A stretch of DNA of 64,000 nt, taken from positions 1 through 64,000 of the forward strand of contig JAOUGX010000008.1 in NCBI GenBank assembly GCA_029865385.1. Direction: 5' to 3'. The position numbers and the translations under genes were made by a program. The stretch's first letter is position 1. The number at the start of each line of letters is the position of its first letter. A model generated the notes under the pieces. That model made no database searches and had not been told where the DNA came from. It saw nothing but the letters and a program-made list of their open reading frames with translations. Positions 1 through 64,000 of this stretch are shown piece by piece. The stretch is from Gammaproteobacteria bacterium. GTDB taxonomy: Bacteria; Pseudomonadota; Gammaproteobacteria; Steroidobacterales; Woeseiaceae.

Positions 1-517
1 AGTTCTCGGATCCGTCTGTATACGACAACGAATGCAGGCGACCGTCAATCGTGTAAACGATGACCTCCCCGTCTGTTACAAGTGGTACGGAAAGCGATTC
101 ACCCAGCACATTGCTTCGCCAGGCCTCATTGCCGGTCTCACTTTGCAATGCAACGATTTCGCCGTCGGCTCCGGCAACAATGACCAGCCCGCGCCCGGTA
201 CCCGGGCCGGCCGACAGGCTTGTACCGAGTTTGCTGCGCCACAACAGCTTGCCGCTTTCCGGCTCGTAGGCACTGACATTGCCATCGATGCTTGCCGCGT
301 AAACGCGCTTGCCGTCACCGGCCGGCATCAGGTTGATGCGCAATAATTCAGATCCCTTGCCGAGTTTTGCCGACCAGGCCTTTCTTACATCCAGTGTCGC
401 CTTGAAATCGGTCAGCTCTTTGGGCGGCAACTCATCGTCTTTGCCGCCGAATATACCGCAGCCGCCGATGAAAGCGCACGCCAGCAACAGGATTGACAGG
501 CGGTTTGTCAGTGTCAC
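1..517 (-). CDS. bamB: BamB outer-membrane assembly lipoprotein (3' end cut by window edge)
   Basis: BamB is the lipoprotein subunit of the BAM complex, which inserts beta-barrel proteins into the outer membrane. The first 172 residues are visible. A GTG start gives a hydrophobic signal peptide with a lipobox ending I-G-G-C (lipidated Cys about residue 20). PQQ-like beta-propeller blades follow, with repeats such as 'AYEPESGKLLWRSKLG' and 'ALQSETGNEAWRS'. The GTG overlaps the stop codon of the yfgM-like gene (G-TG-A), so translation is probably coupled. The hisS-yfgM-bamB order is the usual gammaproteobacterial one. The C-terminal blades lie before position 1. Identity is well supported by lipobox, repeats and context. 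Confidence 0.9.
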   Translation of the reverse strand, partial: MTLTNRLSILLLACAFIGGCGIFGGKDDELPPKELTDFKATLDVRKAWSAKLGKGSELLRINLMPAGDGKRVYAASIDGNVSAYEPESGKLLWRSKLGTSLSAGPGTGRGLVIVAGADGEIVALQSETGNEAWRSNVLGESLSVPLVTDGEVIVYTIDGRLHSLSYTDGSEN

Positions 518-1227
518 TGCGAACCCTCGTCAACGCTCTCCTCCGGCGCGTCGACGGTCGGTGCCCTGAGACTTTCGTCAATAGCGAGAACATCGCCAGG
601 TTCCGGCAAATCATTGATCTTCATCTGCACAATAGTACGATCGACAGTCAGCAGGTTCGGATCTTCGCTGATTGCAACAGCATACGCTTCGGCAGCCTCG
701 TTATAACGCTCGAGTACCACGTAAGCATCACCCAGCGCCTCGCTGAAGCGCGCGGTAAACGCACTTTCAGGCTGGCCAGCCAGAAGGTTGACAACCTCTT
801 CCGCTTTGCCCTGGTACAACATCACACGAGCAAGCCGCAGCCTTGCAACTTTCTTCAGTTCCGCATTGGCGTTCGAGTCGAGCAGGCCCTGCAGCACGTC
901 GGCGGCATCCTTGTCGCGCCCCTTGTCCATATATAGTCTTGCCATTGCAAGGCGAGCCTGTGCCGCATAGACCGTTGAACCGTATTGATCGTAAATGGTG
1001 CCCGCTGTCGTTTCCGCCGTTTCGAGACTACCGCTGGCAACGTTGTCCAGAAGGGTCTCGTACAGTGCCGATCCCTCCCGTTGCGCCGTTTGCTGGCTGC
1101 TCTGCCAGTAATTCCAGCCGGCGAGCATGGCGACACCGAGCACGATGCCACTGATGACATAGCGGCCATTCTCGTTCCACCATGTACGCATGGCTTCCAG
1201 TTGTTCTTTTTCCGATAAATCTTCCAC
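514..1227 (-). CDS. yfgM: YfgM-like membrane-anchored TPR protein
   Basis: YfgM homologues are single-pass inner-membrane proteins with a periplasmic TPR domain that cooperate with SecYEG and periplasmic chaperones. The protein shows an acidic N-terminus (EDLSEKEQ), a membrane segment at about residues 23-41, and helical TPR-like repeats to about residue 200, with an acidic tail. I chose the GTG at 1227 (237 aa) because GGCGGAGA lies about 7 bases upstream and the N-terminus then matches the family; an ATG seven codons earlier gives a basic extension that is less likely. It sits between hisS and bamB, its usual place. Confidence 0.85.
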   Translation of the reverse strand: MEDLSEKEQLEAMRTWWNENGRYVISGIVLGVAMLAGWNYWQSSQQTAQREGSALYETLLDNVASGSLETAETTAGTIYDQYGSTVYAAQARLAMARLYMDKGRDKDAADVLQGLLDSNANAELKKVARLRLARVMLYQGKAEEVVNLLAGQPESAFTARFSEALGDAYVVLERYNEAAEAYAVAISEDPNLLTVDRTIVQMKINDLPEPGDVLAIDESLRAPTVDAPEESVDEGSQ

Positions 1228-1299
1228 GAATCTCCGCCTTTTCCTCAAACGCTGAATTGATGCCCGTGACAGTCGATAACTTCAGGCTCTTGTTATTAA

Positions 1300-2574
1300 C
1301 TAACTTATGACCGCGAGTCGTTTCTGCAGTTCTGCACTCAAGTCTGCAACAGCGACTTCGGATTGATCTTCTGTACTACGCAATGGCTTGAGGCCCACTC
1401 GCCCGCTGGCCACCTCGTTATCGCCAAGAATGACCGCGTAACTAGCGCCGCTCTTGTCGGCGCGCTTGAGCTGTGCCTTGAAACTGCCACCGCCCAGGTT
1501 CAGTTCGGGGGATATCGATGGCGACTCATCACGCAATGACTCGGCAATGCCGAAAGCGGCCGCTAGCGCCTTGTCCCCGACCGCAACAATATAGACGTCC
1601 GGTGCCGCGTCCGGAATCAGCCCGCCGCAGGCATCGAAAAGACCCACCAGCCTTTCAATGCCCATCGCCCAGCCGATGGCCGGCGTGGCTTTGCCACCCA
1701 GCTTTTCCACCAAGCCATCGTAGCGACCGCCCGAGCACACCGCCCCCTGCGAGCCCAATGCATCCGTCAACCACTCGAAAACGGTGCGCGAATAATAGTC
1801 CAGTCCGCGGACCAGCCGGGGATTGACCGTAAACGGCACTCCGGCACTATCCAGGAAGCCCTTGACCGCGTCGAAATGTTCCGCGGACTCCGCATCCAGG
1901 TAGTCGAGCATGAGCGGCGCCGCGGCAATAAGCTGCTGCATTTCCGGATTCTTGCTGTCCAGGATGCGCAGGGGATTCTGCCCGAGGCGGCGAATACTAT
2001 CCTCATCCAGCTGGTTTTTCACCGTGGAAAAGTAGCCGACGAGCTCCTCCCGGTAGCGGGTCCGCGTTTCCGCCGTGCCCAGTGAATTGATCTCGAGCGT
2101 CAGGCGCGACAAGCCGAGTCGCTGCCAAAGCCTTGCGCACATGATGATCAATTCCGCGTCGATGTCGGGCCCTGTGTAACCCATCGCTTCGACATCGAAC
2201 TGGTGAAATTGCCGGTAACGACCTTTCTGCGGTTTCTCGTAGCGAAACATCGGTCCGACAGTCCACAGTTTTTGCCGCTGGTTGTGCAACAAACCATTGC
2301 TGATTCCTGCCCGAACCATGCCGGCCGTCGCTTCGGGACGCAAAGTCAGGCTTTCGCCATTGCGATCGTCGAAGGTATACATCTCTTTCTCGACGATATC
2401 CGTCACTTCTCCAATCGAACGGCGGAACAATTCGGTATGCTCGAGAATAGGCAGGCGAATCTCGCGATATCCGTACGATTCTATGACCTCACGAACGACA
2501 CGCTCTATATGAGCCCAGCGGAAGGTATCCTCCGGGAGTACGTCATTCATGCCGCGAATTGCTTTCGGCTTCAC
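1300..2574 (-). CDS. hisS: Histidyl-tRNA synthetase
   Basis: Class II aminoacyl-tRNA synthetase that charges tRNA-His in the cytoplasm. At 424 residues it has the normal bacterial length. It begins [16 protein letters not shown], contains the motif 2 region ([16 protein letters not shown]), the histidine-specific [14 protein letters not shown], and the C-terminal anticodon-binding domain from about residue 325. The ATG overlaps the rodZ stop codon (ATGA). In most relatives ispG lies between rodZ and hisS; it is missing here. Confidence 0.97.
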
Positions 2575-3446
2575 GGGCCACCAATGGTCAGACGCGCGGT
2601 GTTACCGCGAAGCTCTGCCGGACGCACCGCATACGGTTCGCCGTCTACCAGCAGGCTGACATTGTCGTTGTTGCCAAGCAGCAGGCGCAGCGGCGGCACG
2701 CCGGAGAGGTTGACGACGCGCCCGTCCGATCCGAGGCCGAAAAACAGCCGGCGTCCATCGACGTCGGTAACTTCGGTCCAGCAGTCGCCCGTGAAGCGAA
2801 GCTGCAATTGCAATTCATCATCAGCTGCTGCATCGACGGCGGCCGAATTGGCATCAGGTTCCGTTGCCCGCGCAGTGACAGCAGGAATCGCCGGTTCCGA
2901 TGCAGGCAGATCAGCCGCTGGATCCTGCGTCACATTATCCGCAGGCAGTCCTGCACCAGCGGATTCCTGGTTGGCGGGCAGCGGCTGCCTCACCGGCATT
3001 TGCGTCGGCTTCGTCGGCGGCGATGCGGAAACCAGCACGGGTCGATTGACGAACCAGTAGGTCGCAGCAGCCAGAGCAATCACGATAATGATCCCGGCAA
3101 TCCATCGCCCGAGTGCGAATTCCGTCACTGCTTTGGGACGCTTCGGTCCAACCACCGGCGGCGGCCCGGATGCCCGGTTCATCTTGTAATAGTCCGCCAG
3201 TATGTCGTCGATTGGCACGCTGACCAGTTCGGCATACTTGCGCAGATAACCTTTCGCGAAAACCGGCGCACCGAGAACCTCGAATCGATTGTCCTCCAGG
3301 GCCTGGACCTTCACCTCATCCAGATGCAGTTCCTTGGCGATGTCGCGCATCGATATGTCGTTGGCGCGGCGCGCTTTCGCCAGCCGTTGTCCGGCTTTGG
3401 GCTCGGCAACTTCCTGCTCGCCCGAATCATCGGCATTGTCGGCCAT
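2571..3446 (-). CDS. rodZ: RodZ cytoskeletal/cell-shape protein
   Basis: RodZ links MreB filaments to the membrane and the elongation machinery. The 291 residues show an N-terminal helix-turn-helix of the Xre/HTH_25 type (about residues 22-85, with LRKYAELV at its end), a basic juxtamembrane stretch, one membrane segment (about 113-133), a Pro/Ala-rich periplasmic linker, and a C-terminal beta-rich DUF4115-type domain (about 215-291). It ends in a four-base ATGA overlap with hisS and follows pilF, as in Pseudomonas. Confidence 0.93.
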
Positions 3447-3464
3447 GAGTGTTCCGTAACGTCT

Positions 3465-4229
3465 CTATAGATTTTCGCGTACGACGCGGGTCTCGGCAGA
3501 GTCCGGGAAATCTCGCAGCAACTGCCCAACGTACTGCATCTTGCCCTTCTCATTACCGAGTTTCTGCTCTATCTGTACACCAAGAAAAAGAGCCGTAGGG
3601 TTCGGCTTGTTCCTGGACAGGAAGCGCTGCAGGAACGACCGCGCATCCGGGTACTCGTCCGTACGGTATTTGAGCGCGGTCATTTGCAGCAACGCTTCCC
3701 CGTGATCGGGACGTTTTGCCAGAGCCTGGCGAAAGAAAATTTCCGCCTGCGTGAAATCGGGTTTTTGCGACATGCAGACACCGGCATTGGTCAGCATGAC
3801 CTCCGGGCTGTTGTTGTTCGGCAAGTCAACAGCGACAGCAAACTGTTTTTTCGCTTCGTCAAACTCGCGCTGGCGACATAGAAATACCGCATAGGTATTT
3901 CGAACTTCGAAATCGTTCGGCGCATATTTGACAGCGAGCTGGTACTCTTCAGCGGCACGCCGCGGATTGTCGAGCCCCTCGAATGTCAGCGCGAGCGTCG
4001 AGTGTGCCATCGCCATCTTCGGATCGTATTCCAGCGCTCGCTCGAGGCGTTGTCGCGCCAGATCATAACTACCGCTCCGGTAGTAGCGTGCTCCGAGCTG
4101 ATAGTACTTTTCCGCGGCCTCCTTTTCGTTAAGCTCGGTTTTTTTCGGACCCGTGGTTGTCGACGTAATACAACCCGCCAATAGCAGGGTCAGGATTCCC
4201 GCGACCAGTATTCCGACTATTCTATTCAC
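3465..4229 (-). CDS. pilF: PilF/PilW type IV pilus biogenesis lipoprotein
   Basis: PilF is an outer-membrane lipoprotein pilotin needed for PilQ secretin multimerisation in type IV pili. The 254 residues start with a signal peptide and lipobox LLLAGC (Cys20), followed by tandem TPR motifs across about residues 38-245. The first one contains YYQLGARYYRSGSYDLARQ. Its ATG overlaps the rlmN stop (ATGA). The rlmN-pilF-rodZ order is conserved. No other pilus genes lie in the window. Confidence 0.9.
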   Translation of the reverse strand: MNRIVGILVAGILTLLLAGCITSTTTGPKKTELNEKEAAEKYYQLGARYYRSGSYDLARQRLERALEYDPKMAMAHSTLALTFEGLDNPRRAAEEYQLAVKYAPNDFEVRNTYAVFLCRQREFDEAKKQFAVAVDLPNNNSPEVMLTNAGVCMSQKPDFTQAEIFFRQALAKRPDHGEALLQMTALKYRTDEYPDARSFLQRFLSRNKPNPTALFLGVQIEQKLGNEKGKMQYVGQLLRDFPDSAETRVVRENL

Positions 4230-5329
4230 GCCGTTGCCACCTTTGTTTTCTTCTCACTCAGCCGATTGCGAATCCTGTCACTGACCTTGCCGGCAAGCTG
4301 CCCGCATGCGGCATCGATGTCGTCGCCGCGCGTCTTGCGAGTTGTCGAAACGATTCCCTGCTCTCGCAGGAATGCCTGGAAAGCGCCGATCACCTTTGCG
4401 TGCGACCGCCTGAACTCGTTGCCCGAAAACGGATTGAAGGGAATCAGGTTGATCTTCGCCGGCTTGTCGCGCAACAAATCGGCCAGCTGCCGTGCATGAT
4501 CCAGAGAATCATTGACATCGCGCAACATCACATATTCGAATGTTATGAACCTGTTTGCCCGTTTCGCCGCATAAATCCAGCAGGCATCAAGAAGCGTCGC
4601 TATCGGGTGAATCCGGTTGATCGGCACCAACTGATTCCTCAATTCGTCGTTCGGCGCATGCAGGGACACTGCCAGCGACACATTGCACTCATCGCCCAGC
4701 TTGTGGATCTGCGGAACTATTCCCGAGGTACTTACCGTAATGCGTCGTCGCGACAGACCGTATGAAAAATCCGACAACAAAAGATCCAGCGCCGCAAGCA
4801 AGTTGCGAAAATTGGCAAGCGGTTCGCCCATGCCCATGAAAACTACGTTGGTTACAGCGGGTTCGCCGTTTGGCCGCGCCGGCAACACGCGATTCGCGTA
4901 ATTGACCTGGCCGACAATCTCGGCCGTCGTCAGATTTCGATTGAAGCCCTGCGCGCCGGTTGCGCAAAATGAACAGTCGAGCGCACATCCCACCTGCGAC
5001 GAAATGCACAATGTGCCGCGACCGGGTTCCGGAATGAATACCGTTTCAACCGCCTGGCCTGCACCTGACTCGAACAGCCACTTCACCGTCCCGTCGACCG
5101 AGGCCTGTTCTGAAAGCGGTTTCGGCAATTGAATAACGGCAGATTCGTCGAGCTTTGACCGAAGGCTTTTCGACAGGTCTGTCATGACATCGAAGCCGTC
5201 CGCATTCCGCTGATGAATCCATTGAAGAACCTGGCGCGCACGAAAGGGCTTCTCGCCGATTCCGGCAAAGAAATTCTCCAGTGCCGACTGTGGCAGCCCC
5301 AAGAGATTGACCTTTTCTGTGTTGTTCAT
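4226..5329 (-). CDS. rlmN: RlmN, dual-specificity rRNA/tRNA adenine-C2 methyltransferase
   Basis: Radical SAM enzyme that methylates C2 of A2503 in 23S rRNA and A37 in some tRNAs. The 367 residues contain the radical-SAM cluster motif CxxxCxxC (Cys115, Cys119, Cys122) preceded by the methyl-carrier Cys108 in TLCISSQVGC. A C-terminal Cys in DIDAACGQL fits the second catalytic cysteine of the family. GMGEPLANF is the SAM-binding GGE-like motif. It lies between ndk and pilF, with 18 bases to ndk, so the genes are probably co-transcribed. Confidence 0.97.
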   Translation of the reverse strand: MNNTEKVNLLGLPQSALENFFAGIGEKPFRARQVLQWIHQRNADGFDVMTDLSKSLRSKLDESAVIQLPKPLSEQASVDGTVKWLFESGAGQAVETVFIPEPGRGTLCISSQVGCALDCSFCATGAQGFNRNLTTAEIVGQVNYANRVLPARPNGEPAVTNVVFMGMGEPLANFRNLLAALDLLLSDFSYGLSRRRITVSTSGIVPQIHKLGDECNVSLAVSLHAPNDELRNQLVPINRIHPIATLLDACWIYAAKRANRFITFEYVMLRDVNDSLDHARQLADLLRDKPAKINLIPFNPFSGNEFRRSHAKVIGAFQAFLREQGIVSTTRKTRGDDIDAACGQLAGKVSDRIRNRLSEKKTKVATA

Positions 5330-5347
5330 TGCTTTATCGCGCCGGGT

Positions 5348-5779
5348 TCAACGCGTCCGCGGGCAGAGTCCGTTCTCGCCGAAGAAGAACCGGATTTCCT
5401 GCGCAGCTGTGTCTGTACCGTCCGAGCCGTGGACGATGTTCTCTTCGATGCTATCAGCATAGTCTGCGCGTATGGTTCCCTTGTCCGCGTTGGCCGGATT
5501 CGTGGCACCCATCAGTCGCCGGTTCGTCTCGACCGCAGCCTCGCCCTGCAGCACCTGCACCATGACCGGGCCGGACCGCATATAGCTCACGAGGTCTTTG
5601 AAGAACGGCCGGCTCTTGTGAACGGCATAAAATCCTTCTGCCTGCTCCTTGCTCAGGTGCAGCATCTTTGCTGCAACGATTTCCAGACCGGCTTTCTCGA
5701 ATCGACGGTAGATTTCACCGATCAGGTTCTTCTGAACACCGTCCGGCTTGATAATGGAGAGCGTCTGCTCAACGGCCAT
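5348..5779 (-). CDS. ndk: Nucleoside diphosphate kinase
   Basis: Balances (d)NTP pools by moving phosphate from ATP to NDPs through a phosphohistidine. The 143 residues are the full family length. The catalytic His117 is in NIVHGSDG, and [11 protein letters not shown] is the typical N-terminal strand with the conserved Lys. A bias to AAG/AAA with ggaaatgaag before the ATG gives a reasonable ribosome site. It heads the ndk-rlmN-pilF-rodZ-hisS-yfgM-bamB run. Confidence 0.97.
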
Positions 5780-5929
5780 ACTTCATTTCCTTTAATCCAT
5801 GAACCAATACGGCCGGTCAGGAGCTTGCCGGCCGTGCGTAAACCCGTGATTTTACTTGAAGCTATCTGAAAATGCCGCAGAAAGCCGTGGATTGGCCGGC
5901 GCGGCTCCGGGACCTGCGGGCCCGGATGA

Positions 5930-6253
5930 TCAGACGCTGAAGCTTTCGCCGCAGCCGCACTCTCCGGATACGTTGGGATTGCGGAAACGGAATGCCTCGT
6001 TCAGCCCTTCCTTGATGAAGTCGACTTCGGTGCCGTCAATAAGTTCGAGGCTCTGGCGATCGACCACGACCTTGACGCCTCTGTCCTCGAATACGACGTC
6101 GGCGGGGTCGATTTTATCGGCATAGTTGACGACATAGGCGAAGCCGTTACACCCCGTCTTCTTGACGCCAACGCGAAGGCCAACGCCCTGCCCCCGGGAC
6201 TTGAGGAAATGCCGTACCCGATCTGCGGCCGGTTCTGTCAGTGATATTGCCAT
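5930..6253 (-). CDS. iscA: IscA, A-type iron-sulfur carrier
   Basis: A-type carrier that delivers Fe-S clusters, notably 4Fe-4S, to targets. From the ATG at 6253 the protein is 107 residues, the same length as E. coli IscA, with the three ligand cysteines at the same positions: Cys35 (KTGCNG), Cys99 and Cys101 (GECGCGESF). A TTG four codons upstream could also be used but gives a non-homologous extension. It is the last gene of trmJ-iscS-iscU-like-iscA. The hscB, hscA, fdx and iscX genes that normally follow are absent, and ndk begins after 150 bases. Confidence 0.94.
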
Positions 6254-6274
6254 CTTGTTCGCCAATTTTAGGGT

Positions 6275-6664
6275 TTATGTCTCGTTGCCAGTTTCTTGCA
6301 GTAGCAAAGTTACGGCATCTTCCAGCAGCAGTATACGGCCTGTCTTGCTGACCGGTATTGCCAGTTCCCGTGCGATTCCGATCGACCGAAAGTCCCGCAG
6401 CGTTGCAATCTGTCTTCCCTCGTAGCGCTCGCAGAACAACTCCGCCGCGGCAATCAGGTGCGGGCAGGCCAGTGCGTGAAATCGAAGCTCCTTGAGCGTT
6501 CCCTCGTCAATGCCCGCCTCGATCTGCAGGGCAGTCCCGCTGCCGTCATCGACCTTCGCCAGCAGCCTGAGACTGTACTCCCCCCGCAATGCGCCGGCGT
6601 GAACCGGGCTCACAAAATACTGCCGCAGCAACGAGCTGTATGGGTCCTGCGGCGCCATAATCAA
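6275..6664 (-). CDS. Degenerate IscU/NifU-N-like scaffold homologue
   Basis: The protein (129 aa) occupies the iscU position between iscS and iscA and aligns by eye along the length of IscU: LKELRFHALACPHLIAAAEL corresponds to the IscU segment around its second cysteine, and KTGRILLLEDAV to the region before its last helix. Of the three scaffold cysteines and one histidine of IscU, only Cys67 remains. The first Cys region reads KVDDGSG and the His-Cys pair is replaced by Thr-Gly. An extra Cys78 is present. Its ATG overlaps the iscS stop, so it is co-translated. It may be a regulatory or specialised partner of IscS rather than a cluster scaffold; the function is unknown. Confidence 0.7.
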   Translation of the reverse strand: MIMAPQDPYSSLLRQYFVSPVHAGALRGEYSLRLLAKVDDGSGTALQIEAGIDEGTLKELRFHALACPHLIAAAELFCERYEGRQIATLRDFRSIGIARELAIPVSKTGRILLLEDAVTLLLQETGNET

Positions 6665-7848
6665 GCCCGCGTTGCCGTGGCCGTTTCCGGCGGACGGAGT
6701 TTGCCGAGGTGATTTACCGCCCAGCGGAACCGCTCTATGGCCACATCGATATCGTCATTGGTCGTTTCACGACCGAAACTGAAGCGGATTGCGCTCTGTG
6801 CCAGCGCGTCGCTGCGACCCATCGCGCGCAATACGAAGGAGCTCTCGCCGCTTTGGGCATTGCAGGCCGAGCCGCGGGCAACACAGAGCGGCTCCAGCGC
6901 CAGCATAAGGCTCTCGCCATCCACACCTGCAGTACTGACATTCAGAATTCCGGCAAAGGTCTCTTTCTCGTCGCCGTTCCGGCAAAGGCCCGGCAGATCG
7001 CGAATGCCGAGCCACAGGCGTTCGCGAAGTCGGCGGCAATGCGGCAGATCGGCGGCCAGCCGGGATAGAGCGAGTTCCGCTGCAAGACCCAGGCCGAGGA
7101 TCTGGTGAACCGCGTGCGTGCCCGGCCTCCTGCGCCGTTCCTGGGACCCGCCGAAAAGCAGCGGTTCGAGCTGGCAGCCGGGTCGATCTGCGACGAACAA
7201 CGCGCCCGCGCCCTGCGGACCGTAGAACTTGTGGCCGGTCAGTGACAGCAAGTCGATGCCGAGCGCAGCGATGTCTAGCGGCAGCTTGCCGGCCGACTGC
7301 GCCGCATCGCAGTGATACAGAACGTCCCGTCGATGGCAAATGGCGGCGATCGACGCGATATCCTGAATTACGCCGGTTTCGTTGTTGATGTGCATGACCG
7401 AAACCAGCTGCGTGTCGTCGCGAATTGCGGCTTCGAGAAGCTGCGGATCGAGCTTTCCTGATTTGTCCGGATCCAGCCAGGTGACATCGAAGCCCTCACG
7501 TTGCAGGGCCTCGAAACACTCGATGACCGACTTGTGCTCCGTCGTCATCGTGATCAGGTGCTTGCCACGATGAGCCCGATGGCGCGCCGCACCGAAGATA
7601 GCCAGATTGTTTGATTCGGTAGCGCCGGATGTAAAAGCAAGGTCGCGCGGCTCGGCATTCAGCAATGCGCCGACCTGTGCCCTGGCCCGCTCGACGAGCT
7701 CGGCGGATTGTCGGCCGGCCACATGGTTCGACGAGGGATTTGCGAACCCGTACGGCGACTGCAGGCAGTCCGCCATGGCAGCGGCGATTTCACTGTCGAC
7801 TGGCGTAGTCGCAGCGTAATCCAGGTACACGAGGTGCCGCCGATTCAC
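6661..7848 (-). CDS. iscS: Cysteine desulfurase IscS, without the usual C-terminal tail
   Basis: PLP enzyme that takes sulfur from cysteine for Fe-S clusters and tRNA thiolation. The 395 residues show His105 (TTEHKSV), the PLP lysine Lys207 (SLTGHKFYGP) and the persulfide Cys329 (ARGSACNAQSG), all at IscS positions. Sequence similarity to E. coli IscS runs through AIRFSFGRETTNDDID to LGKLRP. After that the conserved C-terminal tail (about 20 residues in E. coli, used in IscU binding) is replaced by a short ETATATRA ending. The ATG overlaps the trmJ stop. No iscR precedes it. Confidence 0.9.
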   Translation of the reverse strand: MNRRHLVYLDYAATTPVDSEIAAAMADCLQSPYGFANPSSNHVAGRQSAELVERARAQVGALLNAEPRDLAFTSGATESNNLAIFGAARHRAHRGKHLITMTTEHKSVIECFEALQREGFDVTWLDPDKSGKLDPQLLEAAIRDDTQLVSVMHINNETGVIQDIASIAAICHRRDVLYHCDAAQSAGKLPLDIAALGIDLLSLTGHKFYGPQGAGALFVADRPGCQLEPLLFGGSQERRRRPGTHAVHQILGLGLAAELALSRLAADLPHCRRLRERLWLGIRDLPGLCRNGDEKETFAGILNVSTAGVDGESLMLALEPLCVARGSACNAQSGESSFVLRAMGRSDALAQSAIRFSFGRETTNDDIDVAIERFRWAVNHLGKLRPPETATATRA

Positions 7849-8570
7849 TGCACGCTCCGGCCGTTCTTGTCCGGATCCAGTGCCGCCAGCATGCCACGCA
7901 GGATGTTGATCTCGTTTTTGTCCGGCAACGCGCGCGCAAACAGCCGTCTCAAGCGCCGCATCAGGTGGCGCGGATTATCGGGTTTGAGAAAGCCGCTGGA
8001 AATCAGGATCTGCTCGAGATGTGTATAAAAATTCTCAAGCTCTTCGGCAGTAGCAAGCGGCGCCTCCGGCGCCTGTTGCAGCAGCTCGGAGCCGACTCGC
8101 GCCATGCGCAGTTCGTAACTCATCACCTGTACCGCCATCGCCAGGTTCAGTGAGCTGAATGTCGGCTCGGTCGGAATCGTCAACAAGGTATGACATCTGT
8201 CGAGGTCTTCGTTGGTAAGGCCGGACTTCTCGGGACCGAAAACAACGGCAACAGACCCTTGCAGGCTTTCCTGAACCAGTCGTGTCGCGCACTCGCGGGG
8301 TGCCATGCTGGGCCAGCCAATGGTTCGCGACCGAGCGCTAGCCCCTGCCACGTAGCTGCAATCTGCAATCGCCTCATCAAGGCTCGATAACACTTTGGCC
8401 GATTCGAGCAGGTCTTCGGCGCCGGACGCCCGGGCGACTGCATCTTCGTGTGGAAAATGCAGCGGGTTCACCAGAAACAGCTCGTCCAGGCCCATGTTTT
8501 TCATCGCGCGCGCCACAGCGCCGATATTGCCCGGATGCGTGGTGCCGACGAGTACGATACGTATTGCCAA
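7845..8570 (-). CDS. trmJ: TrmJ tRNA (Cm32/Um32) 2'-O-methyltransferase
   Basis: SPOUT-class methyltransferase that modifies the ribose of nucleotide 32 in tRNA anticodon loops. The 241 residues begin IRIVLVGTTHPGNIGAVARAMKNMG and carry the SPOUT knot motifs VVFGPEKSGLTNEDLDRC and IPTEPTFSSLNLAMAVQ, plus a C-terminal helical extension. It is divergent from suhB and followed directly by iscS through an ATGA overlap. In E. coli and Pseudomonas iscR (and cysE in Pseudomonas) would stand between them. Confidence 0.94.
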   Translation of the reverse strand: MAIRIVLVGTTHPGNIGAVARAMKNMGLDELFLVNPLHFPHEDAVARASGAEDLLESAKVLSSLDEAIADCSYVAGASARSRTIGWPSMAPRECATRLVQESLQGSVAVVFGPEKSGLTNEDLDRCHTLLTIPTEPTFSSLNLAMAVQVMSYELRMARVGSELLQQAPEAPLATAEELENFYTHLEQILISSGFLKPDNPRHLMRRLRRLFARALPDKNEINILRGMLAALDPDKNGRSVQ

Positions 8571-8685
8571 AACGATTCTCTTTGCCTTGCGGTGGAACTG
8601 CGGGAACGGTCTGCTATTCTAGCGTGCCGTTGGCCGCGAATGTGCCAGCGGTTTGTTCTTTATCAATAGCTGACGGAATCGACTC

Positions 8686-9486
8686 ATGCACGCATTACTC
8701 AACGTGGCGGTGATGGCTGCCCATAGCGGTGGCGACACACTGATTCGCAATATGAACAAGCTCGACAAGATCAAAGTCGAGCAAAAGGGCCGCAATGATT
8801 TCGTCAGTGAAGCCGATCGCAGGGCCGAGCAGGCCGTCATTGCGACGATTCAAAAGCACTATCCGGATCATGCCATTCTCGCGGAGGAAAGCGGCGCTCA
8901 GGGCGAATCGGAATACACCTGGGTTATAGACCCGCTGGACGGCACCACCAATTACCTGCACCGGTTTCCGGTGTTCTGCGTCTCCGTCGGCCTGATGCAC
9001 AAGGGCCGCCTGGAGCACGGCGCTGTCTACGATCCGTTACGCCAGGAGCTGTTTACCGCGTCTCGCGGCCAGGGCGCACACCTGGACGGCCGGCGCATTC
9101 GCGTCAGCGGCATCAAGGCCCTCGATCGCGCACTGATCGGCACGGGCTTTCCGTTCCGCGATTCCAACAAGTCCCTGCCGCCATACCTCAAGATGCTCGA
9201 AAAGGCGATCATGAATACCGCTGGAGTGCGGCGCCCGGGCGCCGCCGCGCTGGACCTTTGCTATGTTGCCGCAGGCAGACTGGATGCGTTCTGGGAAACG
9301 GGCTTAAGCCCCTGGGACCTTGCCGCGGGGGCCCTGATCATTCGCGAAGCCGGGGGCATCGTCAGCGGGCTCGATGGCAGCGAAGGGTTCATGGAGTCCG
9401 GCCATGTGCTGGCCGGTTCGCCGAAAATCTACAGCGCGCTCGCCAGGCTTTTCGGCCCCGATATAAAATCCATGTTTTCAGGCTAG
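8686..9486 (+). CDS. suhB: SuhB inositol-1-monophosphatase family protein
   Basis: Magnesium-dependent phosphatase family; in E. coli SuhB also binds the transcription antitermination complex for rRNA. The 266 residues have metal-site motifs LAEESG (Glu67) and WVIDPLDGTTN (Asp82, Asp85), and the C-terminal SPWDLAAGALIIREAGG. It is the only plus-strand gene in the first 17 kb, divergent from trmJ and convergent with secF (only seven bases between stops). This matches the conserved secF-suhB-trmJ arrangement. Confidence 0.94.
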   Translation: MHALLNVAVMAAHSGGDTLIRNMNKLDKIKVEQKGRNDFVSEADRRAEQAVIATIQKHYPDHAILAEESGAQGESEYTWVIDPLDGTTNYLHRFPVFCVSVGLMHKGRLEHGAVYDPLRQELFTASRGQGAHLDGRRIRVSGIKALDRALIGTGFPFRDSNKSLPPYLKMLEKAIMNTAGVRRPGAAALDLCYVAAGRLDAFWETGLSPWDLAAGALIIREAGGIVSGLDGSEGFMESGHVLAGSPKIYSALARLFGPDIKSMFSG

Positions 9487-9493
9487 CCGCCCG

Positions 9494-10441
9494 TCAGGGC
9501 ATGTCGTCGACCAGGTCCGGGTTTTCTGCCGGCGGCAATAGGTCCTGCGGCGATACCTCCAGGTAAATCGCTGTGGCACTCGCTATGTACACGGATGAAT
9601 ACGTTCCGATCACGATGCCGACTATTAACGCGATGGAAAACGGTCCGACTGACTCGCCGCCAAAGAGAAACAAGGCGAATAACACAAACAGTGTTGTCAA
9701 TGCCGTGATGATAGTTCGCGACAGCACTTCATTGACCGATTTGTTCATGCTGTCTTCCACGCTCATGCCACGCAAGCGAACGAAATTTTCGCGAATGCGG
9801 TCGAAGGTCACGACAGTATCATTCAGCGAATAACCAATTACCGCCAGTACGGCAGCAACAACAGTCAGGTCGAACGGCAAATAGAAAATCGAGAAAAATC
9901 CAATGGTCACGATGACGTCGTGCGCTGTCGCAATGACTGCGCCGGCCGCGAATTTCCACTGGAAACGGAACATGACGTACGCGAATATCATCAGGAGCGT
10001 GAATATCATCGCGAGCCCGCCTTTCTCCGTTAATTCCTTGCCGACTTGCGGACCCACGAATTCCACCCGACGCAACTCGACATTCGGCTCGTCGCTGGCC
10101 AGCGCATTCCGCAAGCGTCTTCGAATGTCATCCGGATCCGCGTTTTCCTGCGGCGGAAGGCGCAACATGACATCCGTCGCAGGTCCGAAACGCTGCGCCT
10201 GAACATCGGCAAATCCTGCATCGCGCAACAGGCCACGAATCTTGTTCAGATCGGCGGGCTCCGGATATCCGACTTCGAGCAGCACACCACCGGTAAAATC
10301 GATTCCAAAATTCAAACCTCGAACGCCAAGAGAAATGAATGTCGCGATAGTAAGAATGACGGTAAAAGTTACTGCAATGGTCCTGGTTCTGCGACCCAGA
10401 AAATTGATGGACGTGTTGTCTTTAACAATCTTGATAATCAT
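9494..10441 (-). CDS. secF: SecF protein-export membrane subunit
   Basis: SecF with SecD uses the proton gradient to complete protein export through SecYEG. From the ATG at 10441, four bases after the secD stop, the protein has 315 residues: an N-terminal membrane segment (TIAVTFTVILTIATFISLG), the FGIDFTGGVLLEV motif, a periplasmic P1-like domain and five further membrane segments including YSLNDTVVTFDRIRENF. An in-frame ATG 13 codons upstream lies inside secD and is unlikely. Last gene of queA-tgt-yajC-secD-secF. Confidence 0.95.
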   Translation of the reverse strand: MIIKIVKDNTSINFLGRRTRTIAVTFTVILTIATFISLGVRGLNFGIDFTGGVLLEVGYPEPADLNKIRGLLRDAGFADVQAQRFGPATDVMLRLPPQENADPDDIRRRLRNALASDEPNVELRRVEFVGPQVGKELTEKGGLAMIFTLLMIFAYVMFRFQWKFAAGAVIATAHDVIVTIGFFSIFYLPFDLTVVAAVLAVIGYSLNDTVVTFDRIRENFVRLRGMSVEDSMNKSVNEVLSRTIITALTTLFVLFALFLFGGESVGPFSIALIVGIVIGTYSSVYIASATAIYLEVSPQDLLPPAENPDLVDDMP

Positions 10442-10445
10442 AGCG

Positions 10446-12257
10446 TTATACCGGGACGCGGGAGATCTTCCGACCGCCAAAAATCAGATTAATAACGGTA
10501 CGCGTACCGACAATAGCCGTGAACATGGACGTGACAATTCCGAGAGACAGTGTCACTGCGAACCCTTTGACCGGCCCGGTTCCGAAAGCAAAAAGCACGA
10601 TGGCCGCGATCAGCGTCGTGATATTGGCGTCCGCTATAGAAGACAGCGCTTTTTCGTAGCCGCCATTGATACTCACCTGAGGCGGACTCCCGGCAGCAAC
10701 TTCCTCCCGTATTCGTTCAAAAATCAGCACGTTGGCGTCGATTGCCATGCCGACGGTCAATACGATCCCCGCTATACCCGGCAGCGTCAGGGACGCCTGC
10801 AACAAGCCTAGCAATGCGACGATAAATACAACGTTGGAAAACAATGCAAGGCTTGCGATAACTCCAAACCAGTTGTAGTAGATTACGGTGAACAGGACGA
10901 CGACCACAAATCCAATGACGACCGCCTGGAAACCCCGATCGATGTTGTCCTGCCCGAGACTCGGGCCGATGGTTCTTTCTTCGACCTTGTAAACTGGCGC
11001 CGCTAATGCACCGGCGCGCAGCAACAACGCCAGGTCGCGCGCCTCGACCGGCGTCAGCCCGGTGGTCTGGAAGCGATCCTTGAATATGCCGCGAATCGTT
11101 GCCGTGTTGATGATCTCTTCGCTGCGAACGGTGCGATATTCCGTTTCACCATTGACAATAACCGGTTCACGGCGGGTTTCGATAAACACGGTCGCCATCG
11201 GTTTGTTGACGTTGACCCGCGTCGTCTCCAGCATGTTTTCGCCGCCCGCGGCGTCCAGCGTGATGAAGACGGCAGGCTGACCCTCGCTGAAGCCGGATTC
11301 GGCATGAATGATCTGATCGCCCGACGCGATAACCTCGCGCTTAAGTATCTGCGACTGTATGCCTTCGCGGCCGGGATAACGTCGCGAACCCGGACTGTTG
11401 CCGTCTACGTCGACGAGGCGAAACTCCAGGGTCGCGGTTGCCGTCAGGATTTCATCGAGCTGGTTCGGATCCTGTACGCCGGGTAATTGCACGACGATGC
11501 GGTCGAGGCCCTGCCTTTGCACCACGGGTTCCGATACGCCCAACTGGTTGACGCGATTGCGCAGAGTGGTGATATTTTGCTCGAGCGCAAAATCCTGCCG
11601 CGCGGAGATTTGCACCTCGCTCATGCGAACCTGCAACGACCGCCCGTCCACGCCGTCGAATATCAGCAACTCCGGATCCGCATCACTGATGATATCGCGA
11701 GACGGTTCTATGTCCTCTTCGCCTTGCAGACGAACCGTGATGACTCCGTCGTCGACGTCAACTCGATGCCGAATACCCGCCTCGCGTAGCCGATTCTCGA
11801 AGTCTTGCTGATAGCTGTTCAGGCGTTTAGCAATCGCATCCGCCATGTCGACTTCGAGCAGAACGTGGACGCCGCCACGAAGATCCAGTCCGAGGCTCAT
11901 CGGCCGGAGTCCGATCTCGCGAATCCAGGCAGGCAGCTTGGGCGTCAATGTCAACGCAACGGTGGCTTCACGCAGGAAACTCTGACGCAAGCTGTCTCCC
12001 GCAGCGGCCTGGTCCTCGACACTAGTGAAGCGAAACACCACCCTGCCGTCCTCGATGTAAGCCGCTTCTGCCTCGATGTCCAACTCCGTCAAGACGGCCG
12101 AGAAGCGTTCAATCTGCATCTCGTCCAACGCACGACCGTCACTGTTCGCGACCTGTACCGCCGGCACGGTACCGTAAATGTTGGGCATGGCCAGCAGGAT
12201 GCCGATCAGGAGAATGGCCAGCACAAGCCAATTGAGCCACGTCGGATAGCGATTCAT
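10446..12257 (-). CDS. secD: SecD protein-export membrane subunit
   Basis: Partner of SecF and YajC in the Sec holotranslocon, driving late steps of export. The 603 residues show an N-terminal membrane segment (about 9-29), the GLDLRGGVHVLLEVDMADA motif, the large periplasmic domain with TLRNRVNQLGVSEPVVQRQG, and a five-helix C-terminal membrane domain that includes GMAIDANVLIFERIREE. Length and order agree with family members. It is followed immediately by secF and preceded by yajC. Confidence 0.96.
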   Translation of the reverse strand: MNRYPTWLNWLVLAILLIGILLAMPNIYGTVPAVQVANSDGRALDEMQIERFSAVLTELDIEAEAAYIEDGRVVFRFTSVEDQAAAGDSLRQSFLREATVALTLTPKLPAWIREIGLRPMSLGLDLRGGVHVLLEVDMADAIAKRLNSYQQDFENRLREAGIRHRVDVDDGVITVRLQGEEDIEPSRDIISDADPELLIFDGVDGRSLQVRMSEVQISARQDFALEQNITTLRNRVNQLGVSEPVVQRQGLDRIVVQLPGVQDPNQLDEILTATATLEFRLVDVDGNSPGSRRYPGREGIQSQILKREVIASGDQIIHAESGFSEGQPAVFITLDAAGGENMLETTRVNVNKPMATVFIETRREPVIVNGETEYRTVRSEEIINTATIRGIFKDRFQTTGLTPVEARDLALLLRAGALAAPVYKVEERTIGPSLGQDNIDRGFQAVVIGFVVVVLFTVIYYNWFGVIASLALFSNVVFIVALLGLLQASLTLPGIAGIVLTVGMAIDANVLIFERIREEVAAGSPPQVSINGGYEKALSSIADANITTLIAAIVLFAFGTGPVKGFAVTLSLGIVTSMFTAIVGTRTVINLIFGGRKISRVPV

Positions 12258-12320
12258 CGAAATGCCGCGATTAGTCTAGTGAGATGCCGATGGCTGATCG
12301 ATTCCCGGAAGCATCCGGAA

Positions 12321-12644
12321 TCAGGCAGCGTCAATCGTGCCTTTTGGCACAACAGCCGACACGGTCGATTTCTGAATCTTGATTTCCACGTTGTCCGCGA
12401 TCTTGAGCGTCGCATAGTGTTCGCTAACGGCTGTTACCTTGCCGAGGATTCCGCCGGCGGTCAGCACTTCGTCGCCCGTCGACAGCGCGGCAACCAGCGC
12501 TGTATGCGCTTTCTGGCGTTTTTGCTGCGGCCGGATCAGCAGGAAATAGAACGCACCGAAGATCACGATCATCGGCAGCAGAAAACCAAGCGGATCGCCC
12601 TGTTGCGCGCCCTGGGCATAAGCGGGAGTAATCAAGAAATCCAT
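12321..12644 (-). CDS. yajC: YajC preprotein translocase subunit
   Basis: Small inner-membrane protein associated with SecDF. The 107 residues contain a short N-terminal segment, one membrane helix (about 19-38, LGFLLPMIVIFGAFYFLLIRP), the characteristic RPQQKRQK basic turn, and a cytoplasmic beta-rich part with GDEVLTAGGILGKVTAV. It sits between tgt and secD, the conserved order. The spacing to secD is 63 bases. Confidence 0.94.
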   Translation of the reverse strand: MDFLITPAYAQGAQQGDPLGFLLPMIVIFGAFYFLLIRPQQKRQKAHTALVAALSTGDEVLTAGGILGKVTAVSEHYATLKIADNVEIKIQKSTVSAVVPKGTIDAA

Positions 12645-12776
12645 AATCTTCCATATTCTCAGGCACTTGCCGCCGGAGCCTTAAAAAATAGCGCGCCATT
12701 ATGGCACAGGTTCCCGTGACGTGGGGGCCAGCTACCGGGAATAAAGCAGCCGCGCCCATGGATGCCGGCCGGGGAA

Positions 12777-14937
<2,161 letters not shown>

Positions 14938-15041
14938 GGGCGCGCATGGTAGCAGAGCCAGGTCAAGAGCTGGCCTCGCCGGTGACCGCTAAACCGACGC
15001 CAGGTACGATGCCGACGCCGCGCCACTTGGAATTGCGGAAT

Positions 15042-15157
15042 GGCGAAGGGCAGCCGGGAACTCTTTCCGGGACACGCCGTGAATACATCCCTGTAGGCTC
15101 GGCGCCCGCATCCCTGCGGGCGACGGTCCCGCAAAGAGTTCCCGGATACCCTTCGCC
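15042..15157. repeat. Long imperfect inverted repeat (REP/MITE-like element)
   Basis: Two 31-base arms at 15042-15072 and 15127-15157 are reverse complements with 28 matches of 31. They share the core CCGGGAACTCTTT and the outer GGCGAAGGG. The 54-base loop contains GTGAATACATCCCTGTAGG and a small GC-rich hairpin (cccgcatccctgcggg). The element lies in the 381-base gap between queA and the PDZ gene, where no gene is visible. It looks like a dispersed, non-coding intergenic repeat. Other copies in the genome cannot be seen from this window. Confidence 0.75.
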
Positions 15158-15287
15158 TGCCGATATTCGTGGTACGCGATTGCGATGTTAATGCACGGCG
15201 ACACAGCGGCATGCCCAACCGAGCGAGTTCTCCTTGTTCGAGCGAATTGGGTATGCCGGTGGGTCGCCGCACACCTCGAATTTCACC

Positions 15288-15316
15288 GAGTCGCCTGCAA
15301 TGCAGGCTCCTACAGG
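15288..15316 (-). repeat. REP-type palindromic element at the 3' end of the PDZ gene
   Basis: On the minus strand it reads CCTGTAGGAGCCTGCATTGC followed by AGGCGACTC. This fits the Pseudomonas/Xanthomonas REP pattern TGTAGGAGC-stem-GCGA, with an internal GCCTGCA/TGCAGGC hairpin. It starts three bases after the stop codon of the PDZ gene, a usual place for REPs, where they can end transcription or protect mRNA. Confidence 0.65.
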
Positions 15317-15318
15317 TT

Positions 15319-16335
15319 TCAGGTGCGGTCGGCCGGCGCGGGGAGCGGCGCGGCCGGCACGGCCGCGGGTGCGCGGACCGCGCGCGGTGTCGGCACGTGG
15401 CCGGCACGGCTTTGGCGATTGTCCGGCATGTCAACGCTGATTTTTTGCCGCTTCTTGTCGCGCATGATTTCGATTTCGAATTTCTCACCGCTCTGGTAGG
15501 AGCCGAGAATGCGCATAGCGTGCGACACGGATGTCGGTTCGCGCCCGTCAATGCGCTGAATGACGTCGCCGTCCTCGAGCTTGAAGCTTTCGTTTTCCGG
15601 AGCTCTGACGACCAACAATCCTTTGTCCGTACCGAAGTACTTGCCAAGGCGTTCCGTCAGCGAAACGAGCTCCATATCGGCGAATCCGCTGCCGCCACTG
15701 AACCATGCCCACCTGCCCAAGTGGGCACCGGGCGCCGACGGAGCAAGCGGAACGGAGAAGTTATAATCAGGACCGGCAAACGCGTAGGCGTGCCCGGACA
15801 TGTTACGTGGCGCCAGTTCGACGCTACCCACCTTGCCATTGCGCAGGTACTCGACTTTCAGAACGTCGCCATCCTCCACGCCGGACATGAAGTCCAGCAA
15901 CTTCTCGTTCGACTCGCCAACACTGTCGCCCTTGAGCAATTCTCCATTGACCGATGTGATGGTGTCGCCAGCTCGAAGGCCCGCTTCGTCCGCGGCTCCG
16001 CCGGGCGATACGCCGCGAATATTGACACCTGCCACCGGGCCGGGCTCGTCGCTACCGATCGTGATTCCGAGCTTCGGGCGACCATCGATTTGAATCCGCC
16101 GCTCCATTTCCACGACTCTCGGCAACTGCCTGGCACTCAATTCTGCAATTTGCTGCGCGGCTTCGGCGAGGCGCTTTTCGGCTTCGCGCATTCGCTTTTC
16201 GACTTCGGCCTGCTCCAATTGCAACTCTGATTGCATTGCCTGCAACTCGCGCTCCTCCGCGGGCTGCTGTGCGAGTACCGGGGCGGCCAGCAACGTCGAT
16301 GCCACTGCAAGCAAAAAGCAATTCCTGTTTTTCAT
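15319..16335 (-). CDS. Secreted double-PDZ protein without a protease domain
   Basis: From the ATG at 16335 (GAGGAG upstream) the 338 residues comprise a signal peptide ending near VLAQQ (about residue 22), a Glu/Gln-rich coiled coil (about 24-70), a first PDZ domain (about 86-176, LGITIGSDEP...GVSPGGAADEAGLRAGD), a linker with aromatic residues, a second PDZ-like domain (about 222-305, LLVVRAPENESFKLEDGDVIQ) and an Ala/Pro-rich tail. There is no trypsin-like catalytic triad. It follows an ECF sigma factor and a membrane anti-sigma candidate on the same strand (59 bases after the latter), so it is probably a periplasmic sensor, adaptor or target in that stress circuit. The function is inferred from context only. 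Confidence 0.8.
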   Translation of the reverse strand: MKNRNCFLLAVASTLLAAPVLAQQPAEERELQAMQSELQLEQAEVEKRMREAEKRLAEAAQQIAELSARQLPRVVEMERRIQIDGRPKLGITIGSDEPGPVAGVNIRGVSPGGAADEAGLRAGDTITSVNGELLKGDSVGESNEKLLDFMSGVEDGDVLKVEYLRNGKVGSVELAPRNMSGHAYAFAGPDYNFSVPLAPSAPGAHLGRWAWFSGGSGFADMELVSLTERLGKYFGTDKGLLVVRAPENESFKLEDGDVIQRIDGREPTSVSHAMRILGSYQSGEKFEIEIMRDKKRQKISVDMPDNRQSRAGHVPTPRAVRAPAAVPAAPLPAPADRT

Positions 16336-16394
16336 ACCATTACTCCTCAAAAGCACGAGCGAATTTTCGCGTTCGTGCCATGCCCAAACCCAAT

Positions 16395-17003
16395 TCAAAA
16401 TGACATGCGCTGCGCCTGCGCGTAACGCAATTGCAATAAGGAACTCATGAGACGAACGCGTTCACGCCAGTAGGTCTCACTCTGCTCCGGTGTCAACTGA
16501 CTCGCCGGGTCGTTCAATATGTTATCGATAGCAGCAATGCGGTCTTCCAGATCCATGATTGCCGCAAGTGTTCCCGCGCGAGCCAGCTGCGGTTGATCCG
16601 GCAATGCACGAAGATCGCTTTCGAGCTGCCTCGACTGAACCATCAGTGCTCTGACCGCACGAAGCCCGCCGTTACCCGAAGAGTTGGCTACGGACTCCTG
16701 GTATACGGGCTCCGTCGGGAAGGTGTCGTTCTCAAGGTCGATCTCCGGTCCCAGCGGAAAACGCAGCACGGCCAGGGCGACAGTCGCTGCAATGGCGGCG
16801 CCACTGATCCATTTGAGCGACTCTCCAATACCTTTTCTGGCGAACAAACCTTGTGCTTTGGCCTGAGTTTCAATGCGTTGCCAGACGGCACGGGGTGGCA
16901 TCGTATCTGCCAATTCCTGCAGCTTCTTTTGCAGGACATCGCGCTCCGCAACACTCAGCCCATAAATCATCGTTTCGTCCTGTCTATTCATATCGTCTGT
17001 CAT
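16395..17003 (-). CDS. Putative membrane anti-sigma factor
   Basis: A 202-residue protein (start ATG 17003 after AGGCGAAT; seven residues longer if an upstream start is used). It has a cytoplasmic N-terminal helical part (about 1-60, including YGLSVAERDVLQKKLQELAD), one membrane segment (about 66-82, ISGAAIAATVALAVL) and an extracytoplasmic helical region with RAVRALMVQSRQLESDLRAL. This topology and its position 17 bases after an ECF sigma gene fit an anti-sigma factor. I see no zinc HxxxCxxC motif, so it would be a non-ZAS type. Family assignment is inference. Confidence 0.65.
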   Translation of the reverse strand: MTDDMNRQDETMIYGLSVAERDVLQKKLQELADTMPPRAVWQRIETQAKAQGLFARKGIGESLKWISGAAIAATVALAVLRFPLGPEIDLENDTFPTEPVYQESVANSSGNGGLRAVRALMVQSRQLESDLRALPDQPQLARAGTLAAIMDLEDRIAAIDNILNDPASQLTPEQSETYWRERVRLMSSLLQLRYAQAQRMSF

Positions 17004-17020
17004 CTTGATTCGCCTGGCGA

Positions 17021-17632
17021 TCAATTCGTCGCATTACAAGAATCGTATTTTGCTGTGGTCGGCACAGCGCTATCCGCCTCTGCGTCCAGCAACGGCCTCA
17101 AGCGAAGGTACGCTCGCGACAGCTGCGACTTTGAAAAACTTTCTGTCTTGCCCATCAACTCGGCAATTTCCTTGTGCGTATAACCCTCGACATCGTGCAG
17201 CCATACCACCGTTCGGCTGACCGCTGGCAATGACGCAAGCGCCGCATCCAGATCGATGGCATTTTCGGTTGTTGACTGCCGGGCGGCACCGTCTGCCTTG
17301 CCTGGCATGAATTCTTCCCAGTCATCGTCGAGACTCTGGCCGCGGCTATGCCAGGCGGAACGCAGGAACATCAGCGACTTGCTTACGGCAATTCGGCGGA
17401 TCCACGCGCCAAGCGGTGCATCACCTCGGAAGTTGCCGATGCTGCGGATAATCTCGATGAACGTTTCCTGCAGCAAATCCTCGGCATGAGCTGGGACCCG
17501 GGTGAAACGCAGGCAAATCGAGTACACCGGCGTTCCAAATGCCCGGTATATGATTTCGTGCGCCCGGACGTCGCCGCGGGCGGCGCGCTTGACGATCCCC
17601 GGATCGATCTGGATATCGACGAATTTGCTCAT
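17021..17632 (-). CDS. ECF-family RNA polymerase sigma factor
   Basis: A 203-residue sigma-70 family protein of the extracytoplasmic-function type. Region 2 is seen in RFTRVPAHAEDLLQETFIEI and IGNFRGDAPLGAWIRRIAVS, region 4 in LASLPAVSRTVVWLHDVEGY with HKEIAELMGKTE and SKSQLSRA. I chose the ATG at 17632 (MSKFVDIQ). An ATG three codons earlier is possible, and the longer frame upstream runs into the tRNA region. The downstream anti-sigma candidate and PDZ protein suggest a cell-envelope stress response. No clear autoregulatory -35/-10 of the sigma-E type was found upstream. Confidence 0.88.
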   Translation of the reverse strand: MSKFVDIQIDPGIVKRAARGDVRAHEIIYRAFGTPVYSICLRFTRVPAHAEDLLQETFIEIIRSIGNFRGDAPLGAWIRRIAVSKSLMFLRSAWHSRGQSLDDDWEEFMPGKADGAARQSTTENAIDLDAALASLPAVSRTVVWLHDVEGYTHKEIAELMGKTESFSKSQLSRAYLRLRPLLDAEADSAVPTTAKYDSCNATN

Positions 17633-17787
17633 AGTCCGCATCTTAGATGCAGACGCAGCCAAAAGGGTCGCAAGGCACAGCAGGATTCGCGGAATACGGT
17701 CGGTATGGCACAAGGCGAAAGCCCCGCATATACTTGGCAGCCCTCGCCGCGCGGCAGGCAAAATTCCATGCTCGCGCATTCAACCCA

Positions 17788-17874
17788 GCCGGGATGGCGG
17801 AACTGGTAGACGCGCCGGACTCAAAATCCGGTTCTGGCAACAGAGTGCGAGTTCGATTCTCGCTCCCGGCACCA
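17788..17874 (+). tRNA. tRNA-Leu, anticodon CAA
   Basis: An 87-base class II tRNA with encoded CCA. The acceptor stem GCCGGGA pairs with TCCCGGC, followed by ACCA. The D arm contains GGTAGACGC. The anticodon stem CCGGA/TCCGG encloses the loop CTCAAAA, giving anticodon CAA, which reads UUG. A variable arm follows, then the T arm GCGAGTTCGATTCTCGC. It lies on the plus strand between the sigma factor (minus) and the Nudix gene (plus). Confidence 0.95.
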
Positions 17875-17960
17875 CGTTTGATGATTGCTTTGCGCCAGTG
17901 TATGTCGGCCCGGATCAGTATTGAGACCGCCTGCATCGTTGCGTTAACATCCGAGCCCAC

Positions 17961-18503
17961 ATGAAATATTGCTCCAGCTGCGGCAGCCTAGTCGCGAGAC
18001 GAAAACCCGCCGGTGACAGCCGCGAACGCTGGATATGCGACGTCTGCAACACCACTCACTATCAAAATCCGAATATCGTTGTCGGCTGCGTGCCGCAACA
18101 GGATGGCAAAATCCTGCTGTGCAAGCGCGCCATCGAGCCGCGTTACGGTTTCTGGACCGTACCGGCGGGATTTCTCGAGCTAGGCGAGTCGATCGCCGAA
18201 GGGGCAGCCCGCGAGACCATGGAAGAAGCCTGTGCGCGGGTGAAGGTTGGACATCTGTTCGCGTCAGTTGACGTCGTCGATGCCGGCCAGGTGCACCTGT
18301 TCTTTACCGGCGAGCTGATTGGTGGCCACGCCGTTGGAGAGGAAACGCTGGAGACCGCAATGTACTCGGAGGCAGAAATTCCCTGGGACGACATAGCGTT
18401 TCGCAGTGGCACTTTCGCGCTCAGGAAATATTTCGAAGATGCCGGACGAAACAACGGCGTGCACATTCACACGGTAAGACGAAACAGGCAGTCGACCGAC
18501 TAG
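17961..18503 (+). CDS. Nudix hydrolase with N-terminal zinc ribbon
   Basis: A 180-residue Nudix protein of the NADH-pyrophosphatase-like/zinc-ribbon group. Cys4, Cys7, Cys26 and Cys29 form a zinc ribbon. The Nudix box runs from Gly70 (AGFLELGESIAEGAARETMEE) with the REUxEE core intact. Such enzymes hydrolyse nucleoside diphosphates linked to other groups, often ADP-ribose or NADH-like substrates, but the substrate cannot be read from sequence. It follows tRNA-Leu and is convergent with dsbC. Confidence 0.88.
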   Translation: MKYCSSCGSLVARRKPAGDSRERWICDVCNTTHYQNPNIVVGCVPQQDGKILLCKRAIEPRYGFWTVPAGFLELGESIAEGAARETMEEACARVKVGHLFASVDVVDAGQVHLFFTGELIGGHAVGEETLETAMYSEAEIPWDDIAFRSGTFALRKYFEDAGRNNGVHIHTVRRNRQSTD

Positions 18504-18533
18504 CGTGTCGGCCGTAACGTTAACCGGTTGGTG

Positions 18534-19265
18534 CTATTTTGCCGACGCGGATGCCAGAGCTTCGGCGAGCTGGATCGCAGGCATGTAACCGCTGATCAAG
18601 GTGCCGTCTTCCAGCACGATAGCCGGCGTGCCGCGCAATCCGACATCCTGCCCGATCGCATATTGCTGTGAAACCACCGACGAATCGCAACTGTGCGTCT
18701 CGAATTTCCTGTCGAGTTTCGCCAGAGTCAGCGCATCGTTGCGGTTGTCGGCACACCAGACCTGTTCGGCCTTGACCCAGGACTCCGAGGTCGGGCCACC
18801 GCGCGGATACAGCAGGTACTTGATCTCGATTCCCTGTGCCATGTATTCGCCGATCTGACTGTGCAGACGACGACAATAGGTGCAGTCGATGTCGGTGAAA
18901 ATCGAAACCGAGAAACGAACCTCTTCCGGCGAGAAGATGATCATTTTTTCGCGCGGCACTTCGGACATCATCTCGATACGCGCGCCGTTCCGGCTTTCCT
19001 CCGACAGATTGGTCTGCAATTCGAGATCGATGAGATCGCCCTGCAACAGGTAGCGACCGTCGGCCGAGATATACGCGACAATCGCGCCCTTGTTGACGGT
19101 GTACCAGCCATCGACTGGGCTTTTGCTAACATGCTTTGGCTCGATCTCAGCAAAGCGCTCGGACACTCGCTCGCGGACTTCGTCCAGTTCATCTGCCATA
19201 ACCGCAGAAACCGCGCTAGCCAGCGTAATACCGGCGATCACAGTTAGCGCCTTGAATATTTTCAT
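18534..19265 (-). CDS. dsbC: Periplasmic disulfide isomerase DsbC
   Basis: Repairs wrong disulfide bonds in the periplasm. The 243 residues have a signal peptide (cleavage near AVMA-DE, residue 24), an N-terminal dimerisation domain, and a thioredoxin-like domain with the active-site CTYC (Cys128, Cys131). The second, structural pair is Cys171 and Cys193, and the cis-proline is in GLRGTPAIVLEDG. It follows xerD on the same strand, an association also seen in other gammaproteobacteria. Confidence 0.93.
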   Translation of the reverse strand: MKIFKALTVIAGITLASAVSAVMADELDEVRERVSERFAEIEPKHVSKSPVDGWYTVNKGAIVAYISADGRYLLQGDLIDLELQTNLSEESRNGARIEMMSEVPREKMIIFSPEEVRFSVSIFTDIDCTYCRRLHSQIGEYMAQGIEIKYLLYPRGGPTSESWVKAEQVWCADNRNDALTLAKLDRKFETHSCDSSVVSQQYAIGQDVGLRGTPAIVLEDGTLISGYMPAIQLAEALASASAK

Positions 19266-19438
19266 CGATGTTTCCTGGATTGAATTTGCCGAGACCGGTT
19301 CGTCTCACTACATGACCCTTGGCTTTTGACCGATGTTGCCGGAGGCGGTTCCGCGGCGGGCCATGCTGAAAACCGTGGCGATTGTAGCAGAGGAAATACG
19401 CTACTTGCCTGCCCGGCCATCCGGGCCCGGCCGTGCCC

Positions 19439-20374
19439 CTAGCCCCTGGGATGATGCCGTCCGTGCAGTTCCTTCAGCCTTTCACGCGCAACGTGCGTAT
19501 AAATCTGAGTCGTCGAAAGGTCACTGTGGCCCAGCAGTAATTGCACCACTCGAAGGTCCGCGCCGCGGTTCAGCAGATGCGTTGCGAAAGCATGCCGGAG
19601 GCTGTGCGGAGACAGTTTTTTGGCGATCCCCGCCTTCTGTGCGTAGCGCTTGATAATGTGCCAGAAGGCCTGGCGGGTCATTCGGTCGCCACGACGCGTC
19701 GGGAACAGGTAGTCCGTCTGGCGCTCCAGCAGGATTTCCATGCGCGGACCGTCGATGAAGTCGCGCAGCCATCTCTGAGATTCGTCACCTAGCGGAATGA
19801 GCCTTTCGCGGTCGCCCTTGCCTACGATTCGCAGTACGCCCTGATTGAAATTGACCTGGGACTGCTTGAGGTTGATCAATTCCGATACGCGCAGTCCGGT
19901 TGCGTAAAGCAATTCCAGCATGGCACGGTCGCGGTGCCCAAGCGGTTCCTCCGGATTCGGCGCGTGCAACAATGCATCCACTTCGTCCTCGGTGAGAGTC
20001 TTTGGCAGCGAGCGGCCGATGCGCGGCATCTCGATGTCCGCGGTAGGGTCGTTGTCTCGTAATCCTTCCCGCATGATGTAGCGAAAGAAACGACGGAAAC
20101 TTGATAGCTGGCGTGCGGTCGAGCGCGGTTTCGCTCCGGATTCGACGCGGCGCGCAATGAATGCGAGAAGGTCGGATTTTTCGGCATCCTCGATACGGAT
20201 ATCCTGTTCCTCAAGGCCGCGCCAGAGCGTCATCAGATCCGCACGGTACGCGCCCAACGTGTTGGCGGACAGACCTCGTTCCATCCAAATTGCGTCGAGA
20301 AATCGATCGACCAGCTGCTCCGAGTTCGATTGCTTTTTGGATGTTTGTTGCTGACTGCTCGCCATAGCTTCCAT
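19439..20374 (-). CDS. xerD: Tyrosine recombinase XerD
   Basis: Resolves chromosome dimers at dif with XerC and FtsK. The core has an N-terminal SAM-like DNA-binding domain (FLDAIWMERGLSANTLGAYR) and the catalytic domain with the R-H-R-H-Y set: LLYATGLRVSEL, SPHSLRHAFATHLL, LLGHSDLSTTQIYTHV. The start is uncertain between ATG 20374 and ATG 20365, the latter with GGAAG just upstream. Either gives about 310 residues. A longer frame to 20416 exists but adds a non-homologous lead. Confidence 0.93.
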   Translation of the reverse strand: MEAMASSQQQTSKKQSNSEQLVDRFLDAIWMERGLSANTLGAYRADLMTLWRGLEEQDIRIEDAEKSDLLAFIARRVESGAKPRSTARQLSSFRRFFRYIMREGLRDNDPTADIEMPRIGRSLPKTLTEDEVDALLHAPNPEEPLGHRDRAMLELLYATGLRVSELINLKQSQVNFNQGVLRIVGKGDRERLIPLGDESQRWLRDFIDGPRMEILLERQTDYLFPTRRGDRMTRQAFWHIIKRYAQKAGIAKKLSPHSLRHAFATHLLNRGADLRVVQLLLGHSDLSTTQIYTHVARERLKELHGRHHPRG

Positions 20375-20556
20375 CGGTCCGGGTAATGTCCGCAAATTGC
20401 TGCAGTGATCACTCAATTGCAGATGTTGGCTGGTAGCATACGCCGCCTGCGAGCAGCGTTCGGTAGCTACCGGTCGTTCACCTGTCTACAACAAACTGAT
20501 CGCCAAGCGACGGATTTTTCAAGGTTTTGAGTATGCGCAGCGACTCCGGCGATCGA

Positions 20557-20572
20557 TGTGATTGCGGTCACA
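20557..20572. promoter_or_regulatory. CRP/Vfr-type binding site 1
   Basis: TGTGATTGCGGTCACA matches the CRP consensus TGTGA-N6-TCACA at all ten positions. It is centred about 172 bases upstream of the acyltransferase start at 20737 and points towards a global cAMP-dependent (or FNR-family) regulator. No such regulator gene lies in the window. Confidence 0.65.
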
Positions 20573-20595
20573 GATTCATCAAGGCATTAACATAA

Positions 20596-20611
20596 AGTGA
20601 TCTGCGTCACA
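20596..20611. promoter_or_regulatory. CRP/Vfr-type binding site 2
   Basis: AGTGATCTGCGTCACA matches the CRP half-sites at nine of ten positions. It is spaced 39 bases centre to centre from site 1. The tandem arrangement makes a chance match less likely. Confidence 0.55.
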
Positions 20612-20736
20612 GCTCCAGGCGCGAAATCACGGCGAATTGGCATAAATTCGTTCAGCTAATCGCTGCGATTGCCGATCAGGATCGCGATGGAGCGGGCAAT
20701 CGCACGTTGTGAGCCATGACGACGGACAATTAGAAA

Positions 20737-21480
20737 ATGACGACAAGCCACGATCACAGACGCACCGGACCGGTCGCCATTGCTTACGGCATGTATGCGT
20801 GGATCGCGTTTGTGGCCTGTGTACTCTTCGCAATCCTTGTCGCGCTTCTATTGCCCGGGCTGGAGCGTCGGCGACGCTGGGTTTCTGCCGCCGCCAGGTT
20901 CTCATTCACTCTCAGTGGTATCGCGGCGACGGTAGAAGGCCTGGAAACCCTGCCGGCCGGACACTGTATCGTTGTGGCCAATCATGCCAGCTACCTGGAC
21001 GGGGTAATCCTGCAGGCATTTCTGCCTCCGAGATTTTCCTATGTCATCAAGGGAGAAATGCAGAACGTGCCGGGTGTGCACTTTCTGTTGCGGCGCATTG
21101 GCGCAAAATTCGTCGAAAGATTTGTCACGTCCGGTAGTGCGCGCGACGCCAGGGCCTTGCTGAAGGCTGCCAGCGCGGGCGAATCGCTGGCCTTCTTTCC
21201 TGAAGGCACTTTCGTCCGCGAGCCGGGCCTCGGCCGTTTCCGGCCTGGTGCTTTCGCCGCTGCAATCAAGGGCGAGTTACCGATCGTGCCACTTGCGATT
21301 CTCGGCTCACGGGAGGTATTGCCCGGTGGAACGATGCTGCCGCGGCGCGCCCGACTGCGGGTCGCGATCCTGCCGGCGATACCGCCGCAGCACGATGCTT
21401 TCGGCAGCAGTGCCATGCTGGCCGAAGCCGCACGACAGCGGATTCTGGGGATTCTGGACGAACCCGATCTGCTGGCGTGA
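20737..21480 (+). CDS. PlsC-family lysophospholipid acyltransferase
   Basis: A 247-residue membrane-associated acyltransferase of the 1-acyl-glycerol-3-phosphate acyltransferase type. It has an N-terminal hydrophobic helix (about 14-40), the catalytic NHxxxxD box at Asn82-Asp88 (ANHASYLDG) and the substrate-binding FFPEGTF motif. It is not linked to other phospholipid genes, and two CRP-type sites precede it. It may be a paralogue of plsC with a special role in lipid remodelling; the exact acceptor is unknown. Confidence 0.85.
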   Translation: MTTSHDHRRTGPVAIAYGMYAWIAFVACVLFAILVALLLPGLERRRRWVSAAARFSFTLSGIAATVEGLETLPAGHCIVVANHASYLDGVILQAFLPPRFSYVIKGEMQNVPGVHFLLRRIGAKFVERFVTSGSARDARALLKAASAGESLAFFPEGTFVREPGLGRFRPGAFAAAIKGELPIVPLAILGSREVLPGGTMLPRRARLRVAILPAIPPQHDAFGSSAMLAEAARQRILGILDEPDLLA

Positions 21481-21590
21481 CCAGCATCCGGCGCTTGCCG
21501 GTTGCACACGGAGTAGGGATACGGGAAAGTAGTGCTCCCTTTTTATTCACGGGCCGGATTTTCATGGCTCGTCCTGATTAGAGTTACGCA

Positions 21591-22769
21591 ATGAGCAATG
21601 ATCCCGTCGTTATCGTCGCCGCACGACGCACGCCACTTGGTGCTTTCCAGGGCAGCCTTGGCTCCGTTAGTGCAACGGACCTCGCCGCGACGGCAATTTC
21701 GGCGGCCACCGCTGACTGCGGCCTCGATCCTGCGTTGATAAACGAAGTGCTGCTCGGCTGCGTACTGCCCGCCGGACTCGGCCAGGCACCCGCCCGACAG
21801 GCGGCATTGGCTGGCGGCATTCCGACGGCAGTGCCCTGCACAACCGTAAACAAGGTCTGCGGATCGGGCATGAAGACCACGATGCTCGGCCACGACCTCA
21901 TTCGGGCCGGAACGGCAAGCGTTGTCCTGTGCGGCGGCATGGAATCCATGAGCAACGCACCGTACCTGCTGCCAAAAGCCCGGGGCGGATTTCGCATGGG
22001 TCACCAGGAAGCACTGGACCATATGTTTTTCGATGGCCTGCAAAACCCTTATGACGGCAATATGATGGGCCATTTCGCCGAACTGACGGCACAAAAGTAC
22101 GGCTTCACGCGCGAGAATCAGGATGCCTTCGCCATTGAATCCGTGTCACGCGCCAGGGCGGCGCTGTCTGAAGGCCGCTTCGCCGCAGAAATTGCCGCGG
22201 TCAACGTCAAGTCGCGCAAAGGCGAATTCGTCGTCGCAGAAGACGAAGGCCCCGGCACGGCAAAGCTTGAAAAGATTCCCGAACTCCGGCCGGCTTTCAG
22301 CAAGGATGGCACCGTCACCGCAGCGAGTTCGTCGTCCATATCGGACGGGGCCGCCGCACTTATCCTGATGTCCGAGAGTCACGCCAAAACGCAGGGCATG
22401 CCGATTCTGGCAAAAATCAGCGGCCACTCTGGGTTCGCGCAGGAACCCGAATGGTTTACCACTTCGCCGGTGTTCGCGATCCGGTCTCTGCACAAGAAAT
22501 TGGCATGGAATCCGGACAACGTCGACCTGTATGAAATAAATGAAGCCTTTGCCTGCGTGACCATGGCGGCAATGAAAGATGTCGGAATTCCCCATGACAA
22601 GGTGAATGTAAATGGCGGGGCTTGCGCGCTGGGACATCCGATAGGCGCTTCGGGCGCTCGCATCATCGTCACGTTGTTGCATGCACTAAGAGAAAAAGGA
22701 GGCGGTCGTGGCATAGCATCGCTGTGCATCGGTGGCGGCGAAGCCGTGGCGATCGGCATCGAAGTCTGA
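21591..22769 (+). CDS. Acetyl-CoA C-acyltransferase (thiolase)
   Basis: Thiolase of 392 residues, either cleaving 3-ketoacyl-CoA in beta-oxidation or condensing acetyl-CoA. The nucleophilic Cys is in TVNKVCGSGMK, the conserved His in GGACALGHPIGASGAR, and the second Cys in ASLCIGGGEAVAI. Only 44 bases separate it from the next gene, an acyl-CoA-type short-chain dehydrogenase, so both probably act on consecutive steps of acyl chain or branched amino-acid degradation. Confidence 0.93.
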   Translation: MSNDPVVIVAARRTPLGAFQGSLGSVSATDLAATAISAATADCGLDPALINEVLLGCVLPAGLGQAPARQAALAGGIPTAVPCTTVNKVCGSGMKTTMLGHDLIRAGTASVVLCGGMESMSNAPYLLPKARGGFRMGHQEALDHMFFDGLQNPYDGNMMGHFAELTAQKYGFTRENQDAFAIESVSRARAALSEGRFAAEIAAVNVKSRKGEFVVAEDEGPGTAKLEKIPELRPAFSKDGTVTAASSSSISDGAAALILMSESHAKTQGMPILAKISGHSGFAQEPEWFTTSPVFAIRSLHKKLAWNPDNVDLYEINEAFACVTMAAMKDVGIPHDKVNVNGGACALGHPIGASGARIIVTLLHALREKGGGRGIASLCIGGGEAVAIGIEV

Positions 22770-22813
22770 ACGATTTTTCGCACCCGCAATAAATAGTTTC
22801 TCAAGGAGACATC

Positions 22814-23581
22814 ATGGATCTGGCAAAAGCCCGCGCGGTCGTATCGGGCGGCGCATCGGGACTGGGATTGGCGACGGCGGAACGAATCGTCGCTGCCGGT
22901 GGCAAGGTCGTACTGCTTGACATAAACGACGAACAGGGCGCCGCCAGCGCAAAGTCGCTCGGATCGGCGGCAAAGTTCATCCGCACCGACGTTGCGGACG
23001 AAAGCAATGTGCGGACCGCGATGCAAAAAGCGGCAGACTTCATGGGCGGCATAACGCTCGCCGTCAATTGCGCGGGTGTGCTGATGCCCGGACGCGCGCT
23101 CGGACGCGAAGGACCGATGCCGGCCGCACAATTTTCGAAAGTCGTGCAAATCAACCTGGTGGGCAGCTTCATCGTCGCCAAGGAAGCAGCCGCCATCATG
23201 CAAAGAAACGACCCAAACAAGGACGGGGAGCGCGGTGTCATTGTAAGCACGGCATCCGTGGCCGCGTTCGAAGGCCAGATCGGGCAAGCCCCTTACTCCG
23301 CGTCGAAAGGAGGAGTCGTTGGCATGATGTTGCCGCTGGCGCGGGAGTTTGCTCGATTCGGCATTCGTGTGAATACCATTGCGCCGGGAATTTTCCTGAC
23401 GCCGATGATGGCGTCCCTGTCTGAAGAAATTCGGACATCGCTCGGCGCACAGGTGCCGTTTCCGTCACGCCTCGGGAGACCCGAGGAGTATGCGGATCTG
23501 GTTGCCAGCATCTATGGCAATGCGATGATCAACGGAGAAACCATCCGTCTCGACGGCGCGATCAGGATGCAGCCCAGCTAG
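22814..23581 (+). CDS. 3-hydroxyacyl-CoA dehydrogenase type 2-like SDR
   Basis: A 255-residue classical short-chain dehydrogenase resembling 17-beta-HSD10/3-hydroxyacyl-CoA dehydrogenase type 2. The cofactor site is GGASGLGLATAE, with the NCAG motif, catalytic Ser in VSTASVAAFEGQ and Tyr-x3-Lys in APYSASKGG, followed by NTIAPGIFLTPM. AAGGAGACATC precedes the ATG, a strong ribosome site. It probably oxidises the 3-hydroxyacyl-CoA that the upstream thiolase then cleaves. Confidence 0.9.
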   Translation: MDLAKARAVVSGGASGLGLATAERIVAAGGKVVLLDINDEQGAASAKSLGSAAKFIRTDVADESNVRTAMQKAADFMGGITLAVNCAGVLMPGRALGREGPMPAAQFSKVVQINLVGSFIVAKEAAAIMQRNDPNKDGERGVIVSTASVAAFEGQIGQAPYSASKGGVVGMMLPLAREFARFGIRVNTIAPGIFLTPMMASLSEEIRTSLGAQVPFPSRLGRPEEYADLVASIYGNAMINGETIRLDGAIRMQPS

Positions 23582-23601
23582 TAGTCAGCCGGTCCGGGCC
23601 A

Positions 23602-25263
23602 TTACATACCGCTATAGTTCGGACCGCCCCCGCCCTCCGGAACGGTCCAGACGATATTCTGCTTCGGATCCTTGATATCGCAGGTCTTGCAATGCACGCA
23701 ATTCGCAGCATTGATCTGGAAGCGAGGCTGACCGTTATCTTCAACGATTTCGTAAACACCGGCAGGACAGTACCGTTGTGCCGGTTCATCGTACTCCGGC
23801 AAATTGAAATCGACCGGGATGCCCGGGTCTTTCAGTTGCAGATGCGACGGCTGATCTTCCTCGTGATTCGTACTCGACAGGAAAACAGATGAAAGCCGGT
23901 CGAAGCTGATCACGCCATCGGGTCTGGGATATTCGATTGCCGGTGCCTTCGCCGCAGGGCGCAGAGTTTCGTGATCCGCTTCGCGATTCCTCAGGGTAAA
24001 TGGCAGCCGGCCGCGGAACAGGTTCTGATCGATGTAGGTAAATGCGGCGCCGAAAAATGTGCCAAGCTTGTGCAATGCCGGTCCGAAATTTCTCGCCCGA
24101 TGCATTTCGTCATAGACCCAGGATTCGCGAACGCGTTGTTCGTAGCCGACCAGGTCAGAATAACCCGTATCGCCACCGGCCAGGGCAGCATAAACCGATT
24201 CCGCGGCGAGCATACCGGTCTTGATTGCCGTGTGCGCGCCCTTGATCTTGATGCCGTTGAGAAATCCTGCGTCACAGCCGGTCAGCATTCCGCCAGGGAA
24301 GCTAAGGCGCGGAAGCGATTGCAGGCCGCCCTTGTTGACTGCCCGAGCGCCATAAGCAATTCGCTTGCCGCCTTCGAGGTAGCAACGAATCTTCGGATGC
24401 AGTTTCCAGCGTTGGAATTCCTCGAACGGCGAGAGGTGCGGATTCCGGTAGTTGAGCGCGACGATAAATCCGAGGAATACTTGATTGTTCGATGCGTGAT
24501 ACAGAAATCCGCCGCCTTCCGTGCGATTGTCGAGCGGCCAGCCCATGGTGTGAACGACCTGTCCTTGCTGATGCCTTGCCGCGTCGATTTCCCAGACTTC
24601 CTTGATGCCGATTCCATAGTGCTGCGGGTCGCAGTCGGCACGCAACTCGAATCGGTCCATCAGATGTTCACCGAGATTTCCGCGGCAACCCTCTGCGAAA
24701 ATTGTGTACTTGCCGAGCAGTTCGTAACCTGGCTGGTATCCCGGCTTTTTGCTGCCGTCCTTCGCCACGCCCATGTCGCTTGTGGCAACGCCCCGGACAC
24801 GTCCCTGTTCGTCGTAAAGCACTTCTGCCGCTGCGAATCCCGGGAACACATTGGCGCCGAGTGTCTCGGCCTGCTCGCCGAGCCAGCGGCAAAGTCTGCC
24901 GAGACCGATGATGTAGTTGCCCTTGTTGTGCATCGGGTGCGGCACGAAGATGCCTGGCACTCGCAGCGATTTCGTTTCACCGGTCAGGTAGTGGATGAGG
25001 TCGCCGCTGACAGCCGTGTTGACCGGAGCTCCTCTGTCGCGCCAGTCGGGAAACAATTCGTCAAGGGCCCGGGGCTCGAAAACATTTCCGGACAAGATGT
25101 GCGCGCCGATCTCGGAACCCTTTTCCAAGACGACGACTGACAATTCGCGGCCGTCCTGCTGCGCGAGCTGCATCAGTTTGCACGCCGACGCCAGCCCGGC
25201 CGGACCTCCGCCGACTATTACGACGTCGAATTCCATGGATTCCCTTTCAGCGGGCTCGCTCAT
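23602..25263 (-). CDS. Electron transfer flavoprotein-ubiquinone oxidoreductase
   Basis: Moves electrons from ETF, reduced by acyl-CoA dehydrogenases, to ubiquinone. From ATG 25263 it has 553 residues, close to the family length. The FAD site is DVVIVGGGPAGLASA (about 12-26). The C-terminal ferredoxin-like part carries ligands in NCVHCKTCDIKDPKQN and ends GGGGPNYSGM, the typical ETF-QO finish. Longer upstream frames run through the divergent zapE region and are rejected. Convergent with the thiolase-SDR pair. Confidence 0.95.
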   Translation of the reverse strand: MSEPAERESMEFDVVIVGGGPAGLASACKLMQLAQQDGRELSVVVLEKGSEIGAHILSGNVFEPRALDELFPDWRDRGAPVNTAVSGDLIHYLTGETKSLRVPGIFVPHPMHNKGNYIIGLGRLCRWLGEQAETLGANVFPGFAAAEVLYDEQGRVRGVATSDMGVAKDGSKKPGYQPGYELLGKYTIFAEGCRGNLGEHLMDRFELRADCDPQHYGIGIKEVWEIDAARHQQGQVVHTMGWPLDNRTEGGGFLYHASNNQVFLGFIVALNYRNPHLSPFEEFQRWKLHPKIRCYLEGGKRIAYGARAVNKGGLQSLPRLSFPGGMLTGCDAGFLNGIKIKGAHTAIKTGMLAAESVYAALAGGDTGYSDLVGYEQRVRESWVYDEMHRARNFGPALHKLGTFFGAAFTYIDQNLFRGRLPFTLRNREADHETLRPAAKAPAIEYPRPDGVISFDRLSSVFLSSTNHEEDQPSHLQLKDPGIPVDFNLPEYDEPAQRYCPAGVYEIVEDNGQPRFQINAANCVHCKTCDIKDPKQNIVWTVPEGGGGPNYSGM

Positions 25264-25404
25264 GTCTTTTGATTTCCCTTTTGTCAGGCCGCGGAATTCT
25301 ATCAGACGCCGGCCGAAGTTACGGCCACGATGCCCGAGGCTGGCTACGCTCCGTGCTCCACGGTAGGCTGCGGCGCAATTGCCGGGTATTTCACAGGAGA
25401 GCCG

Positions 25405-26499
25405 TTGGGAATCAGCAGCGCATATTCGACAGTGGTTGAACGCGAAGGACTTGTGCAAGACCCGGCACAGCAGGAAGTCGTTGATATCCTGCGGCAGCTT
25501 CAAATAGAGCTCGGCAACGAACGTACCGCAGCCGGGCGATTTCGTCGCCTGTTCGCGAGGCTGCGGGGGCGTCCCTCCGCAGGGGTGCGAGGTATTTATC
25601 TGTGGGGAGGGGTCGGCCGTGGCAAGACGTTTCTTATGGACCTCTTTTATTCAACGCTGACCACAGAGCGCAAGCGGCGAATGCATTTTCACGAAATGAT
25701 GAGCGAAATCCATGCAAGGCTGCGGATCCACGCTGACACCGAGGATCCGGCAGACAAAGTCGCCGCCGAGATCGCGAACGAAACATCCGTGCTGTGTTTC
25801 GACGAATTCTTTGTCAGCGACATCGGCGATGCCATGATTCTCGGTCGTTTGCTGAACGGCCTTTTTTGCCGAGGCACCGTACTCGTTGCGACGTCCAACA
25901 CACCACCCGATGAGCTGTACGCGGACGGCTTGCAACGCGAACGATTCCTGCCTGCCATCGACCTGCTGAAAAAACATGCGCAGATTGTGCACCTGGATAC
26001 CGGCACGGATTACAGACTGCGGATGCTGAAACGCGCCGGCACCTATCTGACACCGGACGATGCCGACGCAGAAAAGAAGCTCGAGGAATTCTTTCACAGC
26101 AGCGCGGCAACCGCCTCGGCAATGAATCCGGTACTGGAAATCCTGGGGCGACCTGTCACATGCCGCCGCTGTACCAGCGATGTGGCGTGGTTCGATTTTT
26201 CTGCCATTTGCGACGGCCCGCGAAGTGTCAATGACTATATCGAAATTGCACGCCGCTTCCAGACAATCATTATTTCTAAGGTCCCGGTGCTGCGGCCGGA
26301 AGCACACAATGCAGCGCGCCGATTTATTTCACTGATTGACGAATTCTACGACCGCCGGGTAAAACTGGTGGTCTCCGCGGAAGCCCCGATAGACCGTTTG
26401 TACCAGGGCAAGAAACTGGCGTTCGAGTTTCGCCGCACCGCAAGCCGGCTGACGGAGATGCAGTCGTCCGGGTATTTGCATGCAGCACACAGAGGATGA
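25405..26499 (+). CDS. zapE: ZapE/AFG1-family AAA ATPase (TTG start)
   Basis: ZapE is a cell-division-associated ATPase of the AFG1 family. The Walker A motif is WGGVGRGKTFLMDLFY, Walker B is VLCFDEFFVSD, and LVATSNTPPDELYADGLQR and LVVSAEAPIDRLY follow in the expected order. I chose the TTG at 25405 because CAGGAGA lies five bases upstream and QDPAQQEVVDILRQL then falls near the N-terminus as in the family (364 aa). A frame open to an ATG at 25330 would add 25 residues without a clear ribosome site. Confidence 0.87.
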   Translation: MGISSAYSTVVEREGLVQDPAQQEVVDILRQLQIELGNERTAAGRFRRLFARLRGRPSAGVRGIYLWGGVGRGKTFLMDLFYSTLTTERKRRMHFHEMMSEIHARLRIHADTEDPADKVAAEIANETSVLCFDEFFVSDIGDAMILGRLLNGLFCRGTVLVATSNTPPDELYADGLQRERFLPAIDLLKKHAQIVHLDTGTDYRLRMLKRAGTYLTPDDADAEKKLEEFFHSSAATASAMNPVLEILGRPVTCRRCTSDVAWFDFSAICDGPRSVNDYIEIARRFQTIIISKVPVLRPEAHNAARRFISLIDEFYDRRVKLVVSAEAPIDRLYQGKKLAFEFRRTASRLTEMQSSGYLHAAHRG

Positions 26500-26624
26500 G
26501 GACCTGCGGCAATGCTCATGACGACCTCTGAAGCACGACGGTCTGGTCCGATGACCGGCGATTACAGTATGATCGATAATACAGATAACCCGACGATCCG
26601 ATCCGAAACAACCATGGTAATGAG

Positions 26625-27074
26625 ATGAGTAAAGAATTGATTTTAGAAGATTTTTTGCCCTACAGGCTGGCCATTCTGTCGCACACCATCAGCTCCTCCA
26701 TCGCCCGCGCCTACGACCAGCGTTTCGGACTGACCATTCCGGAATGGCGTGTGATAACGATACTGGGTCGATTCCCCGGCCTTTCCGCCGTGGAGGTTGC
26801 CGACCGCACAATGATGGACAAGGTCGCCGTCAGTCGAGCGGTCACCAAACTCATCAAAAGTGGCCGGGTCGATCGTGAATTTGCGGATGCCGACCGGCGA
26901 CGTTCCATTCTCAACCTGTCCGAAGTCGGGCGGAACGTGCTTGCTGACATTGCGCCACTGGCACTGGGCATCGAGGCAGACCTGTTGCACGGACTAAGCG
27001 AAGAGCAAATCCAGACACTGAATGTCGTAATCGAAAAACTGCTGCTGCGCGCACGCCTGATCAGCGCACCCTAG
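26625..27074 (+). CDS. MarR-family transcriptional regulator
   Basis: A 149-residue winged-helix regulator. The DNA-binding part includes PEWRVITILGRFPGLSAVEVADR, MMDKVAVSRAVTKLIKSG and the wing DADRRRSILNLSEVG. MarR proteins usually bind palindromes and respond to small aromatic ligands. It is convergent with, and only 24 bases from, the tryptophan 2,3-dioxygenase gene, so control of that gene is possible but not shown. An overlapping palindrome sits at the dioxygenase start. Confidence 0.9.
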   Translation: MSKELILEDFLPYRLAILSHTISSSIARAYDQRFGLTIPEWRVITILGRFPGLSAVEVADRTMMDKVAVSRAVTKLIKSGRVDREFADADRRRSILNLSEVGRNVLADIAPLALGIEADLLHGLSEEQIQTLNVVIEKLLLRARLISAP

Positions 27075-27097
27075 CTTTCAGAATCGTGCCTGTGGCA

Positions 27098-27949
27098 TCA
27101 GTCGGGAACCGCGCCGATTTTGGTTCGAACTGTAATCAGCTCAGGAAAGAAATCTGATTCCAGTGCCTTCTTCAAGAACGAAACTCCCGACGAACCGCCT
27201 GTCCCGCGTTTGTGTCCGATTATTCGCTCTACCGTCTTCATATGATGGTAACGCCAGAACTGGAAATTGTTTCCGACGTCCATAAGAGCTTCGCACATCT
27301 CGTAATTCGCCCAATGCTCGCGCGGGCGTTCGTAAATGTCCTTCAGGACCGAAACCACACCGTCATCTTCTTCCCGCATGCGGCTAAAATCCCGGTCAAG
27401 TACCTTTGGCGGAATAGCGTAGCCGTTTCGCGCCAGGTACCGCAGAAACTCGTCAAAAAGCGCCGGCGCGGTCAATGCAGCCTGGAGGCGTTTCAGCCAG
27501 TCGGTCTGTTTCTCGTAGACACTGAGGTAAGACCTGCTCTTGTTGCCCAACAGGAACTCGAGCAATCGATACTGCGGCGACTGGAAGCCGGACGCTTTGC
27601 CGAATACGTGGCGAAATTGTGCGTACTCACTCGGCGTCAGCGTATCCAGCACCATCCACTGGTTGTAGATCTGATTCTGAATGTGCTTTACCCGCGCCAG
27701 GTGCTTTACAGCCGGCGGCGTATCGTTGGTCCTGATACAACGCATCGCCGCTTCAACCTCATGAATGATGAGTTTGATCCACAGCTCTGTAACCTGATGC
27801 TGAACGATGAAAAGCATTTCATCATGATGCGGCGGATCGCTGAGAGGAATTTGCGCATTCAGCAGCACATCGAGTTGCAGGTACGCCGTGTAATCGCTGT
27901 CACGGTCTACCCCTGTATGAATTGTCGATTCGAGTGAGCGCTTTTTCAT
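27098..27949 (-). CDS. kynA: Tryptophan 2,3-dioxygenase
   Basis: Haem enzyme that opens the indole ring of L-tryptophan to N-formylkynurenine. The 283 residues include DPPHHDEMLFIVQHQVTELW (distal His and substrate arginine region), ASGFQSPQYRLLEFLLGNKS, and the proximal-His segment FQFWRYHHMKTVERIIGHKRG followed by GTGGSSGV. No kynurenine formamidase or kynureninase is nearby. No Shine-Dalgarno is visible; the start codon is directly preceded by an overlapping palindrome. Confidence 0.95.
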   Translation of the reverse strand: MKKRSLESTIHTGVDRDSDYTAYLQLDVLLNAQIPLSDPPHHDEMLFIVQHQVTELWIKLIIHEVEAAMRCIRTNDTPPAVKHLARVKHIQNQIYNQWMVLDTLTPSEYAQFRHVFGKASGFQSPQYRLLEFLLGNKSRSYLSVYEKQTDWLKRLQAALTAPALFDEFLRYLARNGYAIPPKVLDRDFSRMREEDDGVVSVLKDIYERPREHWANYEMCEALMDVGNNFQFWRYHHMKTVERIIGHKRGTGGSSGVSFLKKALESDFFPELITVRTKIGAVPD

Positions 27950-27952
27950 TAT

Positions 27953-27967
27953 CTATTGGATAGCCAA
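27953..27967. promoter_or_regulatory. Overlapping palindromes just upstream of the kynA start codon
   Basis: CTATTGGATAG (27953-27963) and TTGGATAGCCAA (27956-27967) are overlapping short inverted repeats ending three bases before the ATG, where a ribosome site would be expected. They could be an operator for the neighbouring MarR protein. Short palindromes arise by chance, so this is tentative. Confidence 0.25.
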
Positions 27968-28086
27968 GCGTATTTCGCAATGTCACGCATTGTAGGCCGA
28001 TTTGCACACAAGTCGACCGGCTCCACGAGCAAAGCGCTACCACAATAGCGGTACCCGACCGCGCAGCCATGCGGCCGACCTTGCTG

Positions 28087-28112
28087 TATAATCCCGGCCC
28101 GTCGCTCGGGCC
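28087..28112 (+). promoter_or_regulatory. Candidate pdhABC promoter -10 with palindrome at the start site
   Basis: A perfect TATAAT at 28087-28092 lies about 100 bases before pdhA. No good -35 is seen at 17 bases. GGCCCG-TCGCT-CGGGCC (28096-28112) is a perfect six-base inverted repeat covering the expected transcription start, a typical position for a repressor operator. Confidence 0.4.
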
Positions 28113-28193
28113 ACAGCCGGCGGCGGTGCCTGCGGGCTGCCGCGCGGTCGAGAATTACAAAGGTCCGCCATTTTTCAGGATATGGAGTAATAC

Positions 28194-29282
28194 TTGGAAA
28201 CCATCGCGGATTTCGAGATCCAGTACAGTCAGTTTCTGGATCCGGCCGGCAAGCCCAGCGCAGACATTCCGGATCTGGCAAGGGACGCCGACAAACTCGT
28301 CGACATGTATCGTCATATGGTCGAAACGCGTGTGTTCGATACCAAGGCGATCAATCTGCAACGCACGGGAAAACTCGGCACTTACGCCTCGTGCCTAGGT
28401 CATGAAGCCACGCATGTCGGACTCGCCGCGGCGATGCAAGAAGATGATGTACTTGCGCCGAGCTATCGCGAATACGGCGCCATGCTGTATCGCGGCGTCA
28501 GCATGGCCGAGATCCTGATGTACTGGGGCGGTGATGAGCGTGGCAGCGATTTCGCGGGCCCCAGGAATGACTTCCCGTTTTGCGTTCCTATCGCTACCCA
28601 ATGCCTTCACTCCGCCGGTGCTGCCATGGCATTCCAGATGCGCGGGGAAGCGCGTTGTGCAGTATCAGTCAATGGTGACGGCGGTACTTCGGAAGGCGCG
28701 TTCTACGAAGCCATGAACATAGCCGGTGCGCGCAAGCTCCCGGTCGTTTTCATGGTGGTCAACAACAAGTGGGCAATCTCCGTGCCCATCGAATTGCAGA
28801 CCGCAACCAAGACCCTCGCACAAAAAGCGGTGGCAGCCGGCATCCCCGGCATCCAGGTCGACGGCAACGACGTGATCGCCGTGCGCCATTGGGTCGAGCG
28901 CGCACTGGCGCGTGCACGAAATGGCGACGGTGCAACCCTGGTCGAAGCCGTAACCTATCGGCTTAGCGATCACACGACAGCCGACGACGCGAGTCGTTAT
29001 CGAAAAAAGGGCGAGGTCGAAACCGCCTGGAAACTCGAACCGCTCATTCGCATTCGCCAGTACCTGACGGATATCGGCGTATGGGATGAGAAGAAAGAGC
29101 AGGCCCTGCTTGCGGAAGCCGCAACCAAAGTCGATAACGCTGTCCAGAGTTACCTGAATACCCCCAAACAGCCGATCGAAGCCATGTTCGACTACATGTA
29201 CAAGGAGTTGCCGGAATTTCTCGAGGAACAACGCGATCACGCGATTCAGTACGGTGACAACGACGGGGGTCACCATGGCTGA
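28194..29282 (+). CDS. pdhA: Pyruvate dehydrogenase E1 component, alpha subunit (TTG start)
   Basis: Alpha chain of a heterotetrameric thiamine-diphosphate E1. The 362 residues contain the TPP/Mg site (SVNGDGGTSEGAFYEAMN and VVNNKWAISVP) and the phosphorylation-loop-like YRLSDHTTADDASRY. The start is TTG, six bases after GGAG; the first in-frame ATG would remove 37 conserved N-terminal residues (ETIADFEIQYSQFLDP). It is followed by pdhB with an eight-base overlap and by an E2 gene. No E3 is present. A branched-chain 2-oxoacid substrate is the main alternative. Confidence 0.87.
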   Translation: METIADFEIQYSQFLDPAGKPSADIPDLARDADKLVDMYRHMVETRVFDTKAINLQRTGKLGTYASCLGHEATHVGLAAAMQEDDVLAPSYREYGAMLYRGVSMAEILMYWGGDERGSDFAGPRNDFPFCVPIATQCLHSAGAAMAFQMRGEARCAVSVNGDGGTSEGAFYEAMNIAGARKLPVVFMVVNNKWAISVPIELQTATKTLAQKAVAAGIPGIQVDGNDVIAVRHWVERALARARNGDGATLVEAVTYRLSDHTTADDASRYRKKGEVETAWKLEPLIRIRQYLTDIGVWDEKKEQALLAEAATKVDNAVQSYLNTPKQPIEAMFDYMYKELPEFLEEQRDHAIQYGDNDGGHHG

Positions 29283-30252
29283 AGTCACACTGATCGATGC
29301 GGTTACCATGGCACTCGCATGGGAACTCGAACACGATAGCCGGGTGGTGGTTCTCGGCGAAGACGTCGGCGTCAATGGCGGCGTCTTTCGCGCTACCGCC
29401 GGACTGCAGACGCGTTTCGGTGCCGAGCGCGTACTGGACACACCATTGGCCGAGGGCATGATTGCCGGCGTGGCAATCGGTATGGCCGCACAAGGCATGA
29501 TTCCGGTACCCGAAATCCAGTTCATGGGTTTCATCTACCCGACCGTAGACCAGATCATCAATCACGCCGGTCGATTGCGAAATCGCACGCGCGGACGATT
29601 GAGCTGCCCGATGGTGTTGAGAGCGCCCTACGGCGGTGGAATTCATGCGCCGGAGCACCATTCGGAAAGCACGGAAGCATTGTTTGCACACATGCCTGGC
29701 GTGCGCGTTGTCATCCCGTCGTCACCGGCACGCGCATACGGCCTGCTGCTGGCGGCAATACGTGATCCGGACCCTGTGATTTTCCTCGAGCCGAAGCGAA
29801 TCTACCGCCTGAACAAGCAGAACGTCGAAGACAATGGCAAAGCGTTGCCGCTCGATGTCTGCTACACCCTTCGACAAGGCACGGACATAACCATCGTCAC
29901 CTGGGGAGCAATGACTTTCGAAACGCTGAAAGCGGTGGACCAGCTCGCCAAAAGCAATATCAGTTGCGAGGTCATCGATCTGGCCACTATCAGCCCCATC
30001 GATTACGAAACGATTCTCGAATCGGTGGAAAAGACCGGCCGTCTGGTCATCGTGCACGAAGCGGCAAGGACCTGCGGGGTCGGCGCGGAAGTCGCTGCCA
30101 TCGTTGCGGAAAAGGGACTCTACGATCTCAAGGCTCCGATTCGCCGCGTCACAGGTTACGATGTGGTTATGCCCCTGTTCCGCCGTGAAATGGATTACAT
30201 GCCCAGCGTCAGCAAAATCGTTGACGCGGTGCGGGAAACTCTGGACGACTGA
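29275..30252 (+). CDS. pdhB: Pyruvate dehydrogenase E1 component, beta subunit
   Basis: Beta chain of the same E1. From ATG 29275 (GGGGGT upstream), which overlaps the pdhA end, it has 325 residues. Recognisable parts are VVVLGEDVGVNGGVFRATAG, LAEGMIAGVAIGMAAQG, GGIHAPEHHSESTEALFAH and EVIDLATISPIDYETI. It forms an alpha2beta2 tetramer with PdhA and feeds acetyl groups to the E2 encoded 26 bases downstream. Confidence 0.92.
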   Translation: MAEVTLIDAVTMALAWELEHDSRVVVLGEDVGVNGGVFRATAGLQTRFGAERVLDTPLAEGMIAGVAIGMAAQGMIPVPEIQFMGFIYPTVDQIINHAGRLRNRTRGRLSCPMVLRAPYGGGIHAPEHHSESTEALFAHMPGVRVVIPSSPARAYGLLLAAIRDPDPVIFLEPKRIYRLNKQNVEDNGKALPLDVCYTLRQGTDITIVTWGAMTFETLKAVDQLAKSNISCEVIDLATISPIDYETILESVEKTGRLVIVHEAARTCGVGAEVAAIVAEKGLYDLKAPIRRVTGYDVVMPLFRREMDYMPSVSKIVDAVRETLDD

Positions 30253-30278
30253 CACCGATCGGAACGCAGGACGACACT

Positions 30279-31487
30279 ATGACTACATTCAATCTGCCGG
30301 ATCTTGGCGAAGGATTACCCGAAGCCGAGATCGTGTCCTGGCACGTCAGTGAAGGTGACACCGTCAAGACCGACGATCCGTTGCTGTCTGTCGAAACGGC
30401 CAAAGCCGTCGTCGAAGTGCCCTCGCCCTACTCCGGGGTCATTGCCCGATTGCACGCCCAGCCCGGTGATATCGTTGCAACCGGCGCGCCGCTTGTCGAT
30501 TTCCGGGACGCTGACGACAAGGCGGCGCCCGCCGCAAAAGCCGAGCAAAAGAAACAGGAAGCGAAAACCGCGGATACGGAACCGGCGAGAAACGACGCAG
30601 CAACCGTGGTCGGTAATGTGCCGACCGGCGGCGGCATGCTCGAAGAGACCGCAATTGCGGGAGGCGGTCGGCGACGCAAGGGCGGACGAGTCAAGGCGAC
30701 GCCGTCAGTCCGGACCGAGGCGCGTCGCCTCGGTATCGATCTTGCGGACGTACCTCCCAGCGGAAAGAACGGCCAGGTAACGAGCGCAGACCTTGCCAAT
30801 TTCAGGAGCACCGCGGCGAAAGCCCGCACGCCGCGTCCAAGCCCGATACCGGGGCGTTCGGAATCGCTGCGCGGGCCGCGCAGGGCCATGGCCAAAAGCA
30901 TGACTCAGCATCGTGACGAAGTGGCGCTATGTACGATATTCGACGATGCGGACATTCATGAATGGATTTTGAAACGCGATTTCACCGCAAGAATCCTTCG
31001 GGCAACGGCCGCGGGATGCACAGCGGCGCCTGCATTGAACGGCTTTTTCAACGCACAAAGCATGAGCCATCAACCTGAGTCGCGAGTCGATATCGCGATG
31101 GCAGTCGATACCGAGGACGGACTCATCGTGCCGGTCGTTCGTAACGTCGAAGAAATGAACCTCGACCAAATTCGCAATGAGATCGCGAGAATCAAAAAGG
31201 CCACGATCGAGCGCAGTGTCGCCCCGCAGGACATGATCAACTTCACGATTACCGTTTCCAATTTCGGTACCCTGGCGGGGCGATACGCGACACCGCTGAT
31301 GGTGCCGCCAACGGTCGCAATTCTCGGTGCAGGAAAACTACAACACGATGTCGTCGCTGTGATGGGCGGTATCGAGGTGCATCGCCGGATTCCGCTTTCG
31401 CTCAGTTTTGACCATCGATGCATTACCGGTGGCGAGGCCTGCAGATTTCTCGCGGCGGCAATCGCTGATCTGGAAAAACCGCAGTAA
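30279..31487 (+). CDS. pdhC: Dihydrolipoamide acyltransferase (E2) of the PDH-type complex
   Basis: Core enzyme of the 2-oxoacid dehydrogenase complex, 402 residues. One lipoyl domain (about 1-78, lipoylated Lys42 in SVETAKAVVEV), an Ala/Lys-rich linker, a peripheral E1/E3-binding domain (about 131-168, ATPSVRTEARRLGIDL) and a C-terminal catalytic domain are present. The catalytic motif, usually HxxxDG, reads HRCITG (His379 to Gly384), so Thr383 replaces Asp. The rest of the domain is intact, including SNFGTLAGRYATPLMVPP. Third gene of pdhABC. Confidence 0.9.
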   Translation: MTTFNLPDLGEGLPEAEIVSWHVSEGDTVKTDDPLLSVETAKAVVEVPSPYSGVIARLHAQPGDIVATGAPLVDFRDADDKAAPAAKAEQKKQEAKTADTEPARNDAATVVGNVPTGGGMLEETAIAGGGRRRKGGRVKATPSVRTEARRLGIDLADVPPSGKNGQVTSADLANFRSTAAKARTPRPSPIPGRSESLRGPRRAMAKSMTQHRDEVALCTIFDDADIHEWILKRDFTARILRATAAGCTAAPALNGFFNAQSMSHQPESRVDIAMAVDTEDGLIVPVVRNVEEMNLDQIRNEIARIKKATIERSVAPQDMINFTITVSNFGTLAGRYATPLMVPPTVAILGAGKLQHDVVAVMGGIEVHRRIPLSLSFDHRCITGGEACRFLAAAIADLEKPQ

Positions 31488-31549
31488 TTCGTTATAGAGT
31501 CTTTGCAACCCCGCCTTCTTCAGACCATCCAGCTCGGAGTGTCTAGCCA

Positions 31550-34500
31550 GTGCCAGCTCAAAAACTTCGTCGCGCCAGTGACATCTCGAGCGTCGTAACC
31601 GACAAGATCCTGGCTGCAAAACCAGCGTCCAAGGTCCTTCGCGAACGCAAAAAGATCAATTTCTTCCTTGCGCGTTATTTTGCGAATGTCCCTGCGGACG
31701 ACATGGTCGGAACCCCCCCGCAGATCATGGGAAAAGCGGCTATTTCACACCTCGAATTCGCAAAGGTCCGAAATCCCGGCGATGTCTGCCTGAGAATTTA
31801 CAACCCTAAAGAAAAGCAGGACGGCTACGACTCGAGATTCACCATTATCGAGATGGTCAACGACAACATGCCGTTCCTCGTGGACTCTGTTTCGGCTGCT
31901 ATCGCGCATCAGGAACTGGCGGTCCATATGACCATTCACCCGGTCCTGCGTGTTCGTCGTGATGACAAAGGGAAGTTGCTCGACGTCATCGACAGGAACG
32001 CCAGCGGTGGGATCATCGAATCCTACGTGCGCTTTGCGATCGATCGCGAACCTGATGAACATCGCCTGAGAATTCTGGAGCAAGAGATCCTCAAGGTTCT
32101 GTCAGATGTGCGTGCCGCGGTTCGGGACTGGCGCGCAATGAGAGACAAAATGCTCGAGGCCGCCGCAGACCTTAAGATAGGGCCCAGCGGCGCGGATCCG
32201 GAACTCCGGGACGAAAGCGAGGCCCTGCTGCGCTGGATGGCCGACGATCGTTTCACCTATCTGGGCTACCGCGAATACCGGCTGTCCACGCGCGGAAAAA
32301 AGCAATTCCTCCGGCCCGTTACCGGCAGTGGTCTCGGCGTACTGACAAAGGACGAGCGCGGCGGCAAGGCCACCGAACTCAGCAAGGAGATGCGCAAGCT
32401 GACCCGCTCCAAAGACTGGTTGATCATCACCAAGGCCAATTCGCGATCCACGGTGCATCGACCGAGTTATCTCGACTATGTCGGCGTTAAAGTATTTAAC
32501 AACAAGGGTGACGTCGTCGGCGAACGGCGATTCCTCGGACTTTTTACGTCGGTCACTTACAGCGAAAGTCCGCGCAATATCCCATTCATCAGATTGAAAG
32601 TCCGACGTGTTCTCGACCGGCTGCAACTCGACCCCTCCGGACACCGCGGCAAAGCGCTGATGCATATCCTCGAGTCATTTCCGCGAGACGAGCTCTACCA
32701 AAGTTCGGTGCGCGATCTCGTTCGCACGACCAATGGCATCCTCAACCTGCAGGATCGTCGCCGGGTCAAATTCTTCCTGAGACGCGATGCGTTTCGCCGT
32801 TTTTTTTCCTGCATTGTTTATGTACCGCGCGAGAAATATACGACTGCCGTTCGGCGGCGCATTGAAGACATCCTGCACCGATCGTTCGTCGGAATATCCG
32901 TCGATTCAAGCGTGCAGATAACCGACGCTCCGCTGGCACGACTACACACGATTGTTCGGACAGGCGCAGGCGACCGACCACGAATCAGTATCAAGGAAAT
33001 CGAAAGCAAGATTGCCGACGCCGTCGTAACCTGGCGCGACAAGCTACGCGGCGAACTGAGTGACCGCTATGGTGAAGCGGAGGGGCACTCTCTATACAGG
33101 GAATACGGCCAGAGTTTCACGCTTGCCTATGAGGGTGACACTCCGCCCGTCGTCGCCTGTCTCGATATCAAGCGCGTCGACGGGCTCGTCAAGGGCGAAC
33201 ACGGCAACTCGCTGTTGCTGCACAAGGCACCGGGTGCGACACCGGATCAGCTCAATTTCCGAGCTTTCTCGCCGGACGAACCGCTGTTGCTGTCACGAGT
33301 GCTGCCGATCCTCGAAGACATGGGAACGTTCGTGCACAGTGAGCGTCCGTACAAGCTGACCCTGCACGGTGGCCAGCGCTTCTGGATTCAGGATTTCGAA
33401 ATCCATTTCCCGGGCGCCGACGAACTCGAGCTGGATTCCGCCGCCGTACGCTTTCAGGATGGTTTCAAGCGCGCGCTGTCCGGTGACGCAGAGAACGACG
33501 GATTTGACCGGCTGATTCTCGCCGCAGGACTCGACTGGCGGCAAACGTCTCTGGTTCGCTGTTACGCGAAGTACCTGCTGCAACTCGGCATTCCGTTCAG
33601 TCAGCAGTACATGGAAGACGTGCTGGTTGCTCATGCAGGGCTCGCCACAAGCCTCGTCCGGCAGTTCGAGCTGCAATTCGACCCGTCGATATCGAAAGCT
33701 GCCCGCGATGAGGAACTGGAGACCTGCCTGGCCAGTATTTCAAGGAAAGTCGCACGGGCATCGAGCATCGATGAGGACCGGATTCTGAGCGCCTTTGCCG
33801 GCGCAATCAGCGCGACGCTGCGCAGCAACTACTACCAACGTGACGAGAATGGGGACCTGAAGCCCTGTATATCCATCAAGCTGAATCCGAGCAAAATCCC
33901 CGAATCGCCGAAGCCCCGGCCGAAGTTCGAAATCTTCGTCTACTCACCGCGAGTGGAAGGCGTTCACCTGCGCGGCGGAGACATTGCACGCGGCGGCATT
34001 CGCTGGTCCGATCGACGCGAGGATTTTCGAACCGAAGTACTGGGCCTGATGAAGGCACAGGTCGTCAAGAATACGGTCATCGTACCGACCGGGGCCAAGG
34101 GCGGCTTCGTCCCCAAGCGCATGCCGAAGGGCGATCGGGATACGATCATCGCCGAGGCAATATCCTGCTACAAGATTTTCATCTGCGGCTTGCTGGATAT
34201 CACGGACAACGTGGTCGACGGCAAAGTCGTCGCGCCGAATAATGTCGTGCGCCGGGACGGAGAGGATCCGTACCTGGTCGTTGCCGCCGACAAGGGCACG
34301 GCTACGTTTTCGGATATTGCAAACAGCCTGTCCGTCAGTTACGGGTTCTGGCTGGACGATGCGTTTGCCTCCGGTGGGTCGGCAGGCTATGACCACAAGA
34401 AAATGGCCATCACGGCGCGGGGCGCCTGGGAGGCAGTCAAACGGCACTTCAGGGAACAAGGCGTCAACACGCAAACCGATCCGTTCACGGTAGCCGGCAT

Positions 34501-36379
34501 CGGCGACATGAGCGGCGACGTGTTCGGTAACGGCATGTTGCTTTCAACCAAAATCAAGTTGGTGGCGGCCTTCAATCACGAGCACATCTTCCTCGACCCG
34601 GATCCGGACATGGAGGCCAGCTTCGGTGAGCGCAAGAGACTCTTTGTGCTGCCTCGATCGAGCTGGGCCGACTACGACGAGACACTGATATCGAAAGGCG
34701 GCGGCATCTTTTCGCGGCAAGCCAAGCAGGTGAAGCTCAGCCGCGAAGTTAAGGAAATGCTCGGCACGGACGAATCGGCCATGCAGCCCAACGAACTCAT
34801 ACGAACGATCCTGAAGATGCCGGTCGACCTGCTGTGGAACGGCGGAATCGGAACCTATGTCAAGGCCAGCCCCGAAAGTCACATCGATGTAGGCGACCGC
34901 AACAACGACAGCGTGCGGGTGAACGCGAACCAGCTGCGGTGCAAGGTCATCGGTGAAGGCGGCAATCTCGGCCTGACACAACGCGGCCGGATCGAGTACA
35001 GCCTGAACGGCGGACGGGTGAATACCGACTTCATCGACAACTCCGCGGGAGTCGACAGCTCGGATCGTGAGGTCAACATCAAGATCCTGCTGAGCGCAGC
35101 CGCCAAGGAAAAGGGACTGACGCGAGCGCAACGCAACAAGCTGCTGGTCGCGATGACCGACGATGTGGCCGCTTTCGTATTGCGAAGCAATTACCTGCAG
35201 ACCCAGGCGATCAGCATGATGGAAGCACGGGCTCGCGAGCGGCTGGACGAGTCCGCACGCCTCATTCAGAACCTCGAAAAGTCCGGCTTGCTCGACCGGG
35301 CGCTGGAGTTTCTGCCTGACGAGGTGGAAATCGACGAACGGCGCGAAAGAAAACAGGGCCTGACGCGGCCGGAAATCGCGGTCATTCTGAGCTATGCAAA
35401 AATCGACCTTTACAACGGCCTCACGGAATCGCCGCAGTCACTGGATGATTTCCTGACGACCGACCCGCAGCGTTATTTCCCCGCAGTCCTGAGGCGCCGA
35501 TACGGTGACCTCATACCCAAGCACCGTCTGAGCAGGGAGATCCTCGCCACGCTGATCGCGAACAACATTGTCAATCGAATGGGACCGGCCTTCGTCAAGC
35601 GGGTTCAGCTGGATACCGGGGCCGATGTGGTCGCAATTGCGCGTGCTTACGTGGTTGCCCGCGAGGTGTGCGGCGCCAGCGAAATCTGGCGCACGATCGA
35701 ATCACTGGACAACGAGATTCCGGCCACCGTGCAGCAGGCAATGATGTTCGAAGTCAGCCGGATTCTGCGGCACGCCTGTTACTGGTTGCTGTGGCGGTAC
35801 GGCGATTCACTGGATATCGTTGCCGCAGTCGGGCAACTGAAGCCCGGGATCGCAACCGTCTACGCGCGGGTCCTGAGTTTCGTTTCGAACGACTCCAAGG
35901 AACGCCTGAAAATGATTGCGGAAGAAAACATACGACTGGGCGCACCGGAAAAACTGGCCCGGAAGATGGCGGGCCTGCTGCTCACCCGTGGTGGCCTGGA
36001 CATCGCAGACCTTGCAAATATTCACGGCAGGGACGTCATGGAAACGGCAAAGATGTATTCCGTGATCAGCGAACGCCTTGGCTTCATCTGGCTCAATCGG
36101 TCCATTGAAATTCTGGCGGTCCAGGGGCGATGGCAGGCGATTGCCCGCAGCAATCTGCGCGACGAGTTTTACAGGATTCGGCGCGATCTCTCGTCGACCC
36201 TGCTGAATCGCGGCGGCAAGTCCAAGCCGGTCAAGATCTTCGAGACCTGGCTGGAAGAAAACGCAGCCGCTGTCCGAAAGCTGGATAACGTGCTCGCCGA
36301 AATGAAACTGCGTACGGAAATCGATTTTGCCACCTTGTCGGTCGCGGCACAGGAACTGAGGCGATTGACCGGCGGCTAG
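31550..36379 (+). CDS. gdhB: NAD-specific glutamate dehydrogenase, GDH-180 class
   Basis: Very large catabolic glutamate dehydrogenase (1609 residues) that converts glutamate to 2-oxoglutarate and ammonia. The N-terminal regulatory half shows the family pattern from LRERKKINFFLARYFANVP. The catalytic core includes GGIRWSDRREDFRTEVLGLMKAQ, IVPTGAKGGFVPK, VAADKGTATFSDIAN and the NAD-binding AGIGDMSGDVFGNGM. The C-terminal domain has RNKLLVAMTDDVAAFVL. The start is GTG at 31550 with CGGAGT upstream. Length and motifs fit the Streptomyces/Pseudomonas GdhB class. It follows pdhABC after 62 bases. Confidence 0.96.
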   Translation: MPAQKLRRASDISSVVTDKILAAKPASKVLRERKKINFFLARYFANVPADDMVGTPPQIMGKAAISHLEFAKVRNPGDVCLRIYNPKEKQDGYDSRFTIIEMVNDNMPFLVDSVSAAIAHQELAVHMTIHPVLRVRRDDKGKLLDVIDRNASGGIIESYVRFAIDREPDEHRLRILEQEILKVLSDVRAAVRDWRAMRDKMLEAAADLKIGPSGADPELRDESEALLRWMADDRFTYLGYREYRLSTRGKKQFLRPVTGSGLGVLTKDERGGKATELSKEMRKLTRSKDWLIITKANSRSTVHRPSYLDYVGVKVFNNKGDVVGERRFLGLFTSVTYSESPRNIPFIRLKVRRVLDRLQLDPSGHRGKALMHILESFPRDELYQSSVRDLVRTTNGILNLQDRRRVKFFLRRDAFRRFFSCIVYVPREKYTTAVRRRIEDILHRSFVGISVDSSVQITDAPLARLHTIVRTGAGDRPRISIKEIESKIADAVVTWRDKLRGELSDRYGEAEGHSLYREYGQSFTLAYEGDTPPVVACLDIKRVDGLVKGEHGNSLLLHKAPGATPDQLNFRAFSPDEPLLLSRVLPILEDMGTFVHSERPYKLTLHGGQRFWIQDFEIHFPGADELELDSAAVRFQDGFKRALSGDAENDGFDRLILAAGLDWRQTSLVRCYAKYLLQLGIPFSQQYMEDVLVAHAGLATSLVRQFELQFDPSISKAARDEELETCLASISRKVARASSIDEDRILSAFAGAISATLRSNYYQRDENGDLKPCISIKLNPSKIPESPKPRPKFEIFVYSPRVEGVHLRGGDIARGGIRWSDRREDFRTEVLGLMKAQVVKNTVIVPTGAKGGFVPKRMPKGDRDTIIAEAISCYKIFICGLLDITDNVVDGKVVAPNNVVRRDGEDPYLVVAADKGTATFSDIANSLSVSYGFWLDDAFASGGSAGYDHKKMAITARGAWEAVKRHFREQGVNTQTDPFTVAGIGDMSGDVFGNGMLLSTKIKLVAAFNHEHIFLDPDPDMEASFGERKRLFVLPRSSWADYDETLISKGGGIFSRQAKQVKLSREVKEMLGTDESAMQPNELIRTILKMPVDLLWNGGIGTYVKASPESHIDVGDRNNDSVRVNANQLRCKVIGEGGNLGLTQRGRIEYSLNGGRVNTDFIDNSAGVDSSDREVNIKILLSAAAKEKGLTRAQRNKLLVAMTDDVAAFVLRSNYLQTQAISMMEARARERLDESARLIQNLEKSGLLDRALEFLPDEVEIDERRERKQGLTRPEIAVILSYAKIDLYNGLTESPQSLDDFLTTDPQRYFPAVLRRRYGDLIPKHRLSREILATLIANNIVNRMGPAFVKRVQLDTGADVVAIARAYVVAREVCGASEIWRTIESLDNEIPATVQQAMMFEVSRILRHACYWLLWRYGDSLDIVAAVGQLKPGIATVYARVLSFVSNDSKERLKMIAEENIRLGAPEKLARKMAGLLLTRGGLDIADLANIHGRDVMETAKMYSVISERLGFIWLNRSIEILAVQGRWQAIARSNLRDEFYRIRRDLSSTLLNRGGKSKPVKIFETWLEENAAAVRKLDNVLAEMKLRTEIDFATLSVAAQELRRLTGG

Positions 36380-36406
36380 CCGACAGTGGAACCTTAAGGA
36401 GCAAGC

Positions 36407-37150
36407 ATGTCCGGAAAACTCGTCCTGTGCCGACACGGCCAAAGCGACTGGAATCTGAAGAACCTGTTTACAGGCTGGACCGACGTCGACCTGACGGAAA
36501 AGGGGCGAGCGGAAGCGATCAGCGCAGGCCGCGAGGTTCGCGCACTCGATTTTGCGATTGATATTGCCTACACGTCGGTTTTGAAACGCGCGATTCGAAC
36601 ACTGTGGCTGATGCTCGACGAAATGGACCGCATGTGGATTCCGGTGATTCGCGACTGGCGGCTGAACGAGCGGCATTATGGGGCGCTGCAAGGGCTGGAC
36701 AAGGCGGAGACCTCGGCAAAGTACGGTGCCGAACAAGTGCACGTGTGGCGACGCAGTTACGCGACGCCGCCACCGGCCCTCGAGCCAGACGACGAGCGGC
36801 ATCCGGCACGCGACCCGCGCTATGCCGGCATCGCCAATCTGCCGACTACGGAATCGCTGGCGACGACGCTGGACCGTGTAATGCTGTGCTGGAACAGCCT
36901 GATTGCGCCGACCCTGAGCCAGGGCAGGAACGTGCTGATCGCGGCACACGGCAACAGCCTGCGCGCGATGGTCAAAATGCTCGACAACGTATCCGAAGAA
37001 GAGATCACTGGATTCAACATCCCGACCGGCGTTCCCATCGTTTACGAGCTCGACGAAAAACTTCGGCCTTTGTCGCGCCGCTTCCTCGGCGACCCGGAAG
37101 CCGTCGCGGCCGCCGCGGCCGCGGTTGCGAACCAGGCGACGGCGGGGTGA
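36407..37150 (+). CDS. gpmA: 2,3-bisphosphoglycerate-dependent phosphoglycerate mutase
   Basis: Glycolytic enzyme that interconverts 3- and 2-phosphoglycerate. The 247 residues have the phosphohistidine motif [10 protein letters not shown] (His10), the [11 protein letters not shown] segment and the second catalytic His in [23 protein letters not shown] precedes the ATG. It is 27 bases after gdhB, and its stop overlaps the GTG start of the next gene (GTGA). The Ala-rich C-terminus is a little unusual. Confidence 0.95.
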
Positions 37151-37683
37151 TTGCGAGCCTCGGCGACCGCCGCCCCGTTTTCCAGGGTGCCGGTCATTTC
37201 ATAGCACACAACGCCACGATCATCGGCAGCGTACGCCTCCACGCCGGCGTGAGCGTCTGGTACAACGCCGTACTGCGCGGTGACAACGACTGGATAGAAG
37301 TCGGTGAGAATTCGAATATCCAGGACGCGTCGGTGCTGCATACCGATGCTGGCATCGCTCTTACTGTTGGCAGCAACGTCACGATCGGACATTGCGTCAT
37401 GTTGCATGGCTGCAAGATCGGCGACGGATCGCTGATCGGCATTGGCAGCACGATCCTTAACAAGGCAAGAATTGGCAGACATTGCCTCGTGGGTGCTCAC
37501 ACGCTGGTTACAGAAGGCAAGTGCTTCCCCGACGGCGTACTTATCCTGGGGTCGCCAGCCAAAGTCATTCGCGAACTCGATGAACAGGAGCGCAAGCAAT
37601 TGCAGGTTCCTGCCGGCATCTACGCAGACAACGGACAGCGATTTTCGAGTGAGCTCGCCGAATGCGAGCCGAAGACCGGGTGA
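37147..37683 (+). CDS. Gamma-class carbonic anhydrase-like hexapeptide protein
   Basis: Left-handed beta-helix protein of the YrdA/gamma-carbonic anhydrase family, 178 residues from GTG 37147, which overlaps the gpmA stop and has GGCGGG upstream. Hexapeptide repeats run through about residues 15-135 with [25 protein letters not shown] and [13 protein letters not shown]. The histidines in these stretches match the zinc ligands of the family. Whether it hydrates CO2 is unknown; many YrdA proteins show no clear activity. Confidence 0.87.
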
Positions 37684-37692
37684 TTCTGCGCC

Positions 37693-38595
37693 CTATTGCT
37701 GGGAACGGGGGTCCGAACGAACCCTGGGCGTCCGGTCGTCCGGCAGTACACGCACAAGTCCTTCCTGCGCGGACGATGCAACCAGAACACCCTGCCGCGT
37801 AAAGAACTGGCCGCGCGCGAAACCGCGTGCACCGGAAGCATTTGGGCTGTCAAACGAATAAAGCAACCATTCGTCCACGCGAACGTCTCTGTGGAACCAC
37901 AGTGCGTGATCCAGGCTGGCCATCAGCACATTGCCACGGCCGAACAATAGACCGTGCGGAAGCGTGCTCGTACCCAGTAACTCGTAATCCGAAACATAGG
38001 CCAGCAGATTCTGATGAAGGCTTGCGTCATCCGGAAGGGTATCCATTGCCCTTATCCATACATGCTTGACCGGCGGAAGATGTTCGGGCTCCTCGAAGTT
38101 CATCGGCCGAACCGGCCGGAATTCGAATGGCCTCTTGTGCGTCAGGTAACGGCGCATTTTTTCCGGAATGCGGGCAAGCACCTCGTCACTGACTTCCGTC
38201 GCGTCTTGCAGTCCTTCCGGACCCGGCACATCCGGCATCTGCGCCTGGTGCTCGAGGCCCTCCTCCGGCGTCTGAAACGAAGCAGCGAGATTGAATATGG
38301 GTCTGCCGTGCTGAATGGCAACAACCCGGCGGACCGAGAAACTTCCACCGTCGCGCGCACGATCGACTTCGTAGATGATCGGCGCATTCATGTCTCCGCG
38401 ACGCAGAAAATAGGCGTGCAGGGAATGCGCGCGCCTGTTTTCAACGGTGAAATGCGCCGCCGACAGGGCTTGTCCCAGAACCTGGCCGCCAAATACCTGC
38501 GCCGACCCGATATCGCGGCTTTGCCCTCGATAAATATTGTCCTCGATCCGCTCGAGTTCGAGCAGCGTAATCAGATCCTGGAGAACGGCGTTCAC
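37693..38595 (-). CDS. tesB: Acyl-CoA thioesterase II (TesB)
   Basis: Hydrolyses medium- and long-chain acyl-CoA. Two hotdog domains are recognisable: FGGQVLGQALSAAHFTV with LHAYFLRRGDMNAPIIYEV, and the C-terminal MASLDHALWFHRDVRVDEWLLYS with GFARGQFFTRQGVLVAS. I chose GTG 38595 (300 aa), ten bases after the upstream SDR gene; the longer frame overlaps that gene. Shares direction with the SDR and acyl-CoA ligase genes. Convergent with the carbonic anhydrase-like gene. Confidence 0.9.
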   Translation of the reverse strand: MNAVLQDLITLLELERIEDNIYRGQSRDIGSAQVFGGQVLGQALSAAHFTVENRRAHSLHAYFLRRGDMNAPIIYEVDRARDGGSFSVRRVVAIQHGRPIFNLAASFQTPEEGLEHQAQMPDVPGPEGLQDATEVSDEVLARIPEKMRRYLTHKRPFEFRPVRPMNFEEPEHLPPVKHVWIRAMDTLPDDASLHQNLLAYVSDYELLGTSTLPHGLLFGRGNVLMASLDHALWFHRDVRVDEWLLYSFDSPNASGARGFARGQFFTRQGVLVASSAQEGLVRVLPDDRTPRVRSDPRSQQ

Positions 38596-38605
38596 GATGC
38601 AAAAC

Positions 38606-39358
38606 CTAGTCGAGGCTAACGCCGCCGTCCGCGCGAATCCCGGTTCCGCTGACGAAAACCGAATCGTCCGTGGCAAGAAACAACGCGACTTTGGCGATAT
38701 CGACAGGATCGGCGAGGCGCTTTGCCGACGACTGCCGGATGCAGTAATCACGAAGCTCCCGGTCTGCAGCAAATACCGGACGACTCGCCGGCGTCATCAC
38801 GGCGCCTGGTTGAATGTAATTGGCGGTAACCCCGAATTCGCCGCCGCGAGCCGCCAGCTTGCTCACCAATCGGTGCATGGCCAACTCCGTATTGCGGTAT
38901 GCCATGGTACCGTCCTTGCCAAAAACACTGCGCAGGCAGCCGATGACAATCATCCTGCCAGCCGGACTTCTTTGCAGCAATGACAGGGTAGCGTCGTAAA
39001 TCGCCGCAGTGCGGGCCAACATGTTCTCCGTCAGCTCCTCGGCAGCACCGGCATCGGTATCGTTGATTGGCGTCTTGCGGTGCCAGTCGAAATTGCTTAC
39101 AACGATGTCCAGTCCGCCAAGAGACTTTTTTGCCTCCGATGCGAGTTGCTTCGATGCATCGAGGGCGTGCATGTCGAGCACGACCCCGGAAACGCCGCTG
39201 ACCTTGCGGAAATGCGTCTCTACGCCGCTCCCGGCAGCATCGATGGCAAGCACTTCAGCACCCTGTTTAACGAATGTTCGAACGATTGCTTCGCCAATAC
39301 CGGACCCGGCCTCGGTCACGATCGCTTTCAGTCCGAAAAGACGCAGTGCGTCAGTCAT
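38606..39358 (-). CDS. SDR-fold protein with altered catalytic motifs
   Basis: A 250-residue member of the short-chain dehydrogenase family by overall layout, including the C-terminal VFVSGTGIRADGGVSLD, typical of classical SDRs. The key positions have changed: TGxxxGIG reads TEAGSGIG (Glu16), NNAG reads SNFD (88-91), the catalytic Ser region reads VIGCLRS, and Tyr154-x3-Lys has Glu158 instead of Lys. It is probably not a standard oxidoreductase and could be a binding protein or a divergent enzyme. It lies between tesB and an acyl-CoA ligase gene. Confidence 0.8.
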   Translation of the reverse strand: MTDALRLFGLKAIVTEAGSGIGEAIVRTFVKQGAEVLAIDAAGSGVETHFRKVSGVSGVVLDMHALDASKQLASEAKKSLGGLDIVVSNFDWHRKTPINDTDAGAAEELTENMLARTAAIYDATLSLLQRSPAGRMIVIGCLRSVFGKDGTMAYRNTELAMHRLVSKLAARGGEFGVTANYIQPGAVMTPASRPVFAADRELRDYCIRQSSAKRLADPVDIAKVALFLATDDSVFVSGTGIRADGGVSLD

Positions 39359-39456
39359 GGTTTTTCTCAGTCATGTGAATCCCTGTTCCAATTTTCAGTG
39401 CAGCAGGATGCGCGGCGATTAATGCCGACCGGTTCCTCGACTTGGCGATTCGTCCG

Positions 39457-41088
39457 CTACGCCGGAATTCGATATTCGGCAAACTGCCGCCGCAATTCGA
39501 TTTTCTTGATCTTCCCGGTCGCTGTATGCGGAATCTCGTCGACAAATACAACATCCTCCGGCAGCCACCATTTCGCAATTTTCCCGTCAAGCCAGGCCAG
39601 CATTTCGTCCTTGCTGACATCCTTGCCTTCGGCCTTGATCACGATCAGAAGCGGCCGCTCGGTCCACTTGGGATGCGGTACGCCGATAACGGCCGCCTCG
39701 GCAACGGACGCATGCCCCATGGCGACGTTTTCTATCTCGATCGAACTGATCCATTCGCCGCCCGATTTGATGACATCCTTCGTTCTGTCCGTTATGGCCA
39801 TGAAGCCTTCCGCATCGATCGTCGCGACATCGCCGGTTTCAAACCAGCCATCATCGGTATGTGCGCCGGCGGAACCATCGAGCCTGAAGTAATCGCTGCA
39901 GATCCACGGGCCGCGAACCTGGAGCGCCCCATACGCTACCCCGTCCCATGGCAGTTCATTTTGTTCGTCGTCTACGATGCGCATCTCTACGCCGTAAATG
40001 CCGCGCCCGGCCTTGGTCTGGATTTTCAGTTTGTCTTCGGCGGACAGCTCCTGCATGTTCGCTTTCAGCGAATTCAGGGTTCCGAGCGGGCTCATTTCAG
40101 TCATTCCCCAGCCCTGGTGCACGAGCACGTCGTGCTTGTCGCGAAACGCACGAATCATCGACTCGGGAACAGCCGCACCGCCAATGACTGTGCGCTGCAG
40201 CTTGTTAAGGCGCTTGCCTGCTTTGTCGCAGTACTGCAGCAGTGCCATCCAGACTGTCGGCACGCCAAGCGAAACGGTGACGCCCTCGCCTTCCATCAGC
40301 GTGTACAAGGTCTCACCGTCTCCCATCTTCGGTCCGGGAAGAACCAGCTTCGCACCGACCATCAGCGCCGAATACGGAATGCCCCAGGCATTGACATGAA
40401 AAAGCGGTACGACCGGCAGTACGCAATCGCGGCTGGACAGGCCCATGACATCCGGCGCAATGCACGCGTAGGCATGCAGCACCTGCGACCTGTGGTTATA
40501 CAGCACACCCTTCGGGTCTCCGGTGGTGCCGGAGGTATAGCACAACGCCACCGCGTCCTTCTCGTCGAGTTCCGGCCACAGGTACTCACTGCTCTCGCTG
40601 CCAATGAACGATTCGTATGACACGGCGTTTGCGAGTGTTGTCGACGGCATGAGCGCATCGTCTGTCAGCACTATGAATTGCTCGACGCAGCCAATATGCC
40701 CGGCAAGCTTCTCCAGCAAGGGCAGGAACATGGGATCCGTCAACAGGACCCGGTCGCCGGCGTGTTTGATTATGAACGCGATCTGCTCCGGGAACAGCCG
40801 CGGGTTGATCGTGTGGCAGACGTATCCTGCGCCGCCAATGCCATAGTAAGCCTCGAGATGCCGGTAGTCGTTCCAGGCCAGCGTGCCGACCCTGTCTCCT
40901 CGCGACAGGCCGAACCGCGCCAGGGCGTTGGCCAGCTGCCGCGCCCGCCCGCACAAATCGGAATAGCGATAACGATGCCGGGGGTTGTCGGCCGTGACCG
41001 AAACAATTTCGCGTTCGCCGTGGTTCCGATCCGCATGCCGCAGTATCGAGGAAATCACCAGCGGCGTGTCCATCATGAGCCCATGCAT
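39457..41088 (-). CDS. Fatty acid-CoA ligase (AMP-dependent synthetase)
   Basis: Activates fatty acids to acyl-CoA through acyl-adenylates. From ATG 41088 (GAGGGG six bases upstream) it has 543 residues. Motifs: the P-loop CYTSGTTGDPKGVLYNH, VHQGWGMTEMSPLG, GWFETGDVATIDAEGFM, DRTKDVIKSGGEWISSIEIE and the catalytic lysine in TATGKIKKIELR. It resembles the medium/long-chain AlkK-type group. The downstream SDR-like and tesB genes suggest a shared role in acyl-chain metabolism. Confidence 0.93.
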   Translation of the reverse strand: MHGLMMDTPLVISSILRHADRNHGEREIVSVTADNPRHRYRYSDLCGRARQLANALARFGLSRGDRVGTLAWNDYRHLEAYYGIGGAGYVCHTINPRLFPEQIAFIIKHAGDRVLLTDPMFLPLLEKLAGHIGCVEQFIVLTDDALMPSTTLANAVSYESFIGSESSEYLWPELDEKDAVALCYTSGTTGDPKGVLYNHRSQVLHAYACIAPDVMGLSSRDCVLPVVPLFHVNAWGIPYSALMVGAKLVLPGPKMGDGETLYTLMEGEGVTVSLGVPTVWMALLQYCDKAGKRLNKLQRTVIGGAAVPESMIRAFRDKHDVLVHQGWGMTEMSPLGTLNSLKANMQELSAEDKLKIQTKAGRGIYGVEMRIVDDEQNELPWDGVAYGALQVRGPWICSDYFRLDGSAGAHTDDGWFETGDVATIDAEGFMAITDRTKDVIKSGGEWISSIEIENVAMGHASVAEAAVIGVPHPKWTERPLLIVIKAEGKDVSKDEMLAWLDGKIAKWWLPEDVVFVDEIPHTATGKIKKIELRRQFAEYRIPA

Positions 41089-41332
41089 TGTTTGCCCCTC
41101 GTTCCTAAGGTACCAGCCGTCCAATTTAACAGAAGCGGACCGCGCTTCGGCAGCGTTTGAGTACTTGCTGTCACTTTCGAGTATATGCCGTCGATTTTGC
41201 GGGATATGCGTACCCCTGAAACGTATAGCTAACGGCAAATAATGCTATGCTTCGCCGCAAATCTGCCGGGTGGCGGGGAAGCACCAGCCGCCGGCAAACG
41301 AAGGTCAAATTTCAATCTTTTGGGGGAATTCG

Positions 41333-43888
41333 ATGGCCAACACCACATGGCTCTTGTCAATCGGGACCGCAGGCACGAACGCGGCCCGCTTTTTGCTGAA
41401 ATTGTCGGCAGCCACGCTGGCTTTTACTGCGTCTTCGACGTCCGTACTGGCGCAGGACGAGCAGATGATTATCGAAGAGATCATCGTCATGGCGACCAAG
41501 CGCGAACAGACTTTGCAGGAAGTCCCGGTTGCCGTATCTGTGGTAAGCGCCCAAACGATGCAGAAAGCGCAGATCCTGGACATCAAGGACCTTCAAAGCA
41601 TCGTGCCGTCGCTGCGTGTAACGCAGCTGCAGACCACCGGCAATACCAACTTCATCATTCGCGGTTTTGGTAATGGCGCCAACAACGCCGGAATCGAGCC
41701 CTCGGTCGGCGTATTCGTAGACGGCGTGTATCGCTCCCGCTCGGCGTCGGCACTGTCGGACCTGCCGAACCTGGAGCGCGTCGAGGTACTGCGCGGGCCG
41801 CAGAGCACGCTGTTCGGCAAGAACGCGTCGGCCGGCGTAATCAACGTCGTCACCGCCCGGCCCGACCTGTCAGGATTCGGCGGATCGACTTCGCTGACCC
41901 TGGGCGAATGGAACCAGGTCATCGTCAAGGGCGACGTCACTGGACCGCTGTCGGATTCCGTGGCTTTCAGCCTTTCGGGCAGCGTCAACAATCGCGACGG
42001 TTACTACACCAACCTGGTGGATGGGGTCGAATACGGCGACAGGGATCGCTGGGGCGTGCGTGGCCAGTTGCTGATCGTGCCAAATGACAAACTCGAAATG
42101 CGCTTCATCGCCGACTACGACGAGATGGACGAAGTCTGCTGCGGCGTCGCCAACCTGGTCGACGGCCCGACCGGCAATGCCATACGCGCACTGGGTGGCA
42201 ACCTGGTCGGCAACCAACCGTTTGCATACCAGAACTATTACGACTTCAACCCGACAAACCAGGTTGACAACAGCGGCATCTCGATGCAAATCGACTACGA
42301 CTTCGAGTCGATGGTGCTGACTTCGATCACTGCCTACCGCAACCAGTCCCGGTTCGAGAACAGCGATGTGGATTTCACCAGCGCAAGACTGATCAATCCG
42401 AACTCCAACGACACCGAGCTGGACACTTTCACGCAGGAGCTTCGCCTGACTTCGAACGGTGACGGCGCGGTCGACTGGATGGTTGGTGGCTACTACTTCG
42501 ATGAGGAAGTCGAGATCAACAACGTGCTGACCTACAGCAGCGATTTCCGCAACTATGCCGACCTGCTCGCCGCCGGCAACGTTTCCGCTCTCGAAGCGGG
42601 CCTGGGCTTGCCCGCCGGCACGTTCTTCGCGAGCGGTCAGGGCAATTTCGAGAACGCCGGCCAGGACGACAGGTCCTATTCCGTTTTCGGCCAGATCGAC
42701 TGGCATATGACGGACCGGGTCACGATGACCCTGGGTGCCAACTACACCAACGACAAGAAAGACGCGTTCGTCAACATGAACAACACCGATGTGTTCTCGT
42801 CACTCAGCATGGTGCAGGTCGGGTTCGGACTGGCCTTCCAGCAGCTCACCGGATTGCCTCCGACGCCACAAAACATCGCCGCGAATCCCGCCGCCGCCGC
42901 CCAGGCCCAGGCGCTTAGTACAACTTCGTGCTCGGCGCAAAATCCGCCGCCAGGATGCAACCAGTTGCTGGCGTTGCGGCCCTTGCAGTTCCTGCCGCCC
43001 TTCGTCGGCTACCCGAACGCGGTGGAATCCGGCAATTCCAACGATAGCAAGACCACGTGGACCGCAAGACTGGCTTTTGACTGGACTGACAACGTCAACG
43101 TCTACCTCGGCGCGGGCACCGGTTTCAAAGCCACGTCATGGAACCTGTCGCGCGATTCCCGGCCGTTCGCCTCGGACATTGCGGCAATCAATTCGGCTGG
43201 CCTCGGTGTCAACAACCTCGTTGCCGGCACGCGTTATGCCGGGCCAGAGGACTCGACGGTTTACGAAATCGGCCTGAAAGCCAGGTTCGACCGCGGCGCC
43301 GTCAACGTTGCCATCTTCGACCAGGAAATCGAGGGCTTCCAGTCCAACATATTCACCGGAACCGGCTTTGCGCTCGCCAACGCCGGCAAACAGTCGACGA
43401 CAGGTATCGAGCTTGATGCGACATGGGTTCCGACGGATGCGCTGGAACTGACCTTCTCCGGTACCTGGCTGGATCCAACCTATGACGATTTCCAGGGTGC
43501 AAGCGGCATCGGCGGGTTGCCCGTGGACCTCAGTGGCGGTGACGTACCGGGCGTGCACAAGTTCAGCATGAATACCTCGGCCACGTACAACTTCGACATC
43601 GGTGCCAACATGAGCGGCTTTGTGCGCGGCGAGTACATTTACGACGACAAAGTCAGGATCATCGAAAACGTGCCGGAAGATGTCGCGTCGCGCGACGTCA
43701 GCATGGTCAACGCAAGTTTCGGGCTGCAATGGGCAAACGGCTTCGAAGCCATGCTGTGGGGCCGTAACCTGACGGACGATCAATTTCTGTTGTCGGCATT
43801 CCCGTCGGTTGCCCAGGCAGGCAGCTACAGCGGCTACCCGAGCGAGCCGCGGACCTACGGCGTAACATTCCGCATGAATTTCGAGTAG
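41333..43888 (+). CDS. TonB-dependent outer-membrane receptor
   Basis: A 22-strand beta-barrel receptor of 851 residues for high-affinity uptake driven by TonB. It has a signal peptide (to about VLAQDE), a TonB-box-like EEIIVMATKREQ, the plug domain (QEVPVAVSVVSAQTM, VEVLRGPQSTLFGKNASAG, GVINVV) and the barrel ending in YGVTFRMNFE. TTTTGGGGGA precedes the ATG 41333. Two adjacent cysteines (EVCCGV) and a Cys pair in a loop (SCSAQN, GCNQ) may form disulfides. The substrate is unknown. Its own terminator follows. Confidence 0.93.
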   Translation: MANTTWLLSIGTAGTNAARFLLKLSAATLAFTASSTSVLAQDEQMIIEEIIVMATKREQTLQEVPVAVSVVSAQTMQKAQILDIKDLQSIVPSLRVTQLQTTGNTNFIIRGFGNGANNAGIEPSVGVFVDGVYRSRSASALSDLPNLERVEVLRGPQSTLFGKNASAGVINVVTARPDLSGFGGSTSLTLGEWNQVIVKGDVTGPLSDSVAFSLSGSVNNRDGYYTNLVDGVEYGDRDRWGVRGQLLIVPNDKLEMRFIADYDEMDEVCCGVANLVDGPTGNAIRALGGNLVGNQPFAYQNYYDFNPTNQVDNSGISMQIDYDFESMVLTSITAYRNQSRFENSDVDFTSARLINPNSNDTELDTFTQELRLTSNGDGAVDWMVGGYYFDEEVEINNVLTYSSDFRNYADLLAAGNVSALEAGLGLPAGTFFASGQGNFENAGQDDRSYSVFGQIDWHMTDRVTMTLGANYTNDKKDAFVNMNNTDVFSSLSMVQVGFGLAFQQLTGLPPTPQNIAANPAAAAQAQALSTTSCSAQNPPPGCNQLLALRPLQFLPPFVGYPNAVESGNSNDSKTTWTARLAFDWTDNVNVYLGAGTGFKATSWNLSRDSRPFASDIAAINSAGLGVNNLVAGTRYAGPEDSTVYEIGLKARFDRGAVNVAIFDQEIEGFQSNIFTGTGFALANAGKQSTTGIELDATWVPTDALELTFSGTWLDPTYDDFQGASGIGGLPVDLSGGDVPGVHKFSMNTSATYNFDIGANMSGFVRGEYIYDDKVRIIENVPEDVASRDVSMVNASFGLQWANGFEAMLWGRNLTDDQFLLSAFPSVAQAGSYSGYPSEPRTYGVTFRMNFE

Positions 43889-43896
43889 TCACTATC

Positions 43897-43934
43897 GAAA
43901 AAGCTGACAGGCTCCGGCCCGTCAGCTTTTTTTT
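43897..43934 (+). terminator. Rho-independent terminator after the TonB-dependent receptor
   Basis: The stem AAAAGCTGAC (43899-43908) pairs with GTCAGCTTTT (43921-43930) over ten bases, with a 12-base GC-rich loop, followed by a run of eight T (43927-43934). It starts nine bases after the receptor stop codon. This is the clearest terminator in the window. Confidence 0.92.
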
Positions 43935-43940
43935 CCGTAC

Positions 43941-44903
43941 GTGAAAAAAGACGCTAGCACGGAACTCACTGTCGGCCTCGCGCAGATCGCACCGGTCTGG
44001 CTGCAACGCGACGCAACGATTGCGAAGATTGCAAACTGCGTATCAGAAGCCGCTGCGAAAGGCTGCAGGCTGGTAGCCTTCGGCGAAGCGCTGGTACCGG
44101 GATACCCGTTCTGGGTCGAGCGAACTGACGGTGCACGATTCGAATCAGCGATTCAGAAATCGCTTTATGCCTACTACCTGTCGCAGGGTGTCGACATCGA
44201 CGCCGGCGACCTGGCGCCTGTCTGTGAGGCTGCGAGCAAGGGCAGGATTGCGGTGTATCTCGGCGTCCTGGAGCGGGCGCCGGACCGCGGGGGTCACAGC
44301 CTCTATTGCTCGATGGTTTACATCAGCGATAACGGCAGCGTTTTGTCAGTCCATCGCAAGCTGATGCCGACTTACGAGGAACGGCTGGTCTGGGCCATCG
44401 GCGACGGTCACGGCCTGCGTACTCACAAGCTGGGCCCGTTTACGCTGGGTGGATTGAACTGCTGGGAGAACTGGCTGCCGCTGGCGCGGGCATCCCTGTA
44501 TGCGCAGGGTGAAAACCTGCACGTCGCCATCTGGCCGGGCAGCCGGCGCAACACCAGCGACATCACGCGTTTCATCGCACGTGAGGGCCGCTCCTTCGTC
44601 ATGTCGGTTTCAGGCCTGATGCGCGCCGCCGATATTCCGCTCGATCTCCCGCATTACGAGTTGCTGTCGTCGACAGCAGATGCGGTGATGGCCGATGGCG
44701 GGTCCTGCCTGGCCGATCCGGCGGGGGAATGGGTGCTTGAGCCGCAGACCGGCGAGGAGTGCCTGCGGGTTGCGACCATCGACCACGCGAGGGTTCTCGA
44801 AGAACGCCAGAACCTTGACGTTGCAGGACATTACGCGCGGCCGGACGTCACCCGACTGAAGGTCGACCGACGCCGCCAGACGACCGCGGAATTTTCCGAT
44901 TGA
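43941..44903 (+). CDS. Nitrilase-family carbon-nitrogen hydrolase
   Basis: A 320-residue enzyme of the true nitrilase branch, hydrolysing nitriles (or cyanide-like compounds) to acids and ammonia. The catalytic triad is Glu49 (AFGEALVPGYPFW), Lys140 (VHRKLMPTYEERLVW) and Cys174 (GGLNCWENWLPLAR). The GTG start at 43941 is only six bases after the T-run of the terminator, and no Shine-Dalgarno is visible. No alternative start fits without losing the first conserved strand. The natural substrate cannot be deduced. Confidence 0.88.
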   Translation: MKKDASTELTVGLAQIAPVWLQRDATIAKIANCVSEAAAKGCRLVAFGEALVPGYPFWVERTDGARFESAIQKSLYAYYLSQGVDIDAGDLAPVCEAASKGRIAVYLGVLERAPDRGGHSLYCSMVYISDNGSVLSVHRKLMPTYEERLVWAIGDGHGLRTHKLGPFTLGGLNCWENWLPLARASLYAQGENLHVAIWPGSRRNTSDITRFIAREGRSFVMSVSGLMRAADIPLDLPHYELLSSTADAVMADGGSCLADPAGEWVLEPQTGEECLRVATIDHARVLEERQNLDVAGHYARPDVTRLKVDRRRQTTAEFSD

Positions 44904-44917
44904 TATTGCCGAGGGCC

Positions 44918-45097
44918 TCAGGACGGACGGCCGGGCCCTGCCAGGTACCAGATGATGACGCCGATAATCGGCAACAGCAGTACCAGCACGATCCACAGCG
45001 CTTTCTTGCCGTTCTCCGCCGAACTGCCCGCGATTTGCAGGATAGCGTATACATCCGCAAGCAGAATCAGTACCCCTAGAATACCCTGCACTTCCAT
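44918..45097 (-). CDS. Small PLDc_N-type membrane protein (59 aa)
   Basis: A 59-residue protein with ATAAGGAG directly before the ATG. Two hydrophobic segments (about 5-22 and 33-52) flank a short polar turn SSAENGKKALWIV, and the end reads PIIGVIIWYLAGPGRPS. This is the pattern of the phospholipase-D-nuclease N-terminal (PLDc_N) small membrane domain, found alone or in front of cardiolipin synthases. The function as a stand-alone protein is unknown. Divergent from the cysteine synthase fusion gene and convergent with the nitrilase. Confidence 0.8.
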   Translation of the reverse strand: MEVQGILGVLILLADVYAILQIAGSSAENGKKALWIVLVLLLPIIGVIIWYLAGPGRPS

Positions 45098-45251
45098 CTC
45101 CTTATCTCCTCTGCGCTTCTGTTGCGCGGGAACGACTCGCTGATCCCCTGCAGCTGGCAGCGCGGCGAACCGACGCTGCGATCCGGCTGCTATTATGCCC
45201 TACCGCAAGCCGTCGCTGAATCATGCTGGCATACAGGACAGGAACAGAATC

Positions 45252-46739
45252 ATGAATCGAATATTCGACAATATCCTGCAGACGATTGGCGATACACCCG
45301 TCGTGCGCCTGAACCGGCTCGCGCCGGAAGGCATCGAGCTGTATGTAAAGATCGAGTCTTTCAATCCGATGGGATCGGTCAAGGACCGTCTGGCCCTGGA
45401 AGTCATAGAGCAAGCTGAGAAAAGCGGCGCGCTCAAACCAGGACAAACGGTCATCGAGGCAACCAGCGGCAATACCGGAATCGGGCTCGCCATGGTGTGT
45501 GCCCAAAAGGGCTACCCGCTCGTAGTCACTATGTCGGAGTCGTTCAGTATCGAACGACGACGCATGATGCGATTCCTCGGGGCCAAGGTGGTATTGACGC
45601 CGGCCGCACTCAAAGGCAGCGGCATGCTCGCCAAGGCCACCGAACTTGCCGAAAAGCACGGCTGGTTTCTCTGCCGCCAGTTCGAGAACGAGGCGAATGC
45701 GGACGCGCACAGTCGAACCACTGCCCCCGAAATTTTGCAGGCCTTCGAAGGAAAACGGCTCGACTATTGGGTCAGCGGTTTCGGCACCGGTGGAACCCTG
45801 AAAGGCGTGGGTCGAGTTCTTGCAGCAAAAAGGCCGGACACGCAGGTCGTTGTCTGCGAGCCCGACAATTCACCGATTCTTGGCAGCGGAATCGCGCAAT
45901 CGCGCCGCAATGACGGCACGCCCTCGGAAAGTCACCCGATGTTCCGCCCGCACCTGATGCAGGGATGGAGTCCCGATTTCATTCCAAAGCTGACCGAGGA
46001 CGCACTCGCGATGAAATTCGTCTCCCGCGTCGTGCCGGTAAGCGGCGACGACGCATTGCGCCTGTCGCGGGAACTCGCACGAAAGGAAGGCATTTTCGTT
46101 GGGATCTCCGGCGGCGCAACACTGGCCGGCGCGCTGACAATCGCCCGTGGCGCGAGTGTCGGCACGACCCTGCTGTGCATGCTGCCGGATACCGGTGAGC
46201 GTTATCTGAGCACGCCGCTGTTCGATGACATTCCGGCTGATATGACGCGCGAGGAACACGAGATCTCGCATTCGACGCCGGGATACCGGTTCGATGTCGC
46301 GACGCCGGCAGCAGCGCCGAAAGCCGATGCCACAGGAAACGTTCCGGCTGATGCATTGCGTACCCTTGAACAGATAGTCAATGATCCGGCACAGCCCGTT
46401 ACCTTGTTCGCTCTCGAGTGGTGTGAATTCTGCTGGTCCGTGCGGAAGATGTTTGCCAGATACGAAATACCCTATCGGTCCATCGATCTGGATTCGGTGG
46501 CGTACCAGAAGGATGATCGCGGCGGAACAATTCGCGCCGCGCTGCGCCAGCAGACCGGTCAGGCAACCATTCCGCAGATCTACATCGGGGGACAGCACAT
46601 TGGCGGGGCCAGCGACCTGTTCGATGCCTGCAAATCGGGGCGGCTGCAGGAAATGCTCGGGCAAAGCGGCGTGGCTTTCAACCGCTCCGTCGATACCGAT
46701 CCTTATTCCTTCCTGCCCGGTTGGCTGCAGGCGCGGTAG
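45252..46739 (+). CDS. Cysteine synthase-glutaredoxin fusion protein
   Basis: A 495-residue, two-part protein. Residues 1-330 form a fold-type II PLP enzyme of the cysteine synthase family: PLP Lys44 (NPMGSVKDR), TSGNTG (71-76), GFGTGGTLKG (177-186), TGERYLSTPLF. Residues about 366-475 form a glutaredoxin domain with the redox motif CEFC (Cys391, Cys394), the TIPQIYIGG cis-proline loop (439-447) and GGASDL. A linker of about 35 residues joins them. ATG 45252 is chosen because TIGDTPVVRL then lies at the usual place. It probably makes cysteine (or a related thiol) with built-in reduction; the exact reaction is unknown. Confidence 0.88.
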   Translation: MNRIFDNILQTIGDTPVVRLNRLAPEGIELYVKIESFNPMGSVKDRLALEVIEQAEKSGALKPGQTVIEATSGNTGIGLAMVCAQKGYPLVVTMSESFSIERRRMMRFLGAKVVLTPAALKGSGMLAKATELAEKHGWFLCRQFENEANADAHSRTTAPEILQAFEGKRLDYWVSGFGTGGTLKGVGRVLAAKRPDTQVVVCEPDNSPILGSGIAQSRRNDGTPSESHPMFRPHLMQGWSPDFIPKLTEDALAMKFVSRVVPVSGDDALRLSRELARKEGIFVGISGGATLAGALTIARGASVGTTLLCMLPDTGERYLSTPLFDDIPADMTREEHEISHSTPGYRFDVATPAAAPKADATGNVPADALRTLEQIVNDPAQPVTLFALEWCEFCWSVRKMFARYEIPYRSIDLDSVAYQKDDRGGTIRAALRQQTGQATIPQIYIGGQHIGGASDLFDACKSGRLQEMLGQSGVAFNRSVDTDPYSFLPGWLQAR

Positions 46740-46755
46740 GGGAAACAGCAGGCTG

Positions 46756-47226
46756 CTAGAGCGAGCCTTCTTCGACGAAGTAGATGCCTATGGTCTCGGC
46801 GACGCAGGCCGGCTTGCGCACGCCTTCGACTTCGACGGTTACTTCGGAAGTCAGGTGCAGCGCACCGCCGCGTTTCCTGGCCTGCAATACAACAGCTCGT
46901 GCGCGAACCCGCGCACCGACGGGTACCGGCGAGTAGAAACGTACTTTGTTGCATCCGAAATTGATTGCACGCGTCAGATTCTCCACCTCGACAAACGATG
47001 CGGTCAGCGTCGGCACCAGCGCCAGCGTCAGGTACCCGTGCGCAATGGTCTTGCCTTCCGGTAACTCGCGTTCCGCGCGTTCCTCGTCGACATGGATCCA
47101 CTGGTAGTCGCCGGTGGCGTCGGCAAACTGCAGGATCTTCTGCTGATCGACAACGATCCAGTCGGATACCCCGACTTCCGATCCCTCAAGGGCTTTCGCA
47201 TCTTCGATCGTCTTGATTCGGTGCAA
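46756..47226 (-). CDS. MaoC-like dehydratase/enoyl-CoA hydratase (TTG start)
   Basis: A single hotdog-domain protein of 156 residues, similar to (R)-specific enoyl-CoA hydratases. The hydratase motif is FADATGDYQWIHVDEERA, followed by GKTIAHGYLTLALVPTL and NFGCNKVRFYSPVPVGARVRA. The frame is open to 47379, but the TTG at 47226 has AAGGA eight bases upstream and gives the normal length. It faces the cysteine synthase fusion gene. It probably takes part in acyl-CoA metabolism. Confidence 0.86.
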   Translation of the reverse strand: MHRIKTIEDAKALEGSEVGVSDWIVVDQQKILQFADATGDYQWIHVDEERAERELPEGKTIAHGYLTLALVPTLTASFVEVENLTRAINFGCNKVRFYSPVPVGARVRARAVVLQARKRGGALHLTSEVTVEVEGVRKPACVAETIGIYFVEEGSL

Positions 47227-47493
47227 TTTTGTGTCCTTACAATTTGTTTTCTGCAAATGCCGCGTTGCACAACAAACCACAAATGCCGGGAACAGGGCAA
47301 GTGACGTTTCAGCAAATGCTGCGGCCGACAATCGCGCCTCGCCTGCCTGCCAGCATTTCCGGGCATATTCGCAGCGCATTTATGCTGCGCCAAATGGCCG
47401 CCCCGGTGGCGCCCCGGCGAGAACGGCCCGCCGCTTGCGTAGCCGCTATACTGGGTCGAGCCGCGAGACTCACGACATCTGTCCCGTGCGAAC

Positions 47494-48132
47494 GTGCCAA
47501 CCAGGAAAAATCCGTCCTTGACCACAAGCGATATCAGCAAGCACTTGACGCCGCCTGAGCGTCTTTTCGCAATCGTGCTGGCTGCCGGCGGATCCAGCCG
47601 CTTCGGTTCGACCAAGCAGCTGGCGAAACTCGGCGGTGAACCGCTGGTGGCTCGCGCCGTACGCCTTGCCACAGAGGTGTTCGGCGAGCGCTGCGTCCTG
47701 GTCCTTGGAAAGGACTGGCGGGATGTTGCCGCCGTATGCAAGCCGCTTCGCGGATTCCTGGTCGTCAATACGGAATTCGACAGCGGCATGGCGAGCTCGA
47801 TAGCCGCGGGCACAGGCGCGGTGGCCGAGAGCGCCAGCGGCATCCTGTTGCTGCTCGCGGACCAGCCGCTTGTAGACGCCGCGCACTTGCGATTGCTGGT
47901 CGCTCGCTGGATGCAGAATCCCCAATGCATCGTCGCCAGCGAGTATGCCGGCATCGAAGGTCCGCCGGTGCTGTTTCCTGCCGATTATTTTGATGATCTG
48001 ATGGCGCTGCAGGGCGACCATGGCGCCCGCACGATACTACGAAAGCCGTCATCCAGGGTCCTGGGGATTCGCTGCGAAAATGCAGGCTTCGATATTGACT
48101 CGCCGGCCGACCTGGAATCTTTGAGCCGCTAA
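47494..48132 (+). CDS. MocA-like molybdenum cofactor cytidylyltransferase
   Basis: A 212-residue NTP transferase of the MobA/MocA fold. The nucleotide-binding start FAIVLAAGGSSRFGSTKQL, the LLLLADQPLV metal site and the C-terminal GFDIDSPADLESL are typical of MocA, which adds CMP to molybdopterin for xanthine-dehydrogenase-type enzymes. The start may be GTG 47494 or TTG 47518; AGGAAAAA favours neither strongly. Convergent with the moaE end of the Moco operon. XdhC at the window end fits the same pathway. Confidence 0.85.
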   Translation: MPTRKNPSLTTSDISKHLTPPERLFAIVLAAGGSSRFGSTKQLAKLGGEPLVARAVRLATEVFGERCVLVLGKDWRDVAAVCKPLRGFLVVNTEFDSGMASSIAAGTGAVAESASGILLLLADQPLVDAAHLRLLVARWMQNPQCIVASEYAGIEGPPVLFPADYFDDLMALQGDHGARTILRKPSSRVLGIRCENAGFDIDSPADLESLSR

Positions 48133-48135
48133 TGC

Positions 48136-48609
48136 TTACCTCGCGTGTCCCTTGCGCCCGTCGTGCTGATGACCGTGTTCACCGTCGTGGGCGCCACAGC
48201 GCTCACAGTTTACCCAGCCGGAATCGCCGTCGGCATAGTGTTCTTTCTTCCAGATCGGCAGGCGCACTTTCACCTGGTCGATAATGTACCGGCAGGCATC
48301 AAACGCTTCGTCACGATGTACTGATGTCACGCCGACCCAGACCGCGCACTCACCGATCTCCAACGATCCGCTGCGGTGGACGCATTCGGCGTGCAGAATC
48401 GACCAGCGCGCATGCGCTTCTTCGATAATTTTCGTGCCCTCGCTGACGCACAGCGGCGCATAGACTTCGTACTCGAGTCTTTTTACGTCCAGCCCGTCGT
48501 TGTGATTGCGTATCCATCCCTCGAATGACGCATATGCGCCGGCGGCGGGATTGCGAAGCGAATCGACCAGCTCATCCGTTCGAATCGGCCTTTCCGTCAT
48601 GTGCATCAT
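48136..48609 (-). CDS. moaE: Molybdopterin synthase catalytic subunit MoaE with metal-binding-like tail
   Basis: Large subunit of molybdopterin synthase, which adds two sulfurs from MoaD thiocarboxylate to cPMP. The 157 residues from ATG 48609 (GGAGG upstream, one base after the moaD stop) show GAYASFEGWIRNHNDG, LEYEVYAPLC, RSGSLEIGECAVWVGV and the end of the core VRLPIWKKEHYADGD. After the core, a tail of about 25 residues is rich in His and Cys (NCERCGAHDGEHGHQHDG), which is not usual and may bind metal. Confidence 0.93.
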   Translation of the reverse strand: MMHMTERPIRTDELVDSLRNPAAGAYASFEGWIRNHNDGLDVKRLEYEVYAPLCVSEGTKIIEEAHARWSILHAECVHRSGSLEIGECAVWVGVTSVHRDEAFDACRYIIDQVKVRLPIWKKEHYADGDSGWVNCERCGAHDGEHGHQHDGRKGHAR

Positions 48610-48610
48610 T

Positions 48611-48856
48611 TCAGCCTCCGGCGACCGGTGGGAACAACAATACGACGTCGCCGTCACTCAGCGGCGAATCCCAGTCTGCCATCTCGTCATTGATCGCCAC
48701 CTTGCAATGCGCGGACGGTTCAGCGGAACCGTGTCTGTGCTTAAGTTGCTCGAACAGGGATGCCGCGTCGTCGGCATCGCTCTCGAGTGTCTCGCCGCTG
48801 ATGCCGGCATGCTCACGAAAAAGGGCGAAGTAACGGACGGTGATTTTTTTCTTCAT
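48611..48856 (-). CDS. moaD: Molybdopterin synthase sulfur-carrier subunit MoaD
   Basis: Ubiquitin-like sulfur carrier of 81 residues ending in PPVAGG, the double glycine that is adenylated and thiocarboxylated. The beginning ITVRYFALFREHAG is typical. It overlaps the mobA stop by four bases (ATGA) and is followed immediately by moaE. The E1-like activator MoeB is not in the window. Confidence 0.94.
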   Translation of the reverse strand: MKKKITVRYFALFREHAGISGETLESDADDAASLFEQLKHRHGSAEPSAHCKVAINDEMADWDSPLSDGDVVLLFPPVAGG

Positions 48857-49446
48857 GAGGCAAGCCCGGCAGTGGTCCGCAACAGATCGTCGGGCGTATT
48901 GACGTTATCCAGCGCCTGCGGATTCGGCTGATCGAGAAGCAGGGTATCCGAACAGATCAGCATCTTGCGCGGACAATGCATTCCCTGCGTGACAAAATTG
49001 TCGATAATGCCGCGGGACGATGCTTCGTAGATCGTGCAAAGCGGTTCCGGCAGGCCGTCGACACTGCTCTTGTACGCCGTAAACGGCTGCGACGTTGCAC
49101 GATGCTGCAAAAGATAGTGAATGGTATTGGCATCCAGCTTCGGCAGATCGCAGGCGACGACCAGCCAGGCGGCAGACTCGTCAAAATCCATGGCGGACAG
49201 GATTCCGGCAACCGGGCCGAGCCCGGAGTAGCGATCGACGATTTGCGGAAAGCGCGCTCGTTCCGTCTCGCCGCTCTGCTCGGCGCGCACCGATACGAAG
49301 ACTTCGTCCAGGTGCTCCCGTAACAGTTTTACGGCACGACGAAGCTGGCTCATGCCGTCCTGCTTCAACAACGCCTTGTCACGTCCCATGCGGCGACTTT
49401 GTCCACCACTCAGGACCAGGCCTTTGGGTTTGCTAGCCGCCTTCAT
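48853..49446 (-). CDS. mobA: Molybdenum cofactor guanylyltransferase MobA
   Basis: Adds GMP to molybdopterin to make the bis-MGD precursor used by DMSO-reductase-type enzymes. The 197 residues include the signature LVLSGGQSRRMGRDKALL and the metal-binding LVVACDLPKLD. It overlaps moaC by 14 bases and moaD by four. Together with the separate MocA-like protein, the organism appears to make both nucleotide forms of Moco. Confidence 0.92.
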   Translation of the reverse strand: MKAASKPKGLVLSGGQSRRMGRDKALLKQDGMSQLRRAVKLLREHLDEVFVSVRAEQSGETERARFPQIVDRYSGLGPVAGILSAMDFDESAAWLVVACDLPKLDANTIHYLLQHRATSQPFTAYKSSVDGLPEPLCTIYEASSRGIIDNFVTQGMHCPRKMLICSDTLLLDQPNPQALDNVNTPDDLLRTTAGLAS

Positions 49447-49915
49447 GGATAAAATCCTGTTTGCCGCCCGTCTTGGACATCAGGCGTGTTTCCCGAATCG
49501 TAATGTCGTGCGACAGCGCCTTGCACATATCGTAAACCGTCAGCGCCGCGACGCTGGCACCGGTGAGCGCCTCCATTTCCACACCCGTCTTGTGCGTCAC
49601 CTTGCAGCGGCAATCAATCAGCACCCTGTTCGATGCATCCATGCTGATGCTGATATCGCAATTATCCAGGCCCAACGGGTGGCAGAAGGGAATCAACTCG
49701 TGGGCTTTTTTGGCCGCCATCACTCCCGCGACGATGGCAGTCGCAAACACCGGCCCCTTTGCGGTGCGGATGTCGCCGTCCACGAACCGGGCCGCAATGG
49801 CTGCCGGAAACTCGACGATGGAGCGTGCGTGCGCCTCTCTCGCAGATGCCGTTTTCTGACTGACGTCGACCATGGCCGGCCGGTTGTCGCTGTCAATATG
49901 GCTCAATTTGCTCAC
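49433..49915 (-). CDS. moaC: Cyclic pyranopterin monophosphate synthase MoaC
   Basis: Second enzyme of Moco synthesis, converting 3',8-cyclo-GTP to cPMP. The 160 residues contain MVDVSQKTASAREAHARS, ELIPFCHPLGLDNCDI, VTHKTGVEMEALTGASVAALTVYDMCKA and end with a Lys-rich TGGKQDF. Normal length. It lies 21 bases after moaA and is joined to mobA. Confidence 0.96.
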   Translation of the reverse strand: MSKLSHIDSDNRPAMVDVSQKTASAREAHARSIVEFPAAIAARFVDGDIRTAKGPVFATAIVAGVMAAKKAHELIPFCHPLGLDNCDISISMDASNRVLIDCRCKVTHKTGVEMEALTGASVAALTVYDMCKALSHDITIRETRLMSKTGGKQDFIHEGG

Positions 49916-49936
49916 GTTCCTTAGGTCCTTGCGTGC

Positions 49937-50989
49937 TCAACCGCCGATGCGGTACATCTCGACTTTGTTAACCAATGGTATTTCGTTCCTGATCGGTTGC
50001 CGAAGTTCACTGTAGCGGTCCGTCCGTGCAAGCCAGACACGGCGCAGAATATCCGCGAGCTGCACGTCGTCGGCCCCGCTGCGCAGCGGCTCCCTGAGAC
50101 TGGTTCCATTGACGGCAAACAGGCAGGTGTAAAGCACCCCCTCGGCGGACAGGCGCGCGCGGCTGCAGGACCCGCAGAACGGTTCGGTGACGGACGATAT
50201 GAAACCGATCTCGCCTTTCCCGTCGAGGTACTGGTAACGCCGCGCCACCTCGCCGGCGTACTGCCGCCCCACCGCTCTTAGCGGCCACTTCGCGTGGATA
50301 CTCTTCAGCAGGTCTTTCGACGGTACGACCTGATCAGGCCGCCAGCCATTGCGATTGCCGACGTCCATGTACTCGATCAGGCGCACGATGTGCCCGCTAC
50401 CCCTGAAATGTTCGAGCAGGTCCAGCACGGTGTGATCGTTGATGCCTTTCTGCACCACCGCATTGATCTTTATCGGACCAAGACCTGCCGCTTCCGCTGC
50501 GGCAATGCCGTGTAACACCGTAGCGACGGCACCGCGATTGCCATTCATTGCCTGGAAGACCTCGGCGTCGAGGCTGTCGAGACTGATCGTAATGCGGTGC
50601 AGGCCGGCATCCGCGAGTTGCCGGGCGACCGGAGCAAGCAGCATGCCGTTGGTGGTAAGTGCCAGGTCGTCGACGCCGTCGATCTGCGCCAGTTGTGCAA
50701 CCAGCGCCGGCAGCCGCTTGTCCAGCAGGGGTTCGCCGCCGGTCAGCCGCAATTTGCTGACCCCCAGCGAAACAGCGATCCGCGCCAGCCGGAAAATTTC
50801 GTCGTGAGTGAGTCGTTCGCTTTTCCTGAGAAACCGGTAGTCGGCGTGGAACTCCGTTTCCGGCATGCAGTACGGGCAGCGAAAATTACATTGATCCAGC
50901 ACCGAGATGCGCAGGTCCTGCAATGGCCGCCCCAGCGTATCCACGGTTTCGCCGGCCTCGGGTAATGACGTCTTGATGCTCGAATTCAT
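49937..50989 (-). CDS. moaA: GTP 3',8-cyclase MoaA
   Basis: Radical SAM enzyme of the first Moco step. From ATG 50989 the protein has 350 residues. The N-terminal cluster is in DQCNFRCPYCMP (Cys34, Cys38, Cys41). The second, GTP-binding cluster is in CGSCSRARLSAEGVLYTC. The protein ends in the conserved Gly-Gly (MYRIGG), needed for activity. First gene of moaA-moaC-mobA-moaD-moaE. An upstream in-frame ATG gives an 18-residue longer, unlikely start. Divergent from acyl-CoA dehydrogenase. Confidence 0.95.
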   Translation of the reverse strand: MNSSIKTSLPEAGETVDTLGRPLQDLRISVLDQCNFRCPYCMPETEFHADYRFLRKSERLTHDEIFRLARIAVSLGVSKLRLTGGEPLLDKRLPALVAQLAQIDGVDDLALTTNGMLLAPVARQLADAGLHRITISLDSLDAEVFQAMNGNRGAVATVLHGIAAAEAAGLGPIKINAVVQKGINDHTVLDLLEHFRGSGHIVRLIEYMDVGNRNGWRPDQVVPSKDLLKSIHAKWPLRAVGRQYAGEVARRYQYLDGKGEIGFISSVTEPFCGSCSRARLSAEGVLYTCLFAVNGTSLREPLRSGADDVQLADILRRVWLARTDRYSELRQPIRNEIPLVNKVEMYRIGG

Positions 50990-51154
50990 GCGGTCATTCT
51001 GCCCGATTAAACGGGGTGAGGTAAGCACTGCGGGGCCTTCCACCGTGTCGGTCGCGGGCCCGGTCCACTGCCGGGCGGAGGCCGTACTTTAGTCGTGACC
51101 CAACAGCCTTTAAGCTTTAATAATCAATTTGTTACCTGCCAATACCCGTGTTTC

Positions 51155-51183
51155 TTGTGCGGTGCAGCATGGGCCGCTATACT
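51155..51183 (+). promoter_or_regulatory. Sigma-70-type promoter for the acyl-CoA dehydrogenase pair
   Basis: TTGTGC (51155-51160), 17-base spacer, TATACT (51178-51183). The start codon of the first dehydrogenase lies 52 bases after the -10. Similarity to consensus is good in the -10 and fair in the -35. Confidence 0.5.
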
Positions 51184-51234
51184 GCGGGCTCCGTTTCCGG
51201 CCCACACAGAACCATCCGAACACAGGATCTGCCC

Positions 51235-52437
51235 ATGAACGTGAACCTTTCCGCCGAAGAACTGGCATTTCGCGACGAAGTCCGCAAATTCTTCGCTGAA
51301 AAATACCCGGCCGATATTCGGTACAAGACGGACAACGGAATCGAACTCGAAAGGGACGATTACATTCGCTGGCAGAAAATCCTGTATCAACAGGGCTGGG
51401 CCGCGATCAACTGGCCGGTCGAATACGGCGGAACGGGATGGACAGCCGTCCAGAAATACATATTTGCCAACGAAATTGCCGAGGCCAATGCGCCCGACAT
51501 GGTCGCTTTCGGCGTCAAGATGGTGGCACCGATCATTTATACCTTCGGCGACGATGAGCAGAAAAAGCGCTTCCTGCCGGACATCCTGCAGAGCAATGTC
51601 TGGTGGTGCCAAGGTTATTCGGAGCCCGGCTCCGGATCGGATCTGGCGTCTCTGAAGATGCGTGCCGACAGAGATGGCGATCACTATATCGTCAATGGCA
51701 CGAAGACCTGGACAACGCTTGGTCACATGGCCGACTGGATATTCTGCCTCGTGCGGACATCGTCGGACGTTGCCAGGCGACAGGAGGGCATCAGCTTTCT
51801 GCTCATCGACATGAGCACGCCCGGCGTGTCGGTAAAACCGATTATCACGATCGAGGGTGACCGGGAAGTCAACGAGGTACATTTCGAAAACGTTAGCGTT
51901 CCGGTCGAAAACCTGATCGGTGAAGAAGGCAAGGGATGGACTTACGGCAAGGTATTGTTGCAACACGAGCGCACCAACCTGGCCGGAACAGCGCGTTCCA
52001 AGTTTCGCATGCGTCGGCTGAAGGCGAAGACCACACAATCGGTGCACGGCGCCGAACCGCTAATGAAAGATCGCAACTTCGCGAGGAAGTTTGCGGCCAC
52101 CGAAATCGAACTGAAAGCGCTGGAATACACCGATTTAAGAACTCTGGCGGCCGTCGCCACCGGCAAGGCTCCAGGTCCGGAATCATCGATCCTGAAAATT
52201 CGCGGTACCGAAGTCGCCCAGGCGATCGATGCCTTGTACGTAGAGGCTGCCGGATACTATTCGCTGCCGTTTGTCCCGTCGCAATATGCGGTTGACTTTC
52301 CGTTGCAGGATCGAATCGGCGCGGGCTCTGAAAGCCGCAGCTCTCTCAGATATTTCAACAATCGCAAAGCGTCGATTTACGGCGGCTCGAACGAAATTCA
52401 GCGGAACATCGTTTCGAAACACGTATTGGGACTATAG
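51235..52437 (+). CDS. Acyl-CoA dehydrogenase (first of two)
   Basis: FAD enzyme that introduces the alpha-beta double bond in acyl-CoA and passes electrons to ETF. From ATG 51235 it has 400 residues. Motifs: WWCQGYSEPGSGSDLASLKMRA, VNGTKTWTT, and the C-terminal SIYGGSNEIQRNIVSKHVLGL. It belongs to the group often found in pairs in steroid and branched acyl-chain pathways. The second dehydrogenase starts 37 bases downstream, so they may form a heteromeric enzyme (inference from pairing). Confidence 0.92.
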   Translation: MNVNLSAEELAFRDEVRKFFAEKYPADIRYKTDNGIELERDDYIRWQKILYQQGWAAINWPVEYGGTGWTAVQKYIFANEIAEANAPDMVAFGVKMVAPIIYTFGDDEQKKRFLPDILQSNVWWCQGYSEPGSGSDLASLKMRADRDGDHYIVNGTKTWTTLGHMADWIFCLVRTSSDVARRQEGISFLLIDMSTPGVSVKPIITIEGDREVNEVHFENVSVPVENLIGEEGKGWTYGKVLLQHERTNLAGTARSKFRMRRLKAKTTQSVHGAEPLMKDRNFARKFAATEIELKALEYTDLRTLAAVATGKAPGPESSILKIRGTEVAQAIDALYVEAAGYYSLPFVPSQYAVDFPLQDRIGAGSESRSSLRYFNNRKASIYGGSNEIQRNIVSKHVLGL

Positions 52438-52474
52438 ATTCCGGGATTCCGCAGCAGACTGGCAGGCATACGAT

Positions 52475-53605
52475 ATGGATTTTTCAATCAGCGAAGAACA
52501 GGCAATGCTGGTCGACAGTGTTGCGAAATTCATCGACAACGATTACGACTTCGAAACACGGCAGAAGATTGCCGCGAGCGATGCCGGTTTCAGTGCGGAC
52601 CTGTGGCGCACTTACGCGGAACTCGGCTGGACAGCCGTACCATTCAGCGAGGAAGACGGCGGCCTGGGCGGCGGGCCAGTCGAACTGATGCTGATGATGG
52701 AGCAGTTCGGACGCGGACTCGTTGTAGAACCGTTTCTGGCCAACATCGTGCTCGCCGGTGGCGTCATGCGCCGGCTGGCAACGGCAGATCAGAAAAAAAA
52801 GTGGCTGGATCCGCTGATTGCCGGCGAGCTGCATGCCGCGCTGGCATTCGCCGAGCCACAGGGCCGTTTCGACATTGCCAATATCGCAACGACTGCGCGT
52901 CCGGACGGGCAGGATTACCTGCTTAATGGAAAAAAGACGCTGGTGCTGAACGGCGGGGCCGCGGAATTGCTTGTCATACCGGCGCGAACGGATGGCGGGC
53001 AGAAAGACCACTCCGGAATCACCTTGTTTGCGATCCGCGGCGATGCTCCCGGCGTCACTCGGAATTCTTTCAAGATGGTCGACGGGCACCAGGGTGCCGA
53101 GGTCTCGCTGACCGACGTGCGCGTCGATGGCGCATCGATTTTGGGCGAGGTAGGCCAGGGGTACGAGACACTACATGCGGTAATCGGCGAGGCCACGCTG
53201 GCCGTTAGCGCTGAAGCTGTCGGCATTATCCGGGCCATGCAGGACAAGACTGTCGAATACGTGAAGAATCGCGTGCAATTCGGCGTTCCGATCGGCAGCT
53301 TCCAGGCGCTGCAACATCGCCTTGTCGATACGCTAATGGCATGCGAACAAAGCTACTCACTGCTGTTGTGGGCGGCCATGACCAATGCGGCAGGCTCCGA
53401 CGAGGCCGAAAAAGCGATCAGCGCGATCAAGTACCAGATCGGAACCGCCGCTGTGCACGTTGCGCGGGAAGCCGTGCAATTGCACGGCGGTATGGGCGTA
53501 ACCTGGGAACTGGATATTGCGCACTTTTTCAAGCGCATCACGTCGATCGAGTTGCTGTTCGGCAATGCCGACTACCACCTTGACCGGTACGCAGGCCTGT
53601 CCTGA
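52475..53605 (+). CDS. Acyl-CoA dehydrogenase (second of two)
   Basis: A 376-residue acyl-CoA dehydrogenase from ATG 52475. It shows FSEEDGGLGGGPVELMLMMEQFGRG, LAFAEPQGRFDIANI, and the C-terminal AREAVQLHGGMGVTWELDIAHFFKR. The middle loop PQGRFD replaces the usual PxxGSD of the first dehydrogenase. This fits the less conserved partner in alpha2beta2 acyl-CoA dehydrogenases, where one chain binds FAD less fully. The longer frame upstream lies inside the first gene. Confidence 0.9.
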   Translation: MDFSISEEQAMLVDSVAKFIDNDYDFETRQKIAASDAGFSADLWRTYAELGWTAVPFSEEDGGLGGGPVELMLMMEQFGRGLVVEPFLANIVLAGGVMRRLATADQKKKWLDPLIAGELHAALAFAEPQGRFDIANIATTARPDGQDYLLNGKKTLVLNGGAAELLVIPARTDGGQKDHSGITLFAIRGDAPGVTRNSFKMVDGHQGAEVSLTDVRVDGASILGEVGQGYETLHAVIGEATLAVSAEAVGIIRAMQDKTVEYVKNRVQFGVPIGSFQALQHRLVDTLMACEQSYSLLLWAAMTNAAGSDEAEKAISAIKYQIGTAAVHVAREAVQLHGGMGVTWELDIAHFFKRITSIELLFGNADYHLDRYAGLS

Positions 53606-53635
53606 CGGAGCCCGGGTAGCTGTCGGGATGTAAGC

Positions 53636-54388
53636 ATGTTTCCGCAAAGCCTGGTGCAGTTCTTCGCCGACAACCAGGAATTGCTGTGGCTCACGACCCT
53701 GGTCGCAGACCTCGGATGCACGGTGCTCCTGTATCGTCTTTTCGGAAAGGCCGGTTTGCAGATAGCCATTGCAACGGCCATCATCCTGGCTAACCTGCAG
53801 GGACCCAAACTGACGATAATTTTCGGCTTCCAGACCAGCCTGGGAGTCATCTTCTATTCCAGTATATTTTTTGCCACGGACGTCCTGAGCGAAAACTACG
53901 GAAAAGCCGCTGCCAACAAAGCCGTTCGCATGGGTTTCGCCGTCAGCGTGATCGTCCTGCTGATGCTGAGCCTTGCTCTCTTATACGCACCGAGCGATCG
54001 CCCGGGCACCGCGGATTTTTCACTGCGAATTCACGATGCGTTTGCGACGATTGTCAATTTCACACCGCGTTTCGTTGCCGGCTCATTAATCGCTTACTAC
54101 ATCAGTCAGTCGTTCGACGTCTGGGCGTTTCACAAGATAAAAGCGATAACCGGTGAAAGGTGGCTTTGGCTGCGAAACAACCTGTCGACTCTCAGTTCGC
54201 AAGCGCTGGACACGGTCATTTTCTCGCTAATTACCTGGTGGGGAATTGTTGACCTGATCACGGCACTGCAGCTCGGCGCCGCCAAGTACGGCTTCAAGAT
54301 CGTCATTGCTTTCATCGATACGGGTTTCATTTACTGGGCAAGACGCCTGCACAGGCGGCGCAACATGAATGGCGAGGTTTTCGCCTGA
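53636..54388 (+). CDS. Queuosine precursor transporter (YhhQ/Vut_1 family)
   Basis: Integral membrane protein of 250 residues with about six membrane segments, including LTIIFGFQTSLGVIFYSSIFFATDVLSENYG, shared across the family (Vut_1, former DUF165), of which the DVLSENYGKAAANKAVRMGF loop is the best part. It imports preQ0/preQ1-type precursors. Tgt and QueA, which use preQ1, are encoded in the same window about 39 kb away. No queCDEF genes are present here. Confidence 0.85.
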   Translation: MFPQSLVQFFADNQELLWLTTLVADLGCTVLLYRLFGKAGLQIAIATAIILANLQGPKLTIIFGFQTSLGVIFYSSIFFATDVLSENYGKAAANKAVRMGFAVSVIVLLMLSLALLYAPSDRPGTADFSLRIHDAFATIVNFTPRFVAGSLIAYYISQSFDVWAFHKIKAITGERWLWLRNNLSTLSSQALDTVIFSLITWWGIVDLITALQLGAAKYGFKIVIAFIDTGFIYWARRLHRRRNMNGEVFA

Positions 54389-54447
54389 GCTTCGCGCGGC
54401 ACGCCGTTGCGGTATGATGCAAAAAAATTGCCGCACCATTTAACTCC

Positions 54448-55254
54448 ATGACAACCAGCACACCTTCAGGTGTAATTACCATAACGACCGACTTCGGTCA
54501 CAAAGGTCCGTTTGCGGCGGTCATGAAGGGCGTAATCCTGACGCGTTTTTCGCAAGCCCGGATAATCGATCTCGCACACGACATACCACCCCATTGGCCA
54601 CCCGAAGCCGGTTTTTGGATCAGCCGTTCGTACCGTTACTTTCCGAAGGGCACGGTTCATGTCGCCATTGTGGATCCGGGCGTCGGTACCGAGCGCGAAA
54701 TTATCGTCGCAGAGCACGACGAACACATTTTCATGGCGCCAGACAATGGTCTGCTGGCTCCGCTGCTTACCGACAATTCCTCTGCAAAGGTCTTTTGCCT
54801 CGACGTTCCCGGTCTGCGGCGACACGGTATCGCGGCGCCCAGCCTCACGTTTCATGGCCGCGACATTTTTGCACCGGTTGCGGCAGAACTGGCCTCCGGC
54901 CGACTGGCCGCCAAAGACATTGCCAGGCCGACAACGCAGTGGACGCCTGGCTGGCTCGAGGATCCGGTGGTAAGCAAGGACCGCGTCTCTGGCATGATCG
55001 TCACGGTCGACGCATTCGGTAACCTGATAAGTAATATCGACGCCAGCCTCGTGGAACGATTCGACAGGCCCGTCGCCGCGATCGCCGGCCACTGCTTCGC
55101 GATGATGCCAACTTACGGTCGGGTCAAGCCGGGCGATTACCTGGCGCTTATCAACTCCTTCGGTGTACTGGAAATCGCCCGGGCCGAGGGCAGCGCTGCG
55201 GAAGGCCTCGGCACCGATCGCGGCGCGCCGGTGGTCGTCCGGGAATCCGAATAG
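54448..55254 (+). CDS. S-adenosyl-L-methionine hydrolase (DUF62 family)
   Basis: A 268-residue protein of the SAM hydroxide adenosyltransferase family, which splits SAM to adenosine and methionine with water. Family marks: ITITTDFGHKGPFAAVMKGV, ARIIDLAHDIPPHWP, HVAIVDPGVGTEREIIV, FMAPDNGLLAPLL, LTFHGRDIFAPVAAELASG and the C-terminal DAFGNLISNI. The chlorinase/fluorinase relatives have the same fold, but their special loops are not seen here. No clear partner genes nearby. Confidence 0.88.
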   Translation: MTTSTPSGVITITTDFGHKGPFAAVMKGVILTRFSQARIIDLAHDIPPHWPPEAGFWISRSYRYFPKGTVHVAIVDPGVGTEREIIVAEHDEHIFMAPDNGLLAPLLTDNSSAKVFCLDVPGLRRHGIAAPSLTFHGRDIFAPVAAELASGRLAAKDIARPTTQWTPGWLEDPVVSKDRVSGMIVTVDAFGNLISNIDASLVERFDRPVAAIAGHCFAMMPTYGRVKPGDYLALINSFGVLEIARAEGSAAEGLGTDRGAPVVVRESE

Positions 55255-55271
55255 TCGCCCGAGAGCCGCAA

Positions 55272-56957
55272 TCAGGATTGCTGCTGCAGCGCCTGCTTTT
55301 CGATCTTGGCCCAGCCGTCCCGCAGCGTCACGATGCGATTGAAGACCACCTTGTTCGCAGAATGATCGAGAATGTCCGGAGTGAAGTAGCCCAGCCGCTC
55401 GAACTGGACCGCAATGCCGGCAGCCGACTCCCGGAGCGCCGGCTCGAGCTTCGCGTCGACCACTTCCAGTGAGGTGGGATTCAGTACGGACATGACGTCG
55501 TCGACGCTGCCGGGGTCGGCAACCGTGAACAGACGGTCGTAGAGTCGGACTTCGGCTGACACTGCATGTTGTGCCGATACCCAGTGTATCGTTCCTTTGA
55601 CCTTGCGCTCGCTGCTTGCCGATCCGCTTTTTGTTTCATGATCGAGACTGCAGAGCAATTCGGTAACATTGCCCTCGCCGTCCTTGACGACTTCATCGCA
55701 ACGAATAATGTAGGCGAAGCGAAGCCTGACCTCACCGCCTGGCTTCAGCCGGAAATATTTTTTCGGCGCATCTTCCATGAAATCGTCGCGCTCGATGAAT
55801 ATCTCCCGGCCGAACGGAACTTCGCGAGAACCGAGCTCCGGTCGACTAGGATGGTTCTGTGCGGTGAGCATCTCGGTTTTACCCTGCTCGTAGTTTGTCA
55901 GAGTAATCTTTAGTGGCTGCATTACCGCCATGCGTCGCTTTGCGCCCAGATCGAGGTTTTCGCGAATGCAGTTCTCGAGCAATGCCATCTCGATCATGTT
56001 TTCTTTCTTGGTTACGCCTATGCGCTGGCAGAAGTCCCGGATGGCCGCCGCCGGATAACCGCGACGGCGCATGCCGGCAAGGGTTGCAAGGCGGGGATCG
56101 TCCCACCCGTTCACAACACCTTCGCTGACCAGCTGATTCAGCTTGCGCTTGCTGGTCAGCGCAAAAGCGAGATTCAGCCGGGAAAATTCGATCTGGCGCG
56201 GCCGGTGCGGCGGTTCGAGCTGGTCCAGAAACCAATCGTAAAGAGGCCTGTGATCCTCGAACTCCAGCGTGCAAAGCGAATGCGTAATACCCTCGAAAGC
56301 GTCGGAAAGGCCGTGCGCGAAATCGTACATCGGATAAATGCACCACTTGTCACCGGTGTGCTGATGCGAAACATGACGTATGCGATACAAGGTCGGATCG
56401 CGCAGGTTGATGTTTGGCGACGACATGTCGATTTTTGCCCTCAGGACATGCTCGCCATCGGCGAACTCACCTGCACGCATACGGCGAAACAGGTCGATGT
56501 TCTCGTCGACGCTGCGATCACGATGCGGGCTATTCTTCCCGGCCTGGGTCAGCGTGCCGCGAAATTCGCGAATCTGCTCGGCAGTGAGACTGTCGACATA
56601 GGCAACGCCTTTTCGAATCAAAGATTCGGCAGCCTCGTATAGTTGGTCGAAATAATCCGAGGCGTGACTTAGCCGATCATTCCAGTCGAAACCGAGCCAG
56701 CGAACATCGTCCTTGATGGCACGAACATATTCCTCGCTTTCCTTCCCGGGATTGGTGTCGTCGAAGCGCAGGAACGTCCGGCCCTTGTTTTCCGCAGCAA
56801 CACCGAAGTTGAGACAGATGGATTTCGCATGGCCGACATGCAGGAAACCGTTCGGCTCCGGCGGAAATCGCGTGACCACTGCGCCACCGTGTTTGCCGCT
56901 CGCAATGTCCTCCGCAATGATCTGGCGAATGAAATCTTTAGGCTGGTTGTCGTTCAT
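55272..56957 (-). CDS. glnS: Glutaminyl-tRNA synthetase
   Basis: Class I synthetase charging tRNA-Gln. From ATG 56957 it has 561 residues. The HIGH-type motif is [16 protein letters not shown], the KMSKS-type motif [11 protein letters not shown], and the C-terminal beta-barrel anticodon domains end in [13 protein letters not shown]. Presence of GlnRS agrees with a gammaproteobacterium. The much longer frame upstream crosses the Zur region and is rejected. Follows the zur-like gene by 76 bases. Confidence 0.96.
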
Positions 56958-57033
56958 GCGAAATGCGCGCTCCGGACCGGCAAAAGCCGGGGATTGTACG
57001 CAATCTTTTGCTACATAGGCACAAATGCCCGAA

Positions 57034-57525
57034 TCAGGATTTCTGGCAGGCCTTGCAAAGGCCCTGGATCTCGAGCATCTGGTGAACGGCGGCAAAGCCA
57101 AGATCGGCTGCGGCTCTGTTGACGACGTCGCTGATGGCCGAATCATCCAGCTCCGCGACAGATCGACAACCCCGACAAATGAGGAACTGGCCACTGTGAG
57201 AACTGGACGGATCCGCACACCCGACAAAGGCGTTGAGCGAATCCAGCCTGTGAACCAGCTCGGCTTCGATCAGGAATTCCAGCGCCCGGTAGACGGTCGG
57301 CGGCGCGGCCTTGCGACCCTCCCGGTTGAGCTTTTCCAGGATATCGTAGGCTCCAACCGGCTTATGGCTGGTCCAGACCAGTTCCAGAACGCGCTTTCGC
57401 AGCTGGGTGAAACGCAGCCCCTTGTCATGGCAGAGCTTGTCTGCTGTTTCCAGTGCCTGCGCCACGCAGTCGCCGTGGTCGTGCAGCTGAGGAGGAAAGG
57501 CGCCTGCAATTGTCGCGTCGTTCAT
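57034..57525 (-). CDS. Fur-family repressor, Zur-like
   Basis: A 163-residue metalloregulator. The winged helix contains [15 protein letters not shown] and [19 protein letters not shown]. The C-terminal part has two CxxC pairs for a structural zinc (CRGC and CKAC, near the end) and the sensor histidines in [10 protein letters not shown]. The pattern, with an acidic/His-rich N-terminus (HDHGDC), fits Zur better than Fur. From ATG 57525 the length is normal. No zinc transporter genes are in the window, and I did not find a Zur box. Confidence 0.83.
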
Positions 57526-57631
57526 TCTATAAATCCCGATGATCTTGCCCGCTGATTGTACACGCCACCCGGCACGAATCCGGCCATCCGCTGCAGCGGC
57601 GTGGCGGGAATTCCCCGACATTGGCATTCGT

Positions 57632-57659
57632 TTGGCACCGATGGCGGATTGGGTACAAT
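57632..57659 (+). promoter_or_regulatory. Sigma-70-type promoter of thrS
   Basis: TTGGCA (57632-57637), 16-base spacer, TACAAT (57654-57659). The thrS ATG lies 38 bases after the -10, giving a leader of roughly 30 bases. The gene is therefore probably not controlled by a long structured leader as in E. coli. Confidence 0.55.
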
Positions 57660-57697
57660 AGCGCGCCTCGACATTAGCGACTACCGAAACCCTGGAT

Positions 57698-59620
57698 ATG
57701 CCTACCATTCGACTGCCCGACGGTTCCGAGCGGCAAATCGCTGCCGGCGCGACCGGAACCGATATTGCCCAAAGCATTGGCAAAAGCCTGGCGCGAGATT
57801 CTGTCGCCATCCGTGTGAACGGTGAGTTGCGGGACCTGTCGAGAACCGTCGACGCCGATGCCACCATCGAGATCGTTACCCGGGACTCTGCGGAGGGGCT
57901 CGAGCTGCTGCGACACGACGCGGCCCATGTGTTGGCGGAAGCGGTCAAGGAACTCTGGCCGACGACCCAGGTCACCATCGGCCCGGCTATCGAGAACGGC
58001 TTCTATTACGACTTTGCCCGCGACGAAGCGTTTACCGCCGAGGATCTCGAAATCATTGAAGGACGAATGAAAGAGATCGTTGCCAGGGATGAAACCATCG
58101 ATCGAGAAGTCTGGGATCGTGATGACGCGGTCAAATTTTTTCGCGAACAGGGCGAAGAATACAAAGCAAAGATCATCGAGGACATACCCGCTGGCGAAAC
58201 GCTGACCTTGTACCGGCAGGGTCAGTTCATCGACCTGTGCCGCGGGCCCCACCTGCCATCGACCGGACGTCTTGGAAGTGCGTTCAAGCTCCTAAGGGTT
58301 TCCGGCGCATACTGGCGGGGCGATGCAAAAAACGCGATGTTGCAGCGAATTTACGGTACAGCCTGGGCCAATGACAAGCAGCTGCGCGCCTACCTGACGC
58401 AATTGGAAGAAGCGGAAAAACGGGACCATCGCCGGCTCGGCAGAATTATGGACCTCTTCCATTTTCAGGAAGAAGCACCCGGCGCCGTGTTCTGGCATCC
58501 GAAGGGCTGGAGCCTGTTCCAGAACCTGGTCGACTATATGCGCAAGCGTCAGGCCGCGGCCGGCTACCACGAGGTCAATACGCCTGAATTAATGGATCGC
58601 ACACTGTGGGAAGCATCCGGCCATTGGGAATCTTTTGGCGAGCACATGTTCACCACCGTGACCGAGGACGGCCGCAGTTTTGCGATCAAGCCGATGAACT
58701 GCCCCGGTCATGTGCAGGTATTCAAGCAGGGCATTACCAGCTACCGGGAGCTTCCGTACCGCCTGTGCGAGTTCGGCAAAGTGCATCGTTACGAGCCGTC
58801 TGGCGCATTGCACGGCATGCTGCGCGTGCGTGCATTTACGCAGGACGACGCTCATATTTTTTGTACGCCGGAACAAATCAGTAATGAAACCGTGGCTGTA
58901 TGCGAATTGATCCTTGGCATCTATCGTGATTTCGGTTTCGATGATGTACTGATCAAATTTGCCGATCGGCCACCGGTTCGTGTTGGTGACGACGAGGTGT
59001 GGGACCAGGCAGAAGCAGCGCTCAAAGCCGGTCTCGAGACGGCCGGGCTCGATTACAGTTACAACCCGGGCGAAGGGGCATTCTATGGGCCGAAACTCGA
59101 ATTCGTGTTGCGCGATGCGATCGGGCGCGACTGGCAGTGCGGTACCCACCAGGTCGACCTGAATCTGCCGAAACGCCTCGGCGCCACTTATATTGGCGAG
59201 GATGGGCAAAAGCACATTCCGGTGCTGCTGCATCGGGCGATTTTCGGTTCACTGGAACGCTTCATCGGCATTCTGCTCGAACATCACGCGGGAAACTTGC
59301 CGCTCTGGCTCGCACCGACGCAGGCTAAAGTTCTGACGATAACTTCCGACGCCAACGACTACGCGCTGGACGTCGTGTCCCGCCTGCGGGACGCGGGTAT
59401 CAGCGCAGATGCGGATCTCCGTAACGAAAAAATTTCGTACAAGGTTCGCGAACACAGCGTTGCAAAGGTGCCCGTATTGATGGCTGTCGGGCAACGCGAA
59501 GTCGATGAAAAGACGGTAGCACTGCGCCGACTGGGATCGAAACAACAGCAGGTCGTCGAACTGGATAGAGCCATCCTGCAACTGCGTGACGAGATTCGCC
59601 AGCGCGGACGCGCCGCCTGA
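57698..59620 (+). CDS. thrS: Threonyl-tRNA synthetase
   Basis: Class II synthetase of 640 residues with the full domain set: TGS (1-61), the editing domain with [16 protein letters not shown] and the [10 protein letters not shown] zinc-editing motif, the catalytic core ([48 protein letters not shown]) and the C-terminal anticodon domain ([16 protein letters not shown]). In most gammaproteobacteria infC-rpmI-rplT follows. Here a receiver/TonB gene comes next, 200 bases downstream. Confidence 0.97.
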
Positions 59621-59820
59621 CCAACGCCGATTCGCGCACAGTTTCATCCGACCCGGCCCGGCCGACCAAACGTGACACCGCCTGCATTCTGACTGTGCTG
59701 CTCGTCACAGATTCCGAATCTTGTCGGAAGACAGCGACAAAACCTCCAGCGCCCGCCTATATACTCGCTCAACGCAAAGTTCGAAACTGCGATTGGACAT
59801 AAGCCCCCCAGGAGGGTGAA

Positions 59821-62745
59821 GTGGCGCTGGAGTACTTCAAGACACAGGTTCTGTTGCTGCACAGTCAACAGAGCACTCTCGATTCACTGAGCAGCGGTTT
59901 CAATGATCGTTACGCTGTGCATTGTGCAACTACTGGTTCCGAGGCGCTTTCGACTCTTGGCGTAACTCCTATACATGTCATCGTCTCCGCGCAAGATCTT
60001 CCTGGCATGAGTGGCCTGGATGCACTGCGTGAAGCCAAAAAAAGATCGCCGGAAACAATCGGCATCCTGCTTGCCGGTCGTGACCAGAGTGACGGACTGG
60101 AAGCACTTGTCGGCGAAAAAGAAGTTTTCCAGATCGTACGTGGCGATGTGACACCCGAATCTCTGCGTAGCCTGATTGACGCAGCAACGAAACAGGCTCG
60201 CCTGATCGCATTGTCCGAATCCGCGAACGATACCGCGGCCAACGTCGACGAGCCGATGGGCGAACATATTGTCATGGAGACGTCGGAAAATGGCTCCGCG
60301 ATCATAAGCGATGGCACGGGCACAATGCCCGCTTTGAAACCACAGAAAATTCAGATTGGTGCAGAGGTCGGCAGCCGCGGCGTCGACATCCTGGTGTTGA
60401 CGAAGGACGAGGAATTTCTCGCCACCATCAAAGACTCCGCGCGCGGATTGCACAAAGTGCACCATGCAATCACACCGTCGCAGGCGGAAGGGTTTTTCAA
60501 GGAAAACAAGATCGGCATATTGGTAACCGACGCCGCGATGGTTGGCTCGAATATCGAAGTTCTGACGCAACGCCTCAGGATCTTCGTGCCGCGCCTGGTT
60601 GCCATCGTTGCGGGACGTCGCGATGACGGTGAATTGTTGATGGACCTGATCAACCGCGGACAGGTCTATCGCTTCCTGCTCAAGCCGGTATCGCCGGGTA
60701 GAGCGCGACTGGCAATCGAAGCCTCGATCAAGCATCACCTCGAAGCCGCGGACGGCGCATTCAAGCCGGTTGCCGGGAAACCGGCAGGTGCGGCGGCGGC
60801 GAAGCTTGCAGCGCCCCCGGCAAGACCACCGCAAAACGCTCCTGCCAAACCACGGCAAGCAACGCCGGCCAAACCACCTGCGAAACCAGTGGCCGCAACA
60901 AAGCCGGTTCGCAAAGCACCGACGATTTCGGGATCGCCGATCAGTGACGGACTCGATGATGCCTTCGGCGATGACAGCAGTTTCACCGAAACGATGACTG
61001 GCATAGCCACGAGCATCGGCAAGTCGCTCACAGGCGGCAGTCGCAAAGCAGCGGAAGCTGTAACAAAGAGTGCAAGAGTTGAAAAAACGGCGGATTCCGG
61101 CGGAACGTCCGCATTCCTTCGGTCGCCGAAGGTCATTGCTGCCACTGCCGGCCTGCTGCTCCTGCTGGTCGCGGGTCTGTGGCTCTTTTCCGGCCCCGAT
61201 GCAATCGACAGCCCTCCTGAAGCCGTCGATGCCAAACCTGCAATGCCGGAAGACGAATCCGTACCTCGCGTGGTGGAGTCCGGGCTGCCGGCGCCGTCGA
61301 CGAGCGCGGTAGAAGCCATAGCCGAACCGGCTTACACGGCTCTTCTCGACGAAGCACGAATTGCGCGCAATGCCGGCGAAGTCATCGCACCGGCGGGCAG
61401 CAGCGCGGTAGAACTTTATATCGCCGCACGTGACGCGGCTCCGGACGACATCGTCATTGCAAACGAGTTGGCAGACCTGGTCGACCAGGTCCTTGGTATG
61501 GCCGAGGCAGCGTTACTCGCACAGAAAACCAAAGATGCAGATGCTGCAATCAGCATGGTTCGCCTTGCAACACCTGAAAACCCTAGACTGGCGTTCCTGG
61601 ATGCCCAGCTGGCGCAATTGAAATTTCGAAGTGCACTCGACGAGGCGCGCTCGGCATTGCGTGAAAAACGATTTGAAGATGCAGCAAAACAACTCGCCAT
61701 CGCGAAACTTGTCCGCGGAGTCGACCAGACTGAGGTTCGCCTGCTGACAGAGGAACTGGCCGGTGCGAAGAGCGAGCAAAGAATCGACGAGGTTCTGGCG
61801 CTCGCAGCAAGCCGGCTCGAAAGCGACAATCTGACCAGTCCTTCGAATGACAACGCCCGCTATTACTACGAGCTGGCACTCGGAAACGATCCAAAGAATA
61901 CGGCTGCGCAACAGGGACTGATTATCGTCGCCGGAAAACTGGTACTGAAAGCGCGCAGTGCCATCGACAGTGGCCAGCTGGACCAGGCAGGGATTCTGTT
62001 GCGGGACGCCAGCGCGCTGGATCCGGACAGCAGCGAACTGGCGGCGTCCGCGGCGGCGCTGCAGAACGCTCGCCAGGCGCAAGCTGATGCCGAACGCCAG
62101 ACAGAACTCGAACGACAGGCAGCCGCCGAGCGTAAAGCCGCGGCCGAACGCCAGGCCGATGCGGAGCGAAAAGCCGCTGCTGAACGCCTGGCCGAGGCAG
62201 AGAGAAAGGCCGCCGCTACTGCCGCTGCGGGCGGATCGGCAAAGGCGGCACCATCCGGCGCAGGGCCTGCCGGCAGCGCGTCTGCAAACTCTGCGGTTCC
62301 GGGAGCAAGTCAGGCGGGTTTGCAGCGTGAACCCGCTGCCGCCAATCCGGCCGGGACGGCGGAAGCTTCGCTGGCCGCCGCAGCCCGCAGGGTAACGCAG
62401 CAGGACGGGGAGTCGGTTGCACAGGAAACCCCCGCTACTGCCAGTGCCGAACCGCAAGCACCGGAAATGGTCGGTATCACGACGCTCAATCGCACGCGTT
62501 ATGTGTCGCCGAAATATCCGCGCAGCGCGATGCGCCGCGGAATCACTGGTTACGTGGATGTTCGTATGACCATTGCCCGCGACGGCAGCGTCTACGACAT
62601 TGAGGTGCTGGATGCCAAGCCGGAGACCGTTTTCAATGAGGCGGCACTGGAAGCGGTTCAGCAATGGCAATTCGAACCGGTTCTGGAAGGCAATGTGCCG
62701 GTGGAAAAGCGGACAGCGGTCCGGATGGCGTTCGAACTCCAGTAA
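59821..62745 (+). CDS. Receiver-TPR-TonB fusion protein of unusual architecture
   Basis: A 974-residue protein (GTG after AGGAGGGTGAA). In order: a receiver-like domain (8-125) in which the phospho-acceptor Asp is Ala57 (VIVSAQDLPGMSG) and the conserved Lys is Arg107; a second receiver-like domain (187-305) that keeps Asp237 (ILVTDAAMVGS) and Lys288 (FLLKPV); a Pro/Ala/Lys-rich linker (315-365); one membrane segment (438-457, AATAGLLLLLVAGLWLF); TPR-like helices (about 505-750); an AERKAAAER-type coiled coil (755-800); a Gly/Ala-rich linker; and a TonB C-terminal domain (890-974, YVSPKYPRSAMRRGITGYVD). Inferred topology: receivers inside, TonB part in the periplasm. I know no named family with this layout. 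It may transmit a cytoplasmic signal to an outer-membrane or cell-wall partner, or supply TonB energy under control. Confidence 0.85.
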   Translation: MALEYFKTQVLLLHSQQSTLDSLSSGFNDRYAVHCATTGSEALSTLGVTPIHVIVSAQDLPGMSGLDALREAKKRSPETIGILLAGRDQSDGLEALVGEKEVFQIVRGDVTPESLRSLIDAATKQARLIALSESANDTAANVDEPMGEHIVMETSENGSAIISDGTGTMPALKPQKIQIGAEVGSRGVDILVLTKDEEFLATIKDSARGLHKVHHAITPSQAEGFFKENKIGILVTDAAMVGSNIEVLTQRLRIFVPRLVAIVAGRRDDGELLMDLINRGQVYRFLLKPVSPGRARLAIEASIKHHLEAADGAFKPVAGKPAGAAAAKLAAPPARPPQNAPAKPRQATPAKPPAKPVAATKPVRKAPTISGSPISDGLDDAFGDDSSFTETMTGIATSIGKSLTGGSRKAAEAVTKSARVEKTADSGGTSAFLRSPKVIAATAGLLLLLVAGLWLFSGPDAIDSPPEAVDAKPAMPEDESVPRVVESGLPAPSTSAVEAIAEPAYTALLDEARIARNAGEVIAPAGSSAVELYIAARDAAPDDIVIANELADLVDQVLGMAEAALLAQKTKDADAAISMVRLATPENPRLAFLDAQLAQLKFRSALDEARSALREKRFEDAAKQLAIAKLVRGVDQTEVRLLTEELAGAKSEQRIDEVLALAASRLESDNLTSPSNDNARYYYELALGNDPKNTAAQQGLIIVAGKLVLKARSAIDSGQLDQAGILLRDASALDPDSSELAASAAALQNARQAQADAERQTELERQAAAERKAAAERQADAERKAAAERLAEAERKAAATAAAGGSAKAAPSGAGPAGSASANSAVPGASQAGLQREPAAANPAGTAEASLAAAARRVTQQDGESVAQETPATASAEPQAPEMVGITTLNRTRYVSPKYPRSAMRRGITGYVDVRMTIARDGSVYDIEVLDAKPETVFNEAALEAVQQWQFEPVLEGNVPVEKRTAVRMAFELQ

Positions 62746-62847
62746 GGGGCGTGCGGCACCGCCCCCCCGATAATCCGTCCGAAGTGGACCAATTCCTTCA
62801 ATCGGGATAACCTTGTGCGAAAATAAACGCATAAGTGGAGACACCGT

Positions 62848-63534
62848 GTGGCCAGCGCGCGGCGAAATAACGACAAGAAAGACTCGAGCCAGTCAACCCG
62901 CAAGCAGCAAGAACGCAGTATCCGGACTCAGGAAAAGCTGCTGGAGGCTGCGCTGCAGGCGTTTTCTGAAAACGGATTCAAGGGCACGTCGACTCGGGAC
63001 ATCGCCGACAGGGCGGGCGTGCATCACCCGCTAATTACCTACCATTTCAAGAACAAGGAAGAGCTGTGGCGCGCCGCCGCGGACAGGGTATTCAGAAGAT
63101 TCAATTCCGAGTTGCTGCAGACCCTCGAGCACAACTCCGAAAAGTGCGCGAAAACTCGAATGGCAGCAATGATTCGCGCTTACGTGCACTACGCCGCCAA
63201 ACACCCGGCCCTGCATAAGGTAATCGTTCAGGAAGCAAGTTTTTCGAGCGCCCGGCTGGACTGGCTCACCAAGACCCACCTGAGGCCATTGTTCAAGGAA
63301 GCGGTCGTCTACATAGAACAACTGCAGGATCTCGGTGTCGCACCGCAGGGCGATCCGGCGCTGCTCTTCAATATGATTCGCGTATCTTCGGGCGGGCTTC
63401 TCGCACTCGCGCAGGAAATCAAAAGCACTACCAACGTCGATCTCGACGCACCGGGCGCCGTCGATGCTCTCGCCGACATGATTATTTCGGTATTTCTGCC
63501 GGGTGACATGCCGGAGAACATGCGATTCGCTTAA
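62848..63534 (+). CDS. TetR-family transcriptional regulator
   Basis: A 228-residue regulator starting at GTG 62848 (GTGGAG seven bases upstream). The N-terminal helix-turn-helix is LEAALQAFSENGFKGTSTRD with IADRAGVHHPLITYHF and KNKEELWRAAADR. The C-terminal ligand domain is of the TetR_C type found in regulators of fatty-acid or steroid genes (KTRMAAMIRAYVHYAAKHPAL). It follows the receiver-TonB gene by 102 bases and is convergent with xdhC. The targets are unknown. Confidence 0.9.
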   Translation: MASARRNNDKKDSSQSTRKQQERSIRTQEKLLEAALQAFSENGFKGTSTRDIADRAGVHHPLITYHFKNKEELWRAAADRVFRRFNSELLQTLEHNSEKCAKTRMAAMIRAYVHYAAKHPALHKVIVQEASFSSARLDWLTKTHLRPLFKEAVVYIEQLQDLGVAPQGDPALLFNMIRVSSGGLLALAQEIKSTTNVDLDAPGAVDALADMIISVFLPGDMPENMRFA

Positions 63535-63569
63535 GGCGCAACATTGCCTCGCCGCCTTGAGCCGGCGAT

Positions 63570-64000
63570 CTAGCCGCTCATCAAAACATGGTGCATCTGC
63601 GCCACGATCGAAAGCGCAATGGACGCCGGCCCGCTCGCTCCGATATCCATGCCAGCCGGCCCGTGCAATCGCCCCTGCAACGCAGAGGCCTTGTCGCCGA
63701 GTTCCGTAATCAGTCTTACGCGACGATTGGGAGGACCCAGCAGGGCAACGTAACGAATACTGGTTGGCGCCAGCATCGCCAGATATTTTCGGTCAGTATC
63801 CAAGTGATGACTCATCACAACGGCAGCATCGATCCGGTCAAGATCGACCTTGGCAGGAAGCTCGTCCGCTGCGACACAGAACACTTGTTCAGCCTCGCTG
63901 AAATCGCCTGCCTCAATGTACGCCGGACGATGATCCTGGACAATGACGCGCCAGCCAAGCTCCGTGATCAGGCGAACCAGCGGGCCGGCGTCGAGGCCCG
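63570..64000 (-). CDS. XdhC/CoxI-family protein (5' end outside window)
   Basis: The C-terminal 143 residues of an XdhC-type Moco maturation factor are seen. The frame is open at the window edge. Typical Rossmann-domain parts: GLDAGPLVRLITELGWRVIV with DHRPAYIEAGDF near the edge, AAVVMSHHLDTDRKYLAML, IRYVALLGPPNRR and the end GRLHGPAGMDIGASGPASIALSIVAQ. XdhC sulfurates and inserts Moco into xanthine dehydrogenase. With the MocA-like gene at 47494 it suggests a MCD-dependent hydroxylase encoded nearby. Confidence 0.88.
   Translation of the reverse strand, partial: GLDAGPLVRLITELGWRVIVQDHRPAYIEAGDFSEAEQVFCVAADELPAKVDLDRIDAAVVMSHHLDTDRKYLAMLAPTSIRYVALLGPPNRRVRLITELGDKASALQGRLHGPAGMDIGASGPASIALSIVAQMHHVLMSG

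Follow-up and report, generated by a model that had tools for sequence, protein, structure and literature searches.

Response regulators mostly act on DNA or on enzymes, and a single gene that places two receiver-like domains in front of a membrane helix and a TonB C-terminal domain raises the question of what these receivers do, and whether they still signal by phosphorylation, in a protein whose far end would lie in the periplasm. The gene is found in a 64,000-nucleotide stretch (the window hereafter; positions 1 to 64,000 of contig JAOUGX010000008.1, assembly GCA_029865385.1) from a gammaproteobacterium of the family Woeseiaceae. A sequence-only reading of the window had proposed that signals from the cytoplasm could pass through the membrane to an outer-membrane receptor or another TonB-binding partner, possibly as an orphan system. 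Here, we ask how much of this proposal stands when the gene is compared with its orthologs, its predicted structure and its relatives elsewhere in the order.

A 974-Residue Protein with Two Receiver Folds and a TonB C-Terminal Domain

The open reading frame listing gives one frame of 974 residues on the forward strand, with a GTG start behind a strong ribosome-binding site, as originally read (table 1). Pfam detects TonB_C (PF03544) at residues 896–973 (E = 1.3e-19, above the curated cut-off) and Response_reg (E = 1.6e-9) over two stretches of the protein, and both families are matched in 51/51 proteins of the ortholog alignment. An AlphaFold2 model built from the 51 aligned orthologs contains confident receiver folds at residues 8–136 and 189–308, a helix at 436–456, hairpin repeats at 505–798 (pLDDT about 95–98) and a TonB_C fold at 891–971, the linkers being disordered. 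In Foldseek comparisons both receivers resemble solved receivers (HupR, TMt 0.82, PleD and others), with PleD as the top structural match, and the C-terminus closely matches the FoxA-bound TonB domain of Pseudomonas (6i97_D; TMt 0.91, rmsd 1.0). The two receiver domains, the membrane segment placed at residue 438 and the well-formed TonB C-terminus of the sequence-only reading are all recovered in this way. Its placement of both receivers in the cytoplasm also agrees with the model, which has a single internal membrane helix; the residues flanking this helix are basic before it and acidic after it, consistent with an N-in, C-out topology in which both receivers are predicted to be cytoplasmic.

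The assignment of the helical region to TPR repeats stands in part. Helical repeats are indeed present: folded alone, the region reaches a pLDDT of 94.7, and its best solved matches, all weak, are TPR superhelices (E only about 5e-3; mostly TPR type or designed repeats). By sequence the assignment is weak, and because TPR_19 is detected in only 5/51 orthologs and TPR_2 in only 1/51, "TPR-like" is the right strength of label.

Table 1. Coordinates of the features discussed in the text. Positions refer to the window unless another contig is named.
Feature	Position	Strand	Support
thrS, upstream neighbor, same strand	57698..59620	+	61/62 ortholog loci with room on contig
CRP-type site TGTGC-N6-TCACA upstream of gene	59694..59709	+	52/56 ortholog upstream regions
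-10 hexamer TATACT, gene's own promoter	59760..59765	+	TATACT-like hexamer in 55/56 upstream regions
Ribosome-binding site AGGAGGG 5' of GTG	59810..59816 (about)	+	Read in sequence; start region kept in orthologs
Gene: pseudo-receiver 1, pseudo-receiver 2, membrane helix, helical repeats, TonB_C (974 aa)	59821..62745	+	Open reading frame; 58 near-full-length orthologs; synteny
Receiver 1, dead, residues 8-130	59842..60210	+	Pfam, AlphaFold, ortholog residue counts
Inter-receiver linker, residues 134-174, conserved motif SANDT...EHIVMETSENGSxIISDGTG	60220..60342	+	Predicted disordered yet conserved
Receiver 2, degenerate, residues 187-308	60379..60744	+	AlphaFold; ortholog residue counts
Cytoplasmic linker rich in Ala/Pro/Lys (predicted), residues 311-435	60751..61125	+	Low pLDDT; 34% identity over 311-372
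Single transmembrane helix (predicted), residues 436-456	61126..61188	+	AlphaFold helix; hydrophobic in all orthologs
Periplasmic TPR-like helical repeats (predicted), long helix at end, residues 505-798	61333..62214	+	pLDDT about 95; structural matches; hhalign
TonB C-terminal domain, residues 890-973	62488..62739	+	Pfam 1.3e-19; PDB 6i97_D TMt 0.91
TetR-family regulator, downstream neighbor	62848..63534	+	TetR_N 5.2e-16; 55/57 loci with room
Split operon, source genome, contig C9 (locus L039): kinase	6663-8582		
Split operon, source genome, contig C9 (locus L039): double receiver	8527-9888		
Split operon, source genome, contig C9 (locus L039): TonB_C protein	9899-11212		

The Fused Gene Is Conserved among Woeseiaceae

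A scan of named genomes recovered 69 loci with a recognizable copy, among which 58 encode near-full-length orthologs (800 or more residues). These orthologs, together with conserved neighbors (thrS upstream and a tetR gene downstream, in nearly all loci with room on the contig), rule out an assembly error or chance fusion: the N-terminal part is truly joined to the rest, the neighborhood is kept as the sequence-only reading had anticipated, and the 974-residue gene is real and old. A Fur-family gene adjoins thrS, which raised the idea of a link to zinc.

In a sample of 25 genomes of the family, 21 carry the fused gene, and the four genomes that lack it all belong to one genus with genomes of 1.3 to 2.0 Mb. 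In an order-wide sample searched with residues 1–310, matches were found in 11 of 12 genomes of the same family and in one genome only outside it, where the match lies inside a split response regulator; because of this distribution, the fused form is a Woeseiaceae character in the sample examined.

Receiver Surfaces Appear Conserved While the Phosphorylation Chemistry Is Lost

Phosphorylation of a receiver relies on a small set of signature residues (D12, D13, D57, T87 and K109 in CheY). Receiver 1 of the fused protein has the receiver fold and has all five replaced, by H14 (55/58 orthologs), S15 (53/58), A57 (55/58), A85 (53/58) and G108 (55/58), the remainder being mostly gaps. Receiver 2 reads T, K, D, A, K over the same positions: it retains D237 and K288 (each 58/58), whereas the other three positions are occupied by T194 (53/58), K195 (41/58) and A264 (58/58). 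Beside the acidic-pair positions D196 is invariant (58/58), as are R266, R267 and D269 in the ortholog alignment. The notion that receiver phosphorylation is the signal finds no support in these residues, and neither does a phospho-switch in receiver 1.

These domains are nonetheless the most conserved parts of the protein. The receivers reach a mean pairwise identity of 70% (receiver 1) and 75% (receiver 2), and the linker motif that separates them (residues 146–172) also reaches 75%; TonB_C stands at 63%, the helical part at 51%, and the remaining linkers together with the membrane helix at 22 to 47%. These values rule out that the receivers are relics on which selection has been relaxed. 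Because the signature residues are replaced and yet receiver identity is highest, the chemistry appears to have been lost and the surfaces kept.

A Split Three-Gene Operon Encodes a Colinear Homolog with an Intact Receiver

Weak second matches in genomes of the family led to a three-gene unit that encodes a histidine kinase (DAHL-like sensor region, HisKA and HATPase); a double-receiver protein, about 440 residues long; and a TonB_C protein, whose short N-terminus is followed by one membrane helix, helical repeats and the TonB_C domain. We identified about 17 complete operons in six families of the order, the source genome included (table 1). The genes that flank the operon vary between examples, and therefore the three genes are the unit. 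In 16 of the 19 split double-receiver proteins, receiver 1 has every residue of the D, D, D, T, K set, and in most of these proteins receiver 2 shows a T/S-x-D degeneracy like that of the fused protein.

Several comparisons relate the two systems. In a phylogenetic tree, receiver 1 and receiver 2 form distinct groups (support 100/100), and each group contains fused as well as split members; within the same tree, the fused receiver 2 sequences lie on one side of a branch supported at 93/73, and the split receiver 2 sequences group at 100/99. Homology extends to the helical regions of the TonB_C proteins, fused and split (hhalign E = 4.9e-28). A third form, found in other families, is a single protein made up of receiver 2, membrane helix, helical repeats and TonB_C, with homology along its whole length (E = 1.2e-71). 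Judged by sequence, the fused gene corresponds colinearly to the last two genes of the split operon, differing in that the split system has separate genes, an adjacent kinase and an intact receiver 1. Because of this colinearity, it is probable that a real pathway leads from a kinase through a receiver to a TonB-type protein, with the fused gene as its hard-wired, phosphorylation-independent branch. That two fusion forms exist makes it likely that the double-receiver protein contacts the TonB_C protein physically; fusion in a paralog is evidence of interaction, short of proof.

The orphan status suggested in the sequence-only reading therefore has to be divided. No kinase is found beside the fused gene in the open reading frame lists, as had been stated, whereas the split homolog has one; the same genome, however, also holds the homologous three-gene operon, kinase included, whose receiver 1 is intact. 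Of the two forms, the three-gene operon is the more general and testable discovery.

A Conserved CRP-Type Promoter Precedes the Fused Gene

We examined the 130 bases before the fused gene at 56 loci. The CRP-type sequence TGTGC-N6-TCACA occurs in 52 of these upstream regions against 0.03 expected by shuffling, and in 49 of the 52 its center lies exactly 58 nucleotides 5' of the -10 hexamer. This corresponds to about -70.5, the geometry of a class I CRP promoter. The genome encodes a CRP equivalog (318.6 bits; cut-off 266), and the fused gene has a conserved CRP-type promoter of its own, at which we infer CRP binding from the site and its spacing. Among 15 split operons, 5 likewise have CRP-type sites upstream, where 0.014 would be expected. 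A full CRP is missing as well from the four genomes of the genus without the fused gene, a co-absence that is confounded by genome reduction.

Proposed Mechanism and Alternative Explanations

We hypothesize that the fused protein is a hard-wired TonB-type protein under CRP control that sits in the inner membrane and reaches across the envelope, its cytoplasmic end formed by two pseudo-receivers that are not phosphorylated. We put this reading forward tentatively and rate it at somewhat less than an even chance. In the split system, the kinase would phosphorylate receiver 1, upon which the double-receiver protein would use its degenerate receiver 2 to engage the TonB_C protein, at the membrane and on its cytoplasmic end; this engagement would in turn alter the contact of the periplasmic helical arm and TonB_C with outer-membrane proteins that carry a TonB box. 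The fused protein would have the contact between double receiver and TonB_C built in and would no longer need phosphate, the pseudo-receivers and the conserved linker motif would form a docking or ligand-binding platform, and control would have shifted to expression through CRP-cAMP, that is, to carbon limitation. Two parts of this scheme are conjectural, namely that the fused protein couples to a partner in the outer membrane, and which way the signal runs, inside-out or outside-in. A point against the scheme is that TonB_C domains also occur in proteins unrelated to transport. The broader proposal, that a kinase and a double-receiver protein directly control a TonB-family trans-envelope protein without transcription and that the Woeseiaceae evolved a fused, phosphate-free and CRP-controlled version, seems to us plausible at slightly under evens.

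If this is true, bacteria would have a direct means of switching, from the cytoplasm, how the inner membrane contacts the outer, and the fused protein would amount to an experiment of nature: a phospho-switch with no chemistry left whose surface is still under strong selection. The link from receiver to TonB_C, as a kinase operon and as a fusion, looks like an undescribed route for cytoplasmic signaling across the envelope; a literature search, with most subscription journals outside its reach, found no description of a receiver–TonB_C protein or of the three-gene operon. Woeseiaceae are widespread in marine sediments, and the system may bear on their uptake or processing of organic carbon.

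Several other explanations have to be weighed against the hard-wired scheme. The fused protein could be an ordinary TonB energy transducer driven by ExbB/ExbD, in which the pseudo-receivers serve positioning or stability only. Its well-formed C-terminal domain is close to the FoxA-bound TonB domain, it shares a single membrane helix and a periplasmic spacer with such transducers, and the genome has the machinery in quantity (nine MotA/ExbB-family matches, ten TonB_C matches and 32 TonB-dependent receptor plugs). The short TonB proteins that adjoin exbBD in this genome, however, leave the fused protein unneeded as a general TonB. No ExbB homolog is found on the contig that carries the fused gene, in line with the sequence-only reading, which had noted no exbBD alongside. 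Whereas the TonB proteins of known transducers have a Pro-rich rod alone, the fused protein has TPR-like repeats, and it sets 435 cytoplasmic residues with two receiver folds before the membrane helix in place of a short cytoplasmic N-terminus. TonB proteins are in general without a cytoplasmic domain (PMC8262864). Genomes without the fused gene keep 6 to 15 TonB-dependent receptor plug domains, which argues against a general TonB role and leaves the idea that TonB receptors depend on the gene unsupported. The membrane helix has no conserved His or Ser in the 58 orthologs and so lacks the Ser/His motif of the E. coli TonB helix, but this comparison is non-discriminating, as the motif is also missing from the exbBD-linked TonB of the same genome. 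We consider the transducer explanation unlikely.

A phospho-switch could also persist in another guise, with receiver 2 phosphorylated by an unlinked kinase and receiver 1 a mere adaptor. PleD, with one active receiver and one adaptor, is a precedent as well as the top structural match, and D237 (at the phosphoacceptor position), K288 and D196 are invariant in all 58 orthologs. Yet in nearly all orthologs T194/K195 stand at the magnesium-binding acidic pair and A264 at the switch Thr, receiver 2 is already degenerate in the split systems, whose intact receiver is receiver 1, and no kinase lies adjacent; we regard this reading as distinctly unlikely. The comparison with PleD is itself limited: tandem receivers with one degenerate are common to both, but the output of the fused protein is a membrane and periplasmic TonB_C arm in place of a GGDEF enzyme, which it lacks, its inter-receiver linker is long and disordered, and both of its receivers are degenerate; it is the split homolog that has a pair of live and adaptor receivers. 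Signaling might instead run outside-in, with the helical arm and TonB_C sensing the envelope and the pseudo-receivers passing the signal inward, for example by sequestering the split kinase or response regulator. Receiver folds without chemistry can serve as docking surfaces, and fused and split systems coexist in one genome, but by eye the kinase-contacting alpha-1 helix of the fused receiver 1 is unlike that of the split receiver 1, and several genomes carry the fused gene with no split relative at the threshold used; we hold this direction to be very improbable. Finally, the pseudo-receivers may bind a small molecule such as c-di-GMP and thereby gate the TonB_C arm, by analogy with ShkA, whose pseudo-receiver has a site for c-di-GMP along with a conserved motif between receivers (PMC7010744). 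The fused protein resembles it in that the receiver fold lacks phosphotransfer and the inter-receiver motif is conserved (75% identical), and R266, R267 and D269 are invariant; the pseudo-receiver of ShkA, however, lies within a hybrid histidine kinase with c-di-GMP as its ligand, and an RxxD run alone is weak evidence, so that we hold this gating to be highly doubtful.

Relation to Modular TolA/TonB-Like Proteins

The architecture beyond the receivers has a counterpart in the gliding machinery of Myxococcus, where GltJ/GltG (AgmX) are modular TolA/TonB-like proteins with a membrane helix, a periplasmic helical domain and TonB_C (PMC5349195). The fused protein likewise has a single membrane helix, a periplasmic helical domain and TonB_C, but receiver domains are unreported in the Myxococcus proteins, the fused gene is without Agl/Glt neighbors, and the AgmX/PglI model NF033768 scores 17.4 bits on the fused protein against a cut-off of 40.

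The linker of the split regulators carries a short motif, IV[ML]x[EG]D, in 8 of 16 sequences (0.17 expected), which was spotted post hoc and is only suggestive.

Architectures related to the fused and split forms

Several loci (L175, L176, L177, L178 and L180) carry operons in which a kinase gene is followed by genes for two separate receiver-domain proteins, an arrangement that is related to, yet distinct from, the unit of kinase, double-receiver protein and TonB_C protein. A third architecture, comprising a degenerate receiver 2, a membrane helix and helical repeats, occurs in other families within the order (loci L045, L046, L048, L052 and L055), and TonB_C was seen in L045, L046, L052 and L055. 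The most divergent fused protein, that of genome G008 (44% across the receivers), stops at a contig edge.

Genomic surroundings, receptors and CRP

Upstream of the fused gene, a Fur/Zur-family gene points away from thrS in many loci; regulation of thrS and of the fused gene by zinc status would be one possibility. Past tetR, XdhC adjoins tetR, an arrangement conserved in many loci, and in L054 this side holds a cluster of XdhC, CoxE, AAA and FAD-binding genes, a gene set typical of molybdenum hydroxylases.

TonB-dependent receptor plug domains were matched 32 times in the genome, including once in the window. Four genomes of one small-genome Woeseiaceae genus (G005, G015, G019 and G022) are without the fused gene and without a full CRP, and TonB-dependent receptors are nevertheless retained in all four. 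A putative CRP-type site, recognized by its motif, lies far from the fused-gene locus.

Coordinates of features in the window and in compared loci
Feature	Sequence	Position	Detail
Putative CRP-type site	window	20557-20572	perfect palindrome, TGTGATTGCGGTCACA
TonB-dependent receptor plug domain	window	41513-41839	E 8.4e-22
Fur/Zur-family gene and thrS	window	57034-57978 and 57698	
XdhC, CoxE, AAA, FAD-binding cluster	L054	3571-7634	
Fused protein of G008	L038	2-2458
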